Part shown: piece by piece, positions 1 through 64,000 of the stretch
How the letters are laid out: the number at the start of each line of letters is the position of its first letter
How positions within the stretch are numbered: position 1 is the first letter of the stretch
Assembly (NCBI GenBank): GCA_025358925.1
Contig: JANYHT010000062.1
Span: forward strand, 62,001 to 126,000
DNA: 64,000 nucleotides
Source: Gemmatimonadaceae bacterium
GTDB lineage: Bacteria; Gemmatimonadota; Gemmatimonadetes; Gemmatimonadales; Gemmatimonadaceae
Direction: 5' to 3'
The notes under the pieces: model-generated
Database searches by the model: none
What the model was told of the DNA's origin: nothing
Seen by the model: only the letters and a program-made list of their open reading frames with translations
Made by a program: the position numbers and the translations under genes

Positions 1-507
1 AATACGATGCTGATCGTGCAATAACGCGTAGAGCGACTCGATGGCGACTGCGTGCGCAGAATCACGCTTGCGCTTCGACTCCTGAATAATGACTTCCAAT
101 TCGCGCGCGAGTTCATCCGAATCGATGACTGATCGTGCATACGCATCGAACTGAATCTCCAATCCTTGCACGAACGCTGTGGAGGGCAGTACGGTGAAAT
201 AGCTGGTATGATCATAAATGGTATGCGCATTGAGATATCCACCATTGGCTTTGGTCTCGCGCGCAATCTGACCGACACCACGTGATGGAGTTCCCTTGAA
301 AAACATGTGTTCGAGCACATGCGCGATACCGACCATGTCGTCAGTCTCGTCGAAATACCCGACCTTGACATGTGTAACAATTGCTACGACCGGTGCGGAT
401 TGATCGCGACGTACCAACAGAGTAAGCCCGTTTGGCAGCACCGTGCGAATTGTGTCCGCATGGAGGGCCAGCACATCATTTGCTGTACCCGATATCGCAG
501 TGGTCAT
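1..507 (-). CDS. M16 (insulinase-type) zinc peptidase, N-terminal 169 residues, cut by window edge
   Basis: The N-terminal catalytic half of an M16 metallopeptidase of the pitrilysin/processing-peptidase type. The inverted zinc motif HxxEH is intact as HVLEH at residues 63-67. It is followed by the usual MFFKGTP stretch and by NGGYLNAHT and DHTSYFTVLP segments, all hallmarks of the family. The ATG at 507 overlaps the stop of the upstream TPR gene (ATGA), so translation is probably coupled. I see no signal peptide in the first 20 residues (MTTAISGTANDVLALHADTI), so a cytoplasmic location is likely, although many relatives are periplasmic. The rest of the protein lies beyond the left edge. The substrate is unknown. 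Family assignment is secure; physiological role is not. Confidence 0.9.
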   Translation of the reverse strand, partial: MTTAISGTANDVLALHADTIRTVLPNGLTLLVRRDQSAPVVAIVTHVKVGYFDETDDMVGIAHVLEHMFFKGTPSRGVGQIARETKANGGYLNAHTIYDHTSYFTVLPSTAFVQGLEIQFDAYARSVIDSDELARELEVIIQESKRKRDSAHAVAIESLYALLHDQHRI

Positions 508-1535
508 CGCGAGGCTGGTGGTGTCGGTGGCGGCGGAGGAGGCGCCGCGTCATTCACGCAGCTGTTCCAGTCTCCGGGACCCGCACGATCTGACCAACGC
601 TTTGATTCGTCCACTCGGCCCAGCCGGACGAGCGCGCACGCGAGAAATCCTTGTGCGACATGATCCATCGGATCGAGTTGGAGCGCGCGTACGTAAAATC
701 GTCGCGCAATTTCTGGTGTCCCGTCAGCCAAAAGTGCTCCCGCGAGTTCGCGATTGGCCAGTGCACTGGTTGGCGCGACGCGCACGGCCGCTTCGAGGTA
801 GCGGCGCGCGACGAGCGAGTTTCCGTCGTCGCGCGCAATGCGTCCAAGGTACACGAGCGGTCGCACATCGTCCGGTTGTTCTTGTGCGGCTTTCGCGAAC
901 GCAATGCGCGCCGTTTCGCGCGACCCGCGTTGATATGCCGCGAGTCCGTCTTCCATGGCCGTGGATTTCTGTCGCAATCCGTACACGTACCACGCGCCCG
1001 TACCGCCCAAGAGCACAGCAGCCAGTATCGCGAGCAACACCCCAGGAGACCGAAAGACTCCACCGGATGGCGTGACGACACTATCCCACGCGGCCGCTGG
1101 CGCGAGCGGAGGAGGCACGTCCGTCGACGACGCTTTCGATATCCGAGTCGTTGGCGTCGGAGACCAGTTGGTCACGGCGAAGTCTAACGCTTCCAAGGCA
1201 TCCGTCGCGAGACGACGCTCCGTGTCCGACGGCGCATCTTCTAACGTCGACTCGACAGGCGTTGGCTCCTGCGTCTGCTCCTGCCACCCGTGTAACGCGA
1301 TCAATGCGTGCGCGCCCTCAAGCGACAATCGCTCAAGACGGCTGGCTTCGCGCACCAGCGCCTGTCCATTGAGATCCGCGCGTTCCGTAACCGCACCGAG
1401 CACAGATTCGACGGCGCTCCACATGCGCACGGCGCGCTGCGCCGACGCGTCAACGGCGGAACCGCTGATTACGGGCGTAAAGACAGCTCGCGCCGCATTC
1501 AGCGCGGCGCGAGTGCCCTCCGTTTCAGCGAACAA
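504..1535 (-). CDS. Single-pass membrane protein with C-terminal TPR repeats
   Basis: About 343 residues. The N-terminal third is an alpha-helical, Ala/Arg-rich region without a recognised domain. One hydrophobic segment (GVLLAILAAVLLGG) lies near the middle. The C-terminal part reads as two or three tetratricopeptide repeats, for example AYQRGSRETARIAFAKA and ARRYLEAAVRVAPTSALA. It ends in a short proline run (PPPPPPTPP). TPR proteins of this form usually act as scaffolds at the inner membrane. The start is uncertain. I chose TTG at 1535, which overlaps the end of the upstream TPR gene by 11 bases; internal GTG and ATG codons about 45 residues later are alternatives. The frame stays open further upstream, but that part overlaps the clearly coding upstream gene. 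The stop overlaps the M16 start, so all three genes look like one operon. Confidence 0.75.
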   Translation of the reverse strand: MFAETEGTRAALNAARAVFTPVISGSAVDASAQRAVRMWSAVESVLGAVTERADLNGQALVREASRLERLSLEGAHALIALHGWQEQTQEPTPVESTLEDAPSDTERRLATDALEALDFAVTNWSPTPTTRISKASSTDVPPPLAPAAAWDSVVTPSGGVFRSPGVLLAILAAVLLGGTGAWYVYGLRQKSTAMEDGLAAYQRGSRETARIAFAKAAQEQPDDVRPLVYLGRIARDDGNSLVARRYLEAAVRVAPTSALANRELAGALLADGTPEIARRFYVRALQLDPMDHVAQGFLACALVRLGRVDESKRWSDRAGPGDWNSCVNDAAPPPPPPTPPASR

Positions 1536-2670
1536 TGCGGAGCAGCCCTGCGTCCGCACTGCCTTTGATAAACGCCTCCGGCGCGTGTGCTGCGATAAGC
1601 GTTCCTGTTGCACCATAATGTCGACGCGATTCGGACGCCATGTACTCGTCAACCGGACGCCCGTCACTGCGCGCATCACGTAACGCTTGCACAATCTCGT
1701 CCCATGTACCGTCAAACGTACTCCCATCGCCCATGACGATCCGATGCGGCCCCTCACTCGCCAGGACATCGGCCGACACACGCGCCGCCTGCTGCTGATG
1801 AGCCAATCCACTGAGCAACGAGCCAAGCGTTTCAAGGTGCCCCTGCGCTTGCGACATTGCCGCGTGTTCCTGTTCGGCGAACGATTGCTCGACCTCCGCC
1901 AGCAGCTCGTCGATCGCGTCCAGCTCTCCCGTCAGCTCAACCAATCGCGCTTCCCACGGACGGAGCTCGGGATCTTCGTCCGTGAGCTTGTACACGGATT
2001 TCTTGAGCTCCATCAACCGCCAGATCCCAAGCTCATCCCAATGGTCTTCTGGCGTCGTCTTGTCGAATTCCGCGATTGCAGAATCCACGTCACCGCCATC
2101 GTATAAAAGATTGGCGAGATATACCCGCGCTTCCGCAAACTCTGGATCGAGCGACAGCGCGCGACGCAGCGCCGTCATCGCTTCGTCGTCGAGCCCCAGC
2201 CGATGCTTAGCATACCCGACGCAGGCCGCCGCTTCAGCAGAATCGGACGCCTGCGACACGCCGCGCTCGAAGTACAACAGCGCGTTGTCCACGAACCCTT
2301 CGCGGAAGAGCGCCCGCCCAATCTGTAACATCAAATCGATGTCGTCTTCATAGCCGAGCTCGATCGTGCGATCAAATTGGCGCATGCCATGATCCACTTG
2401 GCCGAACTTCAGCAAGACTTCACCGAGTCCAGCCAACGCATCTTCGTGATCCGGGTCATAGACCAACGCTTCGTCGAAGCTGCGTCGTGCCCACGCGAAT
2501 TCATCTCGCGCTAATCGGGCATACCCGACACCGACATGCAGTTCTACGGCGTTAGGATATAGCCGTAACCCCTCACGCAGCATGGCAAGCGCTTCGTCAT
2601 ACTGCGCTTCGTTGTACAACACGTGCGCGCGTTCGTCGTATTCCTCGGAACTCAGGAATGGAGTAGACAT
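1525..2670 (-). CDS. TPR repeat protein (cytoplasmic)
   Basis: 381 residues. The first 210 or so residues are a run of about six tetratricopeptide repeats (for example ALAMLREGLRLYPNAVELHV, ARRSFDEALVYDPDHEDALA and AMTALRRALSLDPEFAEARV). A charged, partly coiled-coil middle and a C-terminal segment without a recognised family follow. There is no signal peptide or membrane segment. Such proteins bind partner proteins; the partner is not evident, but the coupled downstream genes (membrane TPR protein and M16 peptidase) are the obvious candidates. The ATG at 2670 is preceded by a GGAGGT Shine-Dalgarno sequence about ten bases upstream, which fixes the start and marks this as the first gene of the operon. 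Confidence 0.85.
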   Translation of the reverse strand: MSTPFLSSEEYDERAHVLYNEAQYDEALAMLREGLRLYPNAVELHVGVGYARLARDEFAWARRSFDEALVYDPDHEDALAGLGEVLLKFGQVDHGMRQFDRTIELGYEDDIDLMLQIGRALFREGFVDNALLYFERGVSQASDSAEAAACVGYAKHRLGLDDEAMTALRRALSLDPEFAEARVYLANLLYDGGDVDSAIAEFDKTTPEDHWDELGIWRLMELKKSVYKLTDEDPELRPWEARLVELTGELDAIDELLAEVEQSFAEQEHAAMSQAQGHLETLGSLLSGLAHQQQAARVSADVLASEGPHRIVMGDGSTFDGTWDEIVQALRDARSDGRPVDEYMASESRRHYGATGTLIAAHAPEAFIKGSADAGLLRIVR

Positions 2671-2796
2671 CCTTTTTCACACCTCCGAAGCGAGCGGGTT
2701 ACCGGATAGTGCCGAGCGCTTGCCAACGTTGTACGACCGGTCTTCACGTGCACCACCTTCTCCAAACTATCTGTGTGTGCTGCTGCTTGTGATACC

Positions 2797-3765
2797 CTAT
2801 GTAGTAATACCCGCAAGGGTTCCGTCCCATTCGCTATCGCCGCGTCCACGTTGCCGGTGTGCAGCGCGCAGCGCAACAAGCTCAGACGCGATCTGTCCGG
2901 CGAGCAAAGCGTTGGCTTCGAGGAGGTCGAGATTAGTGCGCACAGAGGCGCCATTTGTTCGACGCTGCACGTCGGCCAAGAGATACGGTGTCACCGCCGC
3001 ACCGCGAATTCCGTCTTGTGCTGCCTGCGCAAGCGCAGCCATCGTCGCCGACTCGACGAGCGATGCTGGTAACGCGCTGTGCGTCGGTGGTGGTTGTACC
3101 ACGAGCAGCGCACTGGTGCGACCGAGCGCACGATGCGCCAGCCAAATGCGCGCGATCCGTGTCGGCGTGTCAGCCGACGCCGTCAGGAACAATCCAGTGC
3201 CCGTTGTGAAAAAACCCGGTAGCTCGCTGGTACGGTAGCCGACCACGGGAATGCCTAACGATTCGAGCCGTTCGAGCGTTGCAGGCAAATCGAGAATGGA
3301 CTTGGCACCAGCGCATACCACAATGACCGGCGTTCGCGAGAGTTCGATCAAATCGGCCGATTCATCGAACGGCGCGTCGCGATGCACGCCGCCAATGCCG
3401 CCGGTGGCGAATACTTCCACGCCGCTCTGCGCGCAGAGTGCCAACGTCGCCGCCACCGTAGTAGCCCCATCGATGCCGTCGGCCATCGCCACGGCTAAAT
3501 CGCGCGCAGAAACTTTGCGCACACCGTCTCGCGCGAGAAAGCGCTCCAGCGCGTCGGGTTCAAGCCCGAGCACCGGAACGCCTCGGACGATCGCCGTAAT
3601 GGCCGGAGTGGCGTGTGCCGCAAGGACGGCGTCGATCATGCGCGTGGCCGCTTCGCGATTGAACGGGACCGCGAGTCCTTGCGCGAGTACCGAACTCTCC
3701 AGCGCGACAATCGCGTTCCCGCGCGCAAGCGCTTCGGCGATCACTGCAGTGCTCCGCAGCCGCAT
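2797..3765 (-). CDS. psuG: Pseudouridine-5'-phosphate glycosidase
   Basis: About 322 residues, close to the family length. PsuG cleaves pseudouridine 5'-phosphate to uracil and ribose 5-phosphate, the second step of pseudouridine catabolism. The family signatures are clear: IVALESSVLAQGLAVP near the start (compare VALESTIISHGMP in E. coli), GVEVFATGGIGGVHRDA, PVIVVCAGAKSILDLPATLE and SELPGFFTTGTGL. I do not see a PsuK kinase gene next to it, so the kinase is elsewhere or another kinase serves. The start is taken as ATG 3765; in-frame GTG 3768 and TTG 3774 would add one to three residues. It lies immediately downstream of the 81-residue gene ending at 3778, so the two are probably co-transcribed. 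Confidence 0.93.
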   Translation of the reverse strand: MRLRSTAVIAEALARGNAIVALESSVLAQGLAVPFNREAATRMIDAVLAAHATPAITAIVRGVPVLGLEPDALERFLARDGVRKVSARDLAVAMADGIDGATTVAATLALCAQSGVEVFATGGIGGVHRDAPFDESADLIELSRTPVIVVCAGAKSILDLPATLERLESLGIPVVGYRTSELPGFFTTGTGLFLTASADTPTRIARIWLAHRALGRTSALLVVQPPPTHSALPASLVESATMAALAQAAQDGIRGAAVTPYLLADVQRRTNGASVRTNLDLLEANALLAGQIASELVALRAAHRQRGRGDSEWDGTLAGITT

Positions 3766-3777
3766 CACGCGCAACGC

Positions 3778-4023
3778 TCAATCAGCGGCGGCCTCGAACG
3801 CATCACTCTTGCGAGCTTCGACAAGCTCCCAATCTTTCGACGTCGGATCATACACCGCCATGATCTTGATCGTCTCGCCCGACCACGCGTCAAAAATTTT
3901 GCCCGTCTTCTGGTAAATCTTGATTTCGTGTCCGTCTTCGAATTTCAACACCACCATCGGATAATCGCTGTTGGTGTATTGGCGGCGAAGCTTCTTCGGC
4001 GGATGGCTCGTCGGCGCGTTCAT
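3778..4023 (-). CDS. Small soluble protein of unknown function
   Basis: 81 residues starting MNAPTSHPPKKLRRQYTNSD. It is hydrophilic with no signal peptide or membrane segment, and has a compact alternating pattern that suggests a small beta-rich fold (YPMVVLKFEDGHEIKIYQKT, then TIKIMAVYDPTSKDWELV). I do not recognise the family. A longer open frame exists upstream, but ATG 4023 gives a natural start outside the kynureninase-like gene. It ends 12 bases before the psuG ATG, so it is probably the first gene of a two-gene unit with psuG. Nothing in the sequence shows the function. Confidence 0.7.
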   Translation of the reverse strand: MNAPTSHPPKKLRRQYTNSDYPMVVLKFEDGHEIKIYQKTGKIFDAWSGETIKIMAVYDPTSKDWELVEARKSDAFEAAAD

Positions 4024-4127
4024 GCGTATCTCAGTCAGGGGTCGCGAAGGTTCGCGTGGATACACGAGAAAATTGAGTTGCTTAACGCGGCGGCGCCAGC
4101 GGCAATGACGCAAACGATGCACGGCAA

Positions 4128-5324
4128 TCATGTCACGGTGCTCGAAATGCCGGCAAACGCCCGCCACGACTCCGTCGTCAAAATATCGTCGATCGCTGCG
4201 ACACACGTTTCAAGTTCCGCATCGTTTGTATAAAAATGCGGCGCAACACGAATACCCGCGCCCGGACGAAAGTCGATAACGACGTCGCGCGCGAGCAACG
4301 CGCGCGCCACTTCCCCGCCGTGCGGCACATCAAACGCGACGGTACCGCCGCGACGCTCGTCCGTTCGTGGCGCGTGCACGCGCCAGCCGCGTGCATCGGC
4401 CAATGCGATCAGCCGCGACGTTTGCCTGACACTCTTTTCGCGAATCGCCTGCAGACCCGCCTTAGCAACAATCCGCGGGCCGTCGATAGCGGCGAATAGT
4501 GCTGGCACCGCTGGCGTGCCGCCGAGCCATCGCCACGTCCCAGGCGCGTAATCCATGGTGTCAGCAAATGCGAACGGCGTGCGATGCGCCTGCCACCCGG
4601 TTATAGCAGGCGCGAACCGCGCGCTTGCCGAGGAAGACGCGTATAAGAAACAGCCGCCCGGTCCTCCGCACAGCCATTTCAGTACACCGCCGCACAAAAA
4701 ATCCACGCCCAGTGCATGGACGTCGACGGGAATGACGCCCACGCTGTGGTACGCATCGAGCGCCACAATGGCGCCGACGGCATGCGCATGCGCACAGATC
4801 TTCGCGGCATCCATGATATACGCCGACCGAAAAAGCACATGCGAAATGGCGACCAGTCGCGTCCGCTCCGTGATGGCCGCGAGTAAGCGATCAAGGTCAA
4901 TTCCAACGCCATCGTCAGTTGGCACCACCGTTACGCGCGCACCTAATCGACTGGCCAGCGCATCGTACGGGTATCGCACCGACGGGAAATCGAGCGCCGT
5001 CATGACAATCTCATTCCGTTCCGCTGGATAATCCAACGCCGTCAGGATGCTCGTCATCGCCTGTGTAACCGTAGGCACCATCACCACTTCATCAGCCGCT
5101 GCGCCAATGAGCGGCGCGACGATCGCGCCCACCGTCATCGGCATTTCCCACCAGCCGTCGGCCCACGCGCGCACTCCGCGCGCCTCCCACTGCGCCGCGT
5201 ATTCGGCGAGACGCGCTGGCACCCCACGTGGCATCGCGCCGAGGGAGTTGGAGACCAGATACGTCGACGTGGCGAGTATCGGAAATTCGTCACGAAAGCG
5301 GAGCAGAGGATCAAGCACGGGCAT
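4128..5324 (-). CDS. Class V aminotransferase-fold PLP enzyme, kynureninase-like
   Basis: 398 residues. The fold-type I, class V features are clear. The PLP lysine is K216 in GGVLKWLCGGPGG. The cofactor aspartate region reads VALDAYHSVGVIPVD. The N-terminal YLVSNSLGAMPRGV resembles the YLVNNSLGA segment of kynureninases and their relatives. Kynureninase hydrolyses kynurenine or 3-hydroxykynurenine to anthranilate or 3-hydroxyanthranilate. The DAYHS motif and the length fit KynU or a close relative, but no other tryptophan-degradation gene is near, so the substrate is uncertain. It appears to be a single-gene unit on the minus strand, about 100 bases from the downstream small gene. Confidence 0.8.
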   Translation of the reverse strand: MPVLDPLLRFRDEFPILATSTYLVSNSLGAMPRGVPARLAEYAAQWEARGVRAWADGWWEMPMTVGAIVAPLIGAAADEVVMVPTVTQAMTSILTALDYPAERNEIVMTALDFPSVRYPYDALASRLGARVTVVPTDDGVGIDLDRLLAAITERTRLVAISHVLFRSAYIMDAAKICAHAHAVGAIVALDAYHSVGVIPVDVHALGVDFLCGGVLKWLCGGPGGCFLYASSSASARFAPAITGWQAHRTPFAFADTMDYAPGTWRWLGGTPAVPALFAAIDGPRIVAKAGLQAIREKSVRQTSRLIALADARGWRVHAPRTDERRGGTVAFDVPHGGEVARALLARDVVIDFRPGAGIRVAPHFYTNDAELETCVAAIDDILTTESWRAFAGISSTVT

Positions 5325-5444
5325 ATTGGTTGAGGCGGCGATGTGATGAAATCAGTTCTTATCACAGTGTAGTAGCACGGCAATGAAATGGTTATTTCCC
5401 GTTGCACGTTCAAGAACTCGCGCAGCGCAACCGAAAGAACAGGC

Positions 5445-5783
5445 ATGCTGACACCGGCCCGCTCCCTCACTGCCGTCGTACTCAACCAACCCACCACCGA
5501 TCCACTCGGCCGTATTGTACGCGCCTACGACCGTGCCATCGGCGCGTGCGAAGCATTTCAACCCTCGGCGGCGCGAAACGCTATTGCTGTGCTGCGCGGT
5601 GCCATGGAGCTCGACACGCCGGAAGCGCGAAGTTTTGACGCGTTGTACGCGTGGTGTGATGAGGCGGTCCTGCAGCGCGACTTTGTGGGACCGGCGCGAT
5701 GCCTTCGATCCCTTCGTGCAGCATGGTGTCGTGCGGAACAGCCGCGCGCCCTGCCCCCGCGAGCCGATTTGCCTATCTCTTGA
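5445..5783 (+). CDS. FliS-like four-helix protein, orphan
   Basis: About 112 residues. The pattern resembles the flagellin chaperone FliS: LGRIVRAYDRAIGACEAF matches the family's YDxAI helix, AIAVLRGAMELD matches its second helix, and LYAWCDEAVLQRDF then CLRSLRAAW match the LYxYM...L and LxxLRxAW ends. FliS caps flagellin in the cytoplasm before export. No flagellar gene is visible in this window, which would be unusual for a true fliS, and the protein may be a divergent relative with another job. ATG 5445 was chosen over the earlier in-frame ATG 5388 because it has a purine-rich stretch just upstream and matches the family start. Assignment is from pattern only. Confidence 0.5.
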   Translation: MLTPARSLTAVVLNQPTTDPLGRIVRAYDRAIGACEAFQPSAARNAIAVLRGAMELDTPEARSFDALYAWCDEAVLQRDFVGPARCLRSLRAAWCRAEQPRALPPRADLPIS

Positions 5784-5830
5784 CCGACGCATACCGTGAG
5801 CGTGAGTTCGACTGACGCTTACCTGCACGC

Positions 5831-7036
5831 ATGATACCGACACCAACCTCCGCCGTTCGCGCGCACCCGCGCCCTGCACCACCTGATTCTGTAAGGCCGA
5901 GGCTCTCATCGCCACGCATCGGCGTCGTCTTCGGCGGCGGCGCACTGAAAGGACTCGCGCATGTGGGTGCGCTGCGCGCACTCGCTGAGGCGGGTGTGCA
6001 GCCTGCGTTATACGCAGGGTCGAGCATTGGTGCGATGATCGCGGCCGCAGCGGCGTCTGGCATGTCGCCCGAGGTATTGACGGAACGCGCGATGCGTTTT
6101 CGTCGCCGCGACCTGTTTCGTATCAATCATCTCGGCATGTTGATGGAACGCATGTTATCGCGATCCATCTATCTCGAGTCGCCGCTCCGAACGCTCTGCG
6201 ATGAGCTCGTGGCCGATGGCACGTTTGACGATTTCAAAACGCCGCTCTTAGTCACCGCGCTCGACATTGACCGAGCGGCCCCGCTCGTTTTCGGTCGTCC
6301 AGGCCTTCGCAACGTGCGCGTGCGCGATGCCGTGTACGCTTCCTGCGCATTGCCGGGATTTTTCCCCCCGGGCATTGTGGGTGGGCACACGTGCATCGAC
6401 GGCGGGACCACAGACAATTTGCCGGTCGCAATTGCGGCGTTGGATGTCGATGCGTTGATCGCCGTCGACGTCGGAATCGCCGACGTACCGATGGAAACGG
6501 GCATTGCGTCCCAAGGGTTCGCATCAATTTTCATGCGGGCCGCAACGATGATGATGCACGAACAACAACAGCACGCGCTTGAGCGATGGACTTCGCCGCC
6601 GATGCTGCTCATTCGACCCAAGGTCTCGCACATCGGATGGTTTAGTTTTGCGCACGTCGACGAGCTGTTGCAACGTGGGTACGAAGCCACGCGTGACGCG
6701 CTGCGCGATCTGGATGTGCTGCTTCGCGCCCCGGGCGGGATTTTTCCCCGCCGACAGGTGCAGCTCAGCGTGGACCATGAGGCTTGCATCGGATGTGGGC
6801 TCTGTGTAGCGCGCGCGCCGAATATGATGGCCCTCGACGTAGATCGCAAGGCGTACGTGCTCACACGAGAGCATAGTTGGTCCCCAGCGGACGGTGCGTT
6901 TGTGCGCTGTTGTCCAGTCGATGCGATCCATGTGGACCCCATGGCGGAAGCGTCGCCACCAACGGCCTCGTCCGCTGCAACGCCGTCAGGTTCAACGGTG
7001 GCGGTGCGCAGCGTCGCGGCCGATATTAGTTGGTAG
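5831..7036 (+). CDS. Patatin-like phospholipase with C-terminal [4Fe-4S] ferredoxin domain
   Basis: 401 residues. The patatin domain runs from about residue 29 to 290: glycine-rich oxyanion loop GVVFGGGALKGLAHVGAL, nucleophile elbow GSSIG with Ser65, and the DGG of the Ser-Asp dyad in CIDGGTTDNLP. The bacterial RssA/YchK-type family hydrolyses acyl esters of lipids in the cytoplasm or at the inner membrane. Residues about 315-375 form a second domain with CIGCGLCV and CCPVDAIHV, which reads as a single-cluster ferredoxin. A Pro/Ser/Thr-rich tail follows. There is no signal peptide. The two-domain fusion is the notable feature: it suggests redox control of, or electron delivery linked to, a lipase. 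The fusion is in a single uninterrupted frame. Confidence 0.9.
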   Translation: MIPTPTSAVRAHPRPAPPDSVRPRLSSPRIGVVFGGGALKGLAHVGALRALAEAGVQPALYAGSSIGAMIAAAAASGMSPEVLTERAMRFRRRDLFRINHLGMLMERMLSRSIYLESPLRTLCDELVADGTFDDFKTPLLVTALDIDRAAPLVFGRPGLRNVRVRDAVYASCALPGFFPPGIVGGHTCIDGGTTDNLPVAIAALDVDALIAVDVGIADVPMETGIASQGFASIFMRAATMMMHEQQQHALERWTSPPMLLIRPKVSHIGWFSFAHVDELLQRGYEATRDALRDLDVLLRAPGGIFPRRQVQLSVDHEACIGCGLCVARAPNMMALDVDRKAYVLTREHSWSPADGAFVRCCPVDAIHVDPMAEASPPTASSAATPSGSTVAVRSVAADISW

Positions 7037-7136
7037 CCTCGTCGGTACCAGGGTCTTTCCCGCGGCGCGATGAGTGGCTCAGTCCTGAACGCGTGTGACC
7101 ATCCACGGGATGTGTTGCGCGCCGGACCCGTCATCT

Positions 7137-9899
7137 ATGTCACATCCTAATTCGTTCGGCAGTCGCGCCACGCTTTCGGTGGGCGACCGTCAGTATGCCT
7201 ATTTCCGCCTCGCGTCGCTCGACGCGTTGCCCGGCAGTACGGCCGACACATTGCCCTTTTCGTTGCGGATTCTCTTGGAGAATCTGTTACGTGGTGAAGA
7301 CGGCGCCTTCGTGAAGCGCAGCGACGTCGAATCGTTAGCGCACTGGAACGTGAAGGCACCCGTCGACAAAGAAATCGCATTTCGCACCGCACGCGTGCTG
7401 TTGCAAGATTTCACCGGGGTTCCTTGCGTGGTTGATCTCGCCGCGATGCGAGATGCCATGGTACGGCTGGGTGGCGATCCCACGAAGATCAACCCGCTGC
7501 AGCCCGTCGATCTCGTCATTGATCACTCGGTGCAAGTCGATGCGTATGGTACCGACGCGGCGCTGCTGCTCAACACCGATCTCGAATTCGAGCGTAACGG
7601 CGAGCGCTACGAATTTTTGAAGTGGGGTCAATTGGCCCTGCGCAATTTTCGCGTGGTGCCGCCGGGCACGGGAATCTGCCACCAAGTGAATCTCGAGTAC
7701 TTGGGACAAGTCGTGTTCACCGCCTCCGATGGTGCGGAAACACTGGCCTACTGCGATTCGCTCGTGGGCACCGATTCACACACGACAATGATTAACGGCC
7801 TCGGCGTGATGGGTTGGGGCGTTGGCGGTATCGAAGCGGAAGCAGCCATGCTTGGTCAACCGGTCAGCATGCTCATTCCTGATGTGATTGGTTTCAAATT
7901 GCACGGGAAGTTGCCCGCTGGCGCGACCGCGACCGATCTGGTACTCACGTGCACCGAAATGCTGCGCAAGAAAAACGTCGTCGGGAAGTTTGTTGAGTTC
8001 TATGGGCCCGGTCTTTCTTCCTTGGCCTTGGCGGATCGCGCAACCATTGCGAACATGGCGCCCGAATACGGTGCGACGATGGGGTTTTTCCCGGTCGATG
8101 GAGAGACGCTCAAGTATCTGCGTCTTTCCGGTCGCAGCGACGAGCAGGTCGCGCTCGTCGAAGCGTACACGAAGGCACAGGGACTTTTCCGCACTGACGC
8201 AACGACGGACCCAATTTTCACGGACACACTCGAACTCGACCTTATAACCGTTGTGCCGAGCCTCGCGGGCCCCAAACGTCCGCAAGATCGGGTGCCATTG
8301 TCGCAATCGAAGGCGATGTATCGCGAAGCGCTCGCGACACAATTGGCGTTGCAATCCAAGAGTGCACCCGCGTCAACGGCAGCCATCGCTGGTTCGGCTT
8401 CCGCGACGATGGTGGCCGAGGGTGCGCCCGTAGTGGTCGAGGAAGGCGTCGTGTGTTCGTATCGCGACGAATCGTTTACGCTCAATCATGGGCATGTCGT
8501 GATTGCGGCCATTACGTCGTGTACGAACACGTCGAACCCGAGTGTGATGTTGGCAGCGGGACTTCTTGCCAAGAAGGCTGTGGCGAAAGGTCTCCGCACA
8601 AAACCATGGGTAAAAACGTCGCTGGCACCCGGTTCAAAAGTCGCCACCGATTATTTCAACAAGGCCGGGCTGATGCCCGCGCTTGAATCGCTCGGTTTCA
8701 ATGTGGTCGGATACGGTTGCACAACGTGCATCGGCAATTCTGGGCCGCTGCCCACGGTGATCAGCGAGGCAATTGAAAACGGCGCGCTTAATGTCGCTGC
8801 GGTGCTCTCCGGCAATCGGAATTTTGAAGGCCGCGTCAATCCGCAAACACGATTCAATTATCTCGCATCGCCGCCATTGGTCGTCGCATTTGCGTTAGCA
8901 GGTCGCATGGACATTGATATGGCGACAGAACCTTTAGGTATCGGCACGGATGGACCGGTATTCTTGCGCGACATTTGGCCGAGCGCGCAGGAAGTAGAAG
9001 ACACCATTTTGTCTTCGGTGAAACGCGAACAGTTTATCACGCAATATTCGAACGTGTTTACTGGCGATGCGCATTGGCAAGGCATCCCCGCACCCATCGG
9101 CGATCAGTATGCGTGGAACGACCACTCGACGTATGTCAAAAATCCGCCGTACTTTGACGGGATGACGATGACACCACCAGGTGTGCGCGCCATTCACGAT
9201 GCACGCGTGCTCGGCATGTTTGGTGATTCGATTACCACCGATCACATCTCGCCGGCCGGCGCAATTGCTGGTGCGTCGCCGGCCGGCAAGTGGTTGCAGT
9301 CGCTTGGCGTCGACCGCAAGGATTTTAATTCATACGGAGCGCGTCGCGGCAATCATGAAGTGATGATGCGCGGCACATTTGCCAATATTCGCTTGAAGAA
9401 CGAGCTGACGGGTGGCAAGGAAGGGTGGTGGACGGCGACTGCGCTTGGTGCAGCACCGGAAGCGCTTTATGACGTGGCGATGGCGCGTCAGGCCTCCGGC
9501 ATACCGCAAATTGTGATTGCCGGAAAAGAGTACGGCACCGGTTCGTCCCGTGACTGGGCAGCGAAGGGTACGGCGTTACTTGGCGTGCGTGCGGTGATTG
9601 CCGAGAGCTTCGAGCGCATTCATCGCTCAAACTTGGTGGGTATGGGCGTGCTTCCGCTTGAGTTTGCAAACGGAGAGACGCGGCAGTCGCTCGGACTCAC
9701 CGGATTTGAGACGTATAGCGTGGCGGGTATGACGGATGCGTTGCAGCCGCGCGAAACATTGGTGGTGTCGGCAACCGCTGCGGACGGTCAAGTGAGGTCG
9801 TTCAATGCACGCTGTCGGATCGATACGCCAGAAGAATTACAGTATTACAAGCACGGCGGCATTCTGCCGTATGTGTTGCGGAGTTTGCTGACGAAGTAG
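7137..9899 (+). CDS. acnA: Aconitate hydratase A
   Basis: 920 residues. It interconverts citrate and isocitrate in the TCA cycle through a labile [4Fe-4S] cluster. The cluster ligands are C462 (ITSCTNTSNPS), C528 and C531 (GYGCTTCIGNSGPL), with the same spacing as E. coli AcnA. Other signatures are SLVGTDSHTTMINGLGV, the VLGMFGDSITTDHISPAG start of the swivel domain, and EYGTGSSRDWAAKG. It is slightly longer than typical AcnA because of an Ala/Ser/Val-rich linker around residues 400-430. I took ATG 7137 (MSHPNSFGSRATL) as the start rather than an upstream in-frame codon at 7095, because it matches the family N-terminus. It appears monocistronic. Confidence 0.97.
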   Translation: MSHPNSFGSRATLSVGDRQYAYFRLASLDALPGSTADTLPFSLRILLENLLRGEDGAFVKRSDVESLAHWNVKAPVDKEIAFRTARVLLQDFTGVPCVVDLAAMRDAMVRLGGDPTKINPLQPVDLVIDHSVQVDAYGTDAALLLNTDLEFERNGERYEFLKWGQLALRNFRVVPPGTGICHQVNLEYLGQVVFTASDGAETLAYCDSLVGTDSHTTMINGLGVMGWGVGGIEAEAAMLGQPVSMLIPDVIGFKLHGKLPAGATATDLVLTCTEMLRKKNVVGKFVEFYGPGLSSLALADRATIANMAPEYGATMGFFPVDGETLKYLRLSGRSDEQVALVEAYTKAQGLFRTDATTDPIFTDTLELDLITVVPSLAGPKRPQDRVPLSQSKAMYREALATQLALQSKSAPASTAAIAGSASATMVAEGAPVVVEEGVVCSYRDESFTLNHGHVVIAAITSCTNTSNPSVMLAAGLLAKKAVAKGLRTKPWVKTSLAPGSKVATDYFNKAGLMPALESLGFNVVGYGCTTCIGNSGPLPTVISEAIENGALNVAAVLSGNRNFEGRVNPQTRFNYLASPPLVVAFALAGRMDIDMATEPLGIGTDGPVFLRDIWPSAQEVEDTILSSVKREQFITQYSNVFTGDAHWQGIPAPIGDQYAWNDHSTYVKNPPYFDGMTMTPPGVRAIHDARVLGMFGDSITTDHISPAGAIAGASPAGKWLQSLGVDRKDFNSYGARRGNHEVMMRGTFANIRLKNELTGGKEGWWTATALGAAPEALYDVAMARQASGIPQIVIAGKEYGTGSSRDWAAKGTALLGVRAVIAESFERIHRSNLVGMGVLPLEFANGETRQSLGLTGFETYSVAGMTDALQPRETLVVSATAADGQVRSFNARCRIDTPEELQYYKHGGILPYVLRSLLTK

Positions 9900-9948
9900 C
9901 TTGGGTTACACTTGCAACGCGGCGGAACTGTGGTGCGGCGCGCGACTG

Positions 9949-10335
9949 TTACATGAGTCGCACCGGCGCACCACAATTCGCCATGATTTGATTCGTCGTC
10001 AACAGCACCAATGGTTCGGCCATACTCTGTGCCAATAACAGACGATCAAAATCGTCCATCACCGCGGGCAGCTCCGTGAGATCGATGAGTGCTTGTAAAT
10101 GCTCGGCCGTTACCGGCAACCATTGAAACCCATCGCGCTCCGCCTGCGTGATAAAACGCGACAGCTCAAGGTTGGCGCGACCATTCTGTTGCTGAAGCGC
10201 CAGCTCCCATAGCGTCACGTGACTGACCCACGCTTCGGTGCCCGCAGACATCAGCAACGCACGGACCGACTCCGGCACACGCGCAGGCTCGGCTAACCAC
10301 CAAAAGGCGAGTTGCGTGTCGAGCAACACTCTCAC
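9949..10335 (-). CDS. VapC-type PIN-domain toxin
   Basis: 128 residues. PIN-domain RNases cleave tRNA or rRNA when freed from their antitoxin. The acidic active site is present: the first Asp in VLLDTQLAFWWLA, the Glu in VSHVTLWELALQ, and the Asp pair region MDDFDRLLLAQS. It belongs to the subgroup with the DTHxxLWW-like start, here DTQLAFWW. The start is probably GTG 10335. It lies 27 bases after the stop of the Phd-type antitoxin and is clearly co-transcribed with it. All catalytic positions seem intact, so it is probably active. Confidence 0.9.
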   Translation of the reverse strand: MRVLLDTQLAFWWLAEPARVPESVRALLMSAGTEAWVSHVTLWELALQQQNGRANLELSRFITQAERDGFQWLPVTAEHLQALIDLTELPAVMDDFDRLLLAQSMAEPLVLLTTNQIMANCGAPVRLM

Positions 10336-10362
10336 GATGCGCCTAGCATCGTCGCGGACGAT

Positions 10363-10596
10363 TCACGCGCCGTCGGCCTGAGGTTGTACAGACTTGCCGA
10401 CGCCGCCGTCCTGCATCCAGTAGCCCATTCCGGCCAATGAACCCGGCGACGCAATGCCGACGCGCTTGGCGTCAATTGCCGTGAGCATGGCCACCGGGCG
10501 ACCGGCGTTGGCGATAATCACCGAATCACCGAGCTGCACCTGTTCTAGCAACTTAGACAGGTGAGTTTTGGCGTGGTGAATATTGACTGTTGTCAT
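10363..10596 (-). CDS. Phd/YefM-type antitoxin
   Basis: 77 residues beginning MTTVNIHHAKTHLSKLLEQV, the typical DNA-binding and dimerisation half of Phd/YefM antitoxins (AKTHLSKLL...GDSVIIANAGRPVAML). The C-terminal half (SPGSLAGMGYWMQDGG) should wrap the toxin active site. It is the first gene of the pair, as usual for this class, and should repress its own promoter cooperatively with the toxin. Palindromic TAGCTA elements lie 20-45 bases upstream of the start. Confidence 0.9.
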   Translation of the reverse strand: MTTVNIHHAKTHLSKLLEQVQLGDSVIIANAGRPVAMLTAIDAKRVGIASPGSLAGMGYWMQDGGVGKSVQPQADGA

Positions 10597-10612
10597 CGCG
10601 GTGGTTTGATTG

Positions 10613-10640
10613 AAGTATAGCTAAGTCTAGTCTAGCTAAC
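10613..10640 (-). promoter_or_regulatory. Putative promoter/operator of the toxin-antitoxin pair
   Basis: Two copies of the self-palindromic hexamer TAGCTA lie at 10618-10623 and 10633-10638, separated by AGTCTAGTC. On the minus strand the first copy runs into TATACT (10619-10614), a good -10 element about 18 bases from the antitoxin ATG. Phd-family antitoxins bind such paired palindromes over their own -10 region. The assignment is inferred from position and symmetry only. Confidence 0.45.
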
Positions 10641-10682
10641 TTCGCCGAGCAACTACAGATCGCTACGACCCTCGCTCCACGC

Positions 10683-11600
10683 TTGGTATTGCATCGCCCG
10701 CGCACTCCGCCGCCCATTCACCTTTTAGTGAATTTGGCGGCCGATGGTGGGCGTGTGCGTCATTTGGTTGAACGGGCGTATGCGGCGATGCGGACGATCG
10801 GCCCGGTGGAGATTGTTGAGTCGTGGAGCGCGCGGGATGAGGTGCGTTGTGCAGCGGCGGCGGGTTTAGTGGGTGCGCGGGCGTTGGTGGTATTGGGCGG
10901 GGATACGCGGGTGAGCCATGCCATTCGTGGTTTATTGCAGGCGAAGGCCAACACGCCGATTGCGATGTTGGCGACGAGTGGCGTTAACGATTTCGCGCGT
11001 TCGTTGGGCGCGCCTGTGCACGATTTTATGGCGATGGCGCGGCTAATTGCGGATGCGTCTATCCGCGCGGTCGATGCGGCGCAGGTTGATGGTGTGGCGT
11101 TCGTCAATTCGGCCAGCTTTGGTTTTGATGCCGAGGTGTTGGCGCGAACGCAACGACCGGGTGTGGCCCGGGGGGTGACAGCGTATGTGTCGACTGCAAT
11201 TCGTCAATGTTGGCGTTTTCGCGCCTTCGATGCATCCATCGTCGCGCCTGATGGCGTAGTACGATCAGGTCGTTGGCTGACGTTGGCGTTTGCCAATGGA
11301 CAGCGCTTGGGTGGTGCGATCCGTATTGCTCCGCAGGCTAAGCTTGACGATGGTTTGTTGGATTGTGTGGCCGTCGTTGACACCACGCCGGTGCGTCGCG
11401 CGGCGCTCGTTGCTCGCACCCTTCGCGGTGCACATCTGAGCGTCGCCGGCGTGGCCGTGCTGGGTGCCTCGCACTACGACCTCACGTTTGTTGAACGACC
11501 ACAGTTCCAGGTGGACGGCGAGTTGCATCTTGCGGCGTCGACTGTGGTGAGAGTTGGCGTGCTGCCGCGGGCGTTTCGTGTGTTTGCGCCGACGCGGTAG
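10683..11600 (+). CDS. Diacylglycerol/sphingosine-kinase-fold protein with altered nucleotide motif
   Basis: About 305 residues. The overall fold matches the YegS/BmrU/DgkB lipid kinases: IHLLVNLAADGG at the start, VVLGGD, NDFARSLGAPV, FVNSASFGFDAEV and a C-terminal FQVDGE. Two motifs that hold ATP are changed. The usual GGDGT is GGDTR, and the usual GTGNDFAR is SGVNDFAR. Either the protein is a divergent kinase or it has lost activity. No ATG is available; TTG 10683 is the first plausible start and there is no convincing ribosome site, so the N-terminus is uncertain. It stands alone between the toxin-antitoxin promoter and the peroxiredoxin gene. Confidence 0.8.
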   Translation: MVLHRPRTPPPIHLLVNLAADGGRVRHLVERAYAAMRTIGPVEIVESWSARDEVRCAAAAGLVGARALVVLGGDTRVSHAIRGLLQAKANTPIAMLATSGVNDFARSLGAPVHDFMAMARLIADASIRAVDAAQVDGVAFVNSASFGFDAEVLARTQRPGVARGVTAYVSTAIRQCWRFRAFDASIVAPDGVVRSGRWLTLAFANGQRLGGAIRIAPQAKLDDGLLDCVAVVDTTPVRRAALVARTLRGAHLSVAGVAVLGASHYDLTFVERPQFQVDGELHLAASTVVRVGVLPRAFRVFAPTR

Positions 11601-11888
11601 GCGCGCGCTGAACGGGTGTCACGCGGAGGCGGATCAGGCGTTTGAACAGCGGGTTTGACGCGGAGGCGCGGAAATCCCGCGACGCAAGATCGAGCATAGT
11701 GCGCACCCTCATGTAATTTTTTGACGTGTTGTTGCGGTTCCTCCGCGACACCGCGTGAAACAAAGCAGCACTCAGCACTATTACGGAATCGCCATGTGGC
11801 ACTGCACCCGTTATGCTTCCCAAGTTCCGACTGGGCTACGGCCCGCCAACCGCGCCGCGCTCGCCGCGCATTTCGAGGAGTTTTTCAG

Positions 11889-12467
11889 ATGATCAAATTT
11901 TCGCGTACGATCGCCATCAGCGCGCTGTCGTTTGCCGCGCTGTCGAGCGTGCACGCGCAGGCCGCGATGACGCCCGCTCCGGCTGCACCGCTGCTGAAGG
12001 TTGGTGATATCGCACCAGACTTTACTGTGACGTCGGTGACCAAGAATGGCGTCGACAAGCCGTTCCATTTAGCCGAACACAAAGGCGAGACTGTTGTCCT
12101 CGCGTTTTTCCCGAAAGCGCGCACGAACGGTTGCACCACGCAAATGCATGCCTATCGCGATCAGTACGACAAAGTGTTTATGGGCGGTAAAAAAGTCACG
12201 TTGGTTGGCATTAGTATCGATTCAGATACGGCGCTCATTTCGTGGGCCAAGGACGACGGCTTCCCATTCCATTTTGGCGCGGACACTGATCGCAAAGTCG
12301 GCATGGCGTACGGCGCGAACATGGGCACGGGCAACCATAAGCGTTTGCTCTATGTCGTTGATCCCAAGGGCAAAATCTCGTACATCGCCGCGCCGTTTTT
12401 GCAGATGGCCGAAGCTGCGTATACCGATCTCGCGTCCGCAGTAACGCAAGCAAGCGGCAGCAAGTAA
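11889..12467 (+). CDS. Exported peroxiredoxin, PrxQ/BCP type, one-cysteine form
   Basis: 192 residues. The signal peptide is MIKFSRTIAISALSFAALSS followed by VHAQA, so the protein is probably periplasmic. The AhpC/TSA domain starts at KVGDIAPDFTVTSV. The peroxidatic cysteine is C82 in RTNGCTTQMHAYRD. PrxQ proteins normally have a resolving cysteine five residues later, but here that position is Met, and C82 is the only cysteine in the protein. It must therefore be recycled by an external thiol. A GAGGAG Shine-Dalgarno at 11875-11880 fixes ATG 11889 and argues against the longer upstream frame. The stop codon abuts the TTG of the glycerate kinase gene, so the two are probably one transcript. 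Confidence 0.9.
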   Translation: MIKFSRTIAISALSFAALSSVHAQAAMTPAPAAPLLKVGDIAPDFTVTSVTKNGVDKPFHLAEHKGETVVLAFFPKARTNGCTTQMHAYRDQYDKVFMGGKKVTLVGISIDSDTALISWAKDDGFPFHFGADTDRKVGMAYGANMGTGNHKRLLYVVDPKGKISYIAAPFLQMAEAAYTDLASAVTQASGSK

Positions 12468-13952
12468 TTGCCTGACACCGCCCGCGCCTTCCTCACCGCG
12501 CTGCATCGCGCGGCGATCGAGGGCGCGGCGCCGTTCGCGCGGACATCACACGCAGTCCGCGCGTGGTTGCAACAGCCCCGTGATCATCTCTCCACCAATG
12601 CGCCAATTCGATTGTTCGCGATGGGGAAAGCCGCCCCCGCAATGGCCGCTGGCGCCATTTACACGCTGCAATCGGCTTCACGCGATCCAGTACACTGCGT
12701 TGTTGTCTGCGCGAGCAAACCAACACATCGCGAACTCGGCGCGCTCGAATCGTTCGCGCCCAACGTTGATGTGCATGTCGGTGATCATCCCATACCTGGC
12801 CCCGCATCACTCGATGCCGGTGACGCCATTGAGCTAGCCGTGCACAACGTGCAACGCGGCGACGTGGCAATGGTGTTGCTGTCCGGTGGAACGACGTCAC
12901 TCGCCGCCGCGCCTGTGGCCGCGCTATCCCAAGCCGTCGGCGATGTCGAGCGCGCGCAAACGCGCATCGCCAATCTCGCCGATACGTTGCTCGAATCAGG
13001 ATTGGCGATTCACGAGATGAATGCCATCCGTCGTCGTGTGTTGCGATGGGGCGCTGGTCGTCTGGCCGTGGCGCTCGAGGCGCGCGGTGCGATCGCCATT
13101 CCCGTGTTCGCGATCTCTGACGTGATCGGTGACGACCCGGCAATCATCGGATCCGGACCATGCAGTGCGGATCCGCTCGACGACGCATTCTTTCTTGCAT
13201 TGCTCGATGCGCACAATGTTCGCGGTGCGCTCGAACGTGACATGTCCTCGTTCCTCGGCCTGTCCGGCAGCGGTGCGCCGCCCGCAGTGCCGGCCGAGTC
13301 ACACCATGCCTTCACGTTGGTGCAGTATACGATTGTCGCACAAAACGCAGACGCCGTGGCGGCGCTTGCGGCAGAGGCTCGCCGTGCTGCCATCACACAC
13401 GTCGTGGTCGACCCAACCGCACTACAAGGCGAAGCGATGCAACTCGGGCACGAACTGGCCCGACGCGCCGTTGCGGAAGCCGCGCTACTTCCGGCGCGAG
13501 AATCGGCGTTGGTCGTGTTTGGTGGTGAGCCGATTGTGCATCTTCGCAACACCTACCAACATGCGTTCGATGCGAGCGATGCGGATGATGAGGAGGCGGT
13601 CGCCGAACCGAGCGGTGACGAACCCATGGTCGGCGGTCGTATGCAGGTGCTCGCGCTCGCGGCATCGCTCGTACTGGAAGAAGCGGTCGCGCGCGGTGAT
13701 CACGGAGCGCGGCGCGTGACGCTCTTGGCCGCAGGCACCGATGGTCGCGACGGACCCACCGACGCTGCGGGGGCGATCGTCGATGCCGTTGTTCCCGCGT
13801 TGGCGCGCCGCGCCGGGAGACGCCCGGAACGCGATCTCATCACTGGGCGCTCGTGGTTTCCGCTCAATGCTGCCGATGCGCTACTTCGCACCGGCCCCAC
13901 CGGCACCAACGTAATGGATGTGGTGGCGGTATTAATTGAAACCACAGTCTAA
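12468..13952 (+). CDS. Glycerate 2-kinase, MOFRL family
   Basis: 494 residues, in the usual range for class II glycerate kinases. It phosphorylates D-glycerate to 2-phosphoglycerate in the cytoplasm. Signatures are FAMGKAAPAMAAGA near the start, [54 protein letters not shown] with GPCSADP, and the MOFRL end LLAAGTDGRDGPTDAAGAIV. The only start compatible with the upstream gene is TTG 12468, directly after the TAA of the peroxiredoxin gene. Its stop overlaps the stop of the convergent lipoprotein gene by three bases. Confidence 0.9.
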   Translation: MPDTARAFLTALHRAAIEGAAPFARTSHAVRAWLQQPRDHLSTNAPIRLFAMGKAAPAMAAGAIYTLQSASRDPVHCVVVCASKPTHRELGALESFAPNVDVHVGDHPIPGPASLDAGDAIELAVHNVQRGDVAMVLLSGGTTSLAAAPVAALSQAVGDVERAQTRIANLADTLLESGLAIHEMNAIRRRVLRWGAGRLAVALEARGAIAIPVFAISDVIGDDPAIIGSGPCSADPLDDAFFLALLDAHNVRGALERDMSSFLGLSGSGAPPAVPAESHHAFTLVQYTIVAQNADAVAALAAEARRAAITHVVVDPTALQGEAMQLGHELARRAVAEAALLPARESALVVFGGEPIVHLRNTYQHAFDASDADDEEAVAEPSGDEPMVGGRMQVLALAASLVLEEAVARGDHGARRVTLLAAGTDGRDGPTDAAGAIVDAVVPALARRAGRRPERDLITGRSWFPLNAADALLRTGPTGTNVMDVVAVLIETTV

Positions 13953-14260
13953 CGGCAATCTGTCGAATATAAGTCGCGTGAAAATCCCGCCGACTCCGCA
14001 TCCTTCATCGACGCAAAGCCGATACGATCTGCCGGTTTGATGAGCTTTACCGTATTACACGACGCCGGATAGAAGTGCCTTGTCGCACGAGACGCGACGA
14101 ACGGCGCCGTGGCAGCGTCCATTGCTGTGGCAATCGCGCGTGCGTCACCGGATGGCGCCGACGCGGCTGATGTCGCCGAGGCGGTGGAGCTCGAGGTAGA
14201 CGCGCAGGCGGAGAGCAAAAGCGCGGAGGCGGTCGCAACGAAACGACGAGTCGTACGCAT
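13949..14260 (-). CDS. Small lipoprotein with an Ada-like cysteine/FxSxxxAxxxG domain
   Basis: 103 residues. A lipoprotein signal peptide ends in LLLSAC. A Ser/Ala/Thr linker is followed by a compact domain with FYPASCNTVKLIKPADRIGF and then SMKDAESAGFSRD. The pattern of a Cys near a Pro-Ala, a basic stretch, a Phe and then an EAxxAGF helix resembles the zinc-binding domain of Ada-like proteins, which in exported proteins appears as a small structural module. A second cysteine lies at the C-terminus. Function is unknown. It is divergent from the TetR gene and could be its target. Confidence in the gene is good; the domain similarity is by eye. Confidence 0.7.
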   Translation of the reverse strand: MRTTRRFVATASALLLSACASTSSSTASATSAASAPSGDARAIATAMDAATAPFVASRATRHFYPASCNTVKLIKPADRIGFASMKDAESAGFSRDLYSTDCR

Positions 14261-14291
14261 GAGCTAGTGGCAGAGTCGAGGGTGTATGTTG

Positions 14292-14311
14292 CCGAATTTC
14301 GGTTGACCGAA
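14292..14311. promoter_or_regulatory. Candidate TetR operator
   Basis: Three alternating half-sites: CCGAA (14292-14296), TTCGG (14298-14302) and CCGAA (14307-14311). They form two overlapping perfect palindromes, CCGAA-T-TTCGG and TTCGGT-TG-ACCGAA. The site sits between the divergent lipoprotein gene (start 14260) and the TetR-family gene (start 14411), where a TetR repressor would bind to control both. This is an inference from symmetry and position. Confidence 0.5.
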
Positions 14312-14410
14312 CGTTGTTATATATGACGCGAGCGTCGCATTTACGGAAGCCCAAACATGGTCGCGAGCGTCACGTTGTCCCTGCCGCGCGCAGCGGCGTA
14401 AGTTCGGCGC

Positions 14411-15136
14411 ATGCCTGCCAAACGTCCGTCACGCGCTGGAGAGCGCGCCGTCCCAATCGCGAAGCCCGATGCCGACGATGCCTTTCGGCGTCGACCTCGA
14501 CAGTCGCGGGGACAGGCGCGCGTCGAACTTTTACTCGATGCAGCGGCGGCGCTTATCGCTGAGTCTGGCCTCGAGGCCGCGACGGCCGAAGCAATCGCGT
14601 TGCGCGCGCGGACAGCCAAAGGCTCTCTTTACCAGTTTTTCCCCAACCGCGATGCTGTGCTCGCCGCGCTGGCATTGCGTTATGCCGATGAAATGCGACA
14701 CATCCACGAGCTGGCCTTTCCAATGGACCCACACGGGATGACGTTGGAGCGACTCATTGATCGCATCGTCAAGCCACTGGCCGATTTTCATGATCGCAAT
14801 CCAGCGTTTCGTCGAGTTTTTGCGACAGTGGAAGGGTCTGTCGACGAAATGCGCGCAGCACCGGCGCGGATGCGCGCGCAACTCTTCGACTCCTTCGTTG
14901 ATCGGTTGGACGTGCTCTTTGCTTCGCGCAATCCTCGGCTACCCGCACGCGACCGGCGACGCGCCGCACTTGTGAGCGCGTCCGTCGGCCAAGCGGTGCT
15001 TGCTCGCCGCAGCCGCGCCGTCGCTTCAGAAAAGAAACCGTTGCTGGACGATTTACGTCGCATGTTGCTCGCGTACTTGCAACCCATGCTGGATGCACCG
15101 ATCGCTAGCGCGCGCAAGGCAACGCGCACGCGCTGA
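14411..15136 (+). CDS. TetR/AcrR-family transcriptional regulator
   Basis: 241 residues. The helix-turn-helix region is RVELLLDAAAALIAESGLEA then TAEAIALRARTAKGSLYQFF, the standard TetR pattern (Y-x-F-F after the recognition helix). It is preceded by an unusually long basic N-terminal extension of about 35 residues rich in Arg. The C-terminal ligand domain is typical in length. The ligand is unknown. The small lipoprotein gene on the other strand and the palindromes between them suggest local control. The next gene, aguB, starts 54 bases after the stop, so this protein may also regulate the agmatine pathway. Confidence 0.92.
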   Translation: MPAKRPSRAGERAVPIAKPDADDAFRRRPRQSRGQARVELLLDAAAALIAESGLEAATAEAIALRARTAKGSLYQFFPNRDAVLAALALRYADEMRHIHELAFPMDPHGMTLERLIDRIVKPLADFHDRNPAFRRVFATVEGSVDEMRAAPARMRAQLFDSFVDRLDVLFASRNPRLPARDRRRAALVSASVGQAVLARRSRAVASEKKPLLDDLRRMLLAYLQPMLDAPIASARKATRTR

Positions 15137-15189
15137 ATGAAACAGCGCTGAGAGTTGCCCGTCACTTCGCGACCGACGACCTTTCATGC

Positions 15190-16128
15190 ATGACTTCGCA
15201 CTCGCCCACGCACACGGTCACCATTGGGCTCGTTCAAGAGACGGCCTCTGACAATCTCGCTGACAACGTCGCACGCGCCATGGTGCGCGTTCGTGAGGCC
15301 GCATCACGCGGCGCGCAGATTATATGCCTACAAGAGCTCTTCAACGCGCCCTATTTCTGCAAAATTATTCGCACTGATCGCTTCGATATCGCCGAGCCAC
15401 TGGACGGTCCAACGGTGAGCACGATGCAGTCGCTCGCCAAAGAATTGGGTGTTGTACTGGTTGTCCCGTTTTACGAAAAGCAAACAGCCGGGCTCTATCG
15501 CAATTCTGCGACGGTGATTGATGCGGACGGTGCTGTGCTTGGCACGTATCGCAAGATGCATATCCCGCACGATCCGCTCTTCGAGGAGAAGTACTATTTC
15601 GCGCCTGGCGACGTCGGACCGGATTTGCGTGGTGATCAACATCCGGGCATCAGTGGTTTCCGCGTGTGGCGCACAAAGTTTGCTGACATCGGCGTTCTAA
15701 TCTGCTGGGATCAATGGTACCCAGAGGCCGCGCGCATTACGTCGTTACTTGGCGCGCAGATTCTTTTTTATCCGACCGCCATCGGATGGCATCCCGCGGA
15801 AAAGGCGACGTTTGGTGACGCACAGCTCGACGCGTGGCGCACAGCGCAACGCGCGCATGCCATCGCGAACGGTGTGTTTGTTGCGGCACCAAATCGCGTG
15901 GGCTTCGAGCCAGAACCTGGTACGGAGGGCATTGAGTTTTTCGGACATTCGTTTGTGTGTGATCCGTTTGGTCGATATCTCGCGCAAGCGTCCACCGAGC
16001 CGATGGTGCTCATCGCCGCGTGCGATTTAGAACTGATCGAAGACACGCGTCGGAATTGGCCATTTCTGCGCGATCGTCGGGTTGATGCGTATGGTCCGAT
16101 CACGCAGCGTTGGTTGGCGGAGCGCTAG
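15190..16128 (+). CDS. aguB: N-carbamoylputrescine amidase
   Basis: 312 residues. It hydrolyses N-carbamoylputrescine to putrescine, CO2 and ammonia, the last step of the agmatine route. This is a nitrilase-superfamily protein with an intact catalytic triad: E49 (CLQELFNAPYF), K122 (YRKMHIPHDP) and C172 (VLICWDQWYPEAAR). The segments EEKYYFAPGD and WRTAQRAHAIANG are characteristic of AguB rather than other nitrilases. The identity is supported by the adjacent aguA, which supplies its substrate. Only two bases separate its stop from the aguA GTG. Confidence 0.95.
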   Translation: MTSHSPTHTVTIGLVQETASDNLADNVARAMVRVREAASRGAQIICLQELFNAPYFCKIIRTDRFDIAEPLDGPTVSTMQSLAKELGVVLVVPFYEKQTAGLYRNSATVIDADGAVLGTYRKMHIPHDPLFEEKYYFAPGDVGPDLRGDQHPGISGFRVWRTKFADIGVLICWDQWYPEAARITSLLGAQILFYPTAIGWHPAEKATFGDAQLDAWRTAQRAHAIANGVFVAAPNRVGFEPEPGTEGIEFFGHSFVCDPFGRYLAQASTEPMVLIAACDLELIEDTRRNWPFLRDRRVDAYGPITQRWLAER

Positions 16129-16130
16129 TC

Positions 16131-17195
16131 GTGGCCGCAACATATTGCATGCCGGCCGAGTGGTCACGACACGATGCAACGTGGATTGCATGGCCGCATC
16201 ATGAACCCGACTGGCCCGGAAAACTGGAGCCCATTCCTTGGGTGTACGCCGAAATTGTTCGAGCGCTTGCGCCGTATGAGCGTGTAGACATTCTCTGTCA
16301 CAATGAACACGTGCGGGACGACGCGCAGCGTGCGCTCGACCTGCATCACGTAGCACGCGAATGCTATCGGCTGCATCTGCAACCGACCGATCGCGTGTGG
16401 CTGCGCGACTCGGGTCCCACCGGTGTGCATGACGTGCACGGCAACGTTTCGTTCGTGCGCTGGGACTTTAATGCGTGGGCCAAGTACGAAAATTTCACGC
16501 GTGACGTACAAGTGCCGCTCGCCATCTCGGCAATCACGGGTCTCGTGGCGCGTGATGCCGTTCGTCCGGACAGTGGGGCGGCACTTGTGCTTGAAGGTGG
16601 GGGTATTGAAACGGACGGTATGGGTACGATGCTCGTTACGGAAGAGTGGCTGCTGTCGGACGTACAGGTGCGTAATCCTGGACTGGACCGCGCGGGGTAT
16701 GAGCGCGCGTTTGCTGAGTACTTGGGCATCACGAAAACTATTTGGCTGGGTGAGGGCTGTGTCGGCGACGATACGCACGGACATGTCGACGATATTGCGC
16801 GGTTCGTCGCACCGGGGGTCGTTGTGCTCGCGCATGAGGTCGATCCCGTCGACGACAACCATCGTCGTTCGCTCGACAATCTGGAGCGCCTTCGCTGTGC
16901 AACTGATGCGCGCGGTCACGCGTTACAGGTAGTAACGTTGCCGTATCCGCGTGCGGTGATCATGGACGGTGCGCGCCTGCCGGCGAGTTACGCCAACTTT
17001 TATATCGCGAATGGGGTGGTGCTCGTGCCAACATTTAACGACGCGAATGATCGCATCGCGCTGAACGCGTTGGCCACCGTGTTCCCAACGCACGCGGTGG
17101 TTGGCATTCACGCGGTGGATCTCGTGTGGGGTCTTGGTACGTTGCATTGTCTGACCCAACAGCAACCGTCCGCCCTGCACCGCGAGCTCGTGTGA
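16131..17195 (+). CDS. aguA: Agmatine deiminase
   Basis: 354 residues, the family length. It converts agmatine to N-carbamoylputrescine and ammonia. Features are MPAEWSRHDATWIAWPH, VWLRDSGPTGV, the acidic/glycine segment LVLEGGGIETDG, DDTHGHVDDIARF with the catalytic His, and C340 in LGTLHCLTQQQP. I chose GTG 16131, which has a GGAG Shine-Dalgarno at 16119-16122; ATG 16149 would begin exactly at MPAEW, where the homologous core starts, and is the alternative. With aguB it makes putrescine from arginine-derived agmatine. Its stop overlaps the start of the DUF2628 gene (GTGTGA). Confidence 0.95.
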   Translation: MAATYCMPAEWSRHDATWIAWPHHEPDWPGKLEPIPWVYAEIVRALAPYERVDILCHNEHVRDDAQRALDLHHVARECYRLHLQPTDRVWLRDSGPTGVHDVHGNVSFVRWDFNAWAKYENFTRDVQVPLAISAITGLVARDAVRPDSGAALVLEGGGIETDGMGTMLVTEEWLLSDVQVRNPGLDRAGYERAFAEYLGITKTIWLGEGCVGDDTHGHVDDIARFVAPGVVVLAHEVDPVDDNHRRSLDNLERLRCATDARGHALQVVTLPYPRAVIMDGARLPASYANFYIANGVVLVPTFNDANDRIALNALATVFPTHAVVGIHAVDLVWGLGTLHCLTQQQPSALHRELV

Positions 17196-17797
17196 CTATT
17201 CCTCCGCAGCACGACGGTGAGCCGGGCCTACCCGACGGCAATGATCCCAAGGGCAATTTGCCGGCGTGGGCGACGAGAAACATCGCTGGCAGCGAGCTGT
17301 CCGACGTGTCGTTAGCGGCCTTTATCGGGCCGCGCTGGGAGCGTTCCTATCGCAAGAAGTTTGCGACGTTTCGCGCCGATGCGTCGTTTGTGCCAACGTG
17401 GAACTGGAGCGCGGCACTGGGTATGCCCTTTTGGTTTCTTTATCGAAAGCTCTACCTCGCATTCGGCGTATTTTTTGTCTTGCCTGGCGTCGCGTTTCGC
17501 TGGCTCACGGGTACTGAAACGGTGTTGACGTTGCAAAACGTGCAGCTTCCAGAGAATCAGTCGCTGCTGGTCATGAATTTCGCGATTTTTGCTTCCGCTC
17601 TAATTGCCGCAGGTGGCACCGGCAATTGGTTGTTGTTTCGGCGCGCGCGTGCCGCCACGAAGTTGGCCCAATTGCAGCGGCTGCCCGATGCGGACGCACA
17701 GGTATGGTTGGCGCGTATTGGCGGGGTCAATCGCGGTGGAACGCTGCTCTTTTGTGTGCTTTCGCTGATGCTGGCGGTGGCGCAAGTGGGGGCGTGA
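17192..17797 (+). CDS. DUF2628-type small membrane protein
   Basis: 201 residues. An N-terminal soluble part (RWERSYRKKFATFRADASFV) is followed by SWNW-like FVPTWNWSAALGMPFWFLYR and then by two to three membrane helices (LYLAFGVFFVLPGVAF, LLVMNFAIFASALIAAGG, GTLLFCVLSLMLAVAQ). The combination of a WNW motif with F-W-F-L-Y-R is characteristic of DUF2628. Function is unknown. GTG 17192 overlaps the aguA stop, so translation is coupled to the polyamine genes; a link to putrescine handling is possible but unproven. Confidence 0.8.
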   Translation: MTIPPQHDGEPGLPDGNDPKGNLPAWATRNIAGSELSDVSLAAFIGPRWERSYRKKFATFRADASFVPTWNWSAALGMPFWFLYRKLYLAFGVFFVLPGVAFRWLTGTETVLTLQNVQLPENQSLLVMNFAIFASALIAAGGTGNWLLFRRARAATKLAQLQRLPDADAQVWLARIGGVNRGGTLLFCVLSLMLAVAQVGA

Positions 17798-17827
17798 CGT
17801 CTGCGTTTCGTCGTTCGTGTCAACGCG

Positions 17828-17842
17828 CCGAGTGTCACTCGG
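17828..17842. promoter_or_regulatory. 15-bp perfect palindrome upstream of the ECF sigma gene
   Basis: CCGAGTG-T-CACTCGG, a perfect 7+1+7 palindrome, 54 bases before the sigma-factor ATG and 31 bases after the stop of the DUF2628 gene. The single-base centre is more typical of a protein-binding operator than of a terminator, and no T-run follows. It may mark the promoter region of the sigma/CBM48 operon. Confidence 0.4.
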
Positions 17843-17895
17843 GATTCATTCGGTTTCGCAAGTGACGCGAATTGTGTGGGCGGTGTTGTTCAGCG

Positions 17896-18432
17896 ATGAC
17901 TGACGCGGAGTTGGTGGCGAGGACCCGCGCTGGAGATGCCGATGCGTTCGGAGCGCTCGTTGCGCGTTACTACGACGCGTGTTGGCGGTTCGCGTATCAC
18001 ATGCTGGGAGAACGAGCAGATGCGGAAGACGTCGTTCAAGACAGTTTTTTGCGCGCGTATCTGGCGATTCGTCGCTACGACGAACGTGATCAGTTTCGCG
18101 GTTGGTTGTTCCGCATTCTGACCAACCAATGTCGCAACTTTATTACGGCACGGGGTCGTCGCACGCGGCGGTTTGTGCAAGATGACGTGGCAATTCAGAG
18201 CGCCGCGACTCCCACAATCGGCATGCAGCTTGGTGTCGAAGATGCGGTGCTCGCGCGCGCAATGGCGCAGCTTGATCCGCTGCAGCGCGAAGCGTTGTTG
18301 CTCAAATATGCTGAGGGGTTGGAGTACACCGAGATGTCCAAGATGACCGGCGTTGGAGAGTCTGCACTGAAGATGCGCGTGAAGCGCGGCGGCGAGCGGC
18401 TGCGCGCCATTCTGGCCTCGTTTGATGTCTGA
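17896..18432 (+). CDS. ECF-type RNA polymerase sigma factor
   Basis: 178 residues. Region 2 is clear (DADAFGALVARYYDACWRFA, then ADAEDVVQDSFLRAYLAI, and the -10-recognising FRGWLFRILTNQCRNF). Region 4 is AQLDPLQREALLLKYAEGLE followed by YTEMSKMTGVGESALKMRVK. There is no extra C-terminal domain. ATG 17896 follows region-2 spacing of the family better than the upstream in-frame codon. It overlaps by eight bases the next gene, a membrane protein with an extracytoplasmic CBM48, which is where an anti-sigma factor is normally encoded. Confidence 0.95.
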   Translation: MTDAELVARTRAGDADAFGALVARYYDACWRFAYHMLGERADAEDVVQDSFLRAYLAIRRYDERDQFRGWLFRILTNQCRNFITARGRRTRRFVQDDVAIQSAATPTIGMQLGVEDAVLARAMAQLDPLQREALLLKYAEGLEYTEMSKMTGVGESALKMRVKRGGERLRAILASFDV

Positions 18433-19000
18433 GCGAGACGGCGTGCTGCCATTCCCTTCGGCCGATGATGACGCGCTCGTTGCCGCGCGTCTAGCGTCGT
18501 TGTACGTCAACACGCGACCGGTTGAGCACGCGCAAATTGAGCGTTGCGCGCGCGCCGTATTGCTCGAGGCGTCGCAGCAATCGCCACGGAGTTGGCTGGC
18601 TGGGGTACGTTACTCACGCTGGATGTGGAGTGTAGCCGCAGCGGCAGTGCTGATTGTTGTCACCTTGCGCGGACGACCGACAACGCTGCTCGAGCCGCAG
18701 GGAGCGGTCACACGCGTTGATGACGGCCAAGCCATTCGCTTCGATCTTCGACTTCCCGCGCGCGCCAAGGCAGTGGCCATTGTGGGCGACTTCAACGGAT
18801 GGGACGAGCGCAAGACACCGATGCTCAAACGCAGCGCCGACGGTACGTGGTCCGCGCGCGTCGCGCTGCTGCCCGGTCGTCATGTCTACGCGTTCGTAGT
18901 CGACGGAGACCGGTGGCTGGTCGATCCGCTTGCGCCGCAAGTGCCCGACTCTGGCTATGGTCCGACCAATGCGTTGGTCGTTGAAGGAGCAACGCGATGA
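18425..19000 (+). CDS. Single-pass membrane protein with extracytoplasmic CBM48-type domain, putative anti-sigma factor
   Basis: 191 residues. Residues 1-65 are cytoplasmic and helical without a zinc-binding anti-sigma motif. One membrane helix lies at about 66-81 (WMWSVAAAAVLIVVTL). Residues about 103-190 are a CBM48/isoamylase-N-like beta-sandwich (VAIVGDFNGWDERKTPMLKR, WSARVALLPGRHVYAFVVDG, WLVDPLAPQ), which in known proteins binds alpha-glucans or glycogen. Position directly after the sigma gene with overlapping frames suggests it controls the sigma factor, possibly by sensing a glycan. That role is inferred; the domain itself is clear. Confidence 0.85.
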   Translation: MSERDGVLPFPSADDDALVAARLASLYVNTRPVEHAQIERCARAVLLEASQQSPRSWLAGVRYSRWMWSVAAAAVLIVVTLRGRPTTLLEPQGAVTRVDDGQAIRFDLRLPARAKAVAIVGDFNGWDERKTPMLKRSADGTWSARVALLPGRHVYAFVVDGDRWLVDPLAPQVPDSGYGPTNALVVEGATR

Positions 19001-19671
19001 ATCCGATTGTGTTCACCGTGTTGCTGTCTTTGCATTCCATCGCCGCCGCGTCACGGGACACAATTCCGCGCGAAGGATTTCAGCAAATTCAGTTCGACGC
19101 GTCGCGCTTCGACAGCGTCACGGCGTTTGCGTTGCGGAACTTGCTGGATAACGCGGCCGGGCGTGGCCTGCCCACTGGTCCGCTCGTCAGTCGCGCGTTA
19201 GAAGGTGCCGCACGTCGTGCGAGTAGTGACCACATTTTGAAAGTGGTGCGAGATCATGCCGCCGCGCTCGCTGAGGCGCGCGACGCGCTCGGCGTCGAAT
19301 CTCGCGTGAACGAACTCGACGCGGGTGCGACGGCGATTCGGTCGGGCATTCCCCGCGCCGCGCTTCGCGCGATTCGTGCGTCGCGACCCGTCGGCTCCGT
19401 GGAGATGCCGCTCACAGTGCTGACGGATATCGTGCAGCGCGGAGTGCCGAACACAACCGCACAAGACGCCGTCACATCGATTTCGCGATTGCCCGGCTCC
19501 GATGAAGCGTTGCAAGGATTGCAGATCACGGTTGCAAAGAATGCCATTCGCGGCCCGGGTATGGCCGTCGACGCGCTAAATCGCTACCTTCGTGGTACGG
19601 TTCAAGGAATTGCGTCTCCGTCCACTCCCGCGACGGGAGACCGCAAGCCGATCCGACCACCAGCTCCGTGA
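18997..19671 (+). CDS. Exported helical protein of unknown function
   Basis: 224 residues. A short signal peptide (MNPIVFTVLLSLHSIAAA) suggests export to the periplasm. The mature part is Ala-rich and mainly helical, with a segment of conserved look, GRGLPTGPLVSRALEGAA, then LKVVRDHAAALAEARDAL. The C-terminus is Pro-rich. I do not recognise the family. The start overlaps the CBM48 gene stop (ATGA) and its stop overlaps the next start (GTGA), so it belongs to the ECF operon and is probably part of the same envelope function. Confidence 0.8.
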   Translation: MNPIVFTVLLSLHSIAAASRDTIPREGFQQIQFDASRFDSVTAFALRNLLDNAAGRGLPTGPLVSRALEGAARRASSDHILKVVRDHAAALAEARDALGVESRVNELDAGATAIRSGIPRAALRAIRASRPVGSVEMPLTVLTDIVQRGVPNTTAQDAVTSISRLPGSDEALQGLQITVAKNAIRGPGMAVDALNRYLRGTVQGIASPSTPATGDRKPIRPPAP

Positions 19672-21110
19672 CGCCCGCCCGTTGCCCCCTTCGCGCGTCG
19701 CACCGCCGCTCATCACCGAGCAGCGGAGAGTGGCGGTTGTGCGCGCTCACGTGGCTCGCGCTTGTCGCCCTGCCGATTGCCAGCGCACCGCTCACTGCAC
19801 AACGTCGCGGCGACTCGCCCATCGCGCCGTCTTCTGTGCTCGGCCCCGCAACAGATTCGCCGACGCTGTCCGTGCTCGGACTCGCTGCACTCCCCGATGG
19901 CAGCGGCAACGCCCTTTCCAATCGCAACGAAATTTGGATGGGTGCAACACAGCCTCTTCTGAAACTCGGCAACGTGCGCTTGTCCGCCATCGGGAGCGGC
20001 AACTGGCAAGCGCGCGATGCCGTTGGCACCACGTCGTCCATCGAAGGATTGCTTTCGCTCCGTGCTCGTGCACGTTTTGGCGAAACGCACGTATGGAGCG
20101 CCGCAAGTTACGGTCGCGCCGATTTGAGTACTGACGCGGGCGCGCAGATAAGTGGCATTCGCAACACACTAATTCCCCCTGGGTTTGGTGCGAGTGTGCT
20201 GGCCGACACTACAGTGTCACGCCGATTCGATGTTGGAAATCTCGGTCGTGTTGAAGCTGGATTTCTCACGAACGTTTCCAGCGTCGAACTGTCGTTTGGT
20301 ATGTCAATCGAGCGCGCAACGCGCGTGACCACGCAAACACTCACCATCAACGAGGCCACCGGATCGATTCCGATGGCCTCCGCCGAACGTGTGCAGGCAG
20401 TGCGCACGCTGCGTTCAACGCAACAGCGCGACATCGCGTCGAGCATTGCGTCGATGGGTTTCAATACTGGCACAACCCAGTGGCTCATTTCGCTCACCGC
20501 GCCAGTTGCCACGTGGGTGTCCGCCGATGCCCTTGGGGTTAAGCCAAAAGTACCGCCAGCGATCGCCTCACTCGCCATCGCGCATCCCATCGCCGCTTGG
20601 CTGTCCGTAGTCGGCGCCGCGAGCACCAACTCGTCGTCCGTCGGTTCGATAGCACTACGTGATGAGATCGGAGACGCGCGCTATCATCGGTTTGCGCCAA
20701 TCGTTGCGCTTGGACTGCGATTCACGCAGTTGCCATTTCGTGGACGCCCGGACGATACGCCGCGTGGCATTTTGTCATTCGAAACGCGTACCATCGGTGC
20801 GGTTGATTCAGCAACGGTTGAGCAGGGCGCGCCGCTGGCTGACGGTGACACGTTGCGCGTGGTCTTACTCATCGATGCGCCACGCGCCGAGTCGGTGGAA
20901 TTAATGGGCGACGTCACGGAATGGACGGTAACACAGCTGACGCGGGCCAAGAATGGCCGCTGGCGTGCCGAACTTAAACTTTCACCCGGTGTGCACCGAC
21001 TGATGGTGCGCGCGGACGGAGGGTCTTGGATTGCCCCACCGGGCTACCCTGTGGGCAACGATGATTACGGTGCACCAGTGGGAATGATCGTCGTGCGCCG
21101 GAAGCCGTAG
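19668..21110 (+). CDS. Exported protein with C-terminal CBM48-type domain
   Basis: 480 residues. An extended signal peptide region (residues about 20-45, ending ASAPLTAQ) precedes a long beta-rich central part with alternating polar/hydrophobic strands, possibly an outer-membrane barrel. The last 90 residues repeat the CBM48-like pattern of the second gene of the operon: VELMGDVTEWTVTQLTRAKN, WRAELKLSPGVHRLMVRADG, then SWIAPPG. The two CBM48-bearing proteins would sit at opposite faces of the periplasm. GTG 19668 overlaps the previous stop. A strong terminator follows 20 bases after the stop, ending the operon. Confidence 0.8.
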   Translation: MTPARCPLRASHRRSSPSSGEWRLCALTWLALVALPIASAPLTAQRRGDSPIAPSSVLGPATDSPTLSVLGLAALPDGSGNALSNRNEIWMGATQPLLKLGNVRLSAIGSGNWQARDAVGTTSSIEGLLSLRARARFGETHVWSAASYGRADLSTDAGAQISGIRNTLIPPGFGASVLADTTVSRRFDVGNLGRVEAGFLTNVSSVELSFGMSIERATRVTTQTLTINEATGSIPMASAERVQAVRTLRSTQQRDIASSIASMGFNTGTTQWLISLTAPVATWVSADALGVKPKVPPAIASLAIAHPIAAWLSVVGAASTNSSSVGSIALRDEIGDARYHRFAPIVALGLRFTQLPFRGRPDDTPRGILSFETRTIGAVDSATVEQGAPLADGDTLRVVLLIDAPRAESVELMGDVTEWTVTQLTRAKNGRWRAELKLSPGVHRLMVRADGGSWIAPPGYPVGNDDYGAPVGMIVVRRKP

Positions 21111-21129
21111 TCACGCGAAGGCAACGTAC

Positions 21130-21170
21130 AAAAACAGCAGATCGCGTGATTCGCGATCTGCTGTTTTTTT
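21130..21170 (+). terminator. Intrinsic terminator of the ECF operon
   Basis: A 17-bp perfect stem (21130-21146 with 21152-21168), core CAGCAGATCGCG paired with CGCGATCTGCTG, and a five-base loop TGATT. The stem runs into seven T residues. Stem, loop and T-run are textbook for rho-independent termination on the plus strand; the A-run on the other side could let it also work for the minus strand. Confidence 0.92.
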
Positions 21171-21324
21171 GGGACTTCCGGGAATTTCGGGAGAGACGTC
21201 GACCGAACAGCAACGGGTGACCGCGAATAGCGCGCTGGATCGCGGTCATCTGGAAATCGCATTTTTAGCGCACCGTGCCTATTCGCGCGGCATTCCCGGG
21301 GGAATTCCGGATGGACTTTTTTTG

Positions 21325-23109
21325 TTACCGATCACCCTTTATGCGAATGATCTGACTCGTGCTATCCGTGATGCCCGCGCCCGACACCAAGATGGTCAAC
21401 TGATATTCGCCGGCTGATACGGGCGGGAAGTTGAGCGTGAGACTACGACCGGGTGCACCGTCCGGGCGTCCGTTGTCCGCGTAGCGAATGGAGACAGGCG
21501 TGACCGACTTGGACAGACCAATCGAGCTTCCAAGTTTTTGAAAGAAGCTCGCGCCGACTCGCGTCGCGCGCACAGACACTTGCAGCGGCGCGCTGGGCGT
21601 GGCGTTGCGATACATCTCCCAGTACAAACCGATGGTCGCGCCGCGCTCAATCTCGAGTGATCCATACGCCTGTATCGCGTTTTTCTCAAGCGACGGCGTT
21701 GCGCCGGCATCACCGCGCTGTAACAGCAAATAATCCGAGAGTCGCGCGTCCTTCGGTAGCGGTTGCACGGTGCTGCGCGCGCGCGTCACGCGACGGCCCG
21801 CAGGTGCGAGCACTTCAACGCTTGCCAACATCGGCGCCGTGCCCATCAGCGCGAGCAGCGCGCCGTTGGCACCCGCGCTATCGCGCTTCGCAATAATCGG
21901 CGCGCGTCCGTCCATTGCATCGAGCACCAGCGCTGCTGTGTACGGTCCTTTGCCCATCTCCAAGTCACGAATAAGGCGGAAGGCACCGGCGAGGAGCGTG
22001 GTGTCGCCACGACGAAAGCGGGCGAATTGATGTGGTACGGTGATGAAGCCCGAGGCGTACCGCGGTGAATAGCGCATCCGCGCTTTCTTGCGAAACAAAT
22101 CCCAATCCTTTTCGACCGCGCCCACCGGTGTGGTAAAGACTTTCGCAACAGGCATGAAATCGTAGCTGGGCGTTGGTTCGTGACCAATCACGCTCGGCGG
22201 ACGCGGATCAGCGACGCCGCCGTTTTGCACCGACCACTGCACCGGCCAACCGAAACGCATTTGCGATTCCAGGAGGTCGTCGCCCCACTGAATATCATAC
22301 GGAATGCGACCAAGCGAATGAATACGCGACATCGTGCGGCGCGCGTAGACTTCGTTCCGGAGATCGTTGGCCGGCAACATCCATAACGGCTGTGCAAGCC
22401 GCAAAATGCGCGTGTTCTCCGCGTCGCGATTCGCACACGGAATAGCGTTGTAAGCGTTGTGCGATGGAATCTCGAGCCACAGGGTGAGATCCGTCCAATT
22501 GCATCGTTGCTGCACGGGCATTGCGGCGAGCGCTCTCGTGAACGCTGCGGTCGCGTCCACGTGGCGATTGGCATTGTGCAACGCCAATCCTTCAATCGCA
22601 TCGCACCACCAGCCCGTGCCCTTGCATGCGCGTGCCGCTGCAACGGACACATCGAGCTTCTCGGCTTCGATCGCGTATCGCACACGCATCGCGCTCACCC
22701 AATCGTCCGTTGGATCTGCGGCTTGCGCCTGTCCCAGCAGATCAAGCAATTGCTCGCGTTCGATGCGCGCGTCATTGCGTTCGGCCGGCGGTGGGACATC
22801 GCCGTTGTTATTCCAGTAGCAGATGCGACCCATCGGCACTTCACATGTGGCGTCGGCACCGCCGTTGTAGAAGCGCAGCCCCTGTCGATGATTCCGTTCG
22901 AACGAGTCTTGGAGCGAACGCGCTTGCGAGGACAGCGCCGCCTGCGCTTTGCCGAGCGTGCGCAGCGGGTCGCTGGCGAGGATTTGCGCGGCGCGTGCGA
23001 GCGAGTCGGCGTTGAGCGGGCCACTTTGCTGCGCGGCAAGCAGCGCGGGCATGACCGCCGACGCGAAGACAACAAGACGAGCAATTGCAGCGAGCCGTGG
23101 GGTCCGCAT
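21325..23109 (-). CDS. Large exported protein of unknown function with helical-repeat region
   Basis: 594 residues with a signal peptide (MRTPRLAAIARLVVFASAVM then PALLAAQ). The N-terminal half contains TPR-like helical pairs (for example GLALHNANRHVDATAAFTRA) and cysteine-containing segments such as ATCEVPMGRICYWNNNGDVP, hinting at disulfides. The C-terminal third is beta-rich and ends with a sandwich-like stretch (LTLNFPPVSAGEYQLTILVS). I do not recognise a family. ATG 23109 has GGAGAG about ten bases upstream, which decides it over the in-frame codon 27 bases earlier. It is followed, after transcription through 82 bases, by nothing else on this strand; the gene upstream (210-residue barrel) is likely in the same unit. 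Confidence 0.8.
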   Translation of the reverse strand: MRTPRLAAIARLVVFASAVMPALLAAQQSGPLNADSLARAAQILASDPLRTLGKAQAALSSQARSLQDSFERNHRQGLRFYNGGADATCEVPMGRICYWNNNGDVPPPAERNDARIEREQLLDLLGQAQAADPTDDWVSAMRVRYAIEAEKLDVSVAAARACKGTGWWCDAIEGLALHNANRHVDATAAFTRALAAMPVQQRCNWTDLTLWLEIPSHNAYNAIPCANRDAENTRILRLAQPLWMLPANDLRNEVYARRTMSRIHSLGRIPYDIQWGDDLLESQMRFGWPVQWSVQNGGVADPRPPSVIGHEPTPSYDFMPVAKVFTTPVGAVEKDWDLFRKKARMRYSPRYASGFITVPHQFARFRRGDTTLLAGAFRLIRDLEMGKGPYTAALVLDAMDGRAPIIAKRDSAGANGALLALMGTAPMLASVEVLAPAGRRVTRARSTVQPLPKDARLSDYLLLQRGDAGATPSLEKNAIQAYGSLEIERGATIGLYWEMYRNATPSAPLQVSVRATRVGASFFQKLGSSIGLSKSVTPVSIRYADNGRPDGAPGRSLTLNFPPVSAGEYQLTILVSGAGITDSTSQIIRIKGDR

Positions 23110-23190
23110 TTGATGACTCTCCGGAGAAAACAACACCGCGCCGCGACGGACAAATGCCCGCGCGGCGCGTGGAAGATGAACGCTTCCGCA

Positions 23191-23823
23191 TCAGAAGGCG
23201 AGCTTCACGCCTCCTGTGAGCGCCCAATTGTGGGCAAGGTTGCCCTTCACGTGAAAGCCGATTGCGTCTGCAGAGTTGAATCGACCGATCCAATCCTTTG
23301 CTTGCACGCGAACGGAGAACGCCTTGCTGACGCCGAGATCAATTCCTACACCCGCTGTGTATGCGAGGTTCGTTTCGTTCGTGCTGAAGAGACTGTTCTT
23401 GATGTTGTTAGTCATCGCACCGACACCGCCCTGAAGAAACGGCGCGAGGCCCACGCGATTGCCCGTCAATCCGCCAAGTTCGAGACCGGCGTCGTACAAC
23501 CACGTCTTCGCACTGCCAATATTGACACCGCCTATGATAGGCAACCCTACCCGTAGGTCACCGGAGGCGTACGCCACGTTGCCGACGAGCGCGAGCCCCG
23601 GTGTGATCGGGATGTTCGCTTGCGCGCCAAGCATCGGTGCATTGGTCGTGGAGAGACTGGTGCCAATGGGGCCGTCGTACCATTTGCCCGTGACGAGATA
23701 GCCAACGTAAGGCGTCACGGACGCGCCTACGCCAGCGTGCTGCGCGGCGGCGGAATGAACGACAGTGAGCGCGAGAGCAACGGCGGCGCAGAGAGTGACC
23801 GCGTGACGAACCAGGTTGCGCAT
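23191..23823 (-). CDS. Outer-membrane beta-barrel protein
   Basis: 210 residues. The signal peptide is MRNLVRHAVTLCAAVALALT then VVHSAAAQ. The mature protein shows alternating strands typical of an eight-stranded barrel (SVTPYVGYLVTGKWYDGP, LVGNVAYASGDLRVGLP, NLAYTAGVGIDLGVSKAFSV) and ends with WALTGGVKLAF, a C-terminal aromatic residue as needed for BAM recognition. Function is unknown; barrels of this size are often structural or bind small ligands. It lies 81 bases upstream of the large exported protein on the same strand. Confidence 0.85.
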   Translation of the reverse strand: MRNLVRHAVTLCAAVALALTVVHSAAAQHAGVGASVTPYVGYLVTGKWYDGPIGTSLSTTNAPMLGAQANIPITPGLALVGNVAYASGDLRVGLPIIGGVNIGSAKTWLYDAGLELGGLTGNRVGLAPFLQGGVGAMTNNIKNSLFSTNETNLAYTAGVGIDLGVSKAFSVRVQAKDWIGRFNSADAIGFHVKGNLAHNWALTGGVKLAF

Positions 23824-24229
23824 GGAGAACTCCGGTTGAAGTACGGCAACCAGGGGTGCATGCGGCGGGCCGATATTGCGATTGGTGAAGTCACGATCAC
23901 AACTCGTTGCGACATGGTCTGTTAGCTATTGCTCCGCGCCCACGCTGCATGCTCGGCGTCTCTTGCAGAGGACGATCAATGTGCCAATTCGAGCATACCG
24001 TCACAGCGCAGGCCGCGAAATCCCGCCGCGCGATGTGATCCGTCGCACAGTGGCTGTCGACGATTGCCCGCATCGGCAAGCGCACGCTGACCTCATCAGT
24101 TTTGTCGATGTCGATGTCGTTGTTGATCGTCGCGCCGACACGCGCCACACGCAGCGCGCCACAAGCAGCGCGCCAGTTGGACAGCGATGCACTGCGGCGA
24201 TGATCTACACTTGCAGCACTCCCGACACG
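23824..24229. other. Intergenic region of about 400 bases
   Basis: No convincing gene. Open frames here have no signal peptide, family similarity or ribosome site, and on the minus strand they would begin in poorly coding sequence. The region should hold the promoter of the barrel gene (minus strand, start 23823) and the 3' end of the terC transcript (stop at 24230). I see no strong hairpin with a T-run. Confidence 0.6.
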
Positions 24230-24988
24230 CTACGACACCGATTCGTCGGGCATGGTCGGTCCGCGCAATTTCAGCGCCCGTTGTTGCTTTGCGCGTGATC
24301 GGATGTTGAGCATCTCGACAATGACGGAGAAGGCCATCGCCATGTACGTGTAGCCCTTGGACACGTGCTGACCAAATCCTTCAGCGACGAGATTGGTGCC
24401 GATGAGGACGAGAAACGACAGCGCGAGCATTTTGATGGATGGATGCTTCTCGACGAAGTCGCTTATAGAACGTGCGGCGAACAACATGCCACCCAACGCC
24501 AATACATTTGCGGCAATCATGATGCTGACTTCGCTGGCCATTCCGACAGCGGTGATCACCGAGTCCAGCGAAAAGATGATATCGACCACCATGATCTGCG
24601 TGACGGTGCTCCACAGTGATTTTGCTTGGCCCGTTGTGATGTCGTCCTCCTCCGGACCTTCCAGCTTCTGATGGATTTCTTTCGTGGCTTTGCCGATGAG
24701 AAAGAGTCCACCAACCAGCAGGATGAGATCGCGACCGGAGAACCCGTGCTCAAACAGCGTCAAGAGCGGACTTGTGAGTCGCATGACCCACGTAATCGAC
24801 AACAACAGCAGCACACGCGTGACAAACGCACCCATCAATCCCAACGACCGCGCGCGTGGTTGCAGCGGGGCTGGAAGCTTTCCGCTGAGTATTGAAATGA
24901 AAATGATGTTGTCGATGCCGAGCACGAGCTCGAGCACCGTGAGCGTCAGGAGAGAAATCCAGGCGTTTGGATCGGAGAGCCAGTTCAT
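24230..24988 (-). CDS. TerC-family integral membrane protein
   Basis: 252 residues with seven hydrophobic segments. Family signatures are ELVLGIDNIIFISILSGKLP (G24-N27) and VDIIFSLDSVITAVGMASEV, the paired acidic membrane motifs of TerC. A cytoplasmic loop (QKLEGPEEDDITTGQAKS) separates the two halves, and the end is basic. TerC proteins of this kind are implicated in metal (manganese or calcium) export and in metalation of exported proteins. No tellurite-resistance genes are nearby, so a metal-homeostasis role is more likely. The gene stands alone. Confidence 0.92.
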   Translation of the reverse strand: MNWLSDPNAWISLLTLTVLELVLGIDNIIFISILSGKLPAPLQPRARSLGLMGAFVTRVLLLLSITWVMRLTSPLLTLFEHGFSGRDLILLVGGLFLIGKATKEIHQKLEGPEEDDITTGQAKSLWSTVTQIMVVDIIFSLDSVITAVGMASEVSIMIAANVLALGGMLFAARSISDFVEKHPSIKMLALSFLVLIGTNLVAEGFGQHVSKGYTYMAMAFSVIVEMLNIRSRAKQQRALKLRGPTMPDESVS

Positions 24989-25078
24989 CGCGATGTCATG
25001 GGTAATGCGTGATACGTGCGTGGCGGGACACGTTCACAAAGTCGCACTGCGCAGCAGCGCATTCAACTAATTTTCGTG

Positions 25079-25834
25079 ATGACCGACGTCATCAATACCC
25101 CACAGCGCAGCGCCAGCGCATCGCCGCGTTTCGCCATCGTCCTCCTGTCGGGTGGACTCGACTCTGCAACGGCACTGGCGGTCGCCATGCAGGCTGGGTT
25201 CACGCCTCTCGCGATGACATTTCGGTACGGGCAGCGACATTCACTAGAGGTTGATGCGGCACGTCGTGTGGCCGAGTCGCAGGGCGTGTCACAACACGTC
25301 GTGGTTGACATCGACCTTCGTCAATGGGGGGGCTCGGCGCTAACGTCGGACGTGGCGGTGCCGAAAGATCGCGACGTGGACGCGGTGAGCGACGAAATTC
25401 CTGTGACGTACGTGCCGGCGCGCAACACCATTTTTCTTTCGTTCGCGCTCGCGTGGGCCGAGGTGTCCGGCGCACAGGATATTTTCATCGGCGTCAATGC
25501 GTTGGACTATTCGGGATATCCGGACTGCCGTCCAGAGTACATCGACGCATTTGCAACGATGGCCAATTTGGCAACGCGCGTGGGCGTGGAAGGCGCGCGC
25601 CGTTTGCGTATTCACGCGCCCTTGCAACATCTCACAAAGGCGCAGATCGTGACGCTTGGGCGTACACTCGAAGTCGATTACGCACTGACTACGAGTTGCT
25701 ATGATCCGGCGCCAGATGGCACCGCGTGTGGGCGCTGCGACGCGTGTCAGTTGCGTCTCAAAGGATTTGCGTCGGCAGGGTGTGTGGATCCGATAGCTTA
25801 CGCGTCGGCAACTGTTTCACCGACGTTGGCGTGA
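25079..25834 (+). CDS. queC: 7-cyano-7-deazaguanine synthase
   Basis: 251 residues. QueC converts 7-carboxy-7-deazaguanine to preQ0 with ATP and ammonia in queuosine biosynthesis. The PP-loop is [15 protein letters not shown]. Family segments are [58 protein letters not shown] and [11 protein letters not shown]. The zinc site is [23 protein letters not shown] 25079 (MTDVINTPQ) is preferred over an upstream in-frame codon. The stop overlaps the queE GTG, and both act in sequence in the same pathway. Confidence 0.97.
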
Positions 25835-26469
25835 CTTACACAATTAAAGAATGTTTTTACACGTTGCAGGGCGAAGGCGTGCATGCGGGCCGTGCGGCCG
25901 TATTTTTGCGATTCGCGGGATGCAACTTGTGGACGGGACGCGAGCGTGATCGTGCGACCGCCGTGTGTTCATTTTGCGATACAGACTTCGTGGGCGTTGG
26001 TCCGGACGGCGGTCGGTTCACTTCCGGGGTAGAGCTAGCAACATTCGTGTCCACTCGCTGGCCCGTAAGCGCCCCAGACGACGTGCAACGATTCGTAGTA
26101 TGCACGGGCGGCGAACCGTTGCTACAGCTCGATTTGGAGGCCATAGCTGCGTTGCACGCACGTGGGTTTGAGATCGCGGTTGAAACCAATGGCACGCAGG
26201 CGGCTCCGGCGGGGATCGACTGGGTGTGTGTGAGCCCGAAAGCGGAAGCCCCGTTGCTGTTGACGGAAGGCGATGAGCTCAAGCTGGTGTATCCGCAAGC
26301 CACGGCGATGCCGGAACGGTTTGCGGAGCTCCGATTTCGGCACTTCATGCTGCAGCCGATGGATGGCCCGGACGCTCTGGCGAATACGGAGGCGGCGCTG
26401 GCGTACTGTTTGGCGCATCCAAGGTGGAGGCTGTCAGTGCAGATGCATAAGACGCTGCATATTCGGTAA
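25831..26469 (+). CDS. queE: 7-carboxy-7-deazaguanine synthase, CX14CX2C type
   Basis: 212 residues. This radical-SAM enzyme makes 7-carboxy-7-deazaguanine from 6-carboxytetrahydropterin, the step before QueC. It starts [20 protein letters not shown]. The cluster cysteines are C31, C46 and C49 (CX14CX2C), the long-loop form known from Burkholderia QueE rather than the classic CX3CX2C. Other marks are [21 protein letters not shown] and [13 protein letters not shown] 25831 overlaps the queC TGA, so translation is coupled. QueD and QueF are not in this window. Confidence 0.95.
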
Positions 26470-26797
26470 ACTGCAGACCGCGAATTGCGTGAATTTGCAC
26501 GAAATACTGGAGAATGGCGCTGGAATGTATCGATGATGCGTTTAATATGTCTTTACTTGTTTTCAGTCAGGGTGGTTTGCAAAGATTGATTGGGTTTCGC
26601 ATCAATCAATTCGAGGGATTCAGGTCAATTTGCGCTCAGCTGTTTTGTTGCTGGATTGCCACCTATGAAACAGTTGCCCCTCGCGCTCGGCGGTCTCGTC
26701 CGATAGTTTCTGCTTTCGCCGCCGTGTGTTTCCGTGCAGACCCGTCGCGCGTCCTGCCAACAGATCTTCGTTCGCCACCCGACTTTCCCGATCATAC
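26470..26797. other. Intergenic region, locally AT-rich, with one hairpin
   Basis: The stretch 26500-26650 has visibly more A and T than its surroundings. It contains a perfect 8-bp inverted repeat, ATTGATTG (26585-26592) and CAATCAAT (26603-26610), with a ten-base loop and no T-run. It separates queE from the NlpC/P60 gene and probably holds the latter's promoter. I find no protein or tRNA gene in it. Confidence 0.55.
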
Positions 26798-27364
26798 GTG
26801 GCCCTTTTTTCTCGACATCACGTTCTGCCGGTCGCACTCTGCGTTGCGTTGGCTGCAACGAGTCAGCCGGCCAGTGCCCAGATCAGTGATGCGAAAAAGC
26901 CATTTGCAGCGTTCAGTGCGTCGGCGTCGTCATTGCGGGACTCCGTCGTCTCGATGGCGCGCGGTCAGATTGGCACTCGCTACAAGCTCGGTGGCACCGC
27001 GCCCAATAGCGCGCTCGATTGTAGCGGCTTAGTGAAATATGTGATGGGAGCGCTCGACATGGTCCTCCCGCGCACCGCCCGTCAACAAGCCACTGTTGGT
27101 ACGGCCGTAAAGCGAGATCTGGCATCGCTCAAGCCTGGTGATTTGCTCACGTTTGGTCGCGGTAAGAGAATTTCGCACATCGCGATTTACGTCGGTAACG
27201 GCCGCATGGTACACGCGAGCACGTCGAAGCACAGCGTGATTGAGACAACATTGAATGCGCGTTCGTCCTTGATTCGCCAATGGAAAGGGGTGCGCCGATT
27301 GGTTTCGGGCGCGAATACCGATTTGCGCGACAGTTTACTCGCCATCGCCGATACGCTGCGTTAA
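26798..27364 (+). CDS. Exported NlpC/P60 cysteine peptidase (peptidoglycan hydrolase)
   Basis: About 188 residues. The signal peptide (LPVALCVALAATSQPASA) is followed by the NlpC/P60 domain: ARGQIGTRYKLGGTAP, catalytic C75 in SALDCSGLVKYVMG, and the histidine in RISHIAIYVGNGRMVHAS. These enzymes cut D-Glu to diamino-acid or related bonds in stem peptides of peptidoglycan, in the periplasm. The start is uncertain: GTG 26798 gives a normal signal peptide, while GTG 26726 would add a 24-residue basic extension, and there is no clear ribosome site for either. It is convergent with the lipoprotein gene ending at 27395. Confidence 0.88.
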   Translation: MALFSRHHVLPVALCVALAATSQPASAQISDAKKPFAAFSASASSLRDSVVSMARGQIGTRYKLGGTAPNSALDCSGLVKYVMGALDMVLPRTARQQATVGTAVKRDLASLKPGDLLTFGRGKRISHIAIYVGNGRMVHASTSKHSVIETTLNARSSLIRQWKGVRRLVSGANTDLRDSLLAIADTLR

Positions 27365-27394
27365 ACACATCGACGGTGTCGTCGATCGCGCGCG

Positions 27395-27910
27395 TTACCG
27401 ATCCGACAGTTCCGTCAGTAGTACGGCTCCACGGTCGGCAAGCGCCAGTGCCACACGCTGCAGTTGCAGCCATGCGTCGTGCGGCGCACCACGCGTTACG
27501 TCGCTGATCACTACGGTGCGCGAAAATCCACTCGGGGCCAAGACGGCACCAGGTGTATGCGTTACCCCTGCTGGATACGAAGTCGATTGTTCGACGGCAC
27601 GAAGTGTCAGGAGTGTACTGTGCGTCGCATCGTCGGCCGTGAAGTTGATGACAATGTGCCATTGTCGAAAGCGATAGTGATCTTCCCACATACTGCCGAG
27701 GAATGAGCGTATCCACCCTTCACAACGGTTCGTGGCGCTGACTTGCAGTCCGGCCGTTGTCAGCGCCGCGCGCGCGAGTCGCTCCGCGTCGCCCTGCATG
27801 ACCCGCAAGTGAATCGATTCGACCGGAGGCACGCCAACGTGTGCATGACTCGGTGTCGGCGTGCGATGACACCCGCACAGCACGACACCAACGGCGACTG
27901 CGATCTGCAT
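27395..27910 (-). CDS. Putative lipoprotein of unknown function
   Basis: About 171 residues. A short hydrophobic start, MQIAVAVGVVLCGCHRT, holds a lipobox-like LCGC, so the mature protein would be lipid-anchored. The rest is a small alpha/beta domain (HLRVMQGDAERLARAALTTA, WHIVINFTADD, TLLTLRAVEQSTSYP) with no family I recognise. A longer frame starts at 27997 with an Arg/Ser-rich extension; it may form the n-region of the signal peptide. It is divergent from the coiled-coil lipoprotein gene at 28053. Confidence 0.65.
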   Translation of the reverse strand: MQIAVAVGVVLCGCHRTPTPSHAHVGVPPVESIHLRVMQGDAERLARAALTTAGLQVSATNRCEGWIRSFLGSMWEDHYRFRQWHIVINFTADDATHSTLLTLRAVEQSTSYPAGVTHTPGAVLAPSGFSRTVVISDVTRGAPHDAWLQLQRVALALADRGAVLLTELSDR

Positions 27911-28052
27911 CACACGCAAACGCGCGGGTCCCAGCGAATTGGCCCGAAGCGAGGAGCGCCGAGCGGAACTGCGGGGTATCCGTATAAGGACTTTCATGAA
28001 ACCCTCGAGGCCGGTAGGTTCCCCGGGTCACTTCCCCCTCTGCCCTAATTCC

Positions 28053-29003
28053 ATGCTTCTTTTCCGTTTTCGCAAGACCGTCGCGCTTTCGGCCGTGCTG
28101 TTCATTGGCACCGCGCTCGCTGCGTGTACCGACACGAAGGCCAACGCGCGCGCTGATTCCCTCGCCGCCGCGCTGGCGAGCGCGAATTCGCAACGCGACT
28201 CGATCGAGGGTTTGATGAGAGGGGCGGCTGCCGATAAGGATCGCGCGCTTTCTCAGGTTGTTGAGGCAACCAAGTTTGCCGATCAAGTTGACGCGGAGCT
28301 GCGCACAGTGCGCGGCCTGTCATCGAAAGTGACCGTCAACAAGAGTGACGAGTCGGGCAAGGCGGAAGCTGCTGGTGCGCAGAAAGACATTCTCAATCGG
28401 CTCACACAACTTCGCACACGGTTGGCCGCGCGACAGAAGCAGGTGACAGCAGTACTCGATACGCTGAAGTCCATGCGCACAGATTCATCGGCGACAGCAA
28501 CGCTCCTCTTCGATCTGAATACACGATTGGCCACACGTGAAAAAGAGATCGTTGCGTTTCAAGAGGAAGTGAAGGCGTTGAAATCGCAGAACTTGGTGTT
28601 AGTCGCAGAGAAGGCAGTGCTGACCGATACCGTGAAGGCGATGGACGTTCGCGAAAACCGTGTCTATTTCGTTGTTGCTGCACGTCGACAACTGCTGGCC
28701 GACGGTCTCGTGACTGAAGAAGGTGGGTCACGCGGATTCTTAATCGTGAAGCTCGGTAAGACGTTGGTACCATCGCGGACATTGGACGACGCAAAGTTTA
28801 CGCGTGCGGATCGCCGTGAGGTGCTCACCATTCCGCTCCCGCGGTCGGACCGTCCGTACAAAGTGGTGTCTCGCCACGACGTCGGATTGCTTGAAGTCAC
28901 AAAGAAAGAAAAGGACGGATCATTTCGTGGTGATGCAATTCGCATCACCGATCCTGCGAAGTTTTGGGCGACGTCGCGCTATCTCATCATCGCTGAAAAA
29001 TAG
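28053..29003 (+). CDS. Coiled-coil lipoprotein of unknown function
   Basis: 316 residues. The lipoprotein signal peptide is MLLFRFRKTVALSAVLFIGT then ALAAC. Residues about 25-200 are heptad-rich coiled coil (SLAAALASANSQRDSIEGL, LTQLRTRLAARQKQVTAVLD, IVAFQEEVKALKSQNLVLVA). The C-terminal 110 residues are a beta-rich domain (VYFVVAARRQLLADGLVTEE, FLIVKLGKTLVPSRTLDDAK, YKVVSRHDVGLLEV). Proteins of this plan occur in Bacteroidota and related groups as envelope-anchored lipoproteins. ATG 28053 is chosen because it gives a perfect lipobox. It ends before a hairpin shared with the convergent DUF983 gene. Confidence 0.85.
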   Translation: MLLFRFRKTVALSAVLFIGTALAACTDTKANARADSLAAALASANSQRDSIEGLMRGAAADKDRALSQVVEATKFADQVDAELRTVRGLSSKVTVNKSDESGKAEAAGAQKDILNRLTQLRTRLAARQKQVTAVLDTLKSMRTDSSATATLLFDLNTRLATREKEIVAFQEEVKALKSQNLVLVAEKAVLTDTVKAMDVRENRVYFVVAARRQLLADGLVTEEGGSRGFLIVKLGKTLVPSRTLDDAKFTRADRREVLTIPLPRSDRPYKVVSRHDVGLLEVTKKEKDGSFRGDAIRITDPAKFWATSRYLIIAEK

Positions 29004-29025
29004 CGCGCTTCATCCCTGCAGTTGA

Positions 29026-29062
29026 TTGCCGCACGTGTGCGACGTAGTCACACGTGCGGCAA
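29026..29062. terminator. Strong hairpin between convergent genes
   Basis: A 14-bp perfect stem, TTGCCGCACGTGTG (29026-29039) with CACACGTGCGGCAA (29049-29062), and a nine-base loop. It lies between two convergent genes, 22 bases after one stop and 4 bases from the other. There is no T-run on either side, so it is either a bidirectional terminator that relies on the stem or an mRNA 3'-end stabiliser. Confidence 0.6.
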
Positions 29063-29065
29063 CGC

Positions 29066-29530
29066 TCAGTCTCCGAGGCTGCCGTCTTGGTTGTGCCAAT
29101 GCAATTCTTCTGATGTCAGCGGGCGAATGGCGAGATCCACGGCGAGCCACGTGGTCTTCGCAAATGGGTAACAAAAGAAACATCCGGACAGCATGAGAAT
29201 AGCCGTCGTATACGTGATCAAATCCCACGGCGGATTGGGCCACGTGACGGCGACAAACCCGCAAACGACAAAAAATAGAATGAGTTCGACGGCGATGAGA
29301 TTGAACAGATACGCACCGACGAAATAATCGCCTTCTCCACGTTCGGTGCGCAGCCCACATGTGGGACAGTGCGACTTGAGTGAGAAGAACGTGGCGAATA
29401 GACCGCCCCCACCGCAGTATGGACAGCGCAACAGCGCGGCACGAAGGAGCAGCTTCGTGAGCGTAGGCTTCGCGAAGTCTGCCGGTTCAACATGAGATAC
29501 GACGGGCGACATGTTCAGGGCCGCATTCAT
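29066..29530 (-). CDS. DUF983 family membrane protein
   Basis: 154 residues. Two CxxC pairs (LRCPYCGGGGLF and SHCPTCGLRTER) form a likely zinc ribbon before two membrane helices (LFNLIAVELILFFVVCGFVA and YTTAILMLSGCFFCYPFA). The order ribbon, GEGDYFVGAY, two helices is characteristic of DUF983. Function is unknown; in other bacteria such genes occur near cytochrome oxidase genes, but none is here. Its ATG overlaps the stop of the upstream secreted hydrolase (ATGA), so the pair is translationally coupled. Confidence 0.88.
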   Translation of the reverse strand: MNAALNMSPVVSHVEPADFAKPTLTKLLLRAALLRCPYCGGGGLFATFFSLKSHCPTCGLRTERGEGDYFVGAYLFNLIAVELILFFVVCGFVAVTWPNPPWDLITYTTAILMLSGCFFCYPFAKTTWLAVDLAIRPLTSEELHWHNQDGSLGD

Positions 29531-30645
29531 CGTTCTGGAAGTGTCGTCAGAAAGTCATGCAGGTATTTCCCCCAGACGAGCGGCAACGAATGCGTACCGT
29601 GTCCGCGGGTCTGCTCAGAAATTGGGATCATGATAAATTTTGCATGCGCAATTTTCGCCGCAAATTTCTCCGCCATCCCAAGTTCTGGTGGGTTTACTTG
29701 GTCATCGGCTGAATTGATATACAACGCGGGCGCCGTGATCTTGGTAAGGAAGGGCGATGGGTCGTAGTCCCGCGACGCATTGAACTGATAGAGAAAATCG
29801 TTGGCGTCGCTCGTACGCATCCGATCGTCGAGGTAGGCGCGAATGACGCTGTCGGCCGCATCACGCGTTGCCGCAATCCGTTGCTGCACCAGCGGTGCGC
29901 TCCCCATCATGTACAGCATCATGGAAGCGGTGCGTAAACCAGAAGGTTGCGAGGTATAGTTGCCGCTGTTCCACGCTGGATCTGAACGAATTGCATCCAT
30001 GGCCATCGTGCGCATCATACGATTACGGCCTGCTATTTGTGATGGCACACACGCGAAGGGCGCTAGACCGTCCATGAAATCTGCGTGCTGATATCCCCAC
30101 AACCACCCCTGCATGCATCCCATCGACGTGCCCATAATCAGGCGCACGTGATTGACGCCGAGGTGCTTGGTGAGCAATTGGTATTGCGACTCCACCATGT
30201 CGTCGTACGTGTACTTCGGAAATTTTGCACGTAAGCCGTCGCTGGGTTTACTCGACGCACCGTGGCCAATACCGTCCGGCAAGATTATGAAATACTTGCT
30301 GCTATCAAGCAGCTTTCCGGCCGCAAATAGTTCACCGGCGTAATTTTTGTTTAAGAAGCTCGTACCCGCGCCACCAGTGCCATGCAATACCATCACTGCA
30401 TTGCGAACAATGCCTTTCGCATCTTTGCGTGGAGAGCCGAGTGTCGTGTAATGCAGCCGAAGTTCTGGCAACACTTCTCCGGTGGTAAATCGAAAGTTTT
30501 TGATGACGTAATCACCAGGCTTGCCTGCGCTCGCCCACGTACTCGCCGCCGTTTGCGAACGGAGCACAGGAGCGACAGCCGTTGCTGTCATGAGGAGCAT
30601 CGCCGCGTATCGGCCGAGCTCATATATACGATTGAGAGAAACCAT
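29527..30645 (-). CDS. Exported alpha/beta-hydrolase of the MetX (homoserine acetyltransferase) fold
   Basis: 372 residues. The overall pattern matches MetX-like acyltransferases: VMVLHGTGGAG, FFAL-like YFIILPDGIGHGASSKPSD, nucleophile elbow IMGTSMGCMQGWLWG, acid YINSADDQVNPPE and His in RGHGTHSLPL. A hydrophobic N-terminus (RYAAMLLMTATAVAPVL) looks like a signal peptide, so it is probably periplasmic and not a methionine-pathway enzyme, which is cytosolic. It is more likely an exported esterase. ATG 30645 was chosen; an upstream in-frame codon would add 24 residues. The substrate is unknown. Confidence 0.82.
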   Translation of the reverse strand: MVSLNRIYELGRYAAMLLMTATAVAPVLRSQTAASTWASAGKPGDYVIKNFRFTTGEVLPELRLHYTTLGSPRKDAKGIVRNAVMVLHGTGGAGTSFLNKNYAGELFAAGKLLDSSKYFIILPDGIGHGASSKPSDGLRAKFPKYTYDDMVESQYQLLTKHLGVNHVRLIMGTSMGCMQGWLWGYQHADFMDGLAPFACVPSQIAGRNRMMRTMAMDAIRSDPAWNSGNYTSQPSGLRTASMMLYMMGSAPLVQQRIAATRDAADSVIRAYLDDRMRTSDANDFLYQFNASRDYDPSPFLTKITAPALYINSADDQVNPPELGMAEKFAAKIAHAKFIMIPISEQTRGHGTHSLPLVWGKYLHDFLTTLPER

Positions 30646-30738
30646 AAATGAAATGTACTGTAGAACTGCACGAGTGCGGTTTGTTGGCACGTGATGTGCC
30701 TCATTCGAATGTGTCACAATTACCCTAGGAGAACAAAC

Positions 30739-31389
30739 ATGAGGCTGTTTCGAGCATTTTGCGGTGTCGCACTGTTGGTCGCCCCGCTGAGCGCGCAGGC
30801 GCAGAAAAGCGGCGACTCAGGAGCGATTGGATTTGGGTTGATGGGTGGCGGAACATTTCCTGTTGGCGACTACGATAAGGTCGCAAAAACGGGGTTCCAT
30901 GCGGGCGGCTTTGTTGATTTCGGTCGGCGTGTGGGACCATTTGGTCTACGTGCCGACGTGTTGTATCACGGATTCGGTGATCGTAATCTCGTCACGTCGG
31001 GCTCAAGTTCAACACAGGTTACGATTTCGAACAAGTATAGTTTGGTCACGGGTACTTTGAATGCGGTGTTGGGCATTCCGCTGCAAGGCTCTCCCGTTCG
31101 GCCGTATCTCACGGGTGGAATTGGTGCGTACTACGTCAAGAACAGCCCGAAGTGCGCCGTCAGCTGTGGCGCTCTCCTGAACTATGGACAGGAGAGTTCG
31201 ACCAAATTCGGATTCAACGGCGGCGGCGGCATTGAGTTTGGCATGGGTGGCACGGGCATTTTTCTCGAATCACGCTTTCATCATGTGATTAACGGCACAC
31301 CGAAGTTTTCGTGCTTCGGTCAGAGCGGATGCAATCGTGCGGCGCTCCAGATCGTCCCGCTCAGCGTTGGCGTGCGTATTCAAATGTAG
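30739..31389 (+). CDS. Outer-membrane beta-barrel protein
   Basis: 216 residues. Signal peptide MRLFRAFCGVALLVAPLSAQ then AQ. The mature part has the strand pattern of an eight-stranded barrel (GAIGFGLMGGGTFPVGDYDK, GFHAGGFVDFGRR, GPFGLRADVLYHGFGDR, LVTGTLNAVLGIPL). Two cysteine pairs (CAVSC and CFGQSGC) may form extracellular disulfides. AGGAG just before ATG 30739 fixes the start. It is divergent from the MetX-fold gene and convergent with the kdp operon, ending six bases from it. Function unknown. Confidence 0.85.
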   Translation: MRLFRAFCGVALLVAPLSAQAQKSGDSGAIGFGLMGGGTFPVGDYDKVAKTGFHAGGFVDFGRRVGPFGLRADVLYHGFGDRNLVTSGSSSTQVTISNKYSLVTGTLNAVLGIPLQGSPVRPYLTGGIGAYYVKNSPKCAVSCGALLNYGQESSTKFGFNGGGGIEFGMGGTGIFLESRFHHVINGTPKFSCFGQSGCNRAALQIVPLSVGVRIQM

Positions 31390-31395
31390 GTGTCG

Positions 31396-32403
31396 TTATC
31401 GCACGAACGCCTGCATGCCGTCGATGGGTAGCACAATTTCGACCGCGTGTGCTTCTATAGTGAGTTGCCCGTGCTGCGCAGCGATCAATCGCTGCGCCAG
31501 CACGAGCGATGCGTTCATTTCCGAACCAGCGGCTGGTGCCGGTGACATTGTGATGCGCGCGTGACTTTTATCCGCCGAAGATTTTAGCGTTAGCGCCCGC
31601 ACATCGCTCGTCATTGCTGCCACTTCGGTTCCAACAATGGCGATGGCCTCTGCCAAGCGAGCGCGATCTGCCGCCACGCGCGGCAACACCGGTTCGAAGT
31701 CGATATCGATTCGCGCCCCGTGACGTTCGACCGCCGCCCGTAACATCGGTAATACGGCGCGCAGTACGTCGTTTACGGCAACGCGTTCGAGCAATACGGG
31801 AAGCGCGTCGCGATCTGCATCCGCAATCAGTGTCAGTCGGCGCAAGGTGACGTCCATGACCGCCCCGGCAGCGCGCGCATCAACCAGTAATTCTTCTTGA
31901 TTTTCGTTCAACTCTCCGAATGGTGCATCCATCAAGATATGGAGTGGCAATCGAAGCTCGTCTAATTGCGCGCGTGCGTCACGTACGGTTGCAGCAATGA
32001 TCGTTGCTTGCTGCCTGAATTTTGCTTCACTCGTCGCGACGACATCACGCCGTGCATCCTCCGCTGCCGCGAGCGCGATGCCGAGCTTGCCCACAACCTG
32101 TTCGATACGGCCAAGTTCGTCGTCTTCCGCCGGTTGAGCACTGTCGTGGCCAACATCTACACCACCGGCAAGCCGACGAATGCGCCGCGCCAGATATTGC
32201 GTGTTAAGCCAAGTCAAGATCAGCGACACGACGGCGAGCGCGGCAGCGCCAGCGAGCACGATACTCGGAATCGCACGACCCCGCTCGCCGTAGTAGGCTA
32301 ATCCAACAACAAGCACAACGGCCAGTAACGCCGGCGCAACGCCAAGCGCGAGGCGTTGCCCAACGGACAGTCCCACGATTGGCCCTTGCCGTGGTGTTGT
32401 CAT
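31396..32403 (-). CDS. Degenerate histidine-kinase-like membrane protein, last gene of the kdp operon
   Basis: 335 residues. Two membrane helices (LGVAPALLAVVLVVGLAYYG and IPSIVLAGAAALAVVSLILT) precede a HAMP-like linker and a HisKA-like dimerisation region. The H-box, normally SHELRTPL, reads LDELRLPLHIL with Asp in place of the phospho-accepting His, followed by the family-like FGELNENQEELL. The ATPase part lacks the N, G1 and G2 boxes; only a remnant remains (LAEAIAIVGTEVAAM). It therefore should not autophosphorylate. Its ATG overlaps the stop of the kdpD N-terminal gene (ATGA). It may be a pseudokinase partner of that half-sensor. Confidence 0.75.
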   Translation of the reverse strand: MTTPRQGPIVGLSVGQRLALGVAPALLAVVLVVGLAYYGERGRAIPSIVLAGAAALAVVSLILTWLNTQYLARRIRRLAGGVDVGHDSAQPAEDDELGRIEQVVGKLGIALAAAEDARRDVVATSEAKFRQQATIIAATVRDARAQLDELRLPLHILMDAPFGELNENQEELLVDARAAGAVMDVTLRRLTLIADADRDALPVLLERVAVNDVLRAVLPMLRAAVERHGARIDIDFEPVLPRVAADRARLAEAIAIVGTEVAAMTSDVRALTLKSSADKSHARITMSPAPAAGSEMNASLVLAQRLIAAQHGQLTIEAHAVEIVLPIDGMQAFVR

Positions 32404-33626
32404 GAACGTGTGCCGACGCGGTCTCGCACACGAAATTCTGCAGGTAAGGAGCGATCGGCCGCGCCATCGTTCGCCGAGACGACGAGCACATCGAGGCCAG
32501 CGCGCATTTCGATGAGTCGCTCGACAACAGAGCCGCGCGTCAGTCGATGCCATCGCGAACGGCGAGTCTGCCCCATCACGGCGAGTGTCACTGCGCGCTC
32601 CGCAGCGAATTTGGCGAGGGCGGCAGAGACGTCATCACCTGTAAGCTTCACGACCTCTGCACCGAGTGACTGCGCGAGTTGAATATTGTCCACAAGTTTC
32701 CGCTGCACGGTCGCATCGATGCGGTCCGCTCGCTCCGCCGATGTTTGCACGTACACGCAATACCAGTCAGAGTTGAGACGCCCCGCGATGCGGCTGGCTT
32801 TGCGCAACAACAATCGCGAGAGAGGTGGATCGCTGGAAAGGCACACCATGAGGCGATCAACGGTGCGTGGCGTCGACGTGGACTCAACGCGTCGAACCGC
32901 ACCCTCGCGCGCACGATCGACCGAGTTGGCCACTTCACGGAGCGCCAGCTCGCGTAATGAACTCAGATTTTCGTCGGTGAAGAAGTTCGCAAGCGCCGAC
33001 TCGACTTTCTCAGCCTTATAGATCTTACCGTCTCTCAGTCGTTGACGAAGATCTTCGGCCGACAGGTCAACGTTGACAACTTGATCAGCCTGCGCGACAA
33101 GCCAATCGGGTACCGTTTCGCGTACAGTGACGGCGAGTTCGCGTTCGACAACGTCATTGAGCGATTCGAGATGCTGCACGTTGACAGCAGAAATGACATT
33201 GATGCCTTCGTCCAGCAATTGCAGCACGTCCTCCCATCGTTTTGCATGCCGGGAACCCGGCACATTGCTGTGCGCGAGCTCGTCCACTACCGCGACTTGC
33301 GGACGGCGCGCGATAATGGCGTCGACATCCATCTCTTCGAGAACGACGCCGCGATACTCAAACGTGCCGCGCGGCACGAGCTCGAGATCGAGTACTTGCC
33401 CGACGGTATCGACGCGATTGTGCGTCTCTACAAAACCGACCACCGCGTCGATACCACGACGGCGCAATTCATGCGCCTCTTGCAACATGCGATACGTTTT
33501 GCCGACACCAGCGGCGGAACCGATATACAGCTTGAGCTTGCCGCGCTCACGCTGCCGCACCAGCGCGAGAAATTTTGCGCCGTGATCGACTCCATTTGGA
33601 GTACCGCCTCCCACCGGCTGCGTCAT
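32400..33626 (-). CDS. KdpD N-terminal half: osmosensitive K+ sensor domain plus USP-like domain, no kinase
   Basis: 408 residues. The first 220 residues are the KdpD sensor domain with Walker A GSAAGVGKT (36-44) in KLYIGSAAGVGKTYRMLQEA and the typical VVDELAHSNVPGSRHAKRWE (Walker B region). Residues about 255-380 are the UspA-like domain (VDRLMVCLSSDPPLSRLLLR). The protein stops before the DUF4118 membrane domain and the kinase, which are encoded separately at 39650-41200. The N-terminal half of KdpD binds ATP and c-di-AMP in other bacteria. Here it is encoded after the porin gene and before the degenerate kinase. Confidence 0.92.
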   Translation of the reverse strand: MTQPVGGGTPNGVDHGAKFLALVRQRERGKLKLYIGSAAGVGKTYRMLQEAHELRRRGIDAVVGFVETHNRVDTVGQVLDLELVPRGTFEYRGVVLEEMDVDAIIARRPQVAVVDELAHSNVPGSRHAKRWEDVLQLLDEGINVISAVNVQHLESLNDVVERELAVTVRETVPDWLVAQADQVVNVDLSAEDLRQRLRDGKIYKAEKVESALANFFTDENLSSLRELALREVANSVDRAREGAVRRVESTSTPRTVDRLMVCLSSDPPLSRLLLRKASRIAGRLNSDWYCVYVQTSAERADRIDATVQRKLVDNIQLAQSLGAEVVKLTGDDVSAALAKFAAERAVTLAVMGQTRRSRWHRLTRGSVVERLIEMRAGLDVLVVSANDGAADRSLPAEFRVRDRVGTRS

Positions 33627-33636
33627 GTCATATCAG

Positions 33637-34797
33637 CTAAAACGTGAGTGAGAGCGACGTCACAGCGACGGTGCTGCGCTTTAGCGGCGTACCCGTCCGG
33701 CCATTGGAGAAGAGTGCGTTTTTGTTGCCCCACCCGCGCACTTCCGTGCGCCATGCCACGCGCGCATACGGCGTGACATCAACGCCAAACGAACCACCGA
33801 CGGCCTGCAATGCAGGGTTTGCGATTGTCTTCGTACCCGCGAGATATGATCCAGTGGCGATGATGACCTGATCCTTGTCGTCATAGCGCTCGACGCGCGC
33901 CACCAGTGCCATTTTTGGTGTGGCCTGTACGCGGGCGATCGCGGTCCAACCGTACCACGTTGATTGCCCGCTTGCACCCGCACCTCGTGACTGCGAACCC
34001 ACATCGCCCTCGGCGAGCACTGACAGCTTGCTCATCGCCCGTTTGACGCCGAGCCCGTTGAAAACGCGGAGACGTGACGTGGCCTCGCTTGACACGAGAT
34101 TGAAGTAACTGATGGTAGTGTTCGCGTCAGCCGCGTAGTCCAGCCGCAGTCCTGCGCCCTTACCGCTATTGTTTTCTGAGATGATCTGCCAGCCGTTTAC
34201 GACGTCGAGTTGCGCTGTGAGTTTTGCGTTTGCCGTCCACGTAAACTTTACGCCGCTTTGGTAGTATGGCGTGTAGTCGGCGATCAGCGAGCGCGAGTAC
34301 GTTGGGTTGTCACGCGACGCCCAAGATTCGGTGCCGACGTGCGAATAGAAAATGCCCGCGTCCACCCAGACGTTGTCCGCGAGCTTCACACCAACCACAG
34401 CTTCCTGCAGCATGCGGGCGAGACTCGGTCCGCTAATCGTACCTTTCGTTGGCTCGCCGGCGTAGTTGGACTGCACCGACGTGCCAGCTTGGAGCGCTAA
34501 GCGTCCGCGGTAGTGCGGCGCGTCGATTCTTGTTTCGACGTACGCAAGATTGACGTTGAATTCGTTGTGCCGCGACGGTTGCGTAGTGAATGGCGTCCCA
34601 CCTGCGAATGAACGATCAAGCGAGGGCGGTCGGCCGAAATCCCATGCGAAGTAGCCATCAACGAAGGCACCGAATGTAATTTTCGGCGTGGTGTCTGTAG
34701 GCGCTTGGGTGGACGTTTGCGCGTGCATTGGCAGCGTAGCGGCGAATGCAAACGCGACAATTGATGCGGCAGTGATGCGATATGCGGAACGCGACAT
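33637..34797 (-). CDS. Porin of the BBP2/OmpL-like beta-barrel family in the kdp operon
   Basis: 386 residues. Signal peptide MSRSAYRITAASIVAFAFAA then TLPMHAQ. The mature protein matches putative beta-barrel porin-2: ITFGAFVDGYFAWDFGRPPS, RHNEFNVNLAYVETRI, GRLALQAGTSVQSNYAGEPT, VWVDAGIFYSHVGTESWASR, then DYTPYYQSGVKFTW. It ends in aromatic Phe (SLSLTF), as for BAM substrates. It is placed between kdpC and the kdpD N-terminal gene with tight spacing, so it should be induced with the K+ pump and may let K+ or another ion through the outer membrane. An in-frame ATG at 34830 overlaps the kdpC stop and is an alternative start. Confidence 0.88.
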   Translation of the reverse strand: MSRSAYRITAASIVAFAFAATLPMHAQTSTQAPTDTTPKITFGAFVDGYFAWDFGRPPSLDRSFAGGTPFTTQPSRHNEFNVNLAYVETRIDAPHYRGRLALQAGTSVQSNYAGEPTKGTISGPSLARMLQEAVVGVKLADNVWVDAGIFYSHVGTESWASRDNPTYSRSLIADYTPYYQSGVKFTWTANAKLTAQLDVVNGWQIISENNSGKGAGLRLDYAADANTTISYFNLVSSEATSRLRVFNGLGVKRAMSKLSVLAEGDVGSQSRGAGASGQSTWYGWTAIARVQATPKMALVARVERYDDKDQVIIATGSYLAGTKTIANPALQAVGGSFGVDVTPYARVAWRTEVRGWGNKNALFSNGRTGTPLKRSTVAVTSLSLTF

Positions 34798-34829
34798 GAT
34801 CGGGAGACTCGAGTGCAATGCGAGGACCA

Positions 34830-35414
34830 TCAGCGTTTCGGGAACGCAGAGTCAATCGCGATATTGAGGAGCAAAACGTTGACGCGCGGCTCGCCGAACA
34901 CGCCGAACTGGCGACCTTCGGTGTGCGCATCAACGAGTTGGCGAACTGCCGCAGAGTCTGCGCCGCGCGCATGGGACACGCGGTACACTTGGACTTGCGC
35001 GTTTGCCGGCGAGATGTGCGGGTCGAGTCCCGATGCGCTGGCAGTAACGAGGTCTGATGGAATAGCACCGCGTTTGACACCCATGAGCGCCACCGCGCTA
35101 TCAGCCCGCACTTTGATCAGCGTGTCGGCCAACTTGGCGTCGGTCGGCCCTTTGTTCGTGCCGCCCGATGATGTGGCGTCGTACCCAGTTCCGGCGGCCG
35201 ATGGACGCGAATGGAAATACTCGTCGCGCGTAAACGTTTGTCCGATGAGCGCACTACCCACCACTTTCCCGTTCACCGTCACGAGCGAGCCATTTGCTTG
35301 GCTCGGAAAGATGGTCTGTGCGAGTCCAGTGACGATGCCCGGATACACGACCCCGGTAAGGATGCACAGCACGAGCGTCAGCATCAGTGCTGGTTTAATT
35401 TGTCCGCGAAGCAT
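34830..35414 (-). CDS. kdpC: Potassium-transporting ATPase subunit C
   Basis: 194 residues, as expected. KdpC is a single-span subunit that stabilises KdpFABC and raises ATP affinity. The N-terminal helix is KPALMLTLVLCILTGVVYPG. Family motifs are VTGLAQTIFPSQANGSLV, GQTFTRDEYFHSRPSAAG, YDATSSGGTNKGPTD, PSDLVTASASGLDPHISP and the HTEGRQFGVFGEPRVNVL end. It follows kdpB by 28 bases. Its stop overlaps the ATG at 34830 of a possible longer porin start (TGATG). Confidence 0.97.
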   Translation of the reverse strand: MLRGQIKPALMLTLVLCILTGVVYPGIVTGLAQTIFPSQANGSLVTVNGKVVGSALIGQTFTRDEYFHSRPSAAGTGYDATSSGGTNKGPTDAKLADTLIKVRADSAVALMGVKRGAIPSDLVTASASGLDPHISPANAQVQVYRVSHARGADSAAVRQLVDAHTEGRQFGVFGEPRVNVLLLNIAIDSAFPKR

Positions 35415-35442
35415 AAGAAGTCCGTGTTGACGAAGTGCCGAC

Positions 35443-37575
35443 TTAGACGAGCCGAAGTGCAACGAGCAGCAGATCGAGCGCTTTGATACCAACGAACGGC
35501 ACGATGAGGCCACCAACGCCATACACGAGCAGGTTGCGCCGGAGCACCAGTGACGCAGCGGCTGGGCGATAGCGCACGCCACGCAATGCAAGCGGAATGA
35601 GTGCAACGATCACCAACGCGTTGAAGATCACCGACGCGAGAATTGCGCTCTCGGGTGAATGCAGCCGCATAATGTTGAGAGGCTCGAGCGGACCTTTCAC
35701 ACCATAAATGCTGATAAAGATCGCGGGGATGATGGCGAAATACTTGGCAACATCGTTTGCGATCGAAAACGTGGTGAGCGAGCCACGCGTCATCAGCAAC
35801 TGTTTGCCGATCTCCACAATCTCGATGAGTTTCGTCGGATTCGAGTCGAGGTCGATCATGTTGCCCGCTTCCTTCGCGGCCTGCGTGCCCGTGTTCATCG
35901 CCACGCCAACGTCGGCCTGCGCCAGTGCAGGCGCATCATTGGTGCCATCACCAGTCATCGCTACGAGGCGACCACCAGCCTGCTCGCGCCTGATCAGTGC
36001 CATCTTGTCTTCGGGCTTCGCTTCTGCCAGAAAATCGTCGACGCCAGCTTCTTGCGCGATGGCGGCTGCCGTCAGCGGATTGTCACCCGTGATCATGACC
36101 GTGCGAATGCCCATCGCGCGAAGGCGGTCAAAGCGCTCGCGCATGCCGCCCTTCACAATGTCTTTCAGGTAGATGACGCCGAGTACGCGTGCACCGTTTG
36201 CATCGCGTTCGGCGACGACAAGCGGCGTTCCACCCTCCCGCGCAACCCGTTCCACGAGCGAGTCGAGATCTGTCAGTGCGGCGCCACCTTGCTCACGCAC
36301 CCACCGCAGCACCGAGTCACCAGCGCCTTTCCGCACCTGTCGCCCGTCGGTGAGATTCACACCGCTCATACGTGTCGACGCACTGAACGGCACGAATTCC
36401 ATACCGGCGTGGCCTTCACTATCAGCCATATCGCGACCACGCAACGCGAATTTGGATTTGGCTAACACAACTATACTGCGACCTTCCGGCGTTTCATCCG
36501 CAATGGATGACAGTTGCGCGCGGTCGGCAAGTGTCGCGTCGTCGACGCCGCGCACGGCCAGGAACTCCGACGCTTGCCGATTGCCGAGCGTGATGGTGCC
36601 GGTCTTGTCGAGGAGCAACGTGTTTACATCACCCGCTGCTTCAACGGCACGGCCACTCATCGCGATCACATTTTGCTGGATGAGGCGATCCATACCCGCA
36701 ATGCCAATCGCGGAGAGCAACGCGCCAATCGTGGTGGGGATGAGACACACGAGCAGCGCGATGAGCACAGGGATCGTGACGGGCGACTGCGCATACATCG
36801 CAAATGGTTGCAGCGTCGCGACGGCGAGCACGAAGACGATGGTCAACCCCGAAAGGAGGATCGTCAGCGCGACTTCGTTTGGCGTTTTCTGTCGCGACGC
36901 ACCCTCAACCAACGCAATCATGCGATCGATAAACGTCTCGCCCGGATTGGCGGTGATGCGGATGACGAGGTAGTCCGACTGCACGCGCGTACCGCCCGTG
37001 ACGGCCGAGCGATCGCCTCCACTTTCGCGCACAACGGGTGCGCTTTCGCCAGTGATCGCACTTTCGTCGACGGATGCCACTCCTTCGACTACTTCGCCGT
37101 CTCCCGGAATGACATCACCGGGAAGACAGAGCACGTAATCATCGCGACGCAACGACGGCGCGCCCACTTCCGTGACCGGCGCGCTGTCCAGCCGCCCATG
37201 CAGCACGGTGCCAGTGGGCAGTTTTCGCGCGGACGATTGCGTACGACTTTTGCGCAGCGAATCGGCCTGCGCTTTGCCCCGACCTTCCGCCATCGCTTCC
37301 GCGAAGTTGGCAAAGAGGACCGTGAACCACAGCCAGATCGCGAGTTGCGCGAGAAACCCGATGCCGCTTTTCCCTGCGTACACATCACGCACGAGGGCGA
37401 TGGTCGTGTACACCGACCCAAGCAGTACCACAAACATTACAGGGTTTCGCACCATCAAACGCGGGTGAAGCTTGCGAAACGCGTCAACGATCGCGCGTCG
37501 AACGATATCACCTGCAAACACGGGCCGACGATTGCTCGCCGAGCGCGATGCAGCGTTGCCAGAAGGATTGTTCAT
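35443..37575 (-). CDS. kdpB: Potassium-transporting ATPase ATP-binding subunit
   Basis: 710 residues. This P-type ATPase energises the Kdp pump. Landmarks in order: [16 protein letters not shown], actuator [14 protein letters not shown], phosphorylated D323 in [35 protein letters not shown] and hinge [21 protein letters not shown] soluble N-terminal extension of about 45 residues is longer than in E. coli. It begins one base after the kdpA stop. All catalytic residues are intact. Confidence 0.98.
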
Positions 37576-37576
37576 G

Positions 37577-39301
37577 CTAGTACAGCGCTCCCGAGCCCAT
37601 CAGGAAATGCTCGACGATTGGGCCGAGCGCAAGTGCGGGGAAGAAGGTGAGTGCACCGACAATGAGCACGACCCCAATGAGCAATGCTGAAAACAGCGCG
37701 CCACTGACGGGGAACGTGCCACTTGAAGCGGGTACCACTCGCTTCTCAGCGAGAAAGCCAGCGAGCGCCAGCACGGGTACGATGAGCGCAAAACGGCCAA
37801 TCAACATCGCCACACCAAACAGTGTGTTGTACCAGTACGTGCCCCCGGTGAGGCCGGCGAACGCCGAACCATTGTTGGCCGTGGTCGACGAGAACGCGTA
37901 GAGAATTTCGGTTAATCCGTGCGGGCCGCTGTTGTTTAATCCCGCAAGCCCGGTCGGTGCTGCGACACTGACCGCCGTAAAGATCAGGATCGACGCCGCT
38001 GCCGCGAGGACATACAGCATGACCATTTGCACTTCGCGCGCTTGAATTTTTTTCCCGAGGTATTCCGGCGTGCGTCCGACCATCAACCCCGCGATGAAGA
38101 CTGTGAGCACCACGAAGATCAGCATGCTATACAGTCCGGCACCGACACCGCCGAAGACGACTTCACCGAGCTGCATGTTGACGACAGGCACGAGTCCACC
38201 AACTGGTGTGAACGAATCGTGCATCGCGTTCACGGCACCGCACGATGCATCGGTGGTGACAACGCTAAAAAGCGCGGAGTTCACGATGCCAAACCGCACC
38301 TCCTTGCCCTCCATGTTGCCGCCTGGATTGACCGCTGTGGTCGTGACGTCGATACCGTGGGCCGCATGAATAGGATTGCCGCGTGCTTCAGCCCAATACG
38401 TTGCCGTCACGCCACCGAAAAAGAGCAGAAACATCGCCGCCCAGACCGACCAGCCGTGCTTCAGGTTGCCGGTCATGCGCCCTAACATGTACACGAGCGC
38501 CGATGGGATCAGGAAGATCGTGATCATCGCCCAAAAATTGGACCACGGCGTTGGATTTTCGAATGGATGCGCAGAGTTCGCGTTGAAAAATCCACCACCA
38601 TTCGTGCCAAGCTGCTTGATAATTTCCTGACTCGCGACCGGACCCATCGCGATGGTCTGCTTTGCGCCCTCGAGGGTCGTAATATTGAGCGACGGCGTAA
38701 AGTTTTGGATTACGCCCTGCTGCACGAAAATGAGCGAGAGCACGAGCGAGAGTGGTAGCAATACGTACAAAGTGCCGCGCGTGAGGTCGACCCAGAAGTT
38801 GCCGAGGCGACCGCGCGCCTCTTCACCGCGACGTGCAATACCACGGACTAACGCGACGGCAACCGCGAGTCCAACCGCCGCCGAGACAAAATTGTGAAAT
38901 GCCAATTGCGTCATCTGCGTGAAGTACGACATCGTCGACTCACCGCTATAACTCTGCCAATTGGTATTCGTCGTGAAGCTTACGGCGGTTTCAAACGCTT
39001 GCCGATCTGGCAAAGCCGCAAAGTGCTGCGGGTTGAGCGGCAACTTGTCTTGCAAGCGGAGCACGACGTACGTGAGCAGCAGCGACACGACACTGAACAG
39101 CAACAACGCCGCCAGATAACGCGTCCAATGCTGATCTTCGTCGTCTTGAACGCCGCACACGCGATAAATGCCGCGCTCGATCGGGCGCAACCAGCTCATA
39201 CTGCCGTCAAACACGCGCACGAGATACACGCCGAGCGGTTTGGCGACGAGCAACATCGCCAAACAGAAGATCGCGATCTGGGTCCAACCGTTGGCTGTCA
39301 T
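37577..39301 (-). CDS. kdpA: Potassium-transporting ATPase potassium-binding subunit
   Basis: 574 residues with ten or more membrane helices. KdpA is the channel-like subunit derived from the SKT family. Selectivity-filter-type segments are visible: [56 protein letters not shown] and [21 protein letters not shown] sequence lies shortly upstream of ATG 39301. It starts ten bases after the kdpF stop and is followed directly by kdpB. Confidence 0.98.
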
Positions 39302-39311
39302 GTGTCGCGCC

Positions 39312-39401
39312 TCAAAACCGTTCGGGACGCAACAACGAATACGCGAGGTATCCGACTACGGCGACCGCAAGCAGCAGCGCAACCATCGAGTCGAGACTCA
39401 C
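39312..39401 (-). CDS. kdpF: KdpF subunit, 29 residues
   Basis: A tiny single-helix protein, VSLDSMVALLLAVAVVGYLA then YSLLRPERF, ending in the GYLxYxLxxPExF pattern of KdpF. With GTG 39401 it is 29 residues, the same length as E. coli KdpF; ATG 39386 would give 24. KdpF stabilises the KdpABC complex in the membrane. It sits directly before kdpA and its GTG overlaps the stop of the preceding 42-residue gene (GTGA), so it is translated by coupling. Confidence 0.9.
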   Translation of the reverse strand: MSLDSMVALLLAVAVVGYLAYSLLRPERF

Positions 39402-39526
39402 GGCACACGGTCCTCAGCGGCAACATCACCGGGAGTCCGCTTGCCGAGTGCGGCACAACCACGCACGTAGGCCAGCATCAGCGTGAAAAACAGCAACGTG
39501 CCCACGATGTAGGCAATATCCAGCAC
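39398..39526 (-). CDS. 42-residue membrane peptide preceding kdpF
   Basis: MLDIAYIVGTLLFFTLMLAY then VRGCAALGKRTPGDVAAEDRVP: one membrane helix, a short basic VRGC segment and a charged tail. GTG 39526 has an ideal GGAGGAG Shine-Dalgarno six bases upstream, which supports real translation. The stop overlaps the kdpF start. Small proteins of the form DIxYxxxTxxxFxxxxxYVxGC are found in front of kdpF in other bacteria (from memory), but I know of no tested function. It may be an extra small subunit or regulator of the Kdp pump. Confidence 0.8.
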   Translation of the reverse strand: MLDIAYIVGTLLFFTLMLAYVRGCAALGKRTPGDVAAEDRVP

Positions 39527-39615
39527 GAGAGACTCCTCCAAAGGGATCGAGACAACCTTGCGGAGTGGAGCATGTCGCTGTTGCCGTGAAGCGCGCACAA
39601 AGGGCGCGATAGCAG

Positions 39616-39637
39616 GAGATAAAGAAGATGTAAAGAC
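39616..39637 (-). promoter_or_regulatory. Candidate KdpE-binding direct repeat
   Basis: Read on the minus strand, TCTTTAC and TCTTTAT are repeated with an 11-base period (on the plus strand ATAAAGA at 39619-39625 and GTAAAGA at 39630-39636). It is about 90 bases before the first small gene of the kdpFABC block and follows the kdpD C-terminal stop. KdpE boxes in other bacteria are T-rich direct repeats with one-helical-turn spacing containing TTTAC/TTTAT. The assignment is inferred from pattern and position. Confidence 0.4.
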
Positions 39638-39649
39638 GGATGGCGTGCG

Positions 39650-41200
39650 CTACGCCGAGATTCCGTTCCCTAGGTCCGCATCCACGGCGGGCAAAAGCAG
39701 CGTAAAGAGCGCGCCGCCACTTCTGCGGGCGCGGTATGTCAGAGAACCGCCCTGCGCTTCAGCGAGGCCTCGTGCAATGGAGAGCCCTAATCCGGTGCCG
39801 CGTACATCGGGTGGCATCCCCGCTGGTCGATAAAAGGCTTCGAAGATGCGTAGCTCTTCTCCAACTGGTACTCCCGGTCCGTCGTCAGCAACGGTGATAC
39901 TGACCCGATCGGCAACACGTGTCGCCGTGACTTCGATACCTGCGGTAGTCGGTGCATATTTCGCGGCGTTTTCGAGCAAGTTCACGACGATGCGGAGTGT
40001 TTGCGAAAAATCGAAACGCGCGATGAGTACGTCATCAGACAATGAGACCGCGACGGCGTGCCCATGAAGCGGACCTTGCGCGCGCAGCAGCGCTGCTCCG
40101 ATCAATTCGTCCACTGTATTCACGGCCGCTTGCGGTCGCACAGCGCCCGCGTGAATACGCGACAGTTCGAGCAGGTCGCCGACCAATGCGTCTAGGCGAT
40201 CGGCCTCTGCTTCGATGATGGTTGCGCGCAATGGCGCACCTCCGTTTGCTATCTCGTGCGCGATGCCTTTGATCGTGGTGAGCGGCGTGCGCAAATCATG
40301 CGACACCGCCATAAGCAACGCATTGCGCAATGCTTCAACCTCCCGCTCCGCTTCTGCGCGCTCGATCGTGCGTTCGAGCCGCAGGCGTTCGACGCCGAGC
40401 GCGGCATAGTAGGACAATGCGTCGAGGAGTCGTGCGCGGTCGGACGAGAGCGTCAACCCATCGCGCGATGCCACCCGTAACACGCCGACAGGATGACCGC
40501 GCACTCGTAGCGTGCGATACAATGTCCGAACGGTGAGGGCATCTTTGATGTCGGGTTCAAGGCGCGTTGTTCCATCCAACAATTCGACTGCGATCTCTGC
40601 ACGTCCAACAAACCAATTTACAAAACTTGTCGCGGTAACATCGTCAATCGCTGGGTGTGGCGTACGGGGCACATACGCGGCACGCAAAACGACGTGATTG
40701 AGCTCACGTCGAAACAACTCACATTCGTCGGCATCGAGCGCGTCGCGGATGACTACCGCCATGGCATCAAGTGCAGCGGATGCACCGGGTGCACTCAACG
40801 TTTCCGCCCCGAGCGTTGCAAGACGATCCACCTCCTCAGCGCGGCGGATCGCGGTTTCCGCTGTGGCTTTGGCGCGATACAGCAACTGCGCGGCGATCAC
40901 ACTGGTCAGTAGAAATGCCGCGAGCACCAACCAATCCAACGGATCGTTGATGACGAGCGTGTAGTATGGGGGAAGAAATAAATAGTTAAACGCGACGAAG
41001 GCAGCGCCGGCGACCGTCAGCCCTAAGGTACGGCCGCCAGCCGAACTCGCGCCGAGTACGACGAGGAGATACACCAGCGCCACGTGCGCCTTGTCGAGTC
41101 GCGCGCGAAAGAGCAATAGCGCGCATGTCGCAACAATGAGTGCGGCGATCCATTTCAGCCACATCGTCTGCGCACGCTTTGACCAGTGCGGGCGGATCAC
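39650..41200 (-). CDS. KdpD C-terminal half: DUF4118 membrane domain, GAF-like domain and histidine kinase
   Basis: 516 residues. Four membrane helices (IAALIVATCALLLF, VALVYLLVVLGASSAGG, GLTVAGAAFVAFNYLFLP, WLVLAAFLLTSVIAAQLL) match the KdpD DUF4118 domain with FNYLFLPPYYTLVI. A GAF-like region follows, then an intact kinase core: H-box MAVSHDLRTPLTTIKG, N-box VVNLLENAAKYAP, G1 VADDGPGVP and G2 RGTGLGLSIARGLAEAQGG. It lacks the cytosolic sensor and USP domains, which are encoded at 32400-33626. Its ATG overlaps the kdpE stop (ATGA), so KdpE is its cognate regulator. Confidence 0.93.
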   Translation of the reverse strand: MIRPHWSKRAQTMWLKWIAALIVATCALLLFRARLDKAHVALVYLLVVLGASSAGGRTLGLTVAGAAFVAFNYLFLPPYYTLVINDPLDWLVLAAFLLTSVIAAQLLYRAKATAETAIRRAEEVDRLATLGAETLSAPGASAALDAMAVVIRDALDADECELFRRELNHVVLRAAYVPRTPHPAIDDVTATSFVNWFVGRAEIAVELLDGTTRLEPDIKDALTVRTLYRTLRVRGHPVGVLRVASRDGLTLSSDRARLLDALSYYAALGVERLRLERTIERAEAEREVEALRNALLMAVSHDLRTPLTTIKGIAHEIANGGAPLRATIIEAEADRLDALVGDLLELSRIHAGAVRPQAAVNTVDELIGAALLRAQGPLHGHAVAVSLSDDVLIARFDFSQTLRIVVNLLENAAKYAPTTAGIEVTATRVADRVSITVADDGPGVPVGEELRIFEAFYRPAGMPPDVRGTGLGLSIARGLAEAQGGSLTYRARRSGGALFTLLLPAVDADLGNGISA

Positions 41201-41961
41201 GAAGCGCGCGCGCTGTCGGGTTCGAAACGATACCCGACACCCGGTTCTGTTTGAATAAATCGCGGTCGCACCGGATCACGTTCAATTTTTCGACGCAAGT
41301 GTCCGACGTACACGCGCAAGTACTGTTGCGCATCGCCTTCGACATTGCCCCACACCGCCGCGAAGAGTTGTCGATGCGTCAGCGTTTGTCGTGGATGCAG
41401 GGCAAGCGTTCGCAGGAGCGCGAATTCTGTGGGGGTCAAGTGCACAAGCACGCCGTCGCGCTCCACTCGGCGGCGTTGCAGGTCGAGTTGCACCTCACCA
41501 AACGACACGACCGCTGGTGTGGCCGACGTTGCACTTGCGGTGCGTGCGCGTCGGAGCTGCGCACGTGCTCGGGCAACAAACTCCAATGTTGAGAATGGTT
41601 TCGTGACAAAGTCGTCCGCGCCGGCATCGAGCAACGCGGCCTTTTCGGTATCTTGATGCCGCGCGGAGAGCACGAGAATGGGAGCAGTCGACCAGCGCCG
41701 AATTTCGCGACACACTTCAAGTCCGGATCGATCAGGCAACCCCAGATCGAGAATGATCAACGCCGGATGCTCTGCCGCCGCGCGATCAATACCTTCGCTC
41801 GCCGTCGCTGCGTCAACGACACGCACGGTGACGCCCGGCGCGTCATCACCGAGTAGCGCAGCGGCTGTAAGGGCATTGTGCACGAGTCGACGAATCTGCG
41901 GCTCATCATCAATGATGAGGACCGTGAGCGTTCCGTCGGTGGCGGGCGAAGCATTGGACAC
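41197..41961 (-). CDS. kdpE: KdpE-type response regulator
   Basis: 254 residues. The OmpR-family receiver has the acidic pocket LIIDDEPQIRR, phospho-acceptor D72 in LIILDLGLPDRSGLEV and FVTKPFSTLEFVARARAQLR. The winged-helix domain is LHPRQTLTHRQLFAAVWGNV, then YLRVYVGHLRRKIERDPVRP and GVGYRFEPD. It should activate the kdp genes under K+ limitation when phosphorylated by the KdpD C-terminal half. It is the first gene on the strand; an unrelated gene starts on the opposite strand 160 bases away. Confidence 0.93.
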   Translation of the reverse strand: MSNASPATDGTLTVLIIDDEPQIRRLVHNALTAAALLGDDAPGVTVRVVDAATASEGIDRAAAEHPALIILDLGLPDRSGLEVCREIRRWSTAPILVLSARHQDTEKAALLDAGADDFVTKPFSTLEFVARARAQLRRARTASATSATPAVVSFGEVQLDLQRRRVERDGVLVHLTPTEFALLRTLALHPRQTLTHRQLFAAVWGNVEGDAQQYLRVYVGHLRRKIERDPVRPRFIQTEPGVGYRFEPDSARAS

Positions 41962-42122
41962 GTCGGAACGTTACGTGGACGGTGCTCGCGGTGGCACCCA
42001 TTCGCGCCGCTCGATCAAAGTCGAGCTCTCGATTTTCACGGCTTTTTTGTGCATTTCCGGTCCGTACGACGTGCCGCAGCTCTGGGCGTACTCGCATCTT
42101 TTACGTTCTTCGGCCTCCGCAT

Positions 42123-42509
42123 ATGCGACTCCCAGTGTCAGACGATCCCGTCCCCGAATCAGTACGACAATTTCTCGAAACAGTCGTGCGTTGGCCGGCC
42201 GAACGTTGGCCGCGCGTCTTTTCACGTTCGGACGTTCCCGCGGTGGCCTCGCGACGAGCGGTCGCCCTCGTGCTGCGCGATACGATTCTCGCGGTCCATA
42301 ACTTGAGGTATTCCGCGTGGTTTGTTCGTGATGCGGCGCGAACGGTGGCAGAAATGTTGCCGACAACGATGTCTCCGGAATCGCGTGCGACGACCACACA
42401 ACTTTTGATAGACGCTTCGCTCGCGTTATTGGCACGGCCACAACTGCCAGCGAGAGATCTGGCGTCGCTCCTCTCGCCGTTTCTCCCGCTGTACATTGTT
42501 GAGGTGTAA
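42123..42509 (+). CDS. Small helical protein of unknown function
   Basis: About 128 residues from ATG 42123 (MRLPVSDDPVPESVRQFLET). It is predicted mainly helical (RRAVALVLRDTILAVHNLRY, TTTQLLIDASLALLARPQLP) with no signal peptide. I do not recognise a family. The open frame extends upstream to 41982, but that part is poorly coding and near the divergent kdpE start, so the shorter form is preferred. It is followed after 24 bases by the VOC protein gene. Confidence 0.65.
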   Translation: MRLPVSDDPVPESVRQFLETVVRWPAERWPRVFSRSDVPAVASRRAVALVLRDTILAVHNLRYSAWFVRDAARTVAEMLPTTMSPESRATTTQLLIDASLALLARPQLPARDLASLLSPFLPLYIVEV

Positions 42510-42533
42510 GCGCCGACTCCCTTGGCCACCGAT

Positions 42534-43439
42534 ATGCCCGACGAACCAACTGCTTTCCCAGCGCACGGCATTCGTCCGTCGCGCTATCGTTTGCCTGAGG
42601 CGACTCGCCTCGGACAAGTGCAGCTACAAATCGCAGATCTCGCGCGATCCGTTGCCTACTATCGCGATGTGATCGGACTACGGGTGTTGTCGGAGCGCAC
42701 TGGGTCAGCAACGATGGCCGCGCACGACGACGCGCATGCATTGCTCGATCTCGTGGAACTCAAGGGCGCCGCACCGGTGCCGCCGCGGGGAAGACTCGGA
42801 TTATATCACGTGGCAATTTTGCTACCCGATCGTGCGGCGCTCGGACGGTTTGTCACCCACCTCGCGGGCATCAACGAACGGGCCGGCATGTCTGATCACT
42901 TGGTGAGTGAAGCGCTCTACCTCACGGACCCTGATGGACTTGGTCTGGAGATTTACGCTGATCGCCCGCGTGCGATGTGGCAGGCGCGCGACCGACAGTT
43001 GGCAATGACCACAGAACCGCTCGATGTAACCGCCGTGGTAGAGTCTGCGCACGGCGTCCCGTGGACGGGTGCACCAGCTGCTACCACGATTGGTCACGTA
43101 CACTTGCACGTTGGCGATCTGGCGCAAGGTGCGACGTTTTATCATGACGGGTTGGGATTTGACAAGACCGTTTGGGAATATCCCGGCGCGCTCTTTCTCG
43201 CGGCGGGCGGATATCACCATCACGTTGGAACCAACACGTGGGCGCGCAACGCTGAGTCAGCACGCGCAAATGAAGCGCGCTTGCTCGAGTGGGAGATCCT
43301 CGTGCCCGATGCATCCGATGTTCAGGCGTTGCAGGACAACTTGACCGTTGGCGGCATCGCTGCAACCCGTGCGGAAACATCGTTACTCACGCAGGATCCA
43401 TGGGGCACGCGCGTTCGTGTTCGCGCGTCATTGCCGTAA
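42534..43439 (+). CDS. VOC-superfamily (glyoxalase/extradiol dioxygenase-like) protein
   Basis: 301 residues with two vicinal-oxygen-chelate modules. Module 1: LGQVQLQIADLARSVAYYRD, VELKGAAPVPPRGRLGLYHV and LYLTDPDGLGLEIYADRP. Module 2: IGHVHLHVGDLAQGATFYHD and the GYHHHVGTNTW segment. The metal ligands His and Glu (YHVA, GLEIYA) appear in place. The pattern matches bacterial CatE/YfiE-type proteins, which act on catechols or unknown substrates. The start is ATG 42534 or TTG 42522. It is cytoplasmic. The following gene is the exported DUF1028 protein. Confidence 0.85.
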   Translation: MPDEPTAFPAHGIRPSRYRLPEATRLGQVQLQIADLARSVAYYRDVIGLRVLSERTGSATMAAHDDAHALLDLVELKGAAPVPPRGRLGLYHVAILLPDRAALGRFVTHLAGINERAGMSDHLVSEALYLTDPDGLGLEIYADRPRAMWQARDRQLAMTTEPLDVTAVVESAHGVPWTGAPAATTIGHVHLHVGDLAQGATFYHDGLGFDKTVWEYPGALFLAAGGYHHHVGTNTWARNAESARANEARLLEWEILVPDASDVQALQDNLTVGGIAATRAETSLLTQDPWGTRVRVRASLP

Positions 43440-43455
43440 TACGGCGGGAGTTGTT

Positions 43456-44232
43456 ATGAAACGGATTCGTATGTGCGTGATGGCTGTGGTTTGGGCGTGT
43501 ACTCTTGCTCCAGCAGCGCTGCGCGCGCAGCGGTCCGGGAGTTTCTCGACGATGCCGTCATTGCCTTGGCCACCAGTCGCCACTTTTTCGATTCTTGGCT
43601 ACGACCCGGCGACTGGTGAAGTTGGTGGTGCTGTGCAGTCGCGTGTGTTTTCTGTCGGCAACGGCGTGTTATGGGCTGAAGCTGGCGTTGGCGCCGCCGC
43701 GACGCAGGCCATTGTTGACGTCAGCTACGGTCCGCAGGCCATCGCGTTATTGCGCAAAGGTGTGAAGCCTGTGGATGTGATCAAGCAAGTGTGGGAAGGC
43801 GATCCCGATCCGCGACCCGTGGACTGGACAAAGTTTGGTCGGCAATTTGCCGTGATTGATGCGCAGGGCAATGTTGCGGCGTACACTGGCCCGAAGGCCA
43901 CGGAATGGGCGGGCGATAAGCAAGGCAAGTATTGCACAGCGCAAGGCAATATTCTTGCGAGTCCGGATGTGGTAAGCTCGATGGTAAAGGCGTTCGAGGA
44001 AACACCGGGCCATTTATCTGTTCGCTTACTCGCCGCATTGGAGGCTGGGCAGATGGCCGGTGGCGATAAACGCGGCATGCAATCGGCAGCGATGCTGATC
44101 GTGAAAAAAGATGCGGGCGTGTGGCTGCACAACGATGTGGTCGTGCGCTTGCAAGTCGATGACAACCCGGAGCCGATCAAGGAGCTGCGTCGTCTTGTCG
44201 AGAAAGGTGCGCCGCAACGTCGCGCGCGATGA
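43456..44232 (+). CDS. Exported DUF1028 protein (Ntn-hydrolase-like)
   Basis: 258 residues. A signal peptide (RMCVMAVVWACTLAPAALRA) is followed by the DUF1028 core: ATFSILGYDPATGEVGGAVQ, SVGNGVLWAEAGVGAAATQA, QFAVIDAQGNVAAYTG, YCTAQGNILASPDVVSSM and LLAALEAGQMAGGDKRGMQS. DUF1028 proteins resemble Ntn hydrolases and are thought to be amide-bond hydrolases, often with a C-terminal peptidoglycan-binding domain that is absent here. GGGAG before ATG 43456 fixes the start. The stop overlaps the start of the DUF2855 gene (ATGA). Confidence 0.9.
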   Translation: MKRIRMCVMAVVWACTLAPAALRAQRSGSFSTMPSLPWPPVATFSILGYDPATGEVGGAVQSRVFSVGNGVLWAEAGVGAAATQAIVDVSYGPQAIALLRKGVKPVDVIKQVWEGDPDPRPVDWTKFGRQFAVIDAQGNVAAYTGPKATEWAGDKQGKYCTAQGNILASPDVVSSMVKAFEETPGHLSVRLLAALEAGQMAGGDKRGMQSAAMLIVKKDAGVWLHNDVVVRLQVDDNPEPIKELRRLVEKGAPQRRAR

Positions 44233-45338
44233 GCGCTGTGACGACACCGGAAACCATGCGCCAACTGCTGGTGCGACGCGACGACATCCACCGCGCGAGC
44301 GTTGTGACATCGCCATTGCCGAGTGCGGCGTCATTGGCGGAGGGCCAAGTCCTGCTCCGTGTTGATCGTTTCGGATTCTCCGCGAACAACATCACGTACG
44401 TCGCGCTCGGCGATCAGATGCACTACTGGAATTTTTTCCCCGCGACCGATGGATGGGGATGCATTCCCGTGTGGGGCTTTGCCGACGTTGTCGCGTCGCG
44501 ACGGAACGACATGCCGATTGGTGAGCGATTTTTTGGCTATTGGCCGATGGCCTCGCACGCCATCGTGCAACCGGGCCATGTGTCGTCGCATGGGTTCACG
44601 GATGCATCGCCACACCGGGTGTCGTTACCGGCGGTGTACAATCAGTATCAGCGCACCGCCGGTGATCTTTCGTACGACGCCACAACTGAAGATGCGTACA
44701 TGATTTTACGACCGCTGTTCGTGACGTCATTCATGCTGGATGATTTTTTGGCGGACGCACGGTGGTTTGGTGCCGAAGAGATTCTTATTTCGAGTGCGTC
44801 GAGTAAGACGGCGTACGCGCTCGCATTTCTACTCTCACAGCACGCGAAGCAACGCCCGCAGATGGTTGGGCTCACATCACGCGCGAATCTCGCGTTCGTC
44901 GAAGGCCTCGGGTGCTATGACCGTGTCATCGCGTATGACGACGTGACGTCGTTGCCCGTAACCGGGCCCGTTGTGTATGCCGATTTCTCGGGAAACGCCG
45001 CGTTGCGCGCGGCGATACATCATCACTTCGGTACAAAGGTCGCCTACAGTGCGGCGGTCGGGTTGACGCATTGGGAAACGTTGGCGCCTGCGGGCGATTT
45101 GCCGGGCGCTAAGCCAACATTGTTTTTCGCGCCGACGCAGATCAAACGGCGCGCGGTGGAGTGGGGGCCAGGCGGCATTGAACAAAGGGCGGGCGACGCG
45201 TGGCGGGCGTTTTTGGTGCCGTTGCAGTCGTGGATGACCATTTCACGCCTGCATGGTGGTGATGCCGCACTCGCGTTGTACCATTCGATGTTGAACGGTA
45301 ACGCCACACCTGATTGCGGCTACGTTATCCAGCTCTGA
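44229..45338 (+). CDS. DUF2855 family protein (MDR-like oxidoreductase fold)
   Basis: 369 residues. The sequence runs as in DUF2855: VLLRVDRFGFSANNITYVAL, YWNFFPATDGWGCIPVWGFA, RFFGYWPMASHAIVQPG, PLFVTSFMLDDFL, ILISSASSKTAYALAFLL, VVYADFSGNAALRAAIHHHF. The plan resembles medium-chain dehydrogenases without zinc. Substrate is unknown. It is probably cytoplasmic, although it is coupled to an exported protein. It is convergent with the next gene, ending five bases from it. Confidence 0.88.
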   Translation: MSAVTTPETMRQLLVRRDDIHRASVVTSPLPSAASLAEGQVLLRVDRFGFSANNITYVALGDQMHYWNFFPATDGWGCIPVWGFADVVASRRNDMPIGERFFGYWPMASHAIVQPGHVSSHGFTDASPHRVSLPAVYNQYQRTAGDLSYDATTEDAYMILRPLFVTSFMLDDFLADARWFGAEEILISSASSKTAYALAFLLSQHAKQRPQMVGLTSRANLAFVEGLGCYDRVIAYDDVTSLPVTGPVVYADFSGNAALRAAIHHHFGTKVAYSAAVGLTHWETLAPAGDLPGAKPTLFFAPTQIKRRAVEWGPGGIEQRAGDAWRAFLVPLQSWMTISRLHGGDAALALYHSMLNGNATPDCGYVIQL

Positions 45339-45343
45339 CTGGT

Positions 45344-46309
45344 TTATGGTGCGCGTGGGCGCCTTGTCTCCATGGCAAGCGCGACAATGTGATCTACGAC
45401 CACACCGGCGCGCTCTTCGTTCAGCATCGCGCCCGCTGCGCGCACGGTGTCCACACGAAAATTGGACACATGTGCGGTGAGCATCGCGATCTGCGGGGTC
45501 GTTGGTCGATCTGATGTAGGCTTGTCGCCAATGAGCAAGCGAACGGGGACGCGAATGTGCGGCAGCCGATCCACGATCAGCTCGGACTCGCTCGCATCGT
45601 TCATGCCGCGTAACGCGCGGAGTGAGCCACGCAAATCATGCTCGTAGGGCGCGAGATATGCAGCCATCACATCGGCCGTGCACCACTGCGTATCCGCACT
45701 GTGCTCACGCATCGCCGACGAAAACTTACGCCGCGCAAAGGCGCGCCCAATCGGCGTATCAATAAGTATCGAAAATGCGAGTGCGAGGCGGACTCCGCTC
45801 GTGGCTTGTCGATCCACCGGTCCACCCGCAATCGACAGGAGCGCATGCACCCGCGCGGTATCGTGAGATGCCAGCCGATACGCGATGCTCGCACTCGTTC
45901 CCTGCCCCACTAACACCACATGACGCAACGCCAGCGAATCCAACACGATGACGATGCGACGCGCCTGAGCCGTCAGCGAATAGTCGGCCATGCCGGGTCG
46001 TGCGGACACACCCATGCCCAAGGCATCGATGACCGCAACCGAATAGCCACGCGCCAGCAACCCACCGGTAATGTGTCGCATCGAGAACACTGAACCAATT
46101 TGACTCGGCAGCAGAACAATCGTCGGTCGCGACGTGGCGTTCGAGGGCGACGCGTTCGTTCGGTCCGGTGCAAATATGGTGACGGCCAATGTCTCTGCAC
46201 GGGCGACCACAATCCGTCGCGCCTGCGTGTCAACGTCATGGTTGCGCACGGAGTGCATCGGCGCCGTGATCGCGAGGACCGTGGCCAGTGTGGCAGCGAA
46301 TGGATGCAT
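45344..46309 (-). CDS. Alpha/beta-hydrolase fold protein lacking catalytic Ser and His (pseudoenzyme?)
   Basis: 321 residues. An N-terminal signal-like segment (MHPFAATLATVLAITAPMHS) precedes a hydrolase core: TIVLLPSQIGSVFSMRHITG, VAVIDALGMGVSARP, LDSLALRHVVLVGQGTSASI, and VPVRLLIGDKP. The nucleophile elbow, normally GxSxG, reads GQGTS, so Ser is replaced by Gly. The C-terminal His, normally AGHMLNEE, reads AGAMLNEE. Both catalytic positions are therefore lost, while the fold seems intact. It may bind a ligand without cleaving it. It is divergent from moxR. Confidence 0.8.
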   Translation of the reverse strand: MHPFAATLATVLAITAPMHSVRNHDVDTQARRIVVARAETLAVTIFAPDRTNASPSNATSRPTIVLLPSQIGSVFSMRHITGGLLARGYSVAVIDALGMGVSARPGMADYSLTAQARRIVIVLDSLALRHVVLVGQGTSASIAYRLASHDTARVHALLSIAGGPVDRQATSGVRLALAFSILIDTPIGRAFARRKFSSAMREHSADTQWCTADVMAAYLAPYEHDLRGSLRALRGMNDASESELIVDRLPHIRVPVRLLIGDKPTSDRPTTPQIAMLTAHVSNFRVDTVRAAGAMLNEERAGVVVDHIVALAMETRRPRAP

Positions 46310-46436
46310 GATGTAGTGGAGGACGGAGTGACTTCATGCGAAGTTTATCGACGTGCGTACGGAGTGGGCCAGCGCAATGAGCCCCCGCCACGTATTGGAC
46401 GTGACCCGACCGTAGCATCACCTCGCACTTCCGGAC

Positions 46437-47450
46437 ATGCATACCTCGTCGTCCCCGAACGTCGGCACCGCGTCCGTATTGCCGTTTGAAGCCGCTGCCG
46501 ACCTGGCCAAACGCCTCGACGCTGAAGTGGGACGTGTCATCATTGGCCAAGCACAAGTTCGGCGAGAAGTGCTCATCTGCCTATTTGCCGGAGGCCACTG
46601 TTTGTTGCGTGGAGTGCCCGGGTTGGCCAAAACATTGCTCATTAAAACGCTTGCCGACGCCGTACAGCTCACGTTTAGTCGTATCCAGTTTACGCCTGAT
46701 CTGATGCCGTCCGATATCCTCGGCACCGAAGTTATTGAGGAAGATGTCAGCACCGGCAAACGGCATGTGCGGTTTATCCCGGGTCCAGTGTTTGCCAACA
46801 TTATTCTCGCGGATGAAATTAATCGCACGCCACCACGCACTCAGGCGGCGCTGCTCGAGGCGATGCAGGAGTATCAGGTGACCGTGGGTGGCGTGCGCTA
46901 CCCCTTGGAGCGACCGCTGTTTGTTTTGGCAACAGAAAACCCGATCGAACAAGAGGGCACGCATCCACTCCCGGAAGCGCAGCTTGACCGTTTTATGTTC
47001 AATATTGTAATGGACTATCCCACCGTCGACGATGAACGACGCATTTTAACCGACACCACAACTGGCGCCGAGCGCGCCGCACAGCATACGTCAACCGGTG
47101 CCGAACTCGATGCGGTGCGTATGCTTGTGCGAGATCTGCCGGCTGCAGCCAATGTTGTGGACTATGCATTGCGATTAATTCGCGCGACCCGTCCAGGCGA
47201 CGCGACCTCGCCAGCCTCCGTGCGCGAGTGGGTGCGTTGGGGCGTGGGGCCGCGCGCAGGACAATCATTGATCCTAGGCGCCAAGGCGGCTGCGTTACTT
47301 GACGGGCGCACCGTTCCATCCCTCGACGACGTCACGAGTATTGCACTTCCCGTATTGCGACATCGTCTACTCGTGAATTTTCAGGCGGAAGCTGACGGCA
47401 TCACGCCCGATCACGTCATTGCCCGCCTGCTCGACGCGGTGAAACCGTGA
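46437..47450 (+). CDS. MoxR-family AAA+ ATPase
   Basis: 337 residues. Walker A lies in LFAGGHCLLRGVPGLAKTLL. Walker B and sensor motifs follow in FANIILADEINRTPPRTQAA and FVLATENPIEQEGTHPLPEA, and the end is TPDHVIARLLDAV-like (GITPDHVIARLLDAVKP). MoxR proteins act as chaperones that assemble or insert VWA-type partner proteins and metal centres. It heads a run of genes (DUF58, BatA-like VWA, DUF4175, GATase-like, TldE, TldD) and is expressed with its probable clients. It is cytoplasmic. Confidence 0.95.
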   Translation: MHTSSSPNVGTASVLPFEAAADLAKRLDAEVGRVIIGQAQVRREVLICLFAGGHCLLRGVPGLAKTLLIKTLADAVQLTFSRIQFTPDLMPSDILGTEVIEEDVSTGKRHVRFIPGPVFANIILADEINRTPPRTQAALLEAMQEYQVTVGGVRYPLERPLFVLATENPIEQEGTHPLPEAQLDRFMFNIVMDYPTVDDERRILTDTTTGAERAAQHTSTGAELDAVRMLVRDLPAAANVVDYALRLIRATRPGDATSPASVREWVRWGVGPRAGQSLILGAKAAALLDGRTVPSLDDVTSIALPVLRHRLLVNFQAEADGITPDHVIARLLDAVKP

Positions 47451-47478
47451 CGGAGCCGTGCGCGCCGCGACCGTCGTG

Positions 47479-48405
47479 ATGTCCGCCCTCTCGCCAACCG
47501 TTGTCGCAGCCATTGATGATCTCGAACTCGCGGCACGCCTTGTCGTTGAGGGACTGCGCGTTGGCGGACATCGCAGTCCGTTCCACGGGTATAGCGAGGA
47601 GTTTCAACAGTATCGCCCGTATCGTGTTGGCGATGACCTGAAATATCTCGACTGGAAAGTTTTTGCGCGGAGTGATCGGTTGTATACGCGCCAGTTTCGC
47701 GAAACGACCAATGTGTCGGTGATGATCGTGCTCGACACCAGCGCGTCAATGGCATTCCCAGCCAACGGCGTTTCGAAGTTTCGATACGCCTGTATCATTG
47801 CGGCATCGCTCGCGTATCTCGTGTCACAGCAGGGAAACGCCGTTGGGCTCATGACAATGACCGGGGAGAAGTTTGGATTTCTCCCTGCGCGCGGAGGCCG
47901 CCCGCACCTCCGTTCAGTTATTGCGCATATTGATCGGCTGACCACCGGTGGTGCATGGCGCCCGGCGCGTGTGATTGCACGTGCGGCTGAGCTACTGCAG
48001 CGACGTGGTGTTGTTGTCACCATCTCGGATTTCTACGATGATGAAGAAACAACGCAACGCGAACTCCGACGTGTGGTGCAGCGAGGGCACGACGTTGCCA
48101 TGCTGCAGTTGGTCTCGCCCGATGAAGTAACGTTTCCGTACACGGGCAACGTCGAGTTTCACGATCTCGAATCGGGGGGGCGGCAACTCGTCGATGCAAC
48201 TGTGGCCGAGCGCGGGTATCGCACAGCAGTCGCGAAGTTTCTGGAACGCTGCCGCAGTCAGGCCCAACGCGACAACATCGATTATGCACGCATTACAACC
48301 GATGCCCCTCCGGCACGCGCGTTACGCGACTATCTCTTGCGACGCGCGACCAAGCATCACGCGGTGCAAACACACGCCAACGCGAACGCGGACACTCGCG
48401 CGTGA
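47479..48405 (+). CDS. DUF58 protein with VWA-like fold
   Basis: 308 residues. DUF58 core: AARLVVEGLRVGGHRSPFHG, YSEEFQQYRPYRVGDDLKYL, DWKVFARSDRLYTRQFRETT. The MIDAS-like motif is MIVLDTSASMAFPANG (DTSAS). It is the standard partner of MoxR. Lacking membrane helices, it should be cytoplasmic or peripheral. ATG 47479 is preferred; GTG 47458 upstream is possible. The stop overlaps the start of the BatA-like gene (GTGA). Confidence 0.93.
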   Translation: MSALSPTVVAAIDDLELAARLVVEGLRVGGHRSPFHGYSEEFQQYRPYRVGDDLKYLDWKVFARSDRLYTRQFRETTNVSVMIVLDTSASMAFPANGVSKFRYACIIAASLAYLVSQQGNAVGLMTMTGEKFGFLPARGGRPHLRSVIAHIDRLTTGGAWRPARVIARAAELLQRRGVVVTISDFYDDEETTQRELRRVVQRGHDVAMLQLVSPDEVTFPYTGNVEFHDLESGGRQLVDATVAERGYRTAVAKFLERCRSQAQRDNIDYARITTDAPPARALRDYLLRRATKHHAVQTHANANADTRA

Positions 48406-49778
48406 TCTGGCAAAACCCGTTGGCGTGGTTCGGGTCCCTGTTCCTCGCGGTGCCGATTCTTCTGCATATGCTGGGTCGCCATCGATCGCGTGTACAGGAG
48501 TTTCCCTCGTTACGATTTCTCACAACAACTCGGCTCCTGCCAGCGCGGCGCACGCGAATCAGCGATTGGTTGGTGCTCGCGTCGCGCACGCTCACGTTGT
48601 TGCTGGCCGTACTGGCACTCGCGCAACCGCTGCTGTTGACACATGATCGCGAGCGTGCGGCGAGTCGTACGTTAGCACGCGCGATTATACTCGATACCAG
48701 CGCTAGTATGTTGCGCGGTTCCACCAACGGAGAGCGAGGCATTGTGCTGGCGCGACGCGAGGCGCGGGCGCTTGCGCAGGGAGCGCAGACAAGCGTCGTT
48801 ATCGAGACCGCTTCGCCAGCGCTCGCAGTGCGCGGGGCGATTGCGTGGCTCAACACCCAGCCATCGCGCGCCGAGCTTGCGGTGGTGTCCGACTTTCAAA
48901 TCGGAACGCTCGACAAGGCTGATCTTGCGGACATCCCCACGTCCGTCGGCATTCGCTTGCGACCGACTCCTGTTGCCGTTGGTGACTCCGTATTCACATC
49001 GACTGCGCCGTTCGGAGCCGACGCACTTATCACACGCACAACCATTACGTCGGATCAGACAAGTGTTGACTGGCGACGTACGGCGACGGTTGATAGTGGT
49101 CCACGTGCGCACGTGGAGATACTTGTCGGAACGAAGGACAGCGTCGCGCTAGACGTCGTTCGGCGCGCCACGGTGACGCTGGGTGGGGCAACGATGCCTG
49201 CGTCGCGTGACGTGATCGCATTAGTGTATCCGGCACACGCAGCGCGCCGCGCGTTATTGCTGGGCGCGCACCCGCTGCACGCGCCGTGGATGACGCATGT
49301 TATCGCGCAGTTACTCACTGATTCATTGCTGTTGGCCACCGTCACAGATGTCGCGGTTGCGACTGATAGCATCACGACGGCACACGCAGCCGTCACCGTC
49401 GTCATGCGGAACGCCGCTGGAGGCGCGGTGTTGCTGGCTGCGGGTGATTCTATTGATGGGCACAATCGATTACTGCTTTTCACACAGTTTGAACTCGCGA
49501 GTCTCACATCACCTGCGCTGCTCCATGCGATTGAGCACGCAGTATCGAATGCGACGCCGCTTCGTGAGTACGACCCAGCGCGCGTGACGGCCGACTCGCT
49601 CCGGAAGTGGGAGCGCGCTCCGGCAAACATCACGCGACCTCGCGTGACAAATGCGTGGGTTGCACCACCGACGGAATCCGATGGACGCTGGGTGTGGCTC
49701 GCCGTACTGATGATGCTCGGCGTCGAGAGTTGGCTGCGCCGATCACGCCCCAACGCGAGCCGCGATGTCATCGCCTGA
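48402..49778 (+). CDS. BatA/aerotolerance-regulator-type membrane protein with VWA domain
   Basis: 458 residues. N-terminal BatA domain: NPLAWFGSLFLAVPILLHML, then GRHRSRVQEFPSLRFL, followed by a second helix (LLLAVLALAQPLLL). A VWA-like domain begins RAIILDTSASMLRGSTNG with a DTSAS MIDAS core. A beta-rich central region and a C-terminal helix (WVWLAVLMMLGVESWL) complete it. Such proteins present a VWA domain on the extracytoplasmic face and are MoxR clients. GTG 48402 overlaps the DUF58 stop. The stop overlaps the DUF4175 gene by 14 bases. Confidence 0.9.
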   Translation: MIWQNPLAWFGSLFLAVPILLHMLGRHRSRVQEFPSLRFLTTTRLLPARRTRISDWLVLASRTLTLLLAVLALAQPLLLTHDRERAASRTLARAIILDTSASMLRGSTNGERGIVLARREARALAQGAQTSVVIETASPALAVRGAIAWLNTQPSRAELAVVSDFQIGTLDKADLADIPTSVGIRLRPTPVAVGDSVFTSTAPFGADALITRTTITSDQTSVDWRRTATVDSGPRAHVEILVGTKDSVALDVVRRATVTLGGATMPASRDVIALVYPAHAARRALLLGAHPLHAPWMTHVIAQLLTDSLLLATVTDVAVATDSITTAHAAVTVVMRNAAGGAVLLAAGDSIDGHNRLLLFTQFELASLTSPALLHAIEHAVSNATPLREYDPARVTADSLRKWERAPANITRPRVTNAWVAPPTESDGRWVWLAVLMMLGVESWLRRSRPNASRDVIA

Positions 49779-51855
49779 CACCACCACGTTGCGCGTGTTT
49801 CTTGCGCGCGTTCAAACGCGCGTCGTCGTGCGTTGTGCAATGCAGGGGGCGGCGGCCGGTTTCGCATGTGTAGGTGTGCTGGAATTAACGGTATTTCGCT
49901 CGCACGTCATCAACATCGCGCTGCGGGTGGGAATCGCCCTGGTGTGCGTCGTGATCGGCGCCCTCGCTCGACTCGCATTTGTAGTGCGAACTCGGCAAGA
50001 AATCGCGCGCATGATCGAGCGTGCGGTACCGCATTGCCGAAATGTGCTCGTCACGGCCGAAGAGTTGCTCGATTCTTCCGACCGCGTAAAACCAAATGTG
50101 AGCGCGCTCGTGCAGCAGCACGCCGCGCGTATCGTGAATTTGCTGACGCTGTCCGAGTTGCTGCCGATGCGTCCATCGCTGATCGCCTTCGGTACCGCGA
50201 TCGTGCTGTGGCTTACGGCTCTGTTATTACCATCTTCCGTACAGGAATTCCCCGCTGCTGTCCGCAGGAATGCTGTGGTTACGCCATCCGTTCGCACGGT
50301 CCGCGTGGTCATCACCCCGCCCGCATATAGCGCGTTGCCACCAGTCTCGACGCGTGACCCGATGCGCATCGGCGCACTGGCTGGGAGCACGATCGCACTC
50401 ACGGTGAGCGCTGACGCCGACCGCGTCACGGTGGAAACAGTGCGCGGTATGCAAACGCTCGTCCGTGGCGGATTGCGAGAATTCACGGGTAATTTTGTCG
50501 TCGACGTGGACGGATTCATTGCGATTGAGCCGACTCTCGCGGGGGACGCGCGCGGAGTAAAGCGACTTATTGGCGTATCGGTTGCGCCCGACCGCGCGCC
50601 GCATGTCCGCGTCAGCGCGCCAGGGCACGATATGCGATTCCCCGACGCCAATCGCACCCTTGCACTGTCGGCGAACGCGGACGACGATCTGGGTCTCGCA
50701 TCGCTTCGTATGCGATATACGAAGGTGTCGGGGTCGGGCGAACGCTTTACGTTCACCGATGGCGAGATTCCGCTCGACGTGGCACGTCGCGACAATCGCA
50801 CGTGGACCGCACGCGGAACACTAGCACTTGACGCCCTCGGATTGTCGCCGGGAGACATGGTAGTGTACCGCGCAATCGCTGCGGATAGGCGTCCCGGTGC
50901 AACACCGATAGAGTCAGACTCCTACATCGCGGAAATCACGGCTTCCGGCGCCGTCGCTGCCTCGGGCTTTGCCATTGACAATGATCAGGATCGTTACGCG
51001 CTCAGTGAGCAGATGGTGATCCTGAAAACGCAGCGGCTCCTCGCACGACGCACGACAATCAGCGCAGAAGCATTTGCAGCAGACGCCGCAGACATCGCGA
51101 CGGAACAGCGTCGCGTGCGCGCAGAGTTTGTGTTCATGATGGGCGGTGAGATGGCAGAAGAGATTGCGTCGGACGCGAGCATGGCCGAACTCGACGAAAC
51201 GCAGGAGGCGGAATCGGAAGGCGACCTCGCGGCGGGTCGTATGGCCAACCAAGGGCGCATTGCGCTGTTACGTGCCATCCGGAGCATGAGCCGCGCGTCG
51301 ACGGCGCTCACCACAGCAGACGCTGCAAACGCACTCGGTTACGAGAAGGATGCGCTGATGCAAATTGAGCGCGCGTTCTCACGGACACGCATCATTCTGC
51401 GCGCGTTGACTGAGCGAGAGCGGCTTGACATGACGCGTCGACTCACCGGCGTGCTCACAACGGTCACGCGCGACGTGCGCCAACAGCGCGCACCGGAGCC
51501 GAGTGCACGAGTAGTGGCGTTGCGTTCGGCGCTGGCCGGTATTGCAGGAATTGCCAATGCAGCGACGCTTGCGTTTGATGCAGCCGCACGAGCGTCTGCG
51601 CTCGCGCAGCGTGTGTTGCAAATCGATGCGTCGTCCAAGCCACTGCAAGAGGTAGCGACTCGTCTGACCGAGGCTAGTAATGAAATTTCGCGTGGTCGTG
51701 CAACTTCGGCGAACGCATTACTCGATAGCGCCGCGCTCGGTCTCGGGGTGGTGTTACGCCGTGATATTTTCAGTGCACCGTCCGCTCCACGTTCGCTTCA
51801 ACTGCACGCGTTGGACGGCCAGCTGGTCGAGGCGCGGAAGCGCGTGCCACAATAG
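49765..51855 (+). CDS. Large membrane protein of DUF4175 type with helical C-terminus
   Basis: 696 residues. Three membrane segments in the first 180 residues (MQGAAAGFACVGVLELTVF, ALRVGIALVCVVIGALARLA, SLIAFGTAIVLWLTALLLPS), an extracytoplasmic Ig-like beta-rich middle (RTVRVVITPPAYSALPPVST, DDDLGLASLRMRYTKVSG), and a long helical C-terminal half (FALSEQMVILKTQ-like region, then AAFAADAADIATEQRRVRAE). This layout matches DUF4175 proteins of MoxR clusters. Function is unknown. It is followed two bases later by the next gene. Confidence 0.8.
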   Translation: MSSPDTTTLRVFLARVQTRVVVRCAMQGAAAGFACVGVLELTVFRSHVINIALRVGIALVCVVIGALARLAFVVRTRQEIARMIERAVPHCRNVLVTAEELLDSSDRVKPNVSALVQQHAARIVNLLTLSELLPMRPSLIAFGTAIVLWLTALLLPSSVQEFPAAVRRNAVVTPSVRTVRVVITPPAYSALPPVSTRDPMRIGALAGSTIALTVSADADRVTVETVRGMQTLVRGGLREFTGNFVVDVDGFIAIEPTLAGDARGVKRLIGVSVAPDRAPHVRVSAPGHDMRFPDANRTLALSANADDDLGLASLRMRYTKVSGSGERFTFTDGEIPLDVARRDNRTWTARGTLALDALGLSPGDMVVYRAIAADRRPGATPIESDSYIAEITASGAVAASGFAIDNDQDRYALSEQMVILKTQRLLARRTTISAEAFAADAADIATEQRRVRAEFVFMMGGEMAEEIASDASMAELDETQEAESEGDLAAGRMANQGRIALLRAIRSMSRASTALTTADAANALGYEKDALMQIERAFSRTRIILRALTERERLDMTRRLTGVLTTVTRDVRQQRAPEPSARVVALRSALAGIAGIANAATLAFDAAARASALAQRVLQIDASSKPLQEVATRLTEASNEISRGRATSANALLDSAALGLGVVLRRDIFSAPSAPRSLQLHALDGQLVEARKRVPQ

Positions 51856-51857
51856 CG

Positions 51858-53666
51858 ATGATTGAACGCGTATTGCGGCTCACAGCGCTACTCATTGGCC
51901 TGTTGGCATTCCTTGACCCTGCGATTACGTCCGATCGCGCCGGTAAGCCGGACGTTGCGCTCGTGTCATCATTCAGTGACGCGCGAGGACATGACGAGCT
52001 GATGATTCGCACAGAGCGCGCCCTGGCAAAGAATTTTGCCGTGCTGCGTGCGCCGTTCGCGCGCGCTGCGGCCACCGTGGTCGTGGGCGATCGCCTACCA
52101 TCGCGGACGGGAACGCTCGCCTTGCCGCTTTTCGCGGTATTGCCTGACCAAATGGACGCAGTTGTTCGAATCGAGGCGGTGCGTGCACCGCGCACGTCGT
52201 CGAGTGAATCGCGCTTACCTATTGCGGTAGTGTTGCATACGCGTGCGCGTGGCCGTGTGCTCACCGTCACTCTGCGCCAAGGCGCGCTGGTAGTGGATCG
52301 TGTGGTCGACACGCTGACGACTACGAACTCGACGCGCGAAGTCGTGCTCTCGTACATGCCAACCGCCGTTGGAACGACGGTGCTCTCCGTGGTCGCTGAT
52401 GTTGGTGACACGTTACACATGGCGACTACGAGCGTTGTCGTTGATATTCGCGACACGCGGTGGTCCGTCTTAGCGTTCGATGCGAGGCCGTCGTGGACGT
52501 CGACATTTGTTCGGCGCGCCATTGCGCGTGATCGAAGATTTGCAGTGAGTAGCCGCGTTGTAACGTCGCGAAACATCAGCACCGACGCAGGTAACCCACC
52601 GCGCGCGTTTGATGACATTGCGGCACTACTGCGGTTCGATGCCATTGTCATTGGCGCTCCGGAATCCCTGAGTGCGCGTGACATACAAGGACTGGAGCGA
52701 TATCTCCGCCAACGGGGTGGCAGTGTCGTCCTACTGTTTGATCACAACACACTCGGCGCATACTCCACACTGCTCGGCAATATCGAGTGGAGCAAAAGCA
52801 GTAGTGCGACATCCCTTCCTGTAGTGCGATCACGTCGTACAGTCGGTGGCGACACCAGTGGTTTACGCGTCACCGAATTTATGTCACCAATGCAATTGCC
52901 CGAAGGGTCGCGTTCAATAGCAGATGTGCGAACTGGTGCCGACAGCGGCGTGTTACGTGCGCTCGTGTGGCGAACGGCCGTTGGTGCTGGACGAATCCTT
53001 GTCAGTGGCGCGCTCGACGCGTGGCGTTTCCGCGATCCGTTGGTTTCGGGATTTGATCGATTTTGGCAATCGGTTGTTGCAGAGGCGGCAGATGCGTCTC
53101 CGTCGGCGATCGAGATTCGCACGGTCACTCGGTCGACGACCCCCAACGAATGGATCGATCTGTCCGTTACGCTGCGTGAGGCCGCGTTGTCTGACGCTGC
53201 GGTTTGGTCGCATTCGGCACTTCCGTCTTCGCGTGCGTTTGCACGAGCATCTGTGTCTGCCCACATCACATCGCACGCGTTTCCTCGCGTTGCCGTTCGA
53301 CTTTGGCCGGACGGATCGATCGGCGGGTTTCGTGGATCTTTCCGTGCACCTGGTGTGGTGGGTCACTATTACATCGCCGTTACTGCTGGTGACCTGCTCG
53401 ATTCAGTGCCGATCGTTGTCGCGAGGGCGCCTGCAGTGGCGAGTGCTGAGCAACGCGAATTGCTGCGATCGATGGCGATTGCTGGTGGCGGTTTCGCGGT
53501 TGACGTAGCACAGTTGGATAGTGTGTCGTCCGCAATTCTTAGCGCCGCAGTGCCAGCGACGCGTGCTGAAACGTGGCATCCCATGCGATCCGCTTGGTGG
53601 CTCGTCCCCTTTGCACTGTTACTGAGCGCTGAGTGGTGGTTACGTCGCCGCCAAGGGCTCGCGTAA
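51858..53666 (+). CDS. Membrane protein with GATase-like domain, MoxR cluster
   Basis: 602 residues. An N-terminal helix (VLRLTALLIGLLAFLDPAIT), a beta-rich region, then a class-I glutamine-amidotransferase-like segment (LLRFDAIVIGAPESLSARDI then QGLERYLRQRGGSVVLLFD) without an evident catalytic Cys. A C-terminal Ig-like part and a final membrane helix (AWWLVPFALLLSAEWWLRRR) follow. The RxDAxVxxxP...L...YLxxGGxVVLL pattern resembles proteins found beside BatA/VWA genes in other bacteria, where the domain is probably for binding. Function unknown. ATG 51858 lies two bases after the preceding stop. Confidence 0.78.
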   Translation: MIERVLRLTALLIGLLAFLDPAITSDRAGKPDVALVSSFSDARGHDELMIRTERALAKNFAVLRAPFARAAATVVVGDRLPSRTGTLALPLFAVLPDQMDAVVRIEAVRAPRTSSSESRLPIAVVLHTRARGRVLTVTLRQGALVVDRVVDTLTTTNSTREVVLSYMPTAVGTTVLSVVADVGDTLHMATTSVVVDIRDTRWSVLAFDARPSWTSTFVRRAIARDRRFAVSSRVVTSRNISTDAGNPPRAFDDIAALLRFDAIVIGAPESLSARDIQGLERYLRQRGGSVVLLFDHNTLGAYSTLLGNIEWSKSSSATSLPVVRSRRTVGGDTSGLRVTEFMSPMQLPEGSRSIADVRTGADSGVLRALVWRTAVGAGRILVSGALDAWRFRDPLVSGFDRFWQSVVAEAADASPSAIEIRTVTRSTTPNEWIDLSVTLREAALSDAAVWSHSALPSSRAFARASVSAHITSHAFPRVAVRLWPDGSIGGFRGSFRAPGVVGHYYIAVTAGDLLDSVPIVVARAPAVASAEQRELLRSMAIAGGGFAVDVAQLDSVSSAILSAAVPATRAETWHPMRSAWWLVPFALLLSAEWWLRRRQGLA

Positions 53667-53731
53667 GCGCTGTGACCGCCGTGCTGTTCAATTTTTGGCA
53701 GCGATCGTCGTCCTTGTACCCTGTGCCGCCT

Positions 53732-55156
53732 ATGTATACTCGAGAAGAAGCGAAGCGCATTACCGATAAGGTCATCAACATGGCGAAAGCCGACTCCGTC
53801 GAGGTGGTGCTCACGGGCGGTGAACGCTCCGGCACTCGCTGGGCCAATTCGTCGATTACGACGAACTTGGTGCAGTACGACCGTCAGCTCAACGTGACCG
53901 TGCGTGTGGGGCAAAAAACTGGCACGGCCAACACGCGTGACTTTAGCGACGCTGGTCTGCAGACGATGGTGGAGGACGCGGTGACTGCAGCGCAAGCGGC
54001 GCCAGACACGCCAACGTTTGCTGAGTTACTGGGCGCACAAGAATACGTACTCGTGGATGCGGCACTACCAGACATGGTCAACTTTGGGCCAGCGCAGCGT
54101 GCGCGCATGGTGCGCGACAGCATCGACATTGCCGAAAAAAAGGGTGTGCTTGGCGCCGGATATATACCAAAAATTGATCAGACCAACTGCACCGCAAATT
54201 CGAAGGGACTTTTCGCGTATTATCGCAATGTCGAAACGGGGTTCGTGTTGACGTGTCGCATGCCTGACGGTAGTGGCTCGGGTTGGTCTGGCACCACCGG
54301 CATCAAAGACATTCACATGATCGACGCAAAGGCGTTGACGGATGTTGCGGCAGCGAAAGCGCTGAAAAGTCGTAACGCGAAAGCGCTCGAACCAGGTCGG
54401 TACACCGTCATTCTAGAACCGCGTGCAAATGCGCGATTCCTTTCGTTGATGACAAACATCTTCAATGCACCAGGTGGCCGCGGTGGATTCCCCGGCGGCG
54501 GTGGTGGTGGTGGTGGACTGCCACCCGGTGTTGATCCAACAGTCGTTGGTGGACCTCCCGGCGGCGGTGGCGGTGGCGGCGGCGGCGCATTTGGTGGCGG
54601 CGCTGGCAATTTTCTCAAAGACAGGAAGGTCGGCGACAAAATTTTCAGCGATCTCTTTTCGCTCAAAAGTGACGTTGGCAATGCCGTGCTGCGTCAATCA
54701 ACGATGCTCGGCGACAACAAACCTGCAAAAGCGGTCCAATGGGTGGAGAAAGGACTGCTACGTAATCTTGGCGCCGGTCAGCCTGCGAACGTCAACATGA
54801 GCCTCGTGCAAGAGGGCTCTGATCTGTCGGTCGAAGACATGATTAAACAGACGCGTCGTGGATTACTGGTCACCTTCTTTTGGTACATTCGCGGCGTGCC
54901 GGCCGAAGGACAACCGCTGTTGAACACGGGCATGACGCGCGACGGATTGTTTCTGATCGAGAACGGTGAAATTGTGTCACCCGTGCAGAATTTTCGCTGG
55001 AACATGAGCCCACTTGTTGGCTACAACAACCTTTCGCTCGTCGGCAAGCCGGTGCCGATGCATCTTGGCGAATCGTATGACGGCGGCAATGCGGCGCTCG
55101 TACCACCGGTGCGTATCGAAGAGTTTTATATGACCTCCGTCTCGCCGGCCGTTTGA
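53732..55156 (+). CDS. TldE/PmbA-type subunit of a metalloprotease, with glycine-rich insert
   Basis: 474 residues. This is a PmbA/TldE-like protein: AKRITDKVINMAKADSVEVV, RWANSSITTNLVQYDRQLNV, AYYRNVETGFVLTCRMPDGS, IDAKALTDVAAAKAL, PGRYTVILEPRANARFLSLM and the end NFRWNMSPLVGYNNLSLVG. TldE pairs with TldD. Residues about 248-293 are almost pure Gly/Pro (GGFPGGGGGGGGLPPG and similar) inside the domain. No signal peptide is visible, so a cytoplasmic location is likely unless the true start is upstream. ATG 53732 is the natural start; the longer frame overlaps the previous gene. Confidence 0.9.
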   Translation: MYTREEAKRITDKVINMAKADSVEVVLTGGERSGTRWANSSITTNLVQYDRQLNVTVRVGQKTGTANTRDFSDAGLQTMVEDAVTAAQAAPDTPTFAELLGAQEYVLVDAALPDMVNFGPAQRARMVRDSIDIAEKKGVLGAGYIPKIDQTNCTANSKGLFAYYRNVETGFVLTCRMPDGSGSGWSGTTGIKDIHMIDAKALTDVAAAKALKSRNAKALEPGRYTVILEPRANARFLSLMTNIFNAPGGRGGFPGGGGGGGGLPPGVDPTVVGGPPGGGGGGGGGAFGGGAGNFLKDRKVGDKIFSDLFSLKSDVGNAVLRQSTMLGDNKPAKAVQWVEKGLLRNLGAGQPANVNMSLVQEGSDLSVEDMIKQTRRGLLVTFFWYIRGVPAEGQPLLNTGMTRDGLFLIENGEIVSPVQNFRWNMSPLVGYNNLSLVGKPVPMHLGESYDGGNAALVPPVRIEEFYMTSVSPAV

Positions 55157-55196
55157 TGCCGCGTGTATTTCGCACAAATATTGCTAGGACACTCGC

Positions 55197-56876
55197 ATGA
55201 GCCCAACACGTCGTGATTTTTTGAAGGGCGTCGGTGCCACCACGGCCGCTATGGCGTTCTACTCGCATGATCTCGTCGCAGAAATTGTTGCGACGTCGCC
55301 GCAAGGGCGCGTGCGCGATTCAAAATTCAAAGGCATGGCCGACATTGTGCTCGGCGAAGCGAAGTTGGCGGGCTGTACTTATGCCGATGTGCGCTTCACG
55401 ATGACGTCGAGCGTGCCCGGTGGTATGGCCAACTTCCGTATTGATGCCACTGGTGCCGGTACCGGCGCTGGAGGCGCGCGTGGCGGTGGAGGCGGTGGAG
55501 CCGGGGGCCGTGGTGGTGGACGCGGAGGCCGCGGCGGTGTCGGCATTCCCACCGAAGCGGACCGTCAGGCCGGTGGATTTGGCGTACGCGTGATACACAG
55601 TGGAGTATGGGGTTTCGCGAGCAGCCCCATCGTGACGGAAGATGAGATACGCCGCGTGTCGCGTGTCGCCATCGAAGTGGCCAAGGCCAGCGCGATTGCG
55701 AAAAAACAGGATCTGCGGCTCGCGCCCGTTCCGCCGTACGTGGCGAACTACGTCACACCGATGAAGAAGCATCCAACATCAGTGTCTGCGACAGATAAAC
55801 AGAATTGGGCACAAGCGATCGCCGACAAAGCGAGCGCCGTGAAGGGCGTGACTGGTGTGAACGTGTCCGCGAATCACGGCTACGAGTGGCGGTATTTCGC
55901 ATCGAGCGTTGGTTCGTACATCGAACAGGAATTGTTTACCACTACGCCAACGCTGAGCGTGACAGCGAAAGTTGGCGACGTGACGAAGACGCGAAATTAT
56001 CCCGGCGTCGCAGGCTGCGGCGGTTGGGAATTTGCCGAAGAGTCGGATTTGCTCGCGCAGGCCGAAAAAGTCGCGACCGATGCGGTGGAGATGTGCACGG
56101 CCAAGCCACTGGGCGGCAGCGGATTAAAGGATCTGATTCTTTCGCCGTCGCACGCAATGTTGACGATCCACGAGATTGTGGCGCACGCCACCGAAGTAGA
56201 TCGCATTGTTGGTTACGAAGCGAACTACGCCGGCACGAGTTTTGTAAAATTGTCGGACGTCGGAAAGTTGAAGTACGGCTCGAAACACATGAACATCACG
56301 GCGGACAAAACAAGTTCGGGTTTGGGCACCGCCGGCTATGACGACGACGGCGTGAAGGGCATGAAGTGGCCACTCATTCGCGAAGGGATGCTGGTCGGCT
56401 TGCAGACGAATCGCGAAACGGCACATCTCGTTGGCGAAGATTTTAGCCGTGGCTGCACGTTTGGTAACTCGTGGCGTGACTATCCATTTCTGCGCATGCC
56501 CAACGTGCACCTTGAGCCTGGGCCAGCCAACTCACCAACGCGCGATGCTCTCATTGCCGATGTGAAAAACGGGGTGATGATCGATGGACGCGGTAGCTAC
56601 TCCATTGACCAGCAGCGCTACAACGGTCAATTCGGCGGCCACATTTTTTGGGAAATTAAGAACGGAAAGATCACGCGCCAGTGTACCGACGTGACGTACA
56701 ACGCGATCACAACCGATTTTTGGAAGAATCTCGACGGTATCACTGGACCGAACGAGTGGCAGATGCACGGAACCGGCGGCGATGCGAAGGGTCAGCCGAC
56801 ACAGACCAATAGCATTTCGCACGGCTCACCGTGGATGCTCATTCGCAAAATGATGGTGGGCGCCGCGTTCGACTAA
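55197..56876 (+). CDS. TldD-type metalloprotease with Tat signal and glycine-rich insert
   Basis: 559 residues. A twin-arginine signal starts MSPTRRDFLKGVGATTAAMA, so the protein is probably folded before export. The TldD core follows with the zinc motif HExxxH as HEIVAH (H325, E326, H330), then EVDRIVGYEANYAGTSFVKL and YDDDGVKGMKWPLIREGMLV. TldD/TldE heterodimers degrade or trim unfolded peptides, including microcin precursors. Residues 86-116 are Gly/Arg-rich (GGARGGGGGGAGGRGGGRGG). It lies 40 bases after tldE. Both catalytic and C-terminal parts look intact, so it should be active. Confidence 0.93.
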   Translation: MSPTRRDFLKGVGATTAAMAFYSHDLVAEIVATSPQGRVRDSKFKGMADIVLGEAKLAGCTYADVRFTMTSSVPGGMANFRIDATGAGTGAGGARGGGGGGAGGRGGGRGGRGGVGIPTEADRQAGGFGVRVIHSGVWGFASSPIVTEDEIRRVSRVAIEVAKASAIAKKQDLRLAPVPPYVANYVTPMKKHPTSVSATDKQNWAQAIADKASAVKGVTGVNVSANHGYEWRYFASSVGSYIEQELFTTTPTLSVTAKVGDVTKTRNYPGVAGCGGWEFAEESDLLAQAEKVATDAVEMCTAKPLGGSGLKDLILSPSHAMLTIHEIVAHATEVDRIVGYEANYAGTSFVKLSDVGKLKYGSKHMNITADKTSSGLGTAGYDDDGVKGMKWPLIREGMLVGLQTNRETAHLVGEDFSRGCTFGNSWRDYPFLRMPNVHLEPGPANSPTRDALIADVKNGVMIDGRGSYSIDQQRYNGQFGGHIFWEIKNGKITRQCTDVTYNAITTDFWKNLDGITGPNEWQMHGTGGDAKGQPTQTNSISHGSPWMLIRKMMVGAAFD

Positions 56877-56903
56877 GTGTTTGCTGTAGCTCTTCACCAC
56901 ACT

Positions 56904-57584
56904 TCAGGTCATCGCATACACGACGAGGTTCACCGCGAACTTCGTGTTATCCGATGACCTGAAGCGTTTATTGCGCCAGCTGTAGTCCCACTCGCACCCG
57001 TAGTCCTTGCTTGAATAGACAACACCGAGTCGACCGTTGCGTTCGATGCCCTGTAATGCATCGTGTACGATGTTGTCACCCCATCCGTTTAACTCGTGAC
57101 TCGTTTGCGGCGGTCCGTCGGGAAATTTGAAGAACGCAGAGTACAACGGATGTCGATTTGAAATTTTCGCCATCACGTCGGTCCCAGTGCCAAACGCCCG
57201 TTGCATCTCCACCGCAAACGATCTGGCGTACAAGCCGTTCACGTCGTGATTACAATCGTCGGAAAAAAGCAGTCCGCCGTTTTCGACGTAACGCACGAGG
57301 CCTGCGCGTTCCCGCTCGCTAAAGCGCACGAGCTTGTGCCCCGTCATGAACAGAAATGGGAACGCTTGCAGTTCGGCCGAGTCTGCAGTGATGACGACTT
57401 CCTTCTGTTGTACCGGGATTTCGGTGTACTGCACGACTGCATCGAGTACGTTCGCGCACACTTTCGGATTGTAATCCCAGTCGCCAGAGTCGTAGCGCAA
57501 CCGCGCGAACGCAAACTCGAAGGAGGGTAGCTTCGTGGCGACCGTTGCCGCTGCCAAGCTGAGAAGAAAGTTGCGACGGTCCAT
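56904..57584 (-). CDS. DUF4159 protein with Tat-like signal
   Basis: 226 residues. The N-terminus MDRRNFLLSLAAATVATKLP is a good twin-arginine signal. The rest matches DUF4159: FEFAFARLRYDSGDWDYNPK, FLFMTGHKLVRFSERERAGL, VRYVENGGLLFSDDCNHDVN, SFAVEMQRAF and GVVYSSKDYGCEWDYSW. The fold is GATase-like. DUF4159 genes are usually part of MoxR/VWA clusters, so its position at the end of this one, though on the opposite strand, fits. It is convergent with tldD by 27 bases and shares its strand with the GH18 gene. Confidence 0.88.
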   Translation of the reverse strand: MDRRNFLLSLAAATVATKLPSFEFAFARLRYDSGDWDYNPKVCANVLDAVVQYTEIPVQQKEVVITADSAELQAFPFLFMTGHKLVRFSERERAGLVRYVENGGLLFSDDCNHDVNGLYARSFAVEMQRAFGTGTDVMAKISNRHPLYSAFFKFPDGPPQTSHELNGWGDNIVHDALQGIERNGRLGVVYSSKDYGCEWDYSWRNKRFRSSDNTKFAVNLVVYAMT

Positions 57585-57611
57585 ATTCGAAACCTAACAA
57601 GTGTCGTAGCC

Positions 57612-58643
57612 TTACCGCCAAACCCGCGCATCCTCCAACCCTAGCACCCACACCGAATACCCACGCAGGTGATAGTCGCTCACCAACTTTCGCTTTGCTG
57701 CAAATGCGCGCGCATCTTCCAACCACAAATGCTCAAATACGCCAGCGTTCTCCCACATGGCGAATGGCGCCTTTTGCGTGTCGTCCCAGCGCGCCTTTTG
57801 TCCATGTTGCACAAGAAGACTCTCGCCCTTTGAGAAACTGATGTCGCTACCGCTCATGCGTGGCCCGTTGCGCCATTCCCACGTGGGATACCAATAGTCC
57901 GAATAGCTCGGGATGCCGAGTGAGATTTTTTGTGGCGGTACGCCCAGCGACAATACGAAATCCAAACACGCTTTGATCCAGGGGAAACCGCCAACTGGAC
58001 CCGCCGGAGATCCTCCGGTGTGTTGCGCATACGTCATGTACGACATGAAATCGAGCGTATCGGCCAACGCTTTGTAGTCGTAAACGCCGCGCCAGTTGTC
58101 GTAAATCCAACGATGGTACGACGTTGGTCCAGGATCGTCCGACGTCCGCGGTACGACCGCCGCCGACAACGTACACCCAGCATGATGTACGCTGTCCACC
58201 GACTCGCGGACGAACGATGTGAACGCATCACGATCGGAGACATGCACATTTTCAATGTCGAATTGAATGCCGTCGAGATGCTGATCCCGACAAAGTTCGG
58301 CCAAACTGTGTATCGCGTTTGTACGCGCTGACGACACAGTGAGCACACGATGCATTAGTGCTTGGTCAAATCCCGGATTCATCACGAGCGGCACCAGTTT
58401 CACACCACGGGCCCGCGCCGTTGTCACGACACGCGCGTCAAGCGAACCGTGAATTCCGCCCACGGTATCAAACCCAAACACTTGAGGCGACACGATGGAG
58501 ATGCGCGACGCGTGGACCAGAAACGCTTGCGTACTCTGCTCGGAGGGCGTCGAATACCAGAGCGCCTCGATTGGTTGGGCGGAGACTGGCGGTGCGACGA
58601 CCAGCGCGAACCAAACCGACCGATGCAGGCGAAATATCCTCAC
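57612..58643 (-). CDS. Exported glycoside hydrolase family 18 protein
   Basis: 343 residues with signal peptide (VWFALVVAPPVSA). The GH18 signature DGxxxDxE reads DGIQFDIEN with catalytic E131. Other marks are SIVSPQVFGFDTVGGIHGSL, LDFMSYMTYAQHTGGSPAGP and GYSVWVLGLEDARVW. The branch resembles spore-type YaaH/ chitinase-like proteins that cut chitin or peptidoglycan glycan strands (N-acetylglucosamine substrates). It probably acts in the periplasm or outside the cell. The DUF4159 gene follows after 27 bases. Confidence 0.9.
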   Translation of the reverse strand: MRIFRLHRSVWFALVVAPPVSAQPIEALWYSTPSEQSTQAFLVHASRISIVSPQVFGFDTVGGIHGSLDARVVTTARARGVKLVPLVMNPGFDQALMHRVLTVSSARTNAIHSLAELCRDQHLDGIQFDIENVHVSDRDAFTSFVRESVDSVHHAGCTLSAAVVPRTSDDPGPTSYHRWIYDNWRGVYDYKALADTLDFMSYMTYAQHTGGSPAGPVGGFPWIKACLDFVLSLGVPPQKISLGIPSYSDYWYPTWEWRNGPRMSGSDISFSKGESLLVQHGQKARWDDTQKAPFAMWENAGVFEHLWLEDARAFAAKRKLVSDYHLRGYSVWVLGLEDARVWR

Positions 58644-58750
58644 GCTTCCTTCCTTGGTGATGTGTTGCTGTGAAAACTACGTCGCGGTTGCGCACTTGCC
58701 GTTCTTGCGCGCTCGCTTTCTCTTCCAACTAGCCTCTAACCCCCCATGTG

Positions 58751-60058
58751 ATGCGATTCGCCGTGCACCCGTTGTTTCACTCGTTCGTGCTTTCAGCCCT
58801 TGTCGCGACAACAGCTGTTGCGCAATCCATGCCTCGTGCCGTAGCTGCGCGAGGTGTGCAGGCCGCGCCGATCACGCTGCGCGCCGCCCGAATCCTCGAC
58901 GGCTCCGGACACGTGCTCCAAAACGTGGACATTGTCATTGAAAACGGACGCATCGCTCGACTCACGCCATCGACGGGTCCGTTACCGCCCGGCGCCATAG
59001 ATTTGCGCACGCGCACGGTCCTCCCAGGGCTCATCGATACCCACGTGCACCTCGGTTGGTATATCAACGACCAGGGTCGGCTCCACGCGACTGGAGACGG
59101 CGACACACCGGCCGTATCTTCGCTCAATCAAGCCGGCAACGCGTGGGCGACATTGCGCGCAGGTTTCACCACGGTGCAAAGTGTTGGCGAACCAGAAAAC
59201 GGACCGTTGCGCGATGCCATTAATCGTGGGGTCATACCCGGTCCCCGCGTGCTCACCTCGCTCGGCTCACTGAACGAAACTACGAAGGGTGGATCTCCGG
59301 ATTCCTTGCGCGCGAGTGTGCGACAATTTAAATCACGCGGCGCAGATCTGATCAAAATCTTTGCGTCGAAGTCCATTCGAGACGGCGGCGAAGCGACCAT
59401 GACGGATGAACAACTCGCCGCCGCGTGCAGTGAGGCAAAATCCGTCGGACTGCGAACGTTAGTGCATGCGCATTCTGCGGAGTCCGTACAACGCGCGGCT
59501 CGCGCGGGGTGTACGCAGGTCGAACACGGTGTGTTTGCCGATAATGCGACGCGCGCACTGATGGTATCGCGTGGCACGTATTTCGATCCCCAATGCGGCC
59601 TCGTGTTTCACAATTACCTCGACAATAAACCATGGTTTGACGGCATCGGTAATTACAATGCCGTTGGGTTCGCGTCGATGGAAAAAGCGCTGCCGCTGGC
59701 CGAGTCTGGCATTGGACTGGCCAGTCGCACGGCGAACTTGAAGTTGGTGTTCGGCACCGACGCAGTGGCGGGTGCGCACGGTCGCAACGCGGAAGAGCTC
59801 GTGTGTCGCGTACGAAAGGGTGGCCAGTCCGCAACGGATGCGATCGTCAGCGCAACGTCGCGCGCAGCAGAATCGATGGCGTTAGGTAACGAGATCGGTC
59901 GCATCGCCGTTGGATTCGCCGCCGATATCATCGCGACGAACGGCGATCCGTCGGTGGAGATTGAGGCAACGCAACGTGTGTCGTTTGTGATGCGCTCCGG
60001 GATCGTATATCGCAACGATGCCGCGGCCCAAGCGCATACGCGACAGACGCGCAAATGA
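58751..60058 (+). CDS. Exported amidohydrolase (imidazolonepropionase-like)
   Basis: 435 residues. Signal peptide MRFAVHPLFHSFVLSALVAT then TAVAQ. The metal-dependent hydrolase core is clear: TVLPGLIDTHVHLGWYINDQ (HxH), ADLIKIFASKS (bridging lysine), LVHAHSAESVQRAARAGCTQ and VEHG (two His), and LVFGTDAVAGAHG (Asp). The exported sub-branch usually hydrolyses dipeptides or cyclic amides. ATG 58751 follows a GTG, also in frame. The stop overlaps the start of the next gene (ATGA). It is probably periplasmic. Confidence 0.9.
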   Translation: MRFAVHPLFHSFVLSALVATTAVAQSMPRAVAARGVQAAPITLRAARILDGSGHVLQNVDIVIENGRIARLTPSTGPLPPGAIDLRTRTVLPGLIDTHVHLGWYINDQGRLHATGDGDTPAVSSLNQAGNAWATLRAGFTTVQSVGEPENGPLRDAINRGVIPGPRVLTSLGSLNETTKGGSPDSLRASVRQFKSRGADLIKIFASKSIRDGGEATMTDEQLAAACSEAKSVGLRTLVHAHSAESVQRAARAGCTQVEHGVFADNATRALMVSRGTYFDPQCGLVFHNYLDNKPWFDGIGNYNAVGFASMEKALPLAESGIGLASRTANLKLVFGTDAVAGAHGRNAEELVCRVRKGGQSATDAIVSATSRAAESMALGNEIGRIAVGFAADIIATNGDPSVEIEATQRVSFVMRSGIVYRNDAAAQAHTRQTRK

Positions 60059-60711
60059 GCGAAACTTCGCGTCGTACATTTCTAAAGACAGCCACTGCGA
60101 TCGCGGCGGGGTCCGCGACGGCGGGCTTGGTCGCAACAACCGTCGGTGCCTGTGCTCCCACAACAAACGGCGATACATCCGTTGCTCGCACGGCGTCCGC
60201 GCGTGTTACTGGTTTCAATCGCGCGCAGCTTGACGCATTAGGTGAGGTGATGTTGCCCTCGTCACTCGGTATGAGTGTACGCGCAGCGGCGGTTACAGCC
60301 TTTGTCACGTGGATCGATGCATACGAACCTGTGGCTGAAGAGATGCACGGATACGGTTATGCGGACGTGCGATACTTGCCGCCGGATCCGGCACCAGCGT
60401 GGCGCGCGCAACTGGACGGACTTGATATCCTCGCGCGTAAGTCTCGGGGGAAGGCGTTTGTTGCCTTAGACGTGACGTCTCGTGAACGCATCGTTGCGGC
60501 CGCATTGCGTACGTCGCGCAGTGATCGGTTGCCGTCGCCGCTCGCCGCGTCGCACATTGCCTTGGCCTTACTCGCACACTGGGCATCGAGCCCATCTGCT
60601 TGGAATCTCGCACTGGGCGTTGACGTAACGCCGAGCAGTTGTCGCCTGCTGAACGATGCGTTGCGGAAGCCGCTTCCCATAGCGGGAACGGCCGGAGCAA
60701 CGAGCGCATGA
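60055..60711 (+). CDS. Gluconate 2-dehydrogenase subunit 3-like protein with Tat signal
   Basis: 218 residues. The N-terminus MSETSRRTFLKTATAIAAGS is a twin-arginine signal followed by TVGACAPTT, a lipobox-like cysteine. The domain begins FNRAQLDALGEVMLPSSLGM and matches the small gluconate-2-dehydrogenase subunit 3 family, which escorts the GMC flavoprotein through the Tat route. It overlaps the amidohydrolase stop and the GMC start (both ATGA), so the three are translated as one block. The large subunit has no signal, as expected for a hitch-hiker. Confidence 0.88.
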   Translation: MSETSRRTFLKTATAIAAGSATAGLVATTVGACAPTTNGDTSVARTASARVTGFNRAQLDALGEVMLPSSLGMSVRAAAVTAFVTWIDAYEPVAEEMHGYGYADVRYLPPDPAPAWRAQLDGLDILARKSRGKAFVALDVTSRERIVAAALRTSRSDRLPSPLAASHIALALLAHWASSPSAWNLALGVDVTPSSCRLLNDALRKPLPIAGTAGATSA

Positions 60712-62315
60712 AAACGATCGAAACGGATATTCTCATAGTTGGAAGCGGCATCACCGCCGCGTTAATGGCGGCGCATCTTGCTGAGCATACGACGCGAAAC
60801 ATTACGGTAGTCGAGGCGGGACGACCGACAACGCCGTTGGCGGATCGAACCAAAGCACGTCAACGCTTTCTGGCCTATGGCGAAAGTCCATGGAAGCAAG
60901 ATCATCTCGACGATCAGAACGCGTTCGGAACGACATGGGGTTTTTCGCCGAGTATGACGGTTGGTGGACTGGCCATGCATTGGGGCGGCGTGTCGCCGCG
61001 GTATTCACCAGAAGATTTCAAACTGCAATCGCTGTTTGGTGTGGGACACGATTGGCCGTTCACGTACGACGACCTCGATCCGTTCTATCAAGAGGCGGAA
61101 GAGCGTATGGGTGTGGCTGGAGAACAGGGTCCCGTTGGGCTCGATCCTCGCGGAAAACCGTACCCGCTTCCGCCACTGCCAATCAATTACAACCTGCAGC
61201 AGCTACAAGCGTTCGCGACCAAAGCCGGTATTGCGACATGGAGTACGCCGTCGGCCAAGAACTCTGTTGCTCGTGACGGCCGTGCACAGTGTCAACGATG
61301 CGATACGTGCTATCCCGTGTGTCCGACTGGCGCGAAATATTCGCCGGACTTTACGTGGGATGCGTTGACGAAGGCGAACAAGGTGACGCTGCAGACGGAA
61401 ACACTCGTGCGGCGATTGATCGCCGATCCAAGGACTGGACGTATCGTGCGCGCTACGGGCAACCGGACGGACATCGGTGGCGAGGAGATCACCATTACGG
61501 CCAAGACGTTTGTGCTGGCCGCAGGTTTTGTGTGGTCACCGCATTTGCTGCTGTTGTCGCGTGATAATGCGCATCCCAACGGGCTTGCGAACCGGAGCGG
61601 ATTGGTGGGCGGCTATCTGGCGGGACATCGCAATGTGAACGCGTATCTCCGGCTCCCGATGGAATTGTATCCAGGCATCAATGCTCAGCACTCGCTCGTT
61701 TCCAAACAGTTCATGCGCGTGCCTCGATCGGCGCGTTATCTGCGCCACGATTTGCGTCTCTGGGAATCGAGCGTTGGTCGGGAGCCACGCTTGCACGCCG
61801 ATGATGGGTCGCCATTGTTTGGCGATGCGCTGTTGACCGATTGGCAGCTGCGCGCGAAAGGCGCGACCGCACGCGTTCGTGCATACTACGATGTCGTTCC
61901 TGATCGCGAGAGCAAACTTGTGCTTGATGCAGCGCATAGCAATCGGTTCGGTGATCCGATGCCGAATGTCACGTTCAAAGATGCGCCAGAGAGCGCGGCG
62001 CTTAAGGCGTGGCAGGAGGAACAACTGCGGGAGCAATTCCGCACGATGGCGAAAGCGGGTGGAGGGGACATTTTGCGAATGGAAAACAGCGGCAACGATC
62101 TCGGTCAAGAGCATCCGACTGGAGGTTGCCGGATGGGCGACGATCCAATGACAAGTGTAGTGAACGGTTGGGGACGCGCGCACGAACACGAAAACTTGTG
62201 GGTGGCCGGCGCACCGGCGCAGGTCAGTGCATCATGTTGCAACGGTACGTTAACGTTTGTCGCCGTCGGCCTGCGCACCGCGTCGGCGATCGTCCAAGAA
62301 GCAGCAACGGCGTAA
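60708..62315 (+). CDS. GMC-family flavoprotein dehydrogenase with cysteine cluster
   Basis: 535 residues. FAD-binding TDILIVGSGITAALMAAHLA, then GGLAMHWGGVSPRYSPEDF, and the C-terminal HPTGGCRMGDDP with VSASCCNGTLTFVAVGLRTA. A cysteine cluster at C195, C198, C201 and C205 (QCQRCDTCYPVCPTGAKYS) is typical of an iron-sulfur site in the FAD-dependent glucose dehydrogenase group, whose Burkholderia member holds a 3Fe-4S cluster. It oxidises a sugar or alcohol and passes electrons onward; no cytochrome subunit is next to it. It probably reaches the periplasm with the subunit-3 protein. Confidence 0.93.
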   Translation: MKTIETDILIVGSGITAALMAAHLAEHTTRNITVVEAGRPTTPLADRTKARQRFLAYGESPWKQDHLDDQNAFGTTWGFSPSMTVGGLAMHWGGVSPRYSPEDFKLQSLFGVGHDWPFTYDDLDPFYQEAEERMGVAGEQGPVGLDPRGKPYPLPPLPINYNLQQLQAFATKAGIATWSTPSAKNSVARDGRAQCQRCDTCYPVCPTGAKYSPDFTWDALTKANKVTLQTETLVRRLIADPRTGRIVRATGNRTDIGGEEITITAKTFVLAAGFVWSPHLLLLSRDNAHPNGLANRSGLVGGYLAGHRNVNAYLRLPMELYPGINAQHSLVSKQFMRVPRSARYLRHDLRLWESSVGREPRLHADDGSPLFGDALLTDWQLRAKGATARVRAYYDVVPDRESKLVLDAAHSNRFGDPMPNVTFKDAPESAALKAWQEEQLREQFRTMAKAGGGDILRMENSGNDLGQEHPTGGCRMGDDPMTSVVNGWGRAHEHENLWVAGAPAQVSASCCNGTLTFVAVGLRTASAIVQEAATA

Positions 62316-62334
62316 CCCGAGGTATGACGTCACT

Positions 62335-62778
62335 GTGACCGACACATCCAAACGTTTAGCGATTGTTCCGTGTGGCGCATGCGGAACACTCAACCGTGTT
62401 GACCTCGCGCGAACCGATGCCGCGCCTCTGTGCGGGTCGTGCAAATCTGCAATTGCGCTCGACAGTCCGATCGCCTTAACGGACGCGACCTTTGACAAGG
62501 TGGTGTCGAACAGCGCGGTGCCAATCATCGTGGATTTCTATGCCGATTGGTGCGGTCCATGCAAGGCGATGGCGCCGGTGTTCGCTGATCTCGCGCGGCG
62601 TCAACGCGGCAAAGCACTCGTGGCGAAGGTCGATACGGATCGCAGTCAGGTTATTGCCCAGCGCTTCAGTATTCGCAGTATTCCAACGCTGACTGTGCTT
62701 CGCGACGGCAAGGAAGTAGCGCGACAGGTTGGCGCCGTTCCGATGGCCGCGTTGGAGCGACTGCTCGAAACTCGCTGA
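62335..62778 (+). CDS. Thioredoxin 2-type protein with N-terminal zinc ribbon
   Basis: 147 residues. N-terminal zinc ribbon with C13-x2-C16 (VPCGACGTLN) and C33-x2-C36 (PLCGSCKSAI), then a thioredoxin domain with C73GPC76 in VDFYADWCGPCKAMAPVF and the cis-Pro in RSIPTLTVLRDG. The plan is that of E. coli TrxC. It is a cytosolic disulfide reductase. No ATG fits; GTG 62335 gives the right N-terminus, while the longer frame overlaps the GMC gene. It may be co-transcribed with that gene (19 bases apart). Confidence 0.93.
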   Translation: MTDTSKRLAIVPCGACGTLNRVDLARTDAAPLCGSCKSAIALDSPIALTDATFDKVVSNSAVPIIVDFYADWCGPCKAMAPVFADLARRQRGKALVAKVDTDRSQVIAQRFSIRSIPTLTVLRDGKEVARQVGAVPMAALERLLETR

Positions 62779-62835
62779 GCGCCTTACCGCTTCGTTTGGT
62801 TAGTAGATGCCTGAAGTCCTTCAATCCATTTCTCG

Positions 62836-64000
62836 ATGATACGTCGCTCCATCGCGCGTGCGGCATGGTTGCTGTCTGCCCCGGTCGCGCTCTGTGCACA
62901 ACAACGTGTATTGTCCGCTGACGACTATGTGCGCGCCGAACGTTTTTTGGCCGTCAACACGAACCGCTTAGTGTTTCGCGCTGGCGTCCAACCCACATGG
63001 CTGGCCGACGATCGCTTTTGGTATCGCGTGCGCTTGCCCAATGGCACGTCACCGATGATGCTCGTCGATCCGGCCAGAGGAACGAAAACCAATTGTGTCA
63101 CGGACGCCGCAGCGTGCGCTGGCATTGAGTCACCCAATGGCAACGGACGACGTGTTTCGGGCGGTGGTACGCGTGCGCCGTTATCCATGTCGCCCGATGG
63201 CAAAAAGGGTGCGTACATTCGGGACGATAACTTATGGATACGCGATGTCGCGTCCAGCACGGACGTTAAAGTCACCGCTGATGGCGTGAAAGATTTCGGC
63301 TATGCGACGGACAATGCGGGTTGGATCCATTCTGATCGAGCCATTGTACTCTGGTCACCGGACTCCAAGAAAATTGCGACGTTTCAGCAGGATCAACGTA
63401 ACGTCGGCGAGATGTATCTTGTGAACACGACGGCGGGACATCCGGAGATGCAGCGGTGGAAGTATCCGCTGCCGGGCGACAGTATCGTCACGATGATTCA
63501 TCGCGTGGTGATTGATCTCTCGGGCTCGCAGCCGATCGTCGTCCGGTTGAAAATGCCGGCGGACCAACATCGTTCCTCGGTGTGCGATCACATCAGCTGC
63601 GTGGATGGCGAGTTTGCCGATGTACAATGGTATCCCGATGCTTCGAAGTTGGCGTTTGTCTCGTCCTCACGCAATCACAAAGTGGCGACGTTACGTGTGG
63701 CAGACGTTGCGACCGGCGACGTGCGCGATGTCCTGCGCGAAGTCGTAAAAACGCAATTTGAATCCGGCGAAAACGTGCCGAACTGGCGTTTGCTGACTGC
63801 GTCGAATGAGGTGTTGTGGTTTTCGGAGCGCGATGATTGGGGGCAGTTGTACTTATACGACCTCACGACTGGCGCGATGAAGAAGCAGGTCACGACGGGG
63901 ATTGGCAACGTGGTTTCCATTGCGCGCATCGACGAAAAAACTCGACACGTTTGGTTTATGGGCGCGGGGAAAGCGCCAGCGCGTGACCCCTACTTCAAGT
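62836..64000 (+). CDS. S9 dipeptidyl-peptidase IV-type protein, N-terminal part, cut by window edge
   Basis: The first 388 residues. Signal peptide MIRRSIARAAWLLSAPVALC then AQQ. The visible part is the beta-propeller of DPP IV-like proteins: FRAGVQPTWLADDRFWYRVR, LSMSPDGKKGAYIRDDNLWI, ATDNAGWIHSDRAIVLWSPD, KIATFQQDQRNVGEMYLV and DVQWYPDASKLAFVSSSRNH. The catalytic Ser-Asp-His hydrolase domain would lie beyond the right edge. Such exported enzymes remove dipeptides from peptides in the periplasm. It starts 57 bases after the thioredoxin gene and no stop occurs before the edge. Confidence 0.92.
   Translation, partial: MIRRSIARAAWLLSAPVALCAQQRVLSADDYVRAERFLAVNTNRLVFRAGVQPTWLADDRFWYRVRLPNGTSPMMLVDPARGTKTNCVTDAAACAGIESPNGNGRRVSGGGTRAPLSMSPDGKKGAYIRDDNLWIRDVASSTDVKVTADGVKDFGYATDNAGWIHSDRAIVLWSPDSKKIATFQQDQRNVGEMYLVNTTAGHPEMQRWKYPLPGDSIVTMIHRVVIDLSGSQPIVVRLKMPADQHRSSVCDHISCVDGEFADVQWYPDASKLAFVSSSRNHKVATLRVADVATGDVRDVLREVVKTQFESGENVPNWRLLTASNEVLWFSERDDWGQLYLYDLTTGAMKKQVTTGIGNVVSIARIDEKTRHVWFMGAGKAPARDPYFK

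What the first reader, a model, noticed from the sequence alone, without database searches (positions are those of the whole stretch)
17896..21110. Four-gene ECF sigma / CBM48 operon: a possible glycan-sensing signal path across the envelope
An ECF sigma factor overlaps by eight bases a single-pass protein with a short cytoplasmic part and an extracytoplasmic CBM48-like domain. An exported protein and an exported, possibly barrel-forming protein with a second CBM48-like domain follow. All four have overlapping frames and a strong terminator closes the set. Anti-sigma factors are normally encoded right after the sigma gene, but this one shows no zinc-type anti-sigma motif and carries a carbohydrate-binding fold outside instead. 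CBM48 is known from intracellular glycogen enzymes, so two envelope copies suggest sensing of a glucan or a repurposed fold.
Basis: partly seen in the sequence, partly recalled or inferred. Interest (0 to 1): 0.75.

Follow-up and report, generated by a model that had tools for sequence, protein, structure and literature searches.

The report
Sigma-factor operon with glycogen-type sensor domains
A soil-bacterium operon, conserved across a whole phylum, pairs a gene-switching sigma factor with a membrane protein that most likely holds it inactive and carries a glycogen-binding-type sensor outside; a helical exported protein and an outer-membrane-type protein with a second such sensor complete a probable signalling path across the cell envelope that nobody seems to have described.

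Summary
The four-gene operon is real at the stated coordinates: ECF sigma, single-pass CBM48 protein, exported helical protein, exported protein with a C-terminal CBM48. It is not a local oddity. I collected 156 sigma/CBM48 pairs; 151 also keep the third gene. The CBM48 protein has relatives in 202 of 298 Gemmatimonadota genomes; complete or partial operons occur in other phyla too. The short cytoplasmic part of protein 2 is best read as a shortened, zinc-less anti-sigma domain: it links to longer zinc-less forms (hhalign 96.5%), and those link weakly to zinc anti-sigma domains (54%; shuffled controls about 1%). Both tryptophans that hold glucan in AMPK are kept in both CBM48 families. The sigma gene lies behind a conserved ECF-type promoter that abuts the start codon, so autoregulation and a leaderless message are likely. 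In relatives the same element stands before lipoproteins, outer-membrane-type proteins and a TonB receptor, so the output looks like envelope proteins, not glycogen metabolism. Ligand, sigma binding and barrel are unproven: covariation was inconclusive and the barrel model poor. Closest known principle: clostridial RsgI/SigI. New variant of a known kind.

The parts
17862..17888 (+). ECF-type promoter element GTGACG-N16-TGTTG, ending 7 nt before the sigma start codon; predicted start of transcription at or next to the ATG
   Evidence: Conserved in 19 of 20 aligned Gemmatimonas operons. The pattern with an ATG 5-9 nt downstream is found in 27 of 30 genomes, mostly before this operon. Related element in the same place across the phylum.
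17896..18432 (+). ECF sigma factor, 178 aa
   Evidence: Sigma70_r2 and r4_2. In the tree it falls in a 45-member clade (support 0.95) holding the sampled Gemmatimonadota and Eisenbacteria CBM48-operon sigmas and only two other sigmas of this genome.
18425..19000 (+). Single-pass membrane protein, 191 aa, probable anti-sigma factor with CBM48 sensor (TTG alternative start at 18422)
18464..18574 (+). Cytoplasmic part, residues about 14-50: shortened zinc-less anti-sigma domain, motif LxxRVxxxLRxPVxLDxxLDxRVMAAVR in the family
   Evidence: hhalign: short type vs long type 96.5%, E 9e-10 (shuffled columns at most 0.4%); long type vs zinc anti-sigma domains 54%, E 1.3e-4 (controls at most 1.2%); short type vs zinc domains directly not detectable.
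18620..18667 (+). Transmembrane segment WMWSVAAAAVLIVVTL
   Evidence: Hydrophobic stretch read from the sequence; conserved column block in A1.
18728..18988 (+). Extracytoplasmic CBM48 / AMPK-type glycogen-binding domain
   Evidence: PF16561 2.1e-9, PF02922 7.6e-9; PDB matches to AMPK beta-2 CBM 5e-6; W126 (AMPK W100) in 100%, W164 (W133) in 92%, N182 (N150) in 68% of 156 family members, K126 position is Ala in 69%.
18997..19671 (+). Exported all-helical solenoid protein, 224 aa, low-complexity C-terminal tail
   Evidence: Present in 151 of 156 operons; AlphaFold2 pLDDT 88, nine helices over residues 40-206; PDB matches mainly to designed helical repeats, E 0.1 or worse, Z up to 10.5.
19668..21110 (+). 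Exported, probably outer-membrane beta protein with C-terminal CBM48, 480 aa
   Evidence: A3, A4; strands predicted with low confidence (pLDDT 41); Porin_4 in 2 and OMP_b-brl in 1 of 48 family members.
20847..21107 (+). Second CBM48 domain
   Evidence: PF16561 5.5e-5; W419 in 48/48, W454 in 46/48, G441 in 48/48 family members.
21130..21171 (+). Intrinsic terminator: 17-bp stem, U tract
   Evidence: -29.2 kcal/mol, z -7.3, 0 of 200 shuffles as stable.

Best explanation
It is an autoregulated ECF sigma / membrane anti-sigma signalling module. Protein 2 holds the sigma factor at the inner membrane through its short two-helix cytoplasmic part; its periplasmic CBM48 domain is the input. The exported helical protein and the envelope beta protein with a second CBM48 are co-inherited partners that present or relay the signal from the outer side. 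A carbohydrate (alpha-glucan-like, by the conserved residues) or the state of the envelope glycan layer changes protein 2, by proteolysis or conformation, and frees the sigma factor. The sigma factor then transcribes its own operon from a promoter that abuts its start codon and, in relatives, genes for exported lipoproteins, outer-membrane-type proteins and a SusC-type TonB receptor. Shown here: operon, conservation, promoter element, domain identities, conserved Trp pairs. Supported by a linked homology series: anti-sigma identity. Inferred: sigma binding, ligand, relay, barrel, release mechanism. The confidence covers anti-sigma plus sensor; I put a glycan ligand at about 0.5.
For: Sigma directly before the CBM48 protein with 8- or 4-base overlap in 116 of 156 loci, third gene in 151. 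Anti-sigma series; the nearest CBM-less sigma of the same genome (L467) is followed by a single-pass protein with a WLDGDL...PAHVSAQIM segment and nothing large outside. Dedicated sigma clade. Trp pair kept in both CBM48 families; these residues make AMPK/PTST glucan contacts (PMC9788615, PMC4339375). Promoter conserved in genus and phylum. Targets: TonB receptor with a perfect element 270-493 bp upstream in 12 of 25 Gemmatimonas genomes; in a related family 10 of 13 non-operon sites lie within 75 nt of an exported lipoprotein or outer-membrane-type gene, against 310 of 6000 random positions.
Against: The window protein's cytoplasmic part does not match zinc anti-sigma domains directly (0.4%). 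Covariation with the sigma factor showed no excess in this part over the CBM48 (Neff 102). In AMPK, K126 and Q124 contact glucan; here they are Ala and Val. The TonB-receptor site is absent in the window's own genome. The exported status of targets was judged partly by eye.
Confidence: 0.68

Rival explanations
1. The sigma/anti-sigma pair is real, but the CBM48 domains are protein-protein or structural Ig-like modules that no longer bind sugar; the module monitors envelope assembly, as sigma-E/RseA does.
For: Predicted targets are lipoproteins and outer-membrane-type proteins. CBM48 domains of exported CE1 esterases showed no glycan affinity and clasp each other in a dimer (PMC8040265). Two of the polar AMPK contacts are lost. 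The second pair of this genome (L475) has a CBM-like domain without the W133 equivalent.
Against: Both sugar-stacking Trp positions are near invariant in two separate protein families of the operon, beyond what the fold core alone seems to need.
Confidence: 0.3
2. Protein 2 is not an anti-sigma factor but a CBM48 membrane protein that happens to be co-transcribed; the sigma factor is controlled only by its own promoter or by another partner.
For: Short cytoplasmic part, no direct match to known anti-sigma profiles, uninformative covariation.
Against: Near-invariant order and overlaps over 156 loci; longer relatives carry recognisable LDGEL-type anti-sigma segments and one a zinc motif; no other anti-sigma gene in the operon.
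Confidence: 0.12
3. A FecR/FecA-like surface signalling path: protein 4 is the outer-membrane receptor and passes the signal to protein 2 through CBM48-CBM48 or glycan-bridged contact, with protein 3 as the periplasmic coupler. (This is a specific form of the best explanation.)
For: Two CBM48 domains expected on the two membranes (if protein 4 is a barrel its C-terminus should face the periplasm) plus a constant exported solenoid.
Against: Barrel model of low confidence; no contact tested; second CBM48 protein missing or placed elsewhere in some loci.
Confidence: 0.25

Closest known systems
RsgI / SigI of Clostridium thermocellum
   Same: Membrane anti-sigma factor with an extracytoplasmic carbohydrate-binding module, encoded next to an autoregulated sigma factor (PMC4711584).
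   Different: SigI is not an ECF sigma (different architecture); RsgI modules are CBM3, PA14 or GH10 on a Gram-positive surface; no solenoid or outer-membrane partner. Here CBM48, ECF sigma, diderm envelope.
Class I anti-sigma factors (RseA, RskA, ChrR, RsiW)
   Same: Zinc-less forms are common; the last helix binds sigma2 (PMC7406223); long-type relatives align over the whole domain.
   Different: The window protein keeps only about the last two helices; no direct profile match.
[quoted passage not shown]
   Same: Two helices suffice to contact sigma4 and sigma2 (PMC7406223).
   Different: No sequence link tested; the series points to reduction from a class I type; the outside domain differs.
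AMPK beta / GlgB CBM48 glycogen-binding domains
   Same: Same domain family; both stacking Trp and often the Asn are kept.
   Different: Exported; Lys126 and Gln124 positions changed to Ala/Val; attached to a membrane anti-sigma-like protein.
FecR/FecA/FecI cell-surface signalling
   Same: ECF sigma, inner-membrane regulator, outer-membrane-type partner (general knowledge).
   Different: No TonB receptor in the operon, no FecR domain; sensor is CBM48.

Membership tests
ECF sigma factors | Only sigma2 and sigma4 domains, about 180 aa | tested here: met
   r2 at 21-89, r4_2 at 119-165 of 178 aa; TIGR02937 above cut-off.
Class I anti-sigma domain | Four-helix domain of about 100 aa, with or without Hx3Cx2C | tested here: inconclusive
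   Window protein too short, no direct match (0.4%); linked through long-type relatives (96.5% then 54%).
Class I anti-sigma domain | Zinc motif Hx3Cx2C (optional, not required for class I) | tested here: not met
   Absent in the window protein; present in 1 of 156 family members (L095, whose frame holds an in-frame TAG upstream).
Anti-sigma factor (function) | Binds and inhibits the cognate sigma factor | not testable with these tools
Anti-sigma factor (context) | Encoded directly after the sigma gene, membrane-anchored | tested here: met
   156 loci, overlaps of 8 or 4 bases in 116.
CBM48 / AMPK1_CBM | Profile match | tested here: met
   Protein 2 above both cut-offs; protein 4 just below, but 39 of 48 of its family match PF16561.
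CBM48 / AMPK1_CBM | Trp pair (W100, W133) for glucan stacking | tested here: met
   100% and 92% in the protein 2 family, 48/48 and 46/48 in the protein 4 family.
CBM48 / AMPK1_CBM | Lys126 hydrogen bond | tested here: not met
   Ala in the window protein and in 69% of the family. Not a requirement for family membership.
CBM48 / AMPK1_CBM | Measured glucan binding | not testable with these tools
   Needs a binding assay.
RsgI/SigI | SigI-type sigma and RsgI N-terminal anti-sigma domain | tested here: not met
   The sigma is ECF; no RsgI domain among Pfam hits of protein 2.
Outer-membrane beta-barrel proteins | Signal peptide and barrel of amphipathic strands | tested here: inconclusive
   Signal-like N-terminus; low-confidence all-beta model; weak porin hits in relatives.

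The most novel reading that the evidence does not exclude
A glucan-bridged or CBM48-to-CBM48 relay across the periplasm: an outer-membrane protein and an inner-membrane anti-sigma factor, each with a glycogen-type binding domain and coupled by an exported helical solenoid, report the state of an envelope or extracellular glucan to an ECF sigma factor, in a phylum-wide pathway with its own promoter class and leaderless autoregulation.
Probability: 0.25. Interest if true: 0.82.

Novelty: new variant of a known kind. Interest (0 to 1): 0.64.

Why it matters
It would be the first CBM48-bearing anti-sigma system that I can find (none of the papers searched links CBM48 to ECF anti-sigma factors; the main ECF reclassification paper was not held). 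It is the usual state in a phylum whose signalling is little studied and occurs in several others. It gives a testable promoter, a testable ligand class (alpha-glucans) and a family of exported solenoids with a predicted fold and no name.

Tried and rejected
Covariation between sigma and protein 2 over 155 pairs: the best couplings were not enriched in the cytoplasmic part (8 of top 50, 11.6 expected), so no evidence either way. AlphaFold2 of protein 4 with 19 sequences gave pLDDT 41 and was not searched further. PDB fold search with protein 3 gave mainly designed helical repeats and no family. Standard sigma70 promoter scan found nothing in the region. A simple terminator scan missed the true terminator; folding showed it. 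The strict genus pattern in the window's own genome gave no convincing second target. Distant hits in Pseudomonas and other genera showed only a CBM48-like stretch and were set aside, from general knowledge, as probable GlgB-type modules; not checked. Literature: no paper joins ECF sigma, anti-sigma and CBM48; the ECF reclassification paper is not held.

Full report
The operon runs from an ECF sigma gene at 17896 to 21110, closed by a strong terminator at 21130-21171. The genes overlap by 8, 4 and 4 bases. Protein 2 starts at ATG 18425, with a TTG one codon earlier.

Conservation. Searching relatives with protein 2 found matches in 54 of 61 genomes, often with a second match about 2 kb away in a protein of about 480 aa, which is protein 4. 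A profile of 38 sequences finds the family in 202 of 298 Gemmatimonadota genomes (177 of 256 good ones), often several matches each. I fetched and annotated 156 sigma/CBM48 pairs: the CBM48 gene overlaps the sigma stop by 8 bases in 69 and by 4 in 47; protein 3 follows in 151; a second CBM48 protein is present in most. Outside the phylum the sigma and CBM48 genes, usually with protein 3, occur in Eisenbacteria, Nitrospirota, Salinivenus lutea, a Myxococcales and a deltaproteobacterial genome. The sampled Gemmatimonadota and Eisenbacteria operon sigmas form one clade (support 0.95) that includes only three of this genome's sigma factors: this one, that of a second diverged CBM48 pair (L475), and one whose partner (L467) has an anti-sigma-like segment and no CBM48.

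Is protein 2 an anti-sigma factor? Its cytoplasmic part is about 62 aa with two likely helices and the family motif LxxRVxxxLRxPVxLDxxLDxRVMAAVR. Alone it matches no known domain. Twenty-six relatives carry a longer form with segments such as HPLVKRLLDGELxLAELPPEL, like the start of class I anti-sigma domains. Profile comparison links short to long forms at 96.5% (E 9e-10) and long forms to zinc anti-sigma domains of the same genomes at 54% (E 1.3e-4); column-shuffled controls stay at or under 1.2%. One relative (L095) still has the zinc motif, though an in-frame TAG lies upstream in its frame. The most economical reading is a class I domain that lost zinc and then its first helices. CnrY shows that two helices can suffice (PMC7406223). 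Direct covariation with the sigma factor could not decide this.

Do the CBM48 domains look able to bind glucan? In AMPK, W100 and W133 stack on sugars, K126 and N150 make hydrogen bonds (PMC9788615), and the equivalent Trp pair is needed for starch binding in PTST (PMC4339375). In protein 2 the pair is W126 (100% of 156) and W164 (92%), the Asn is kept in 68%, the Lys is mostly Ala (numbering from ATG 18425). In the protein 4 family the pair is W419 (48/48) and W454 (46/48). This favours a sugar ligand but a different polar pattern. CBM48 domains that bind no tested glycan exist (PMC8040265).

Proteins 3 and 4. Protein 3 is predicted with confidence as a nine-helix solenoid (pLDDT 88) with no clear natural match. 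Protein 4 has a signal-like N-terminus and probably long beta strands before its CBM48; the model is poor (pLDDT 41), but two relatives match Porin_4 and one OMP_b-brl. If it is a barrel, both CBM48 domains should face the periplasm, from the two membranes; this is inference.

Promoter and output. Aligning the region before the sigma gene in 20 Gemmatimonas operons shows GTGACG-N16-TGTTG in 19, ending about 6-9 nt before the ATG. Across the phylum the same place holds TGTGAC-N17-GGGT(A/T) in many operons (the dyad TGAC-N17-GGGT in 23 of 136 non-genus operons, at most 4 for any dyad in shuffles). The spacing implies a transcript that starts at the start codon. In the genus the strict element with ATG is found mostly at this operon; a perfect element also lies 270-493 bp before a SusC-type TonB receptor in 12 of 25 Gemmatimonas genomes, in several sequence contexts, but not in the window's genome. 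In a related family 10 of 13 further sites lie within 75 nt of genes for exported lipoproteins (DUF4382-type in four genomes, DUF6174, Big_2) or outer-membrane-type proteins; for random positions 310 of 6000 do. Exported status of the hits was judged from lipobox or signal-like N-termini, that of the random control by a crude hydrophobicity rule. The predicted output is therefore envelope protein synthesis, which neither proves nor excludes a glycan signal.

Verdict. A conserved, apparently undescribed ECF sigma / CBM48 anti-sigma module, working on the principle of RsgI/SigI (anti-sigma with outside carbohydrate-binding module, PMC4711584) but built from different parts and in a diderm envelope. 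It is not a member of RsgI/SigI. Anti-sigma role likely, glycan ligand about even, trans-envelope relay possible.

Noticed in passing
L475 (G000:C12:80500-88000), reverse strand, ORFs 1598-2227 and 2118-2837 in strand coordinates: Second, diverged sigma/CBM-like pair in the same genome; its CBM domain lacks the W133 equivalent.
   Followed up: partly
L467 (G000:C18 near 34858): Sigma of the same clade followed by a single-pass protein with a zinc-less anti-sigma-like segment (WLDGDL) and no outside domain.
   Followed up: partly
15190-17797: N-carbamoylputrescine amidase-like and agmatine deiminase-like genes (read from sequence, not searched) and a two-TM protein; the last two are conserved next to the operon through the genus.
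   Followed up: no
21325-23136 (-): 603-aa exported protein with no Pfam family, converging on the operon and conserved in the genus.
   Followed up: no
L419, L420, L421: SusC-type receptor and SusD-sized lipoprotein-like gene (no Pfam match) followed by DUF1592/1588/1585 and DUF1552 genes, a Planctomycetes-like set.
   Followed up: partly
L082, L084, L087: Exported-looking proteins with CBM48 domains in UBP1, Eisenbacteria and Cloacimonadota loci, no sigma gene found near.
   Followed up: no
L095:4000-4140: Zinc-type anti-sigma domain fused to CBM48 whose frame holds one in-frame TAG: sequencing error, decay or recoding.
   Followed up: partly
L433, L424, L446, L450: DUF4382-type lipoprotein behind the same promoter type; in L433, L424 and L446 divergent from or next to the sigma operon.
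   Followed up: partly
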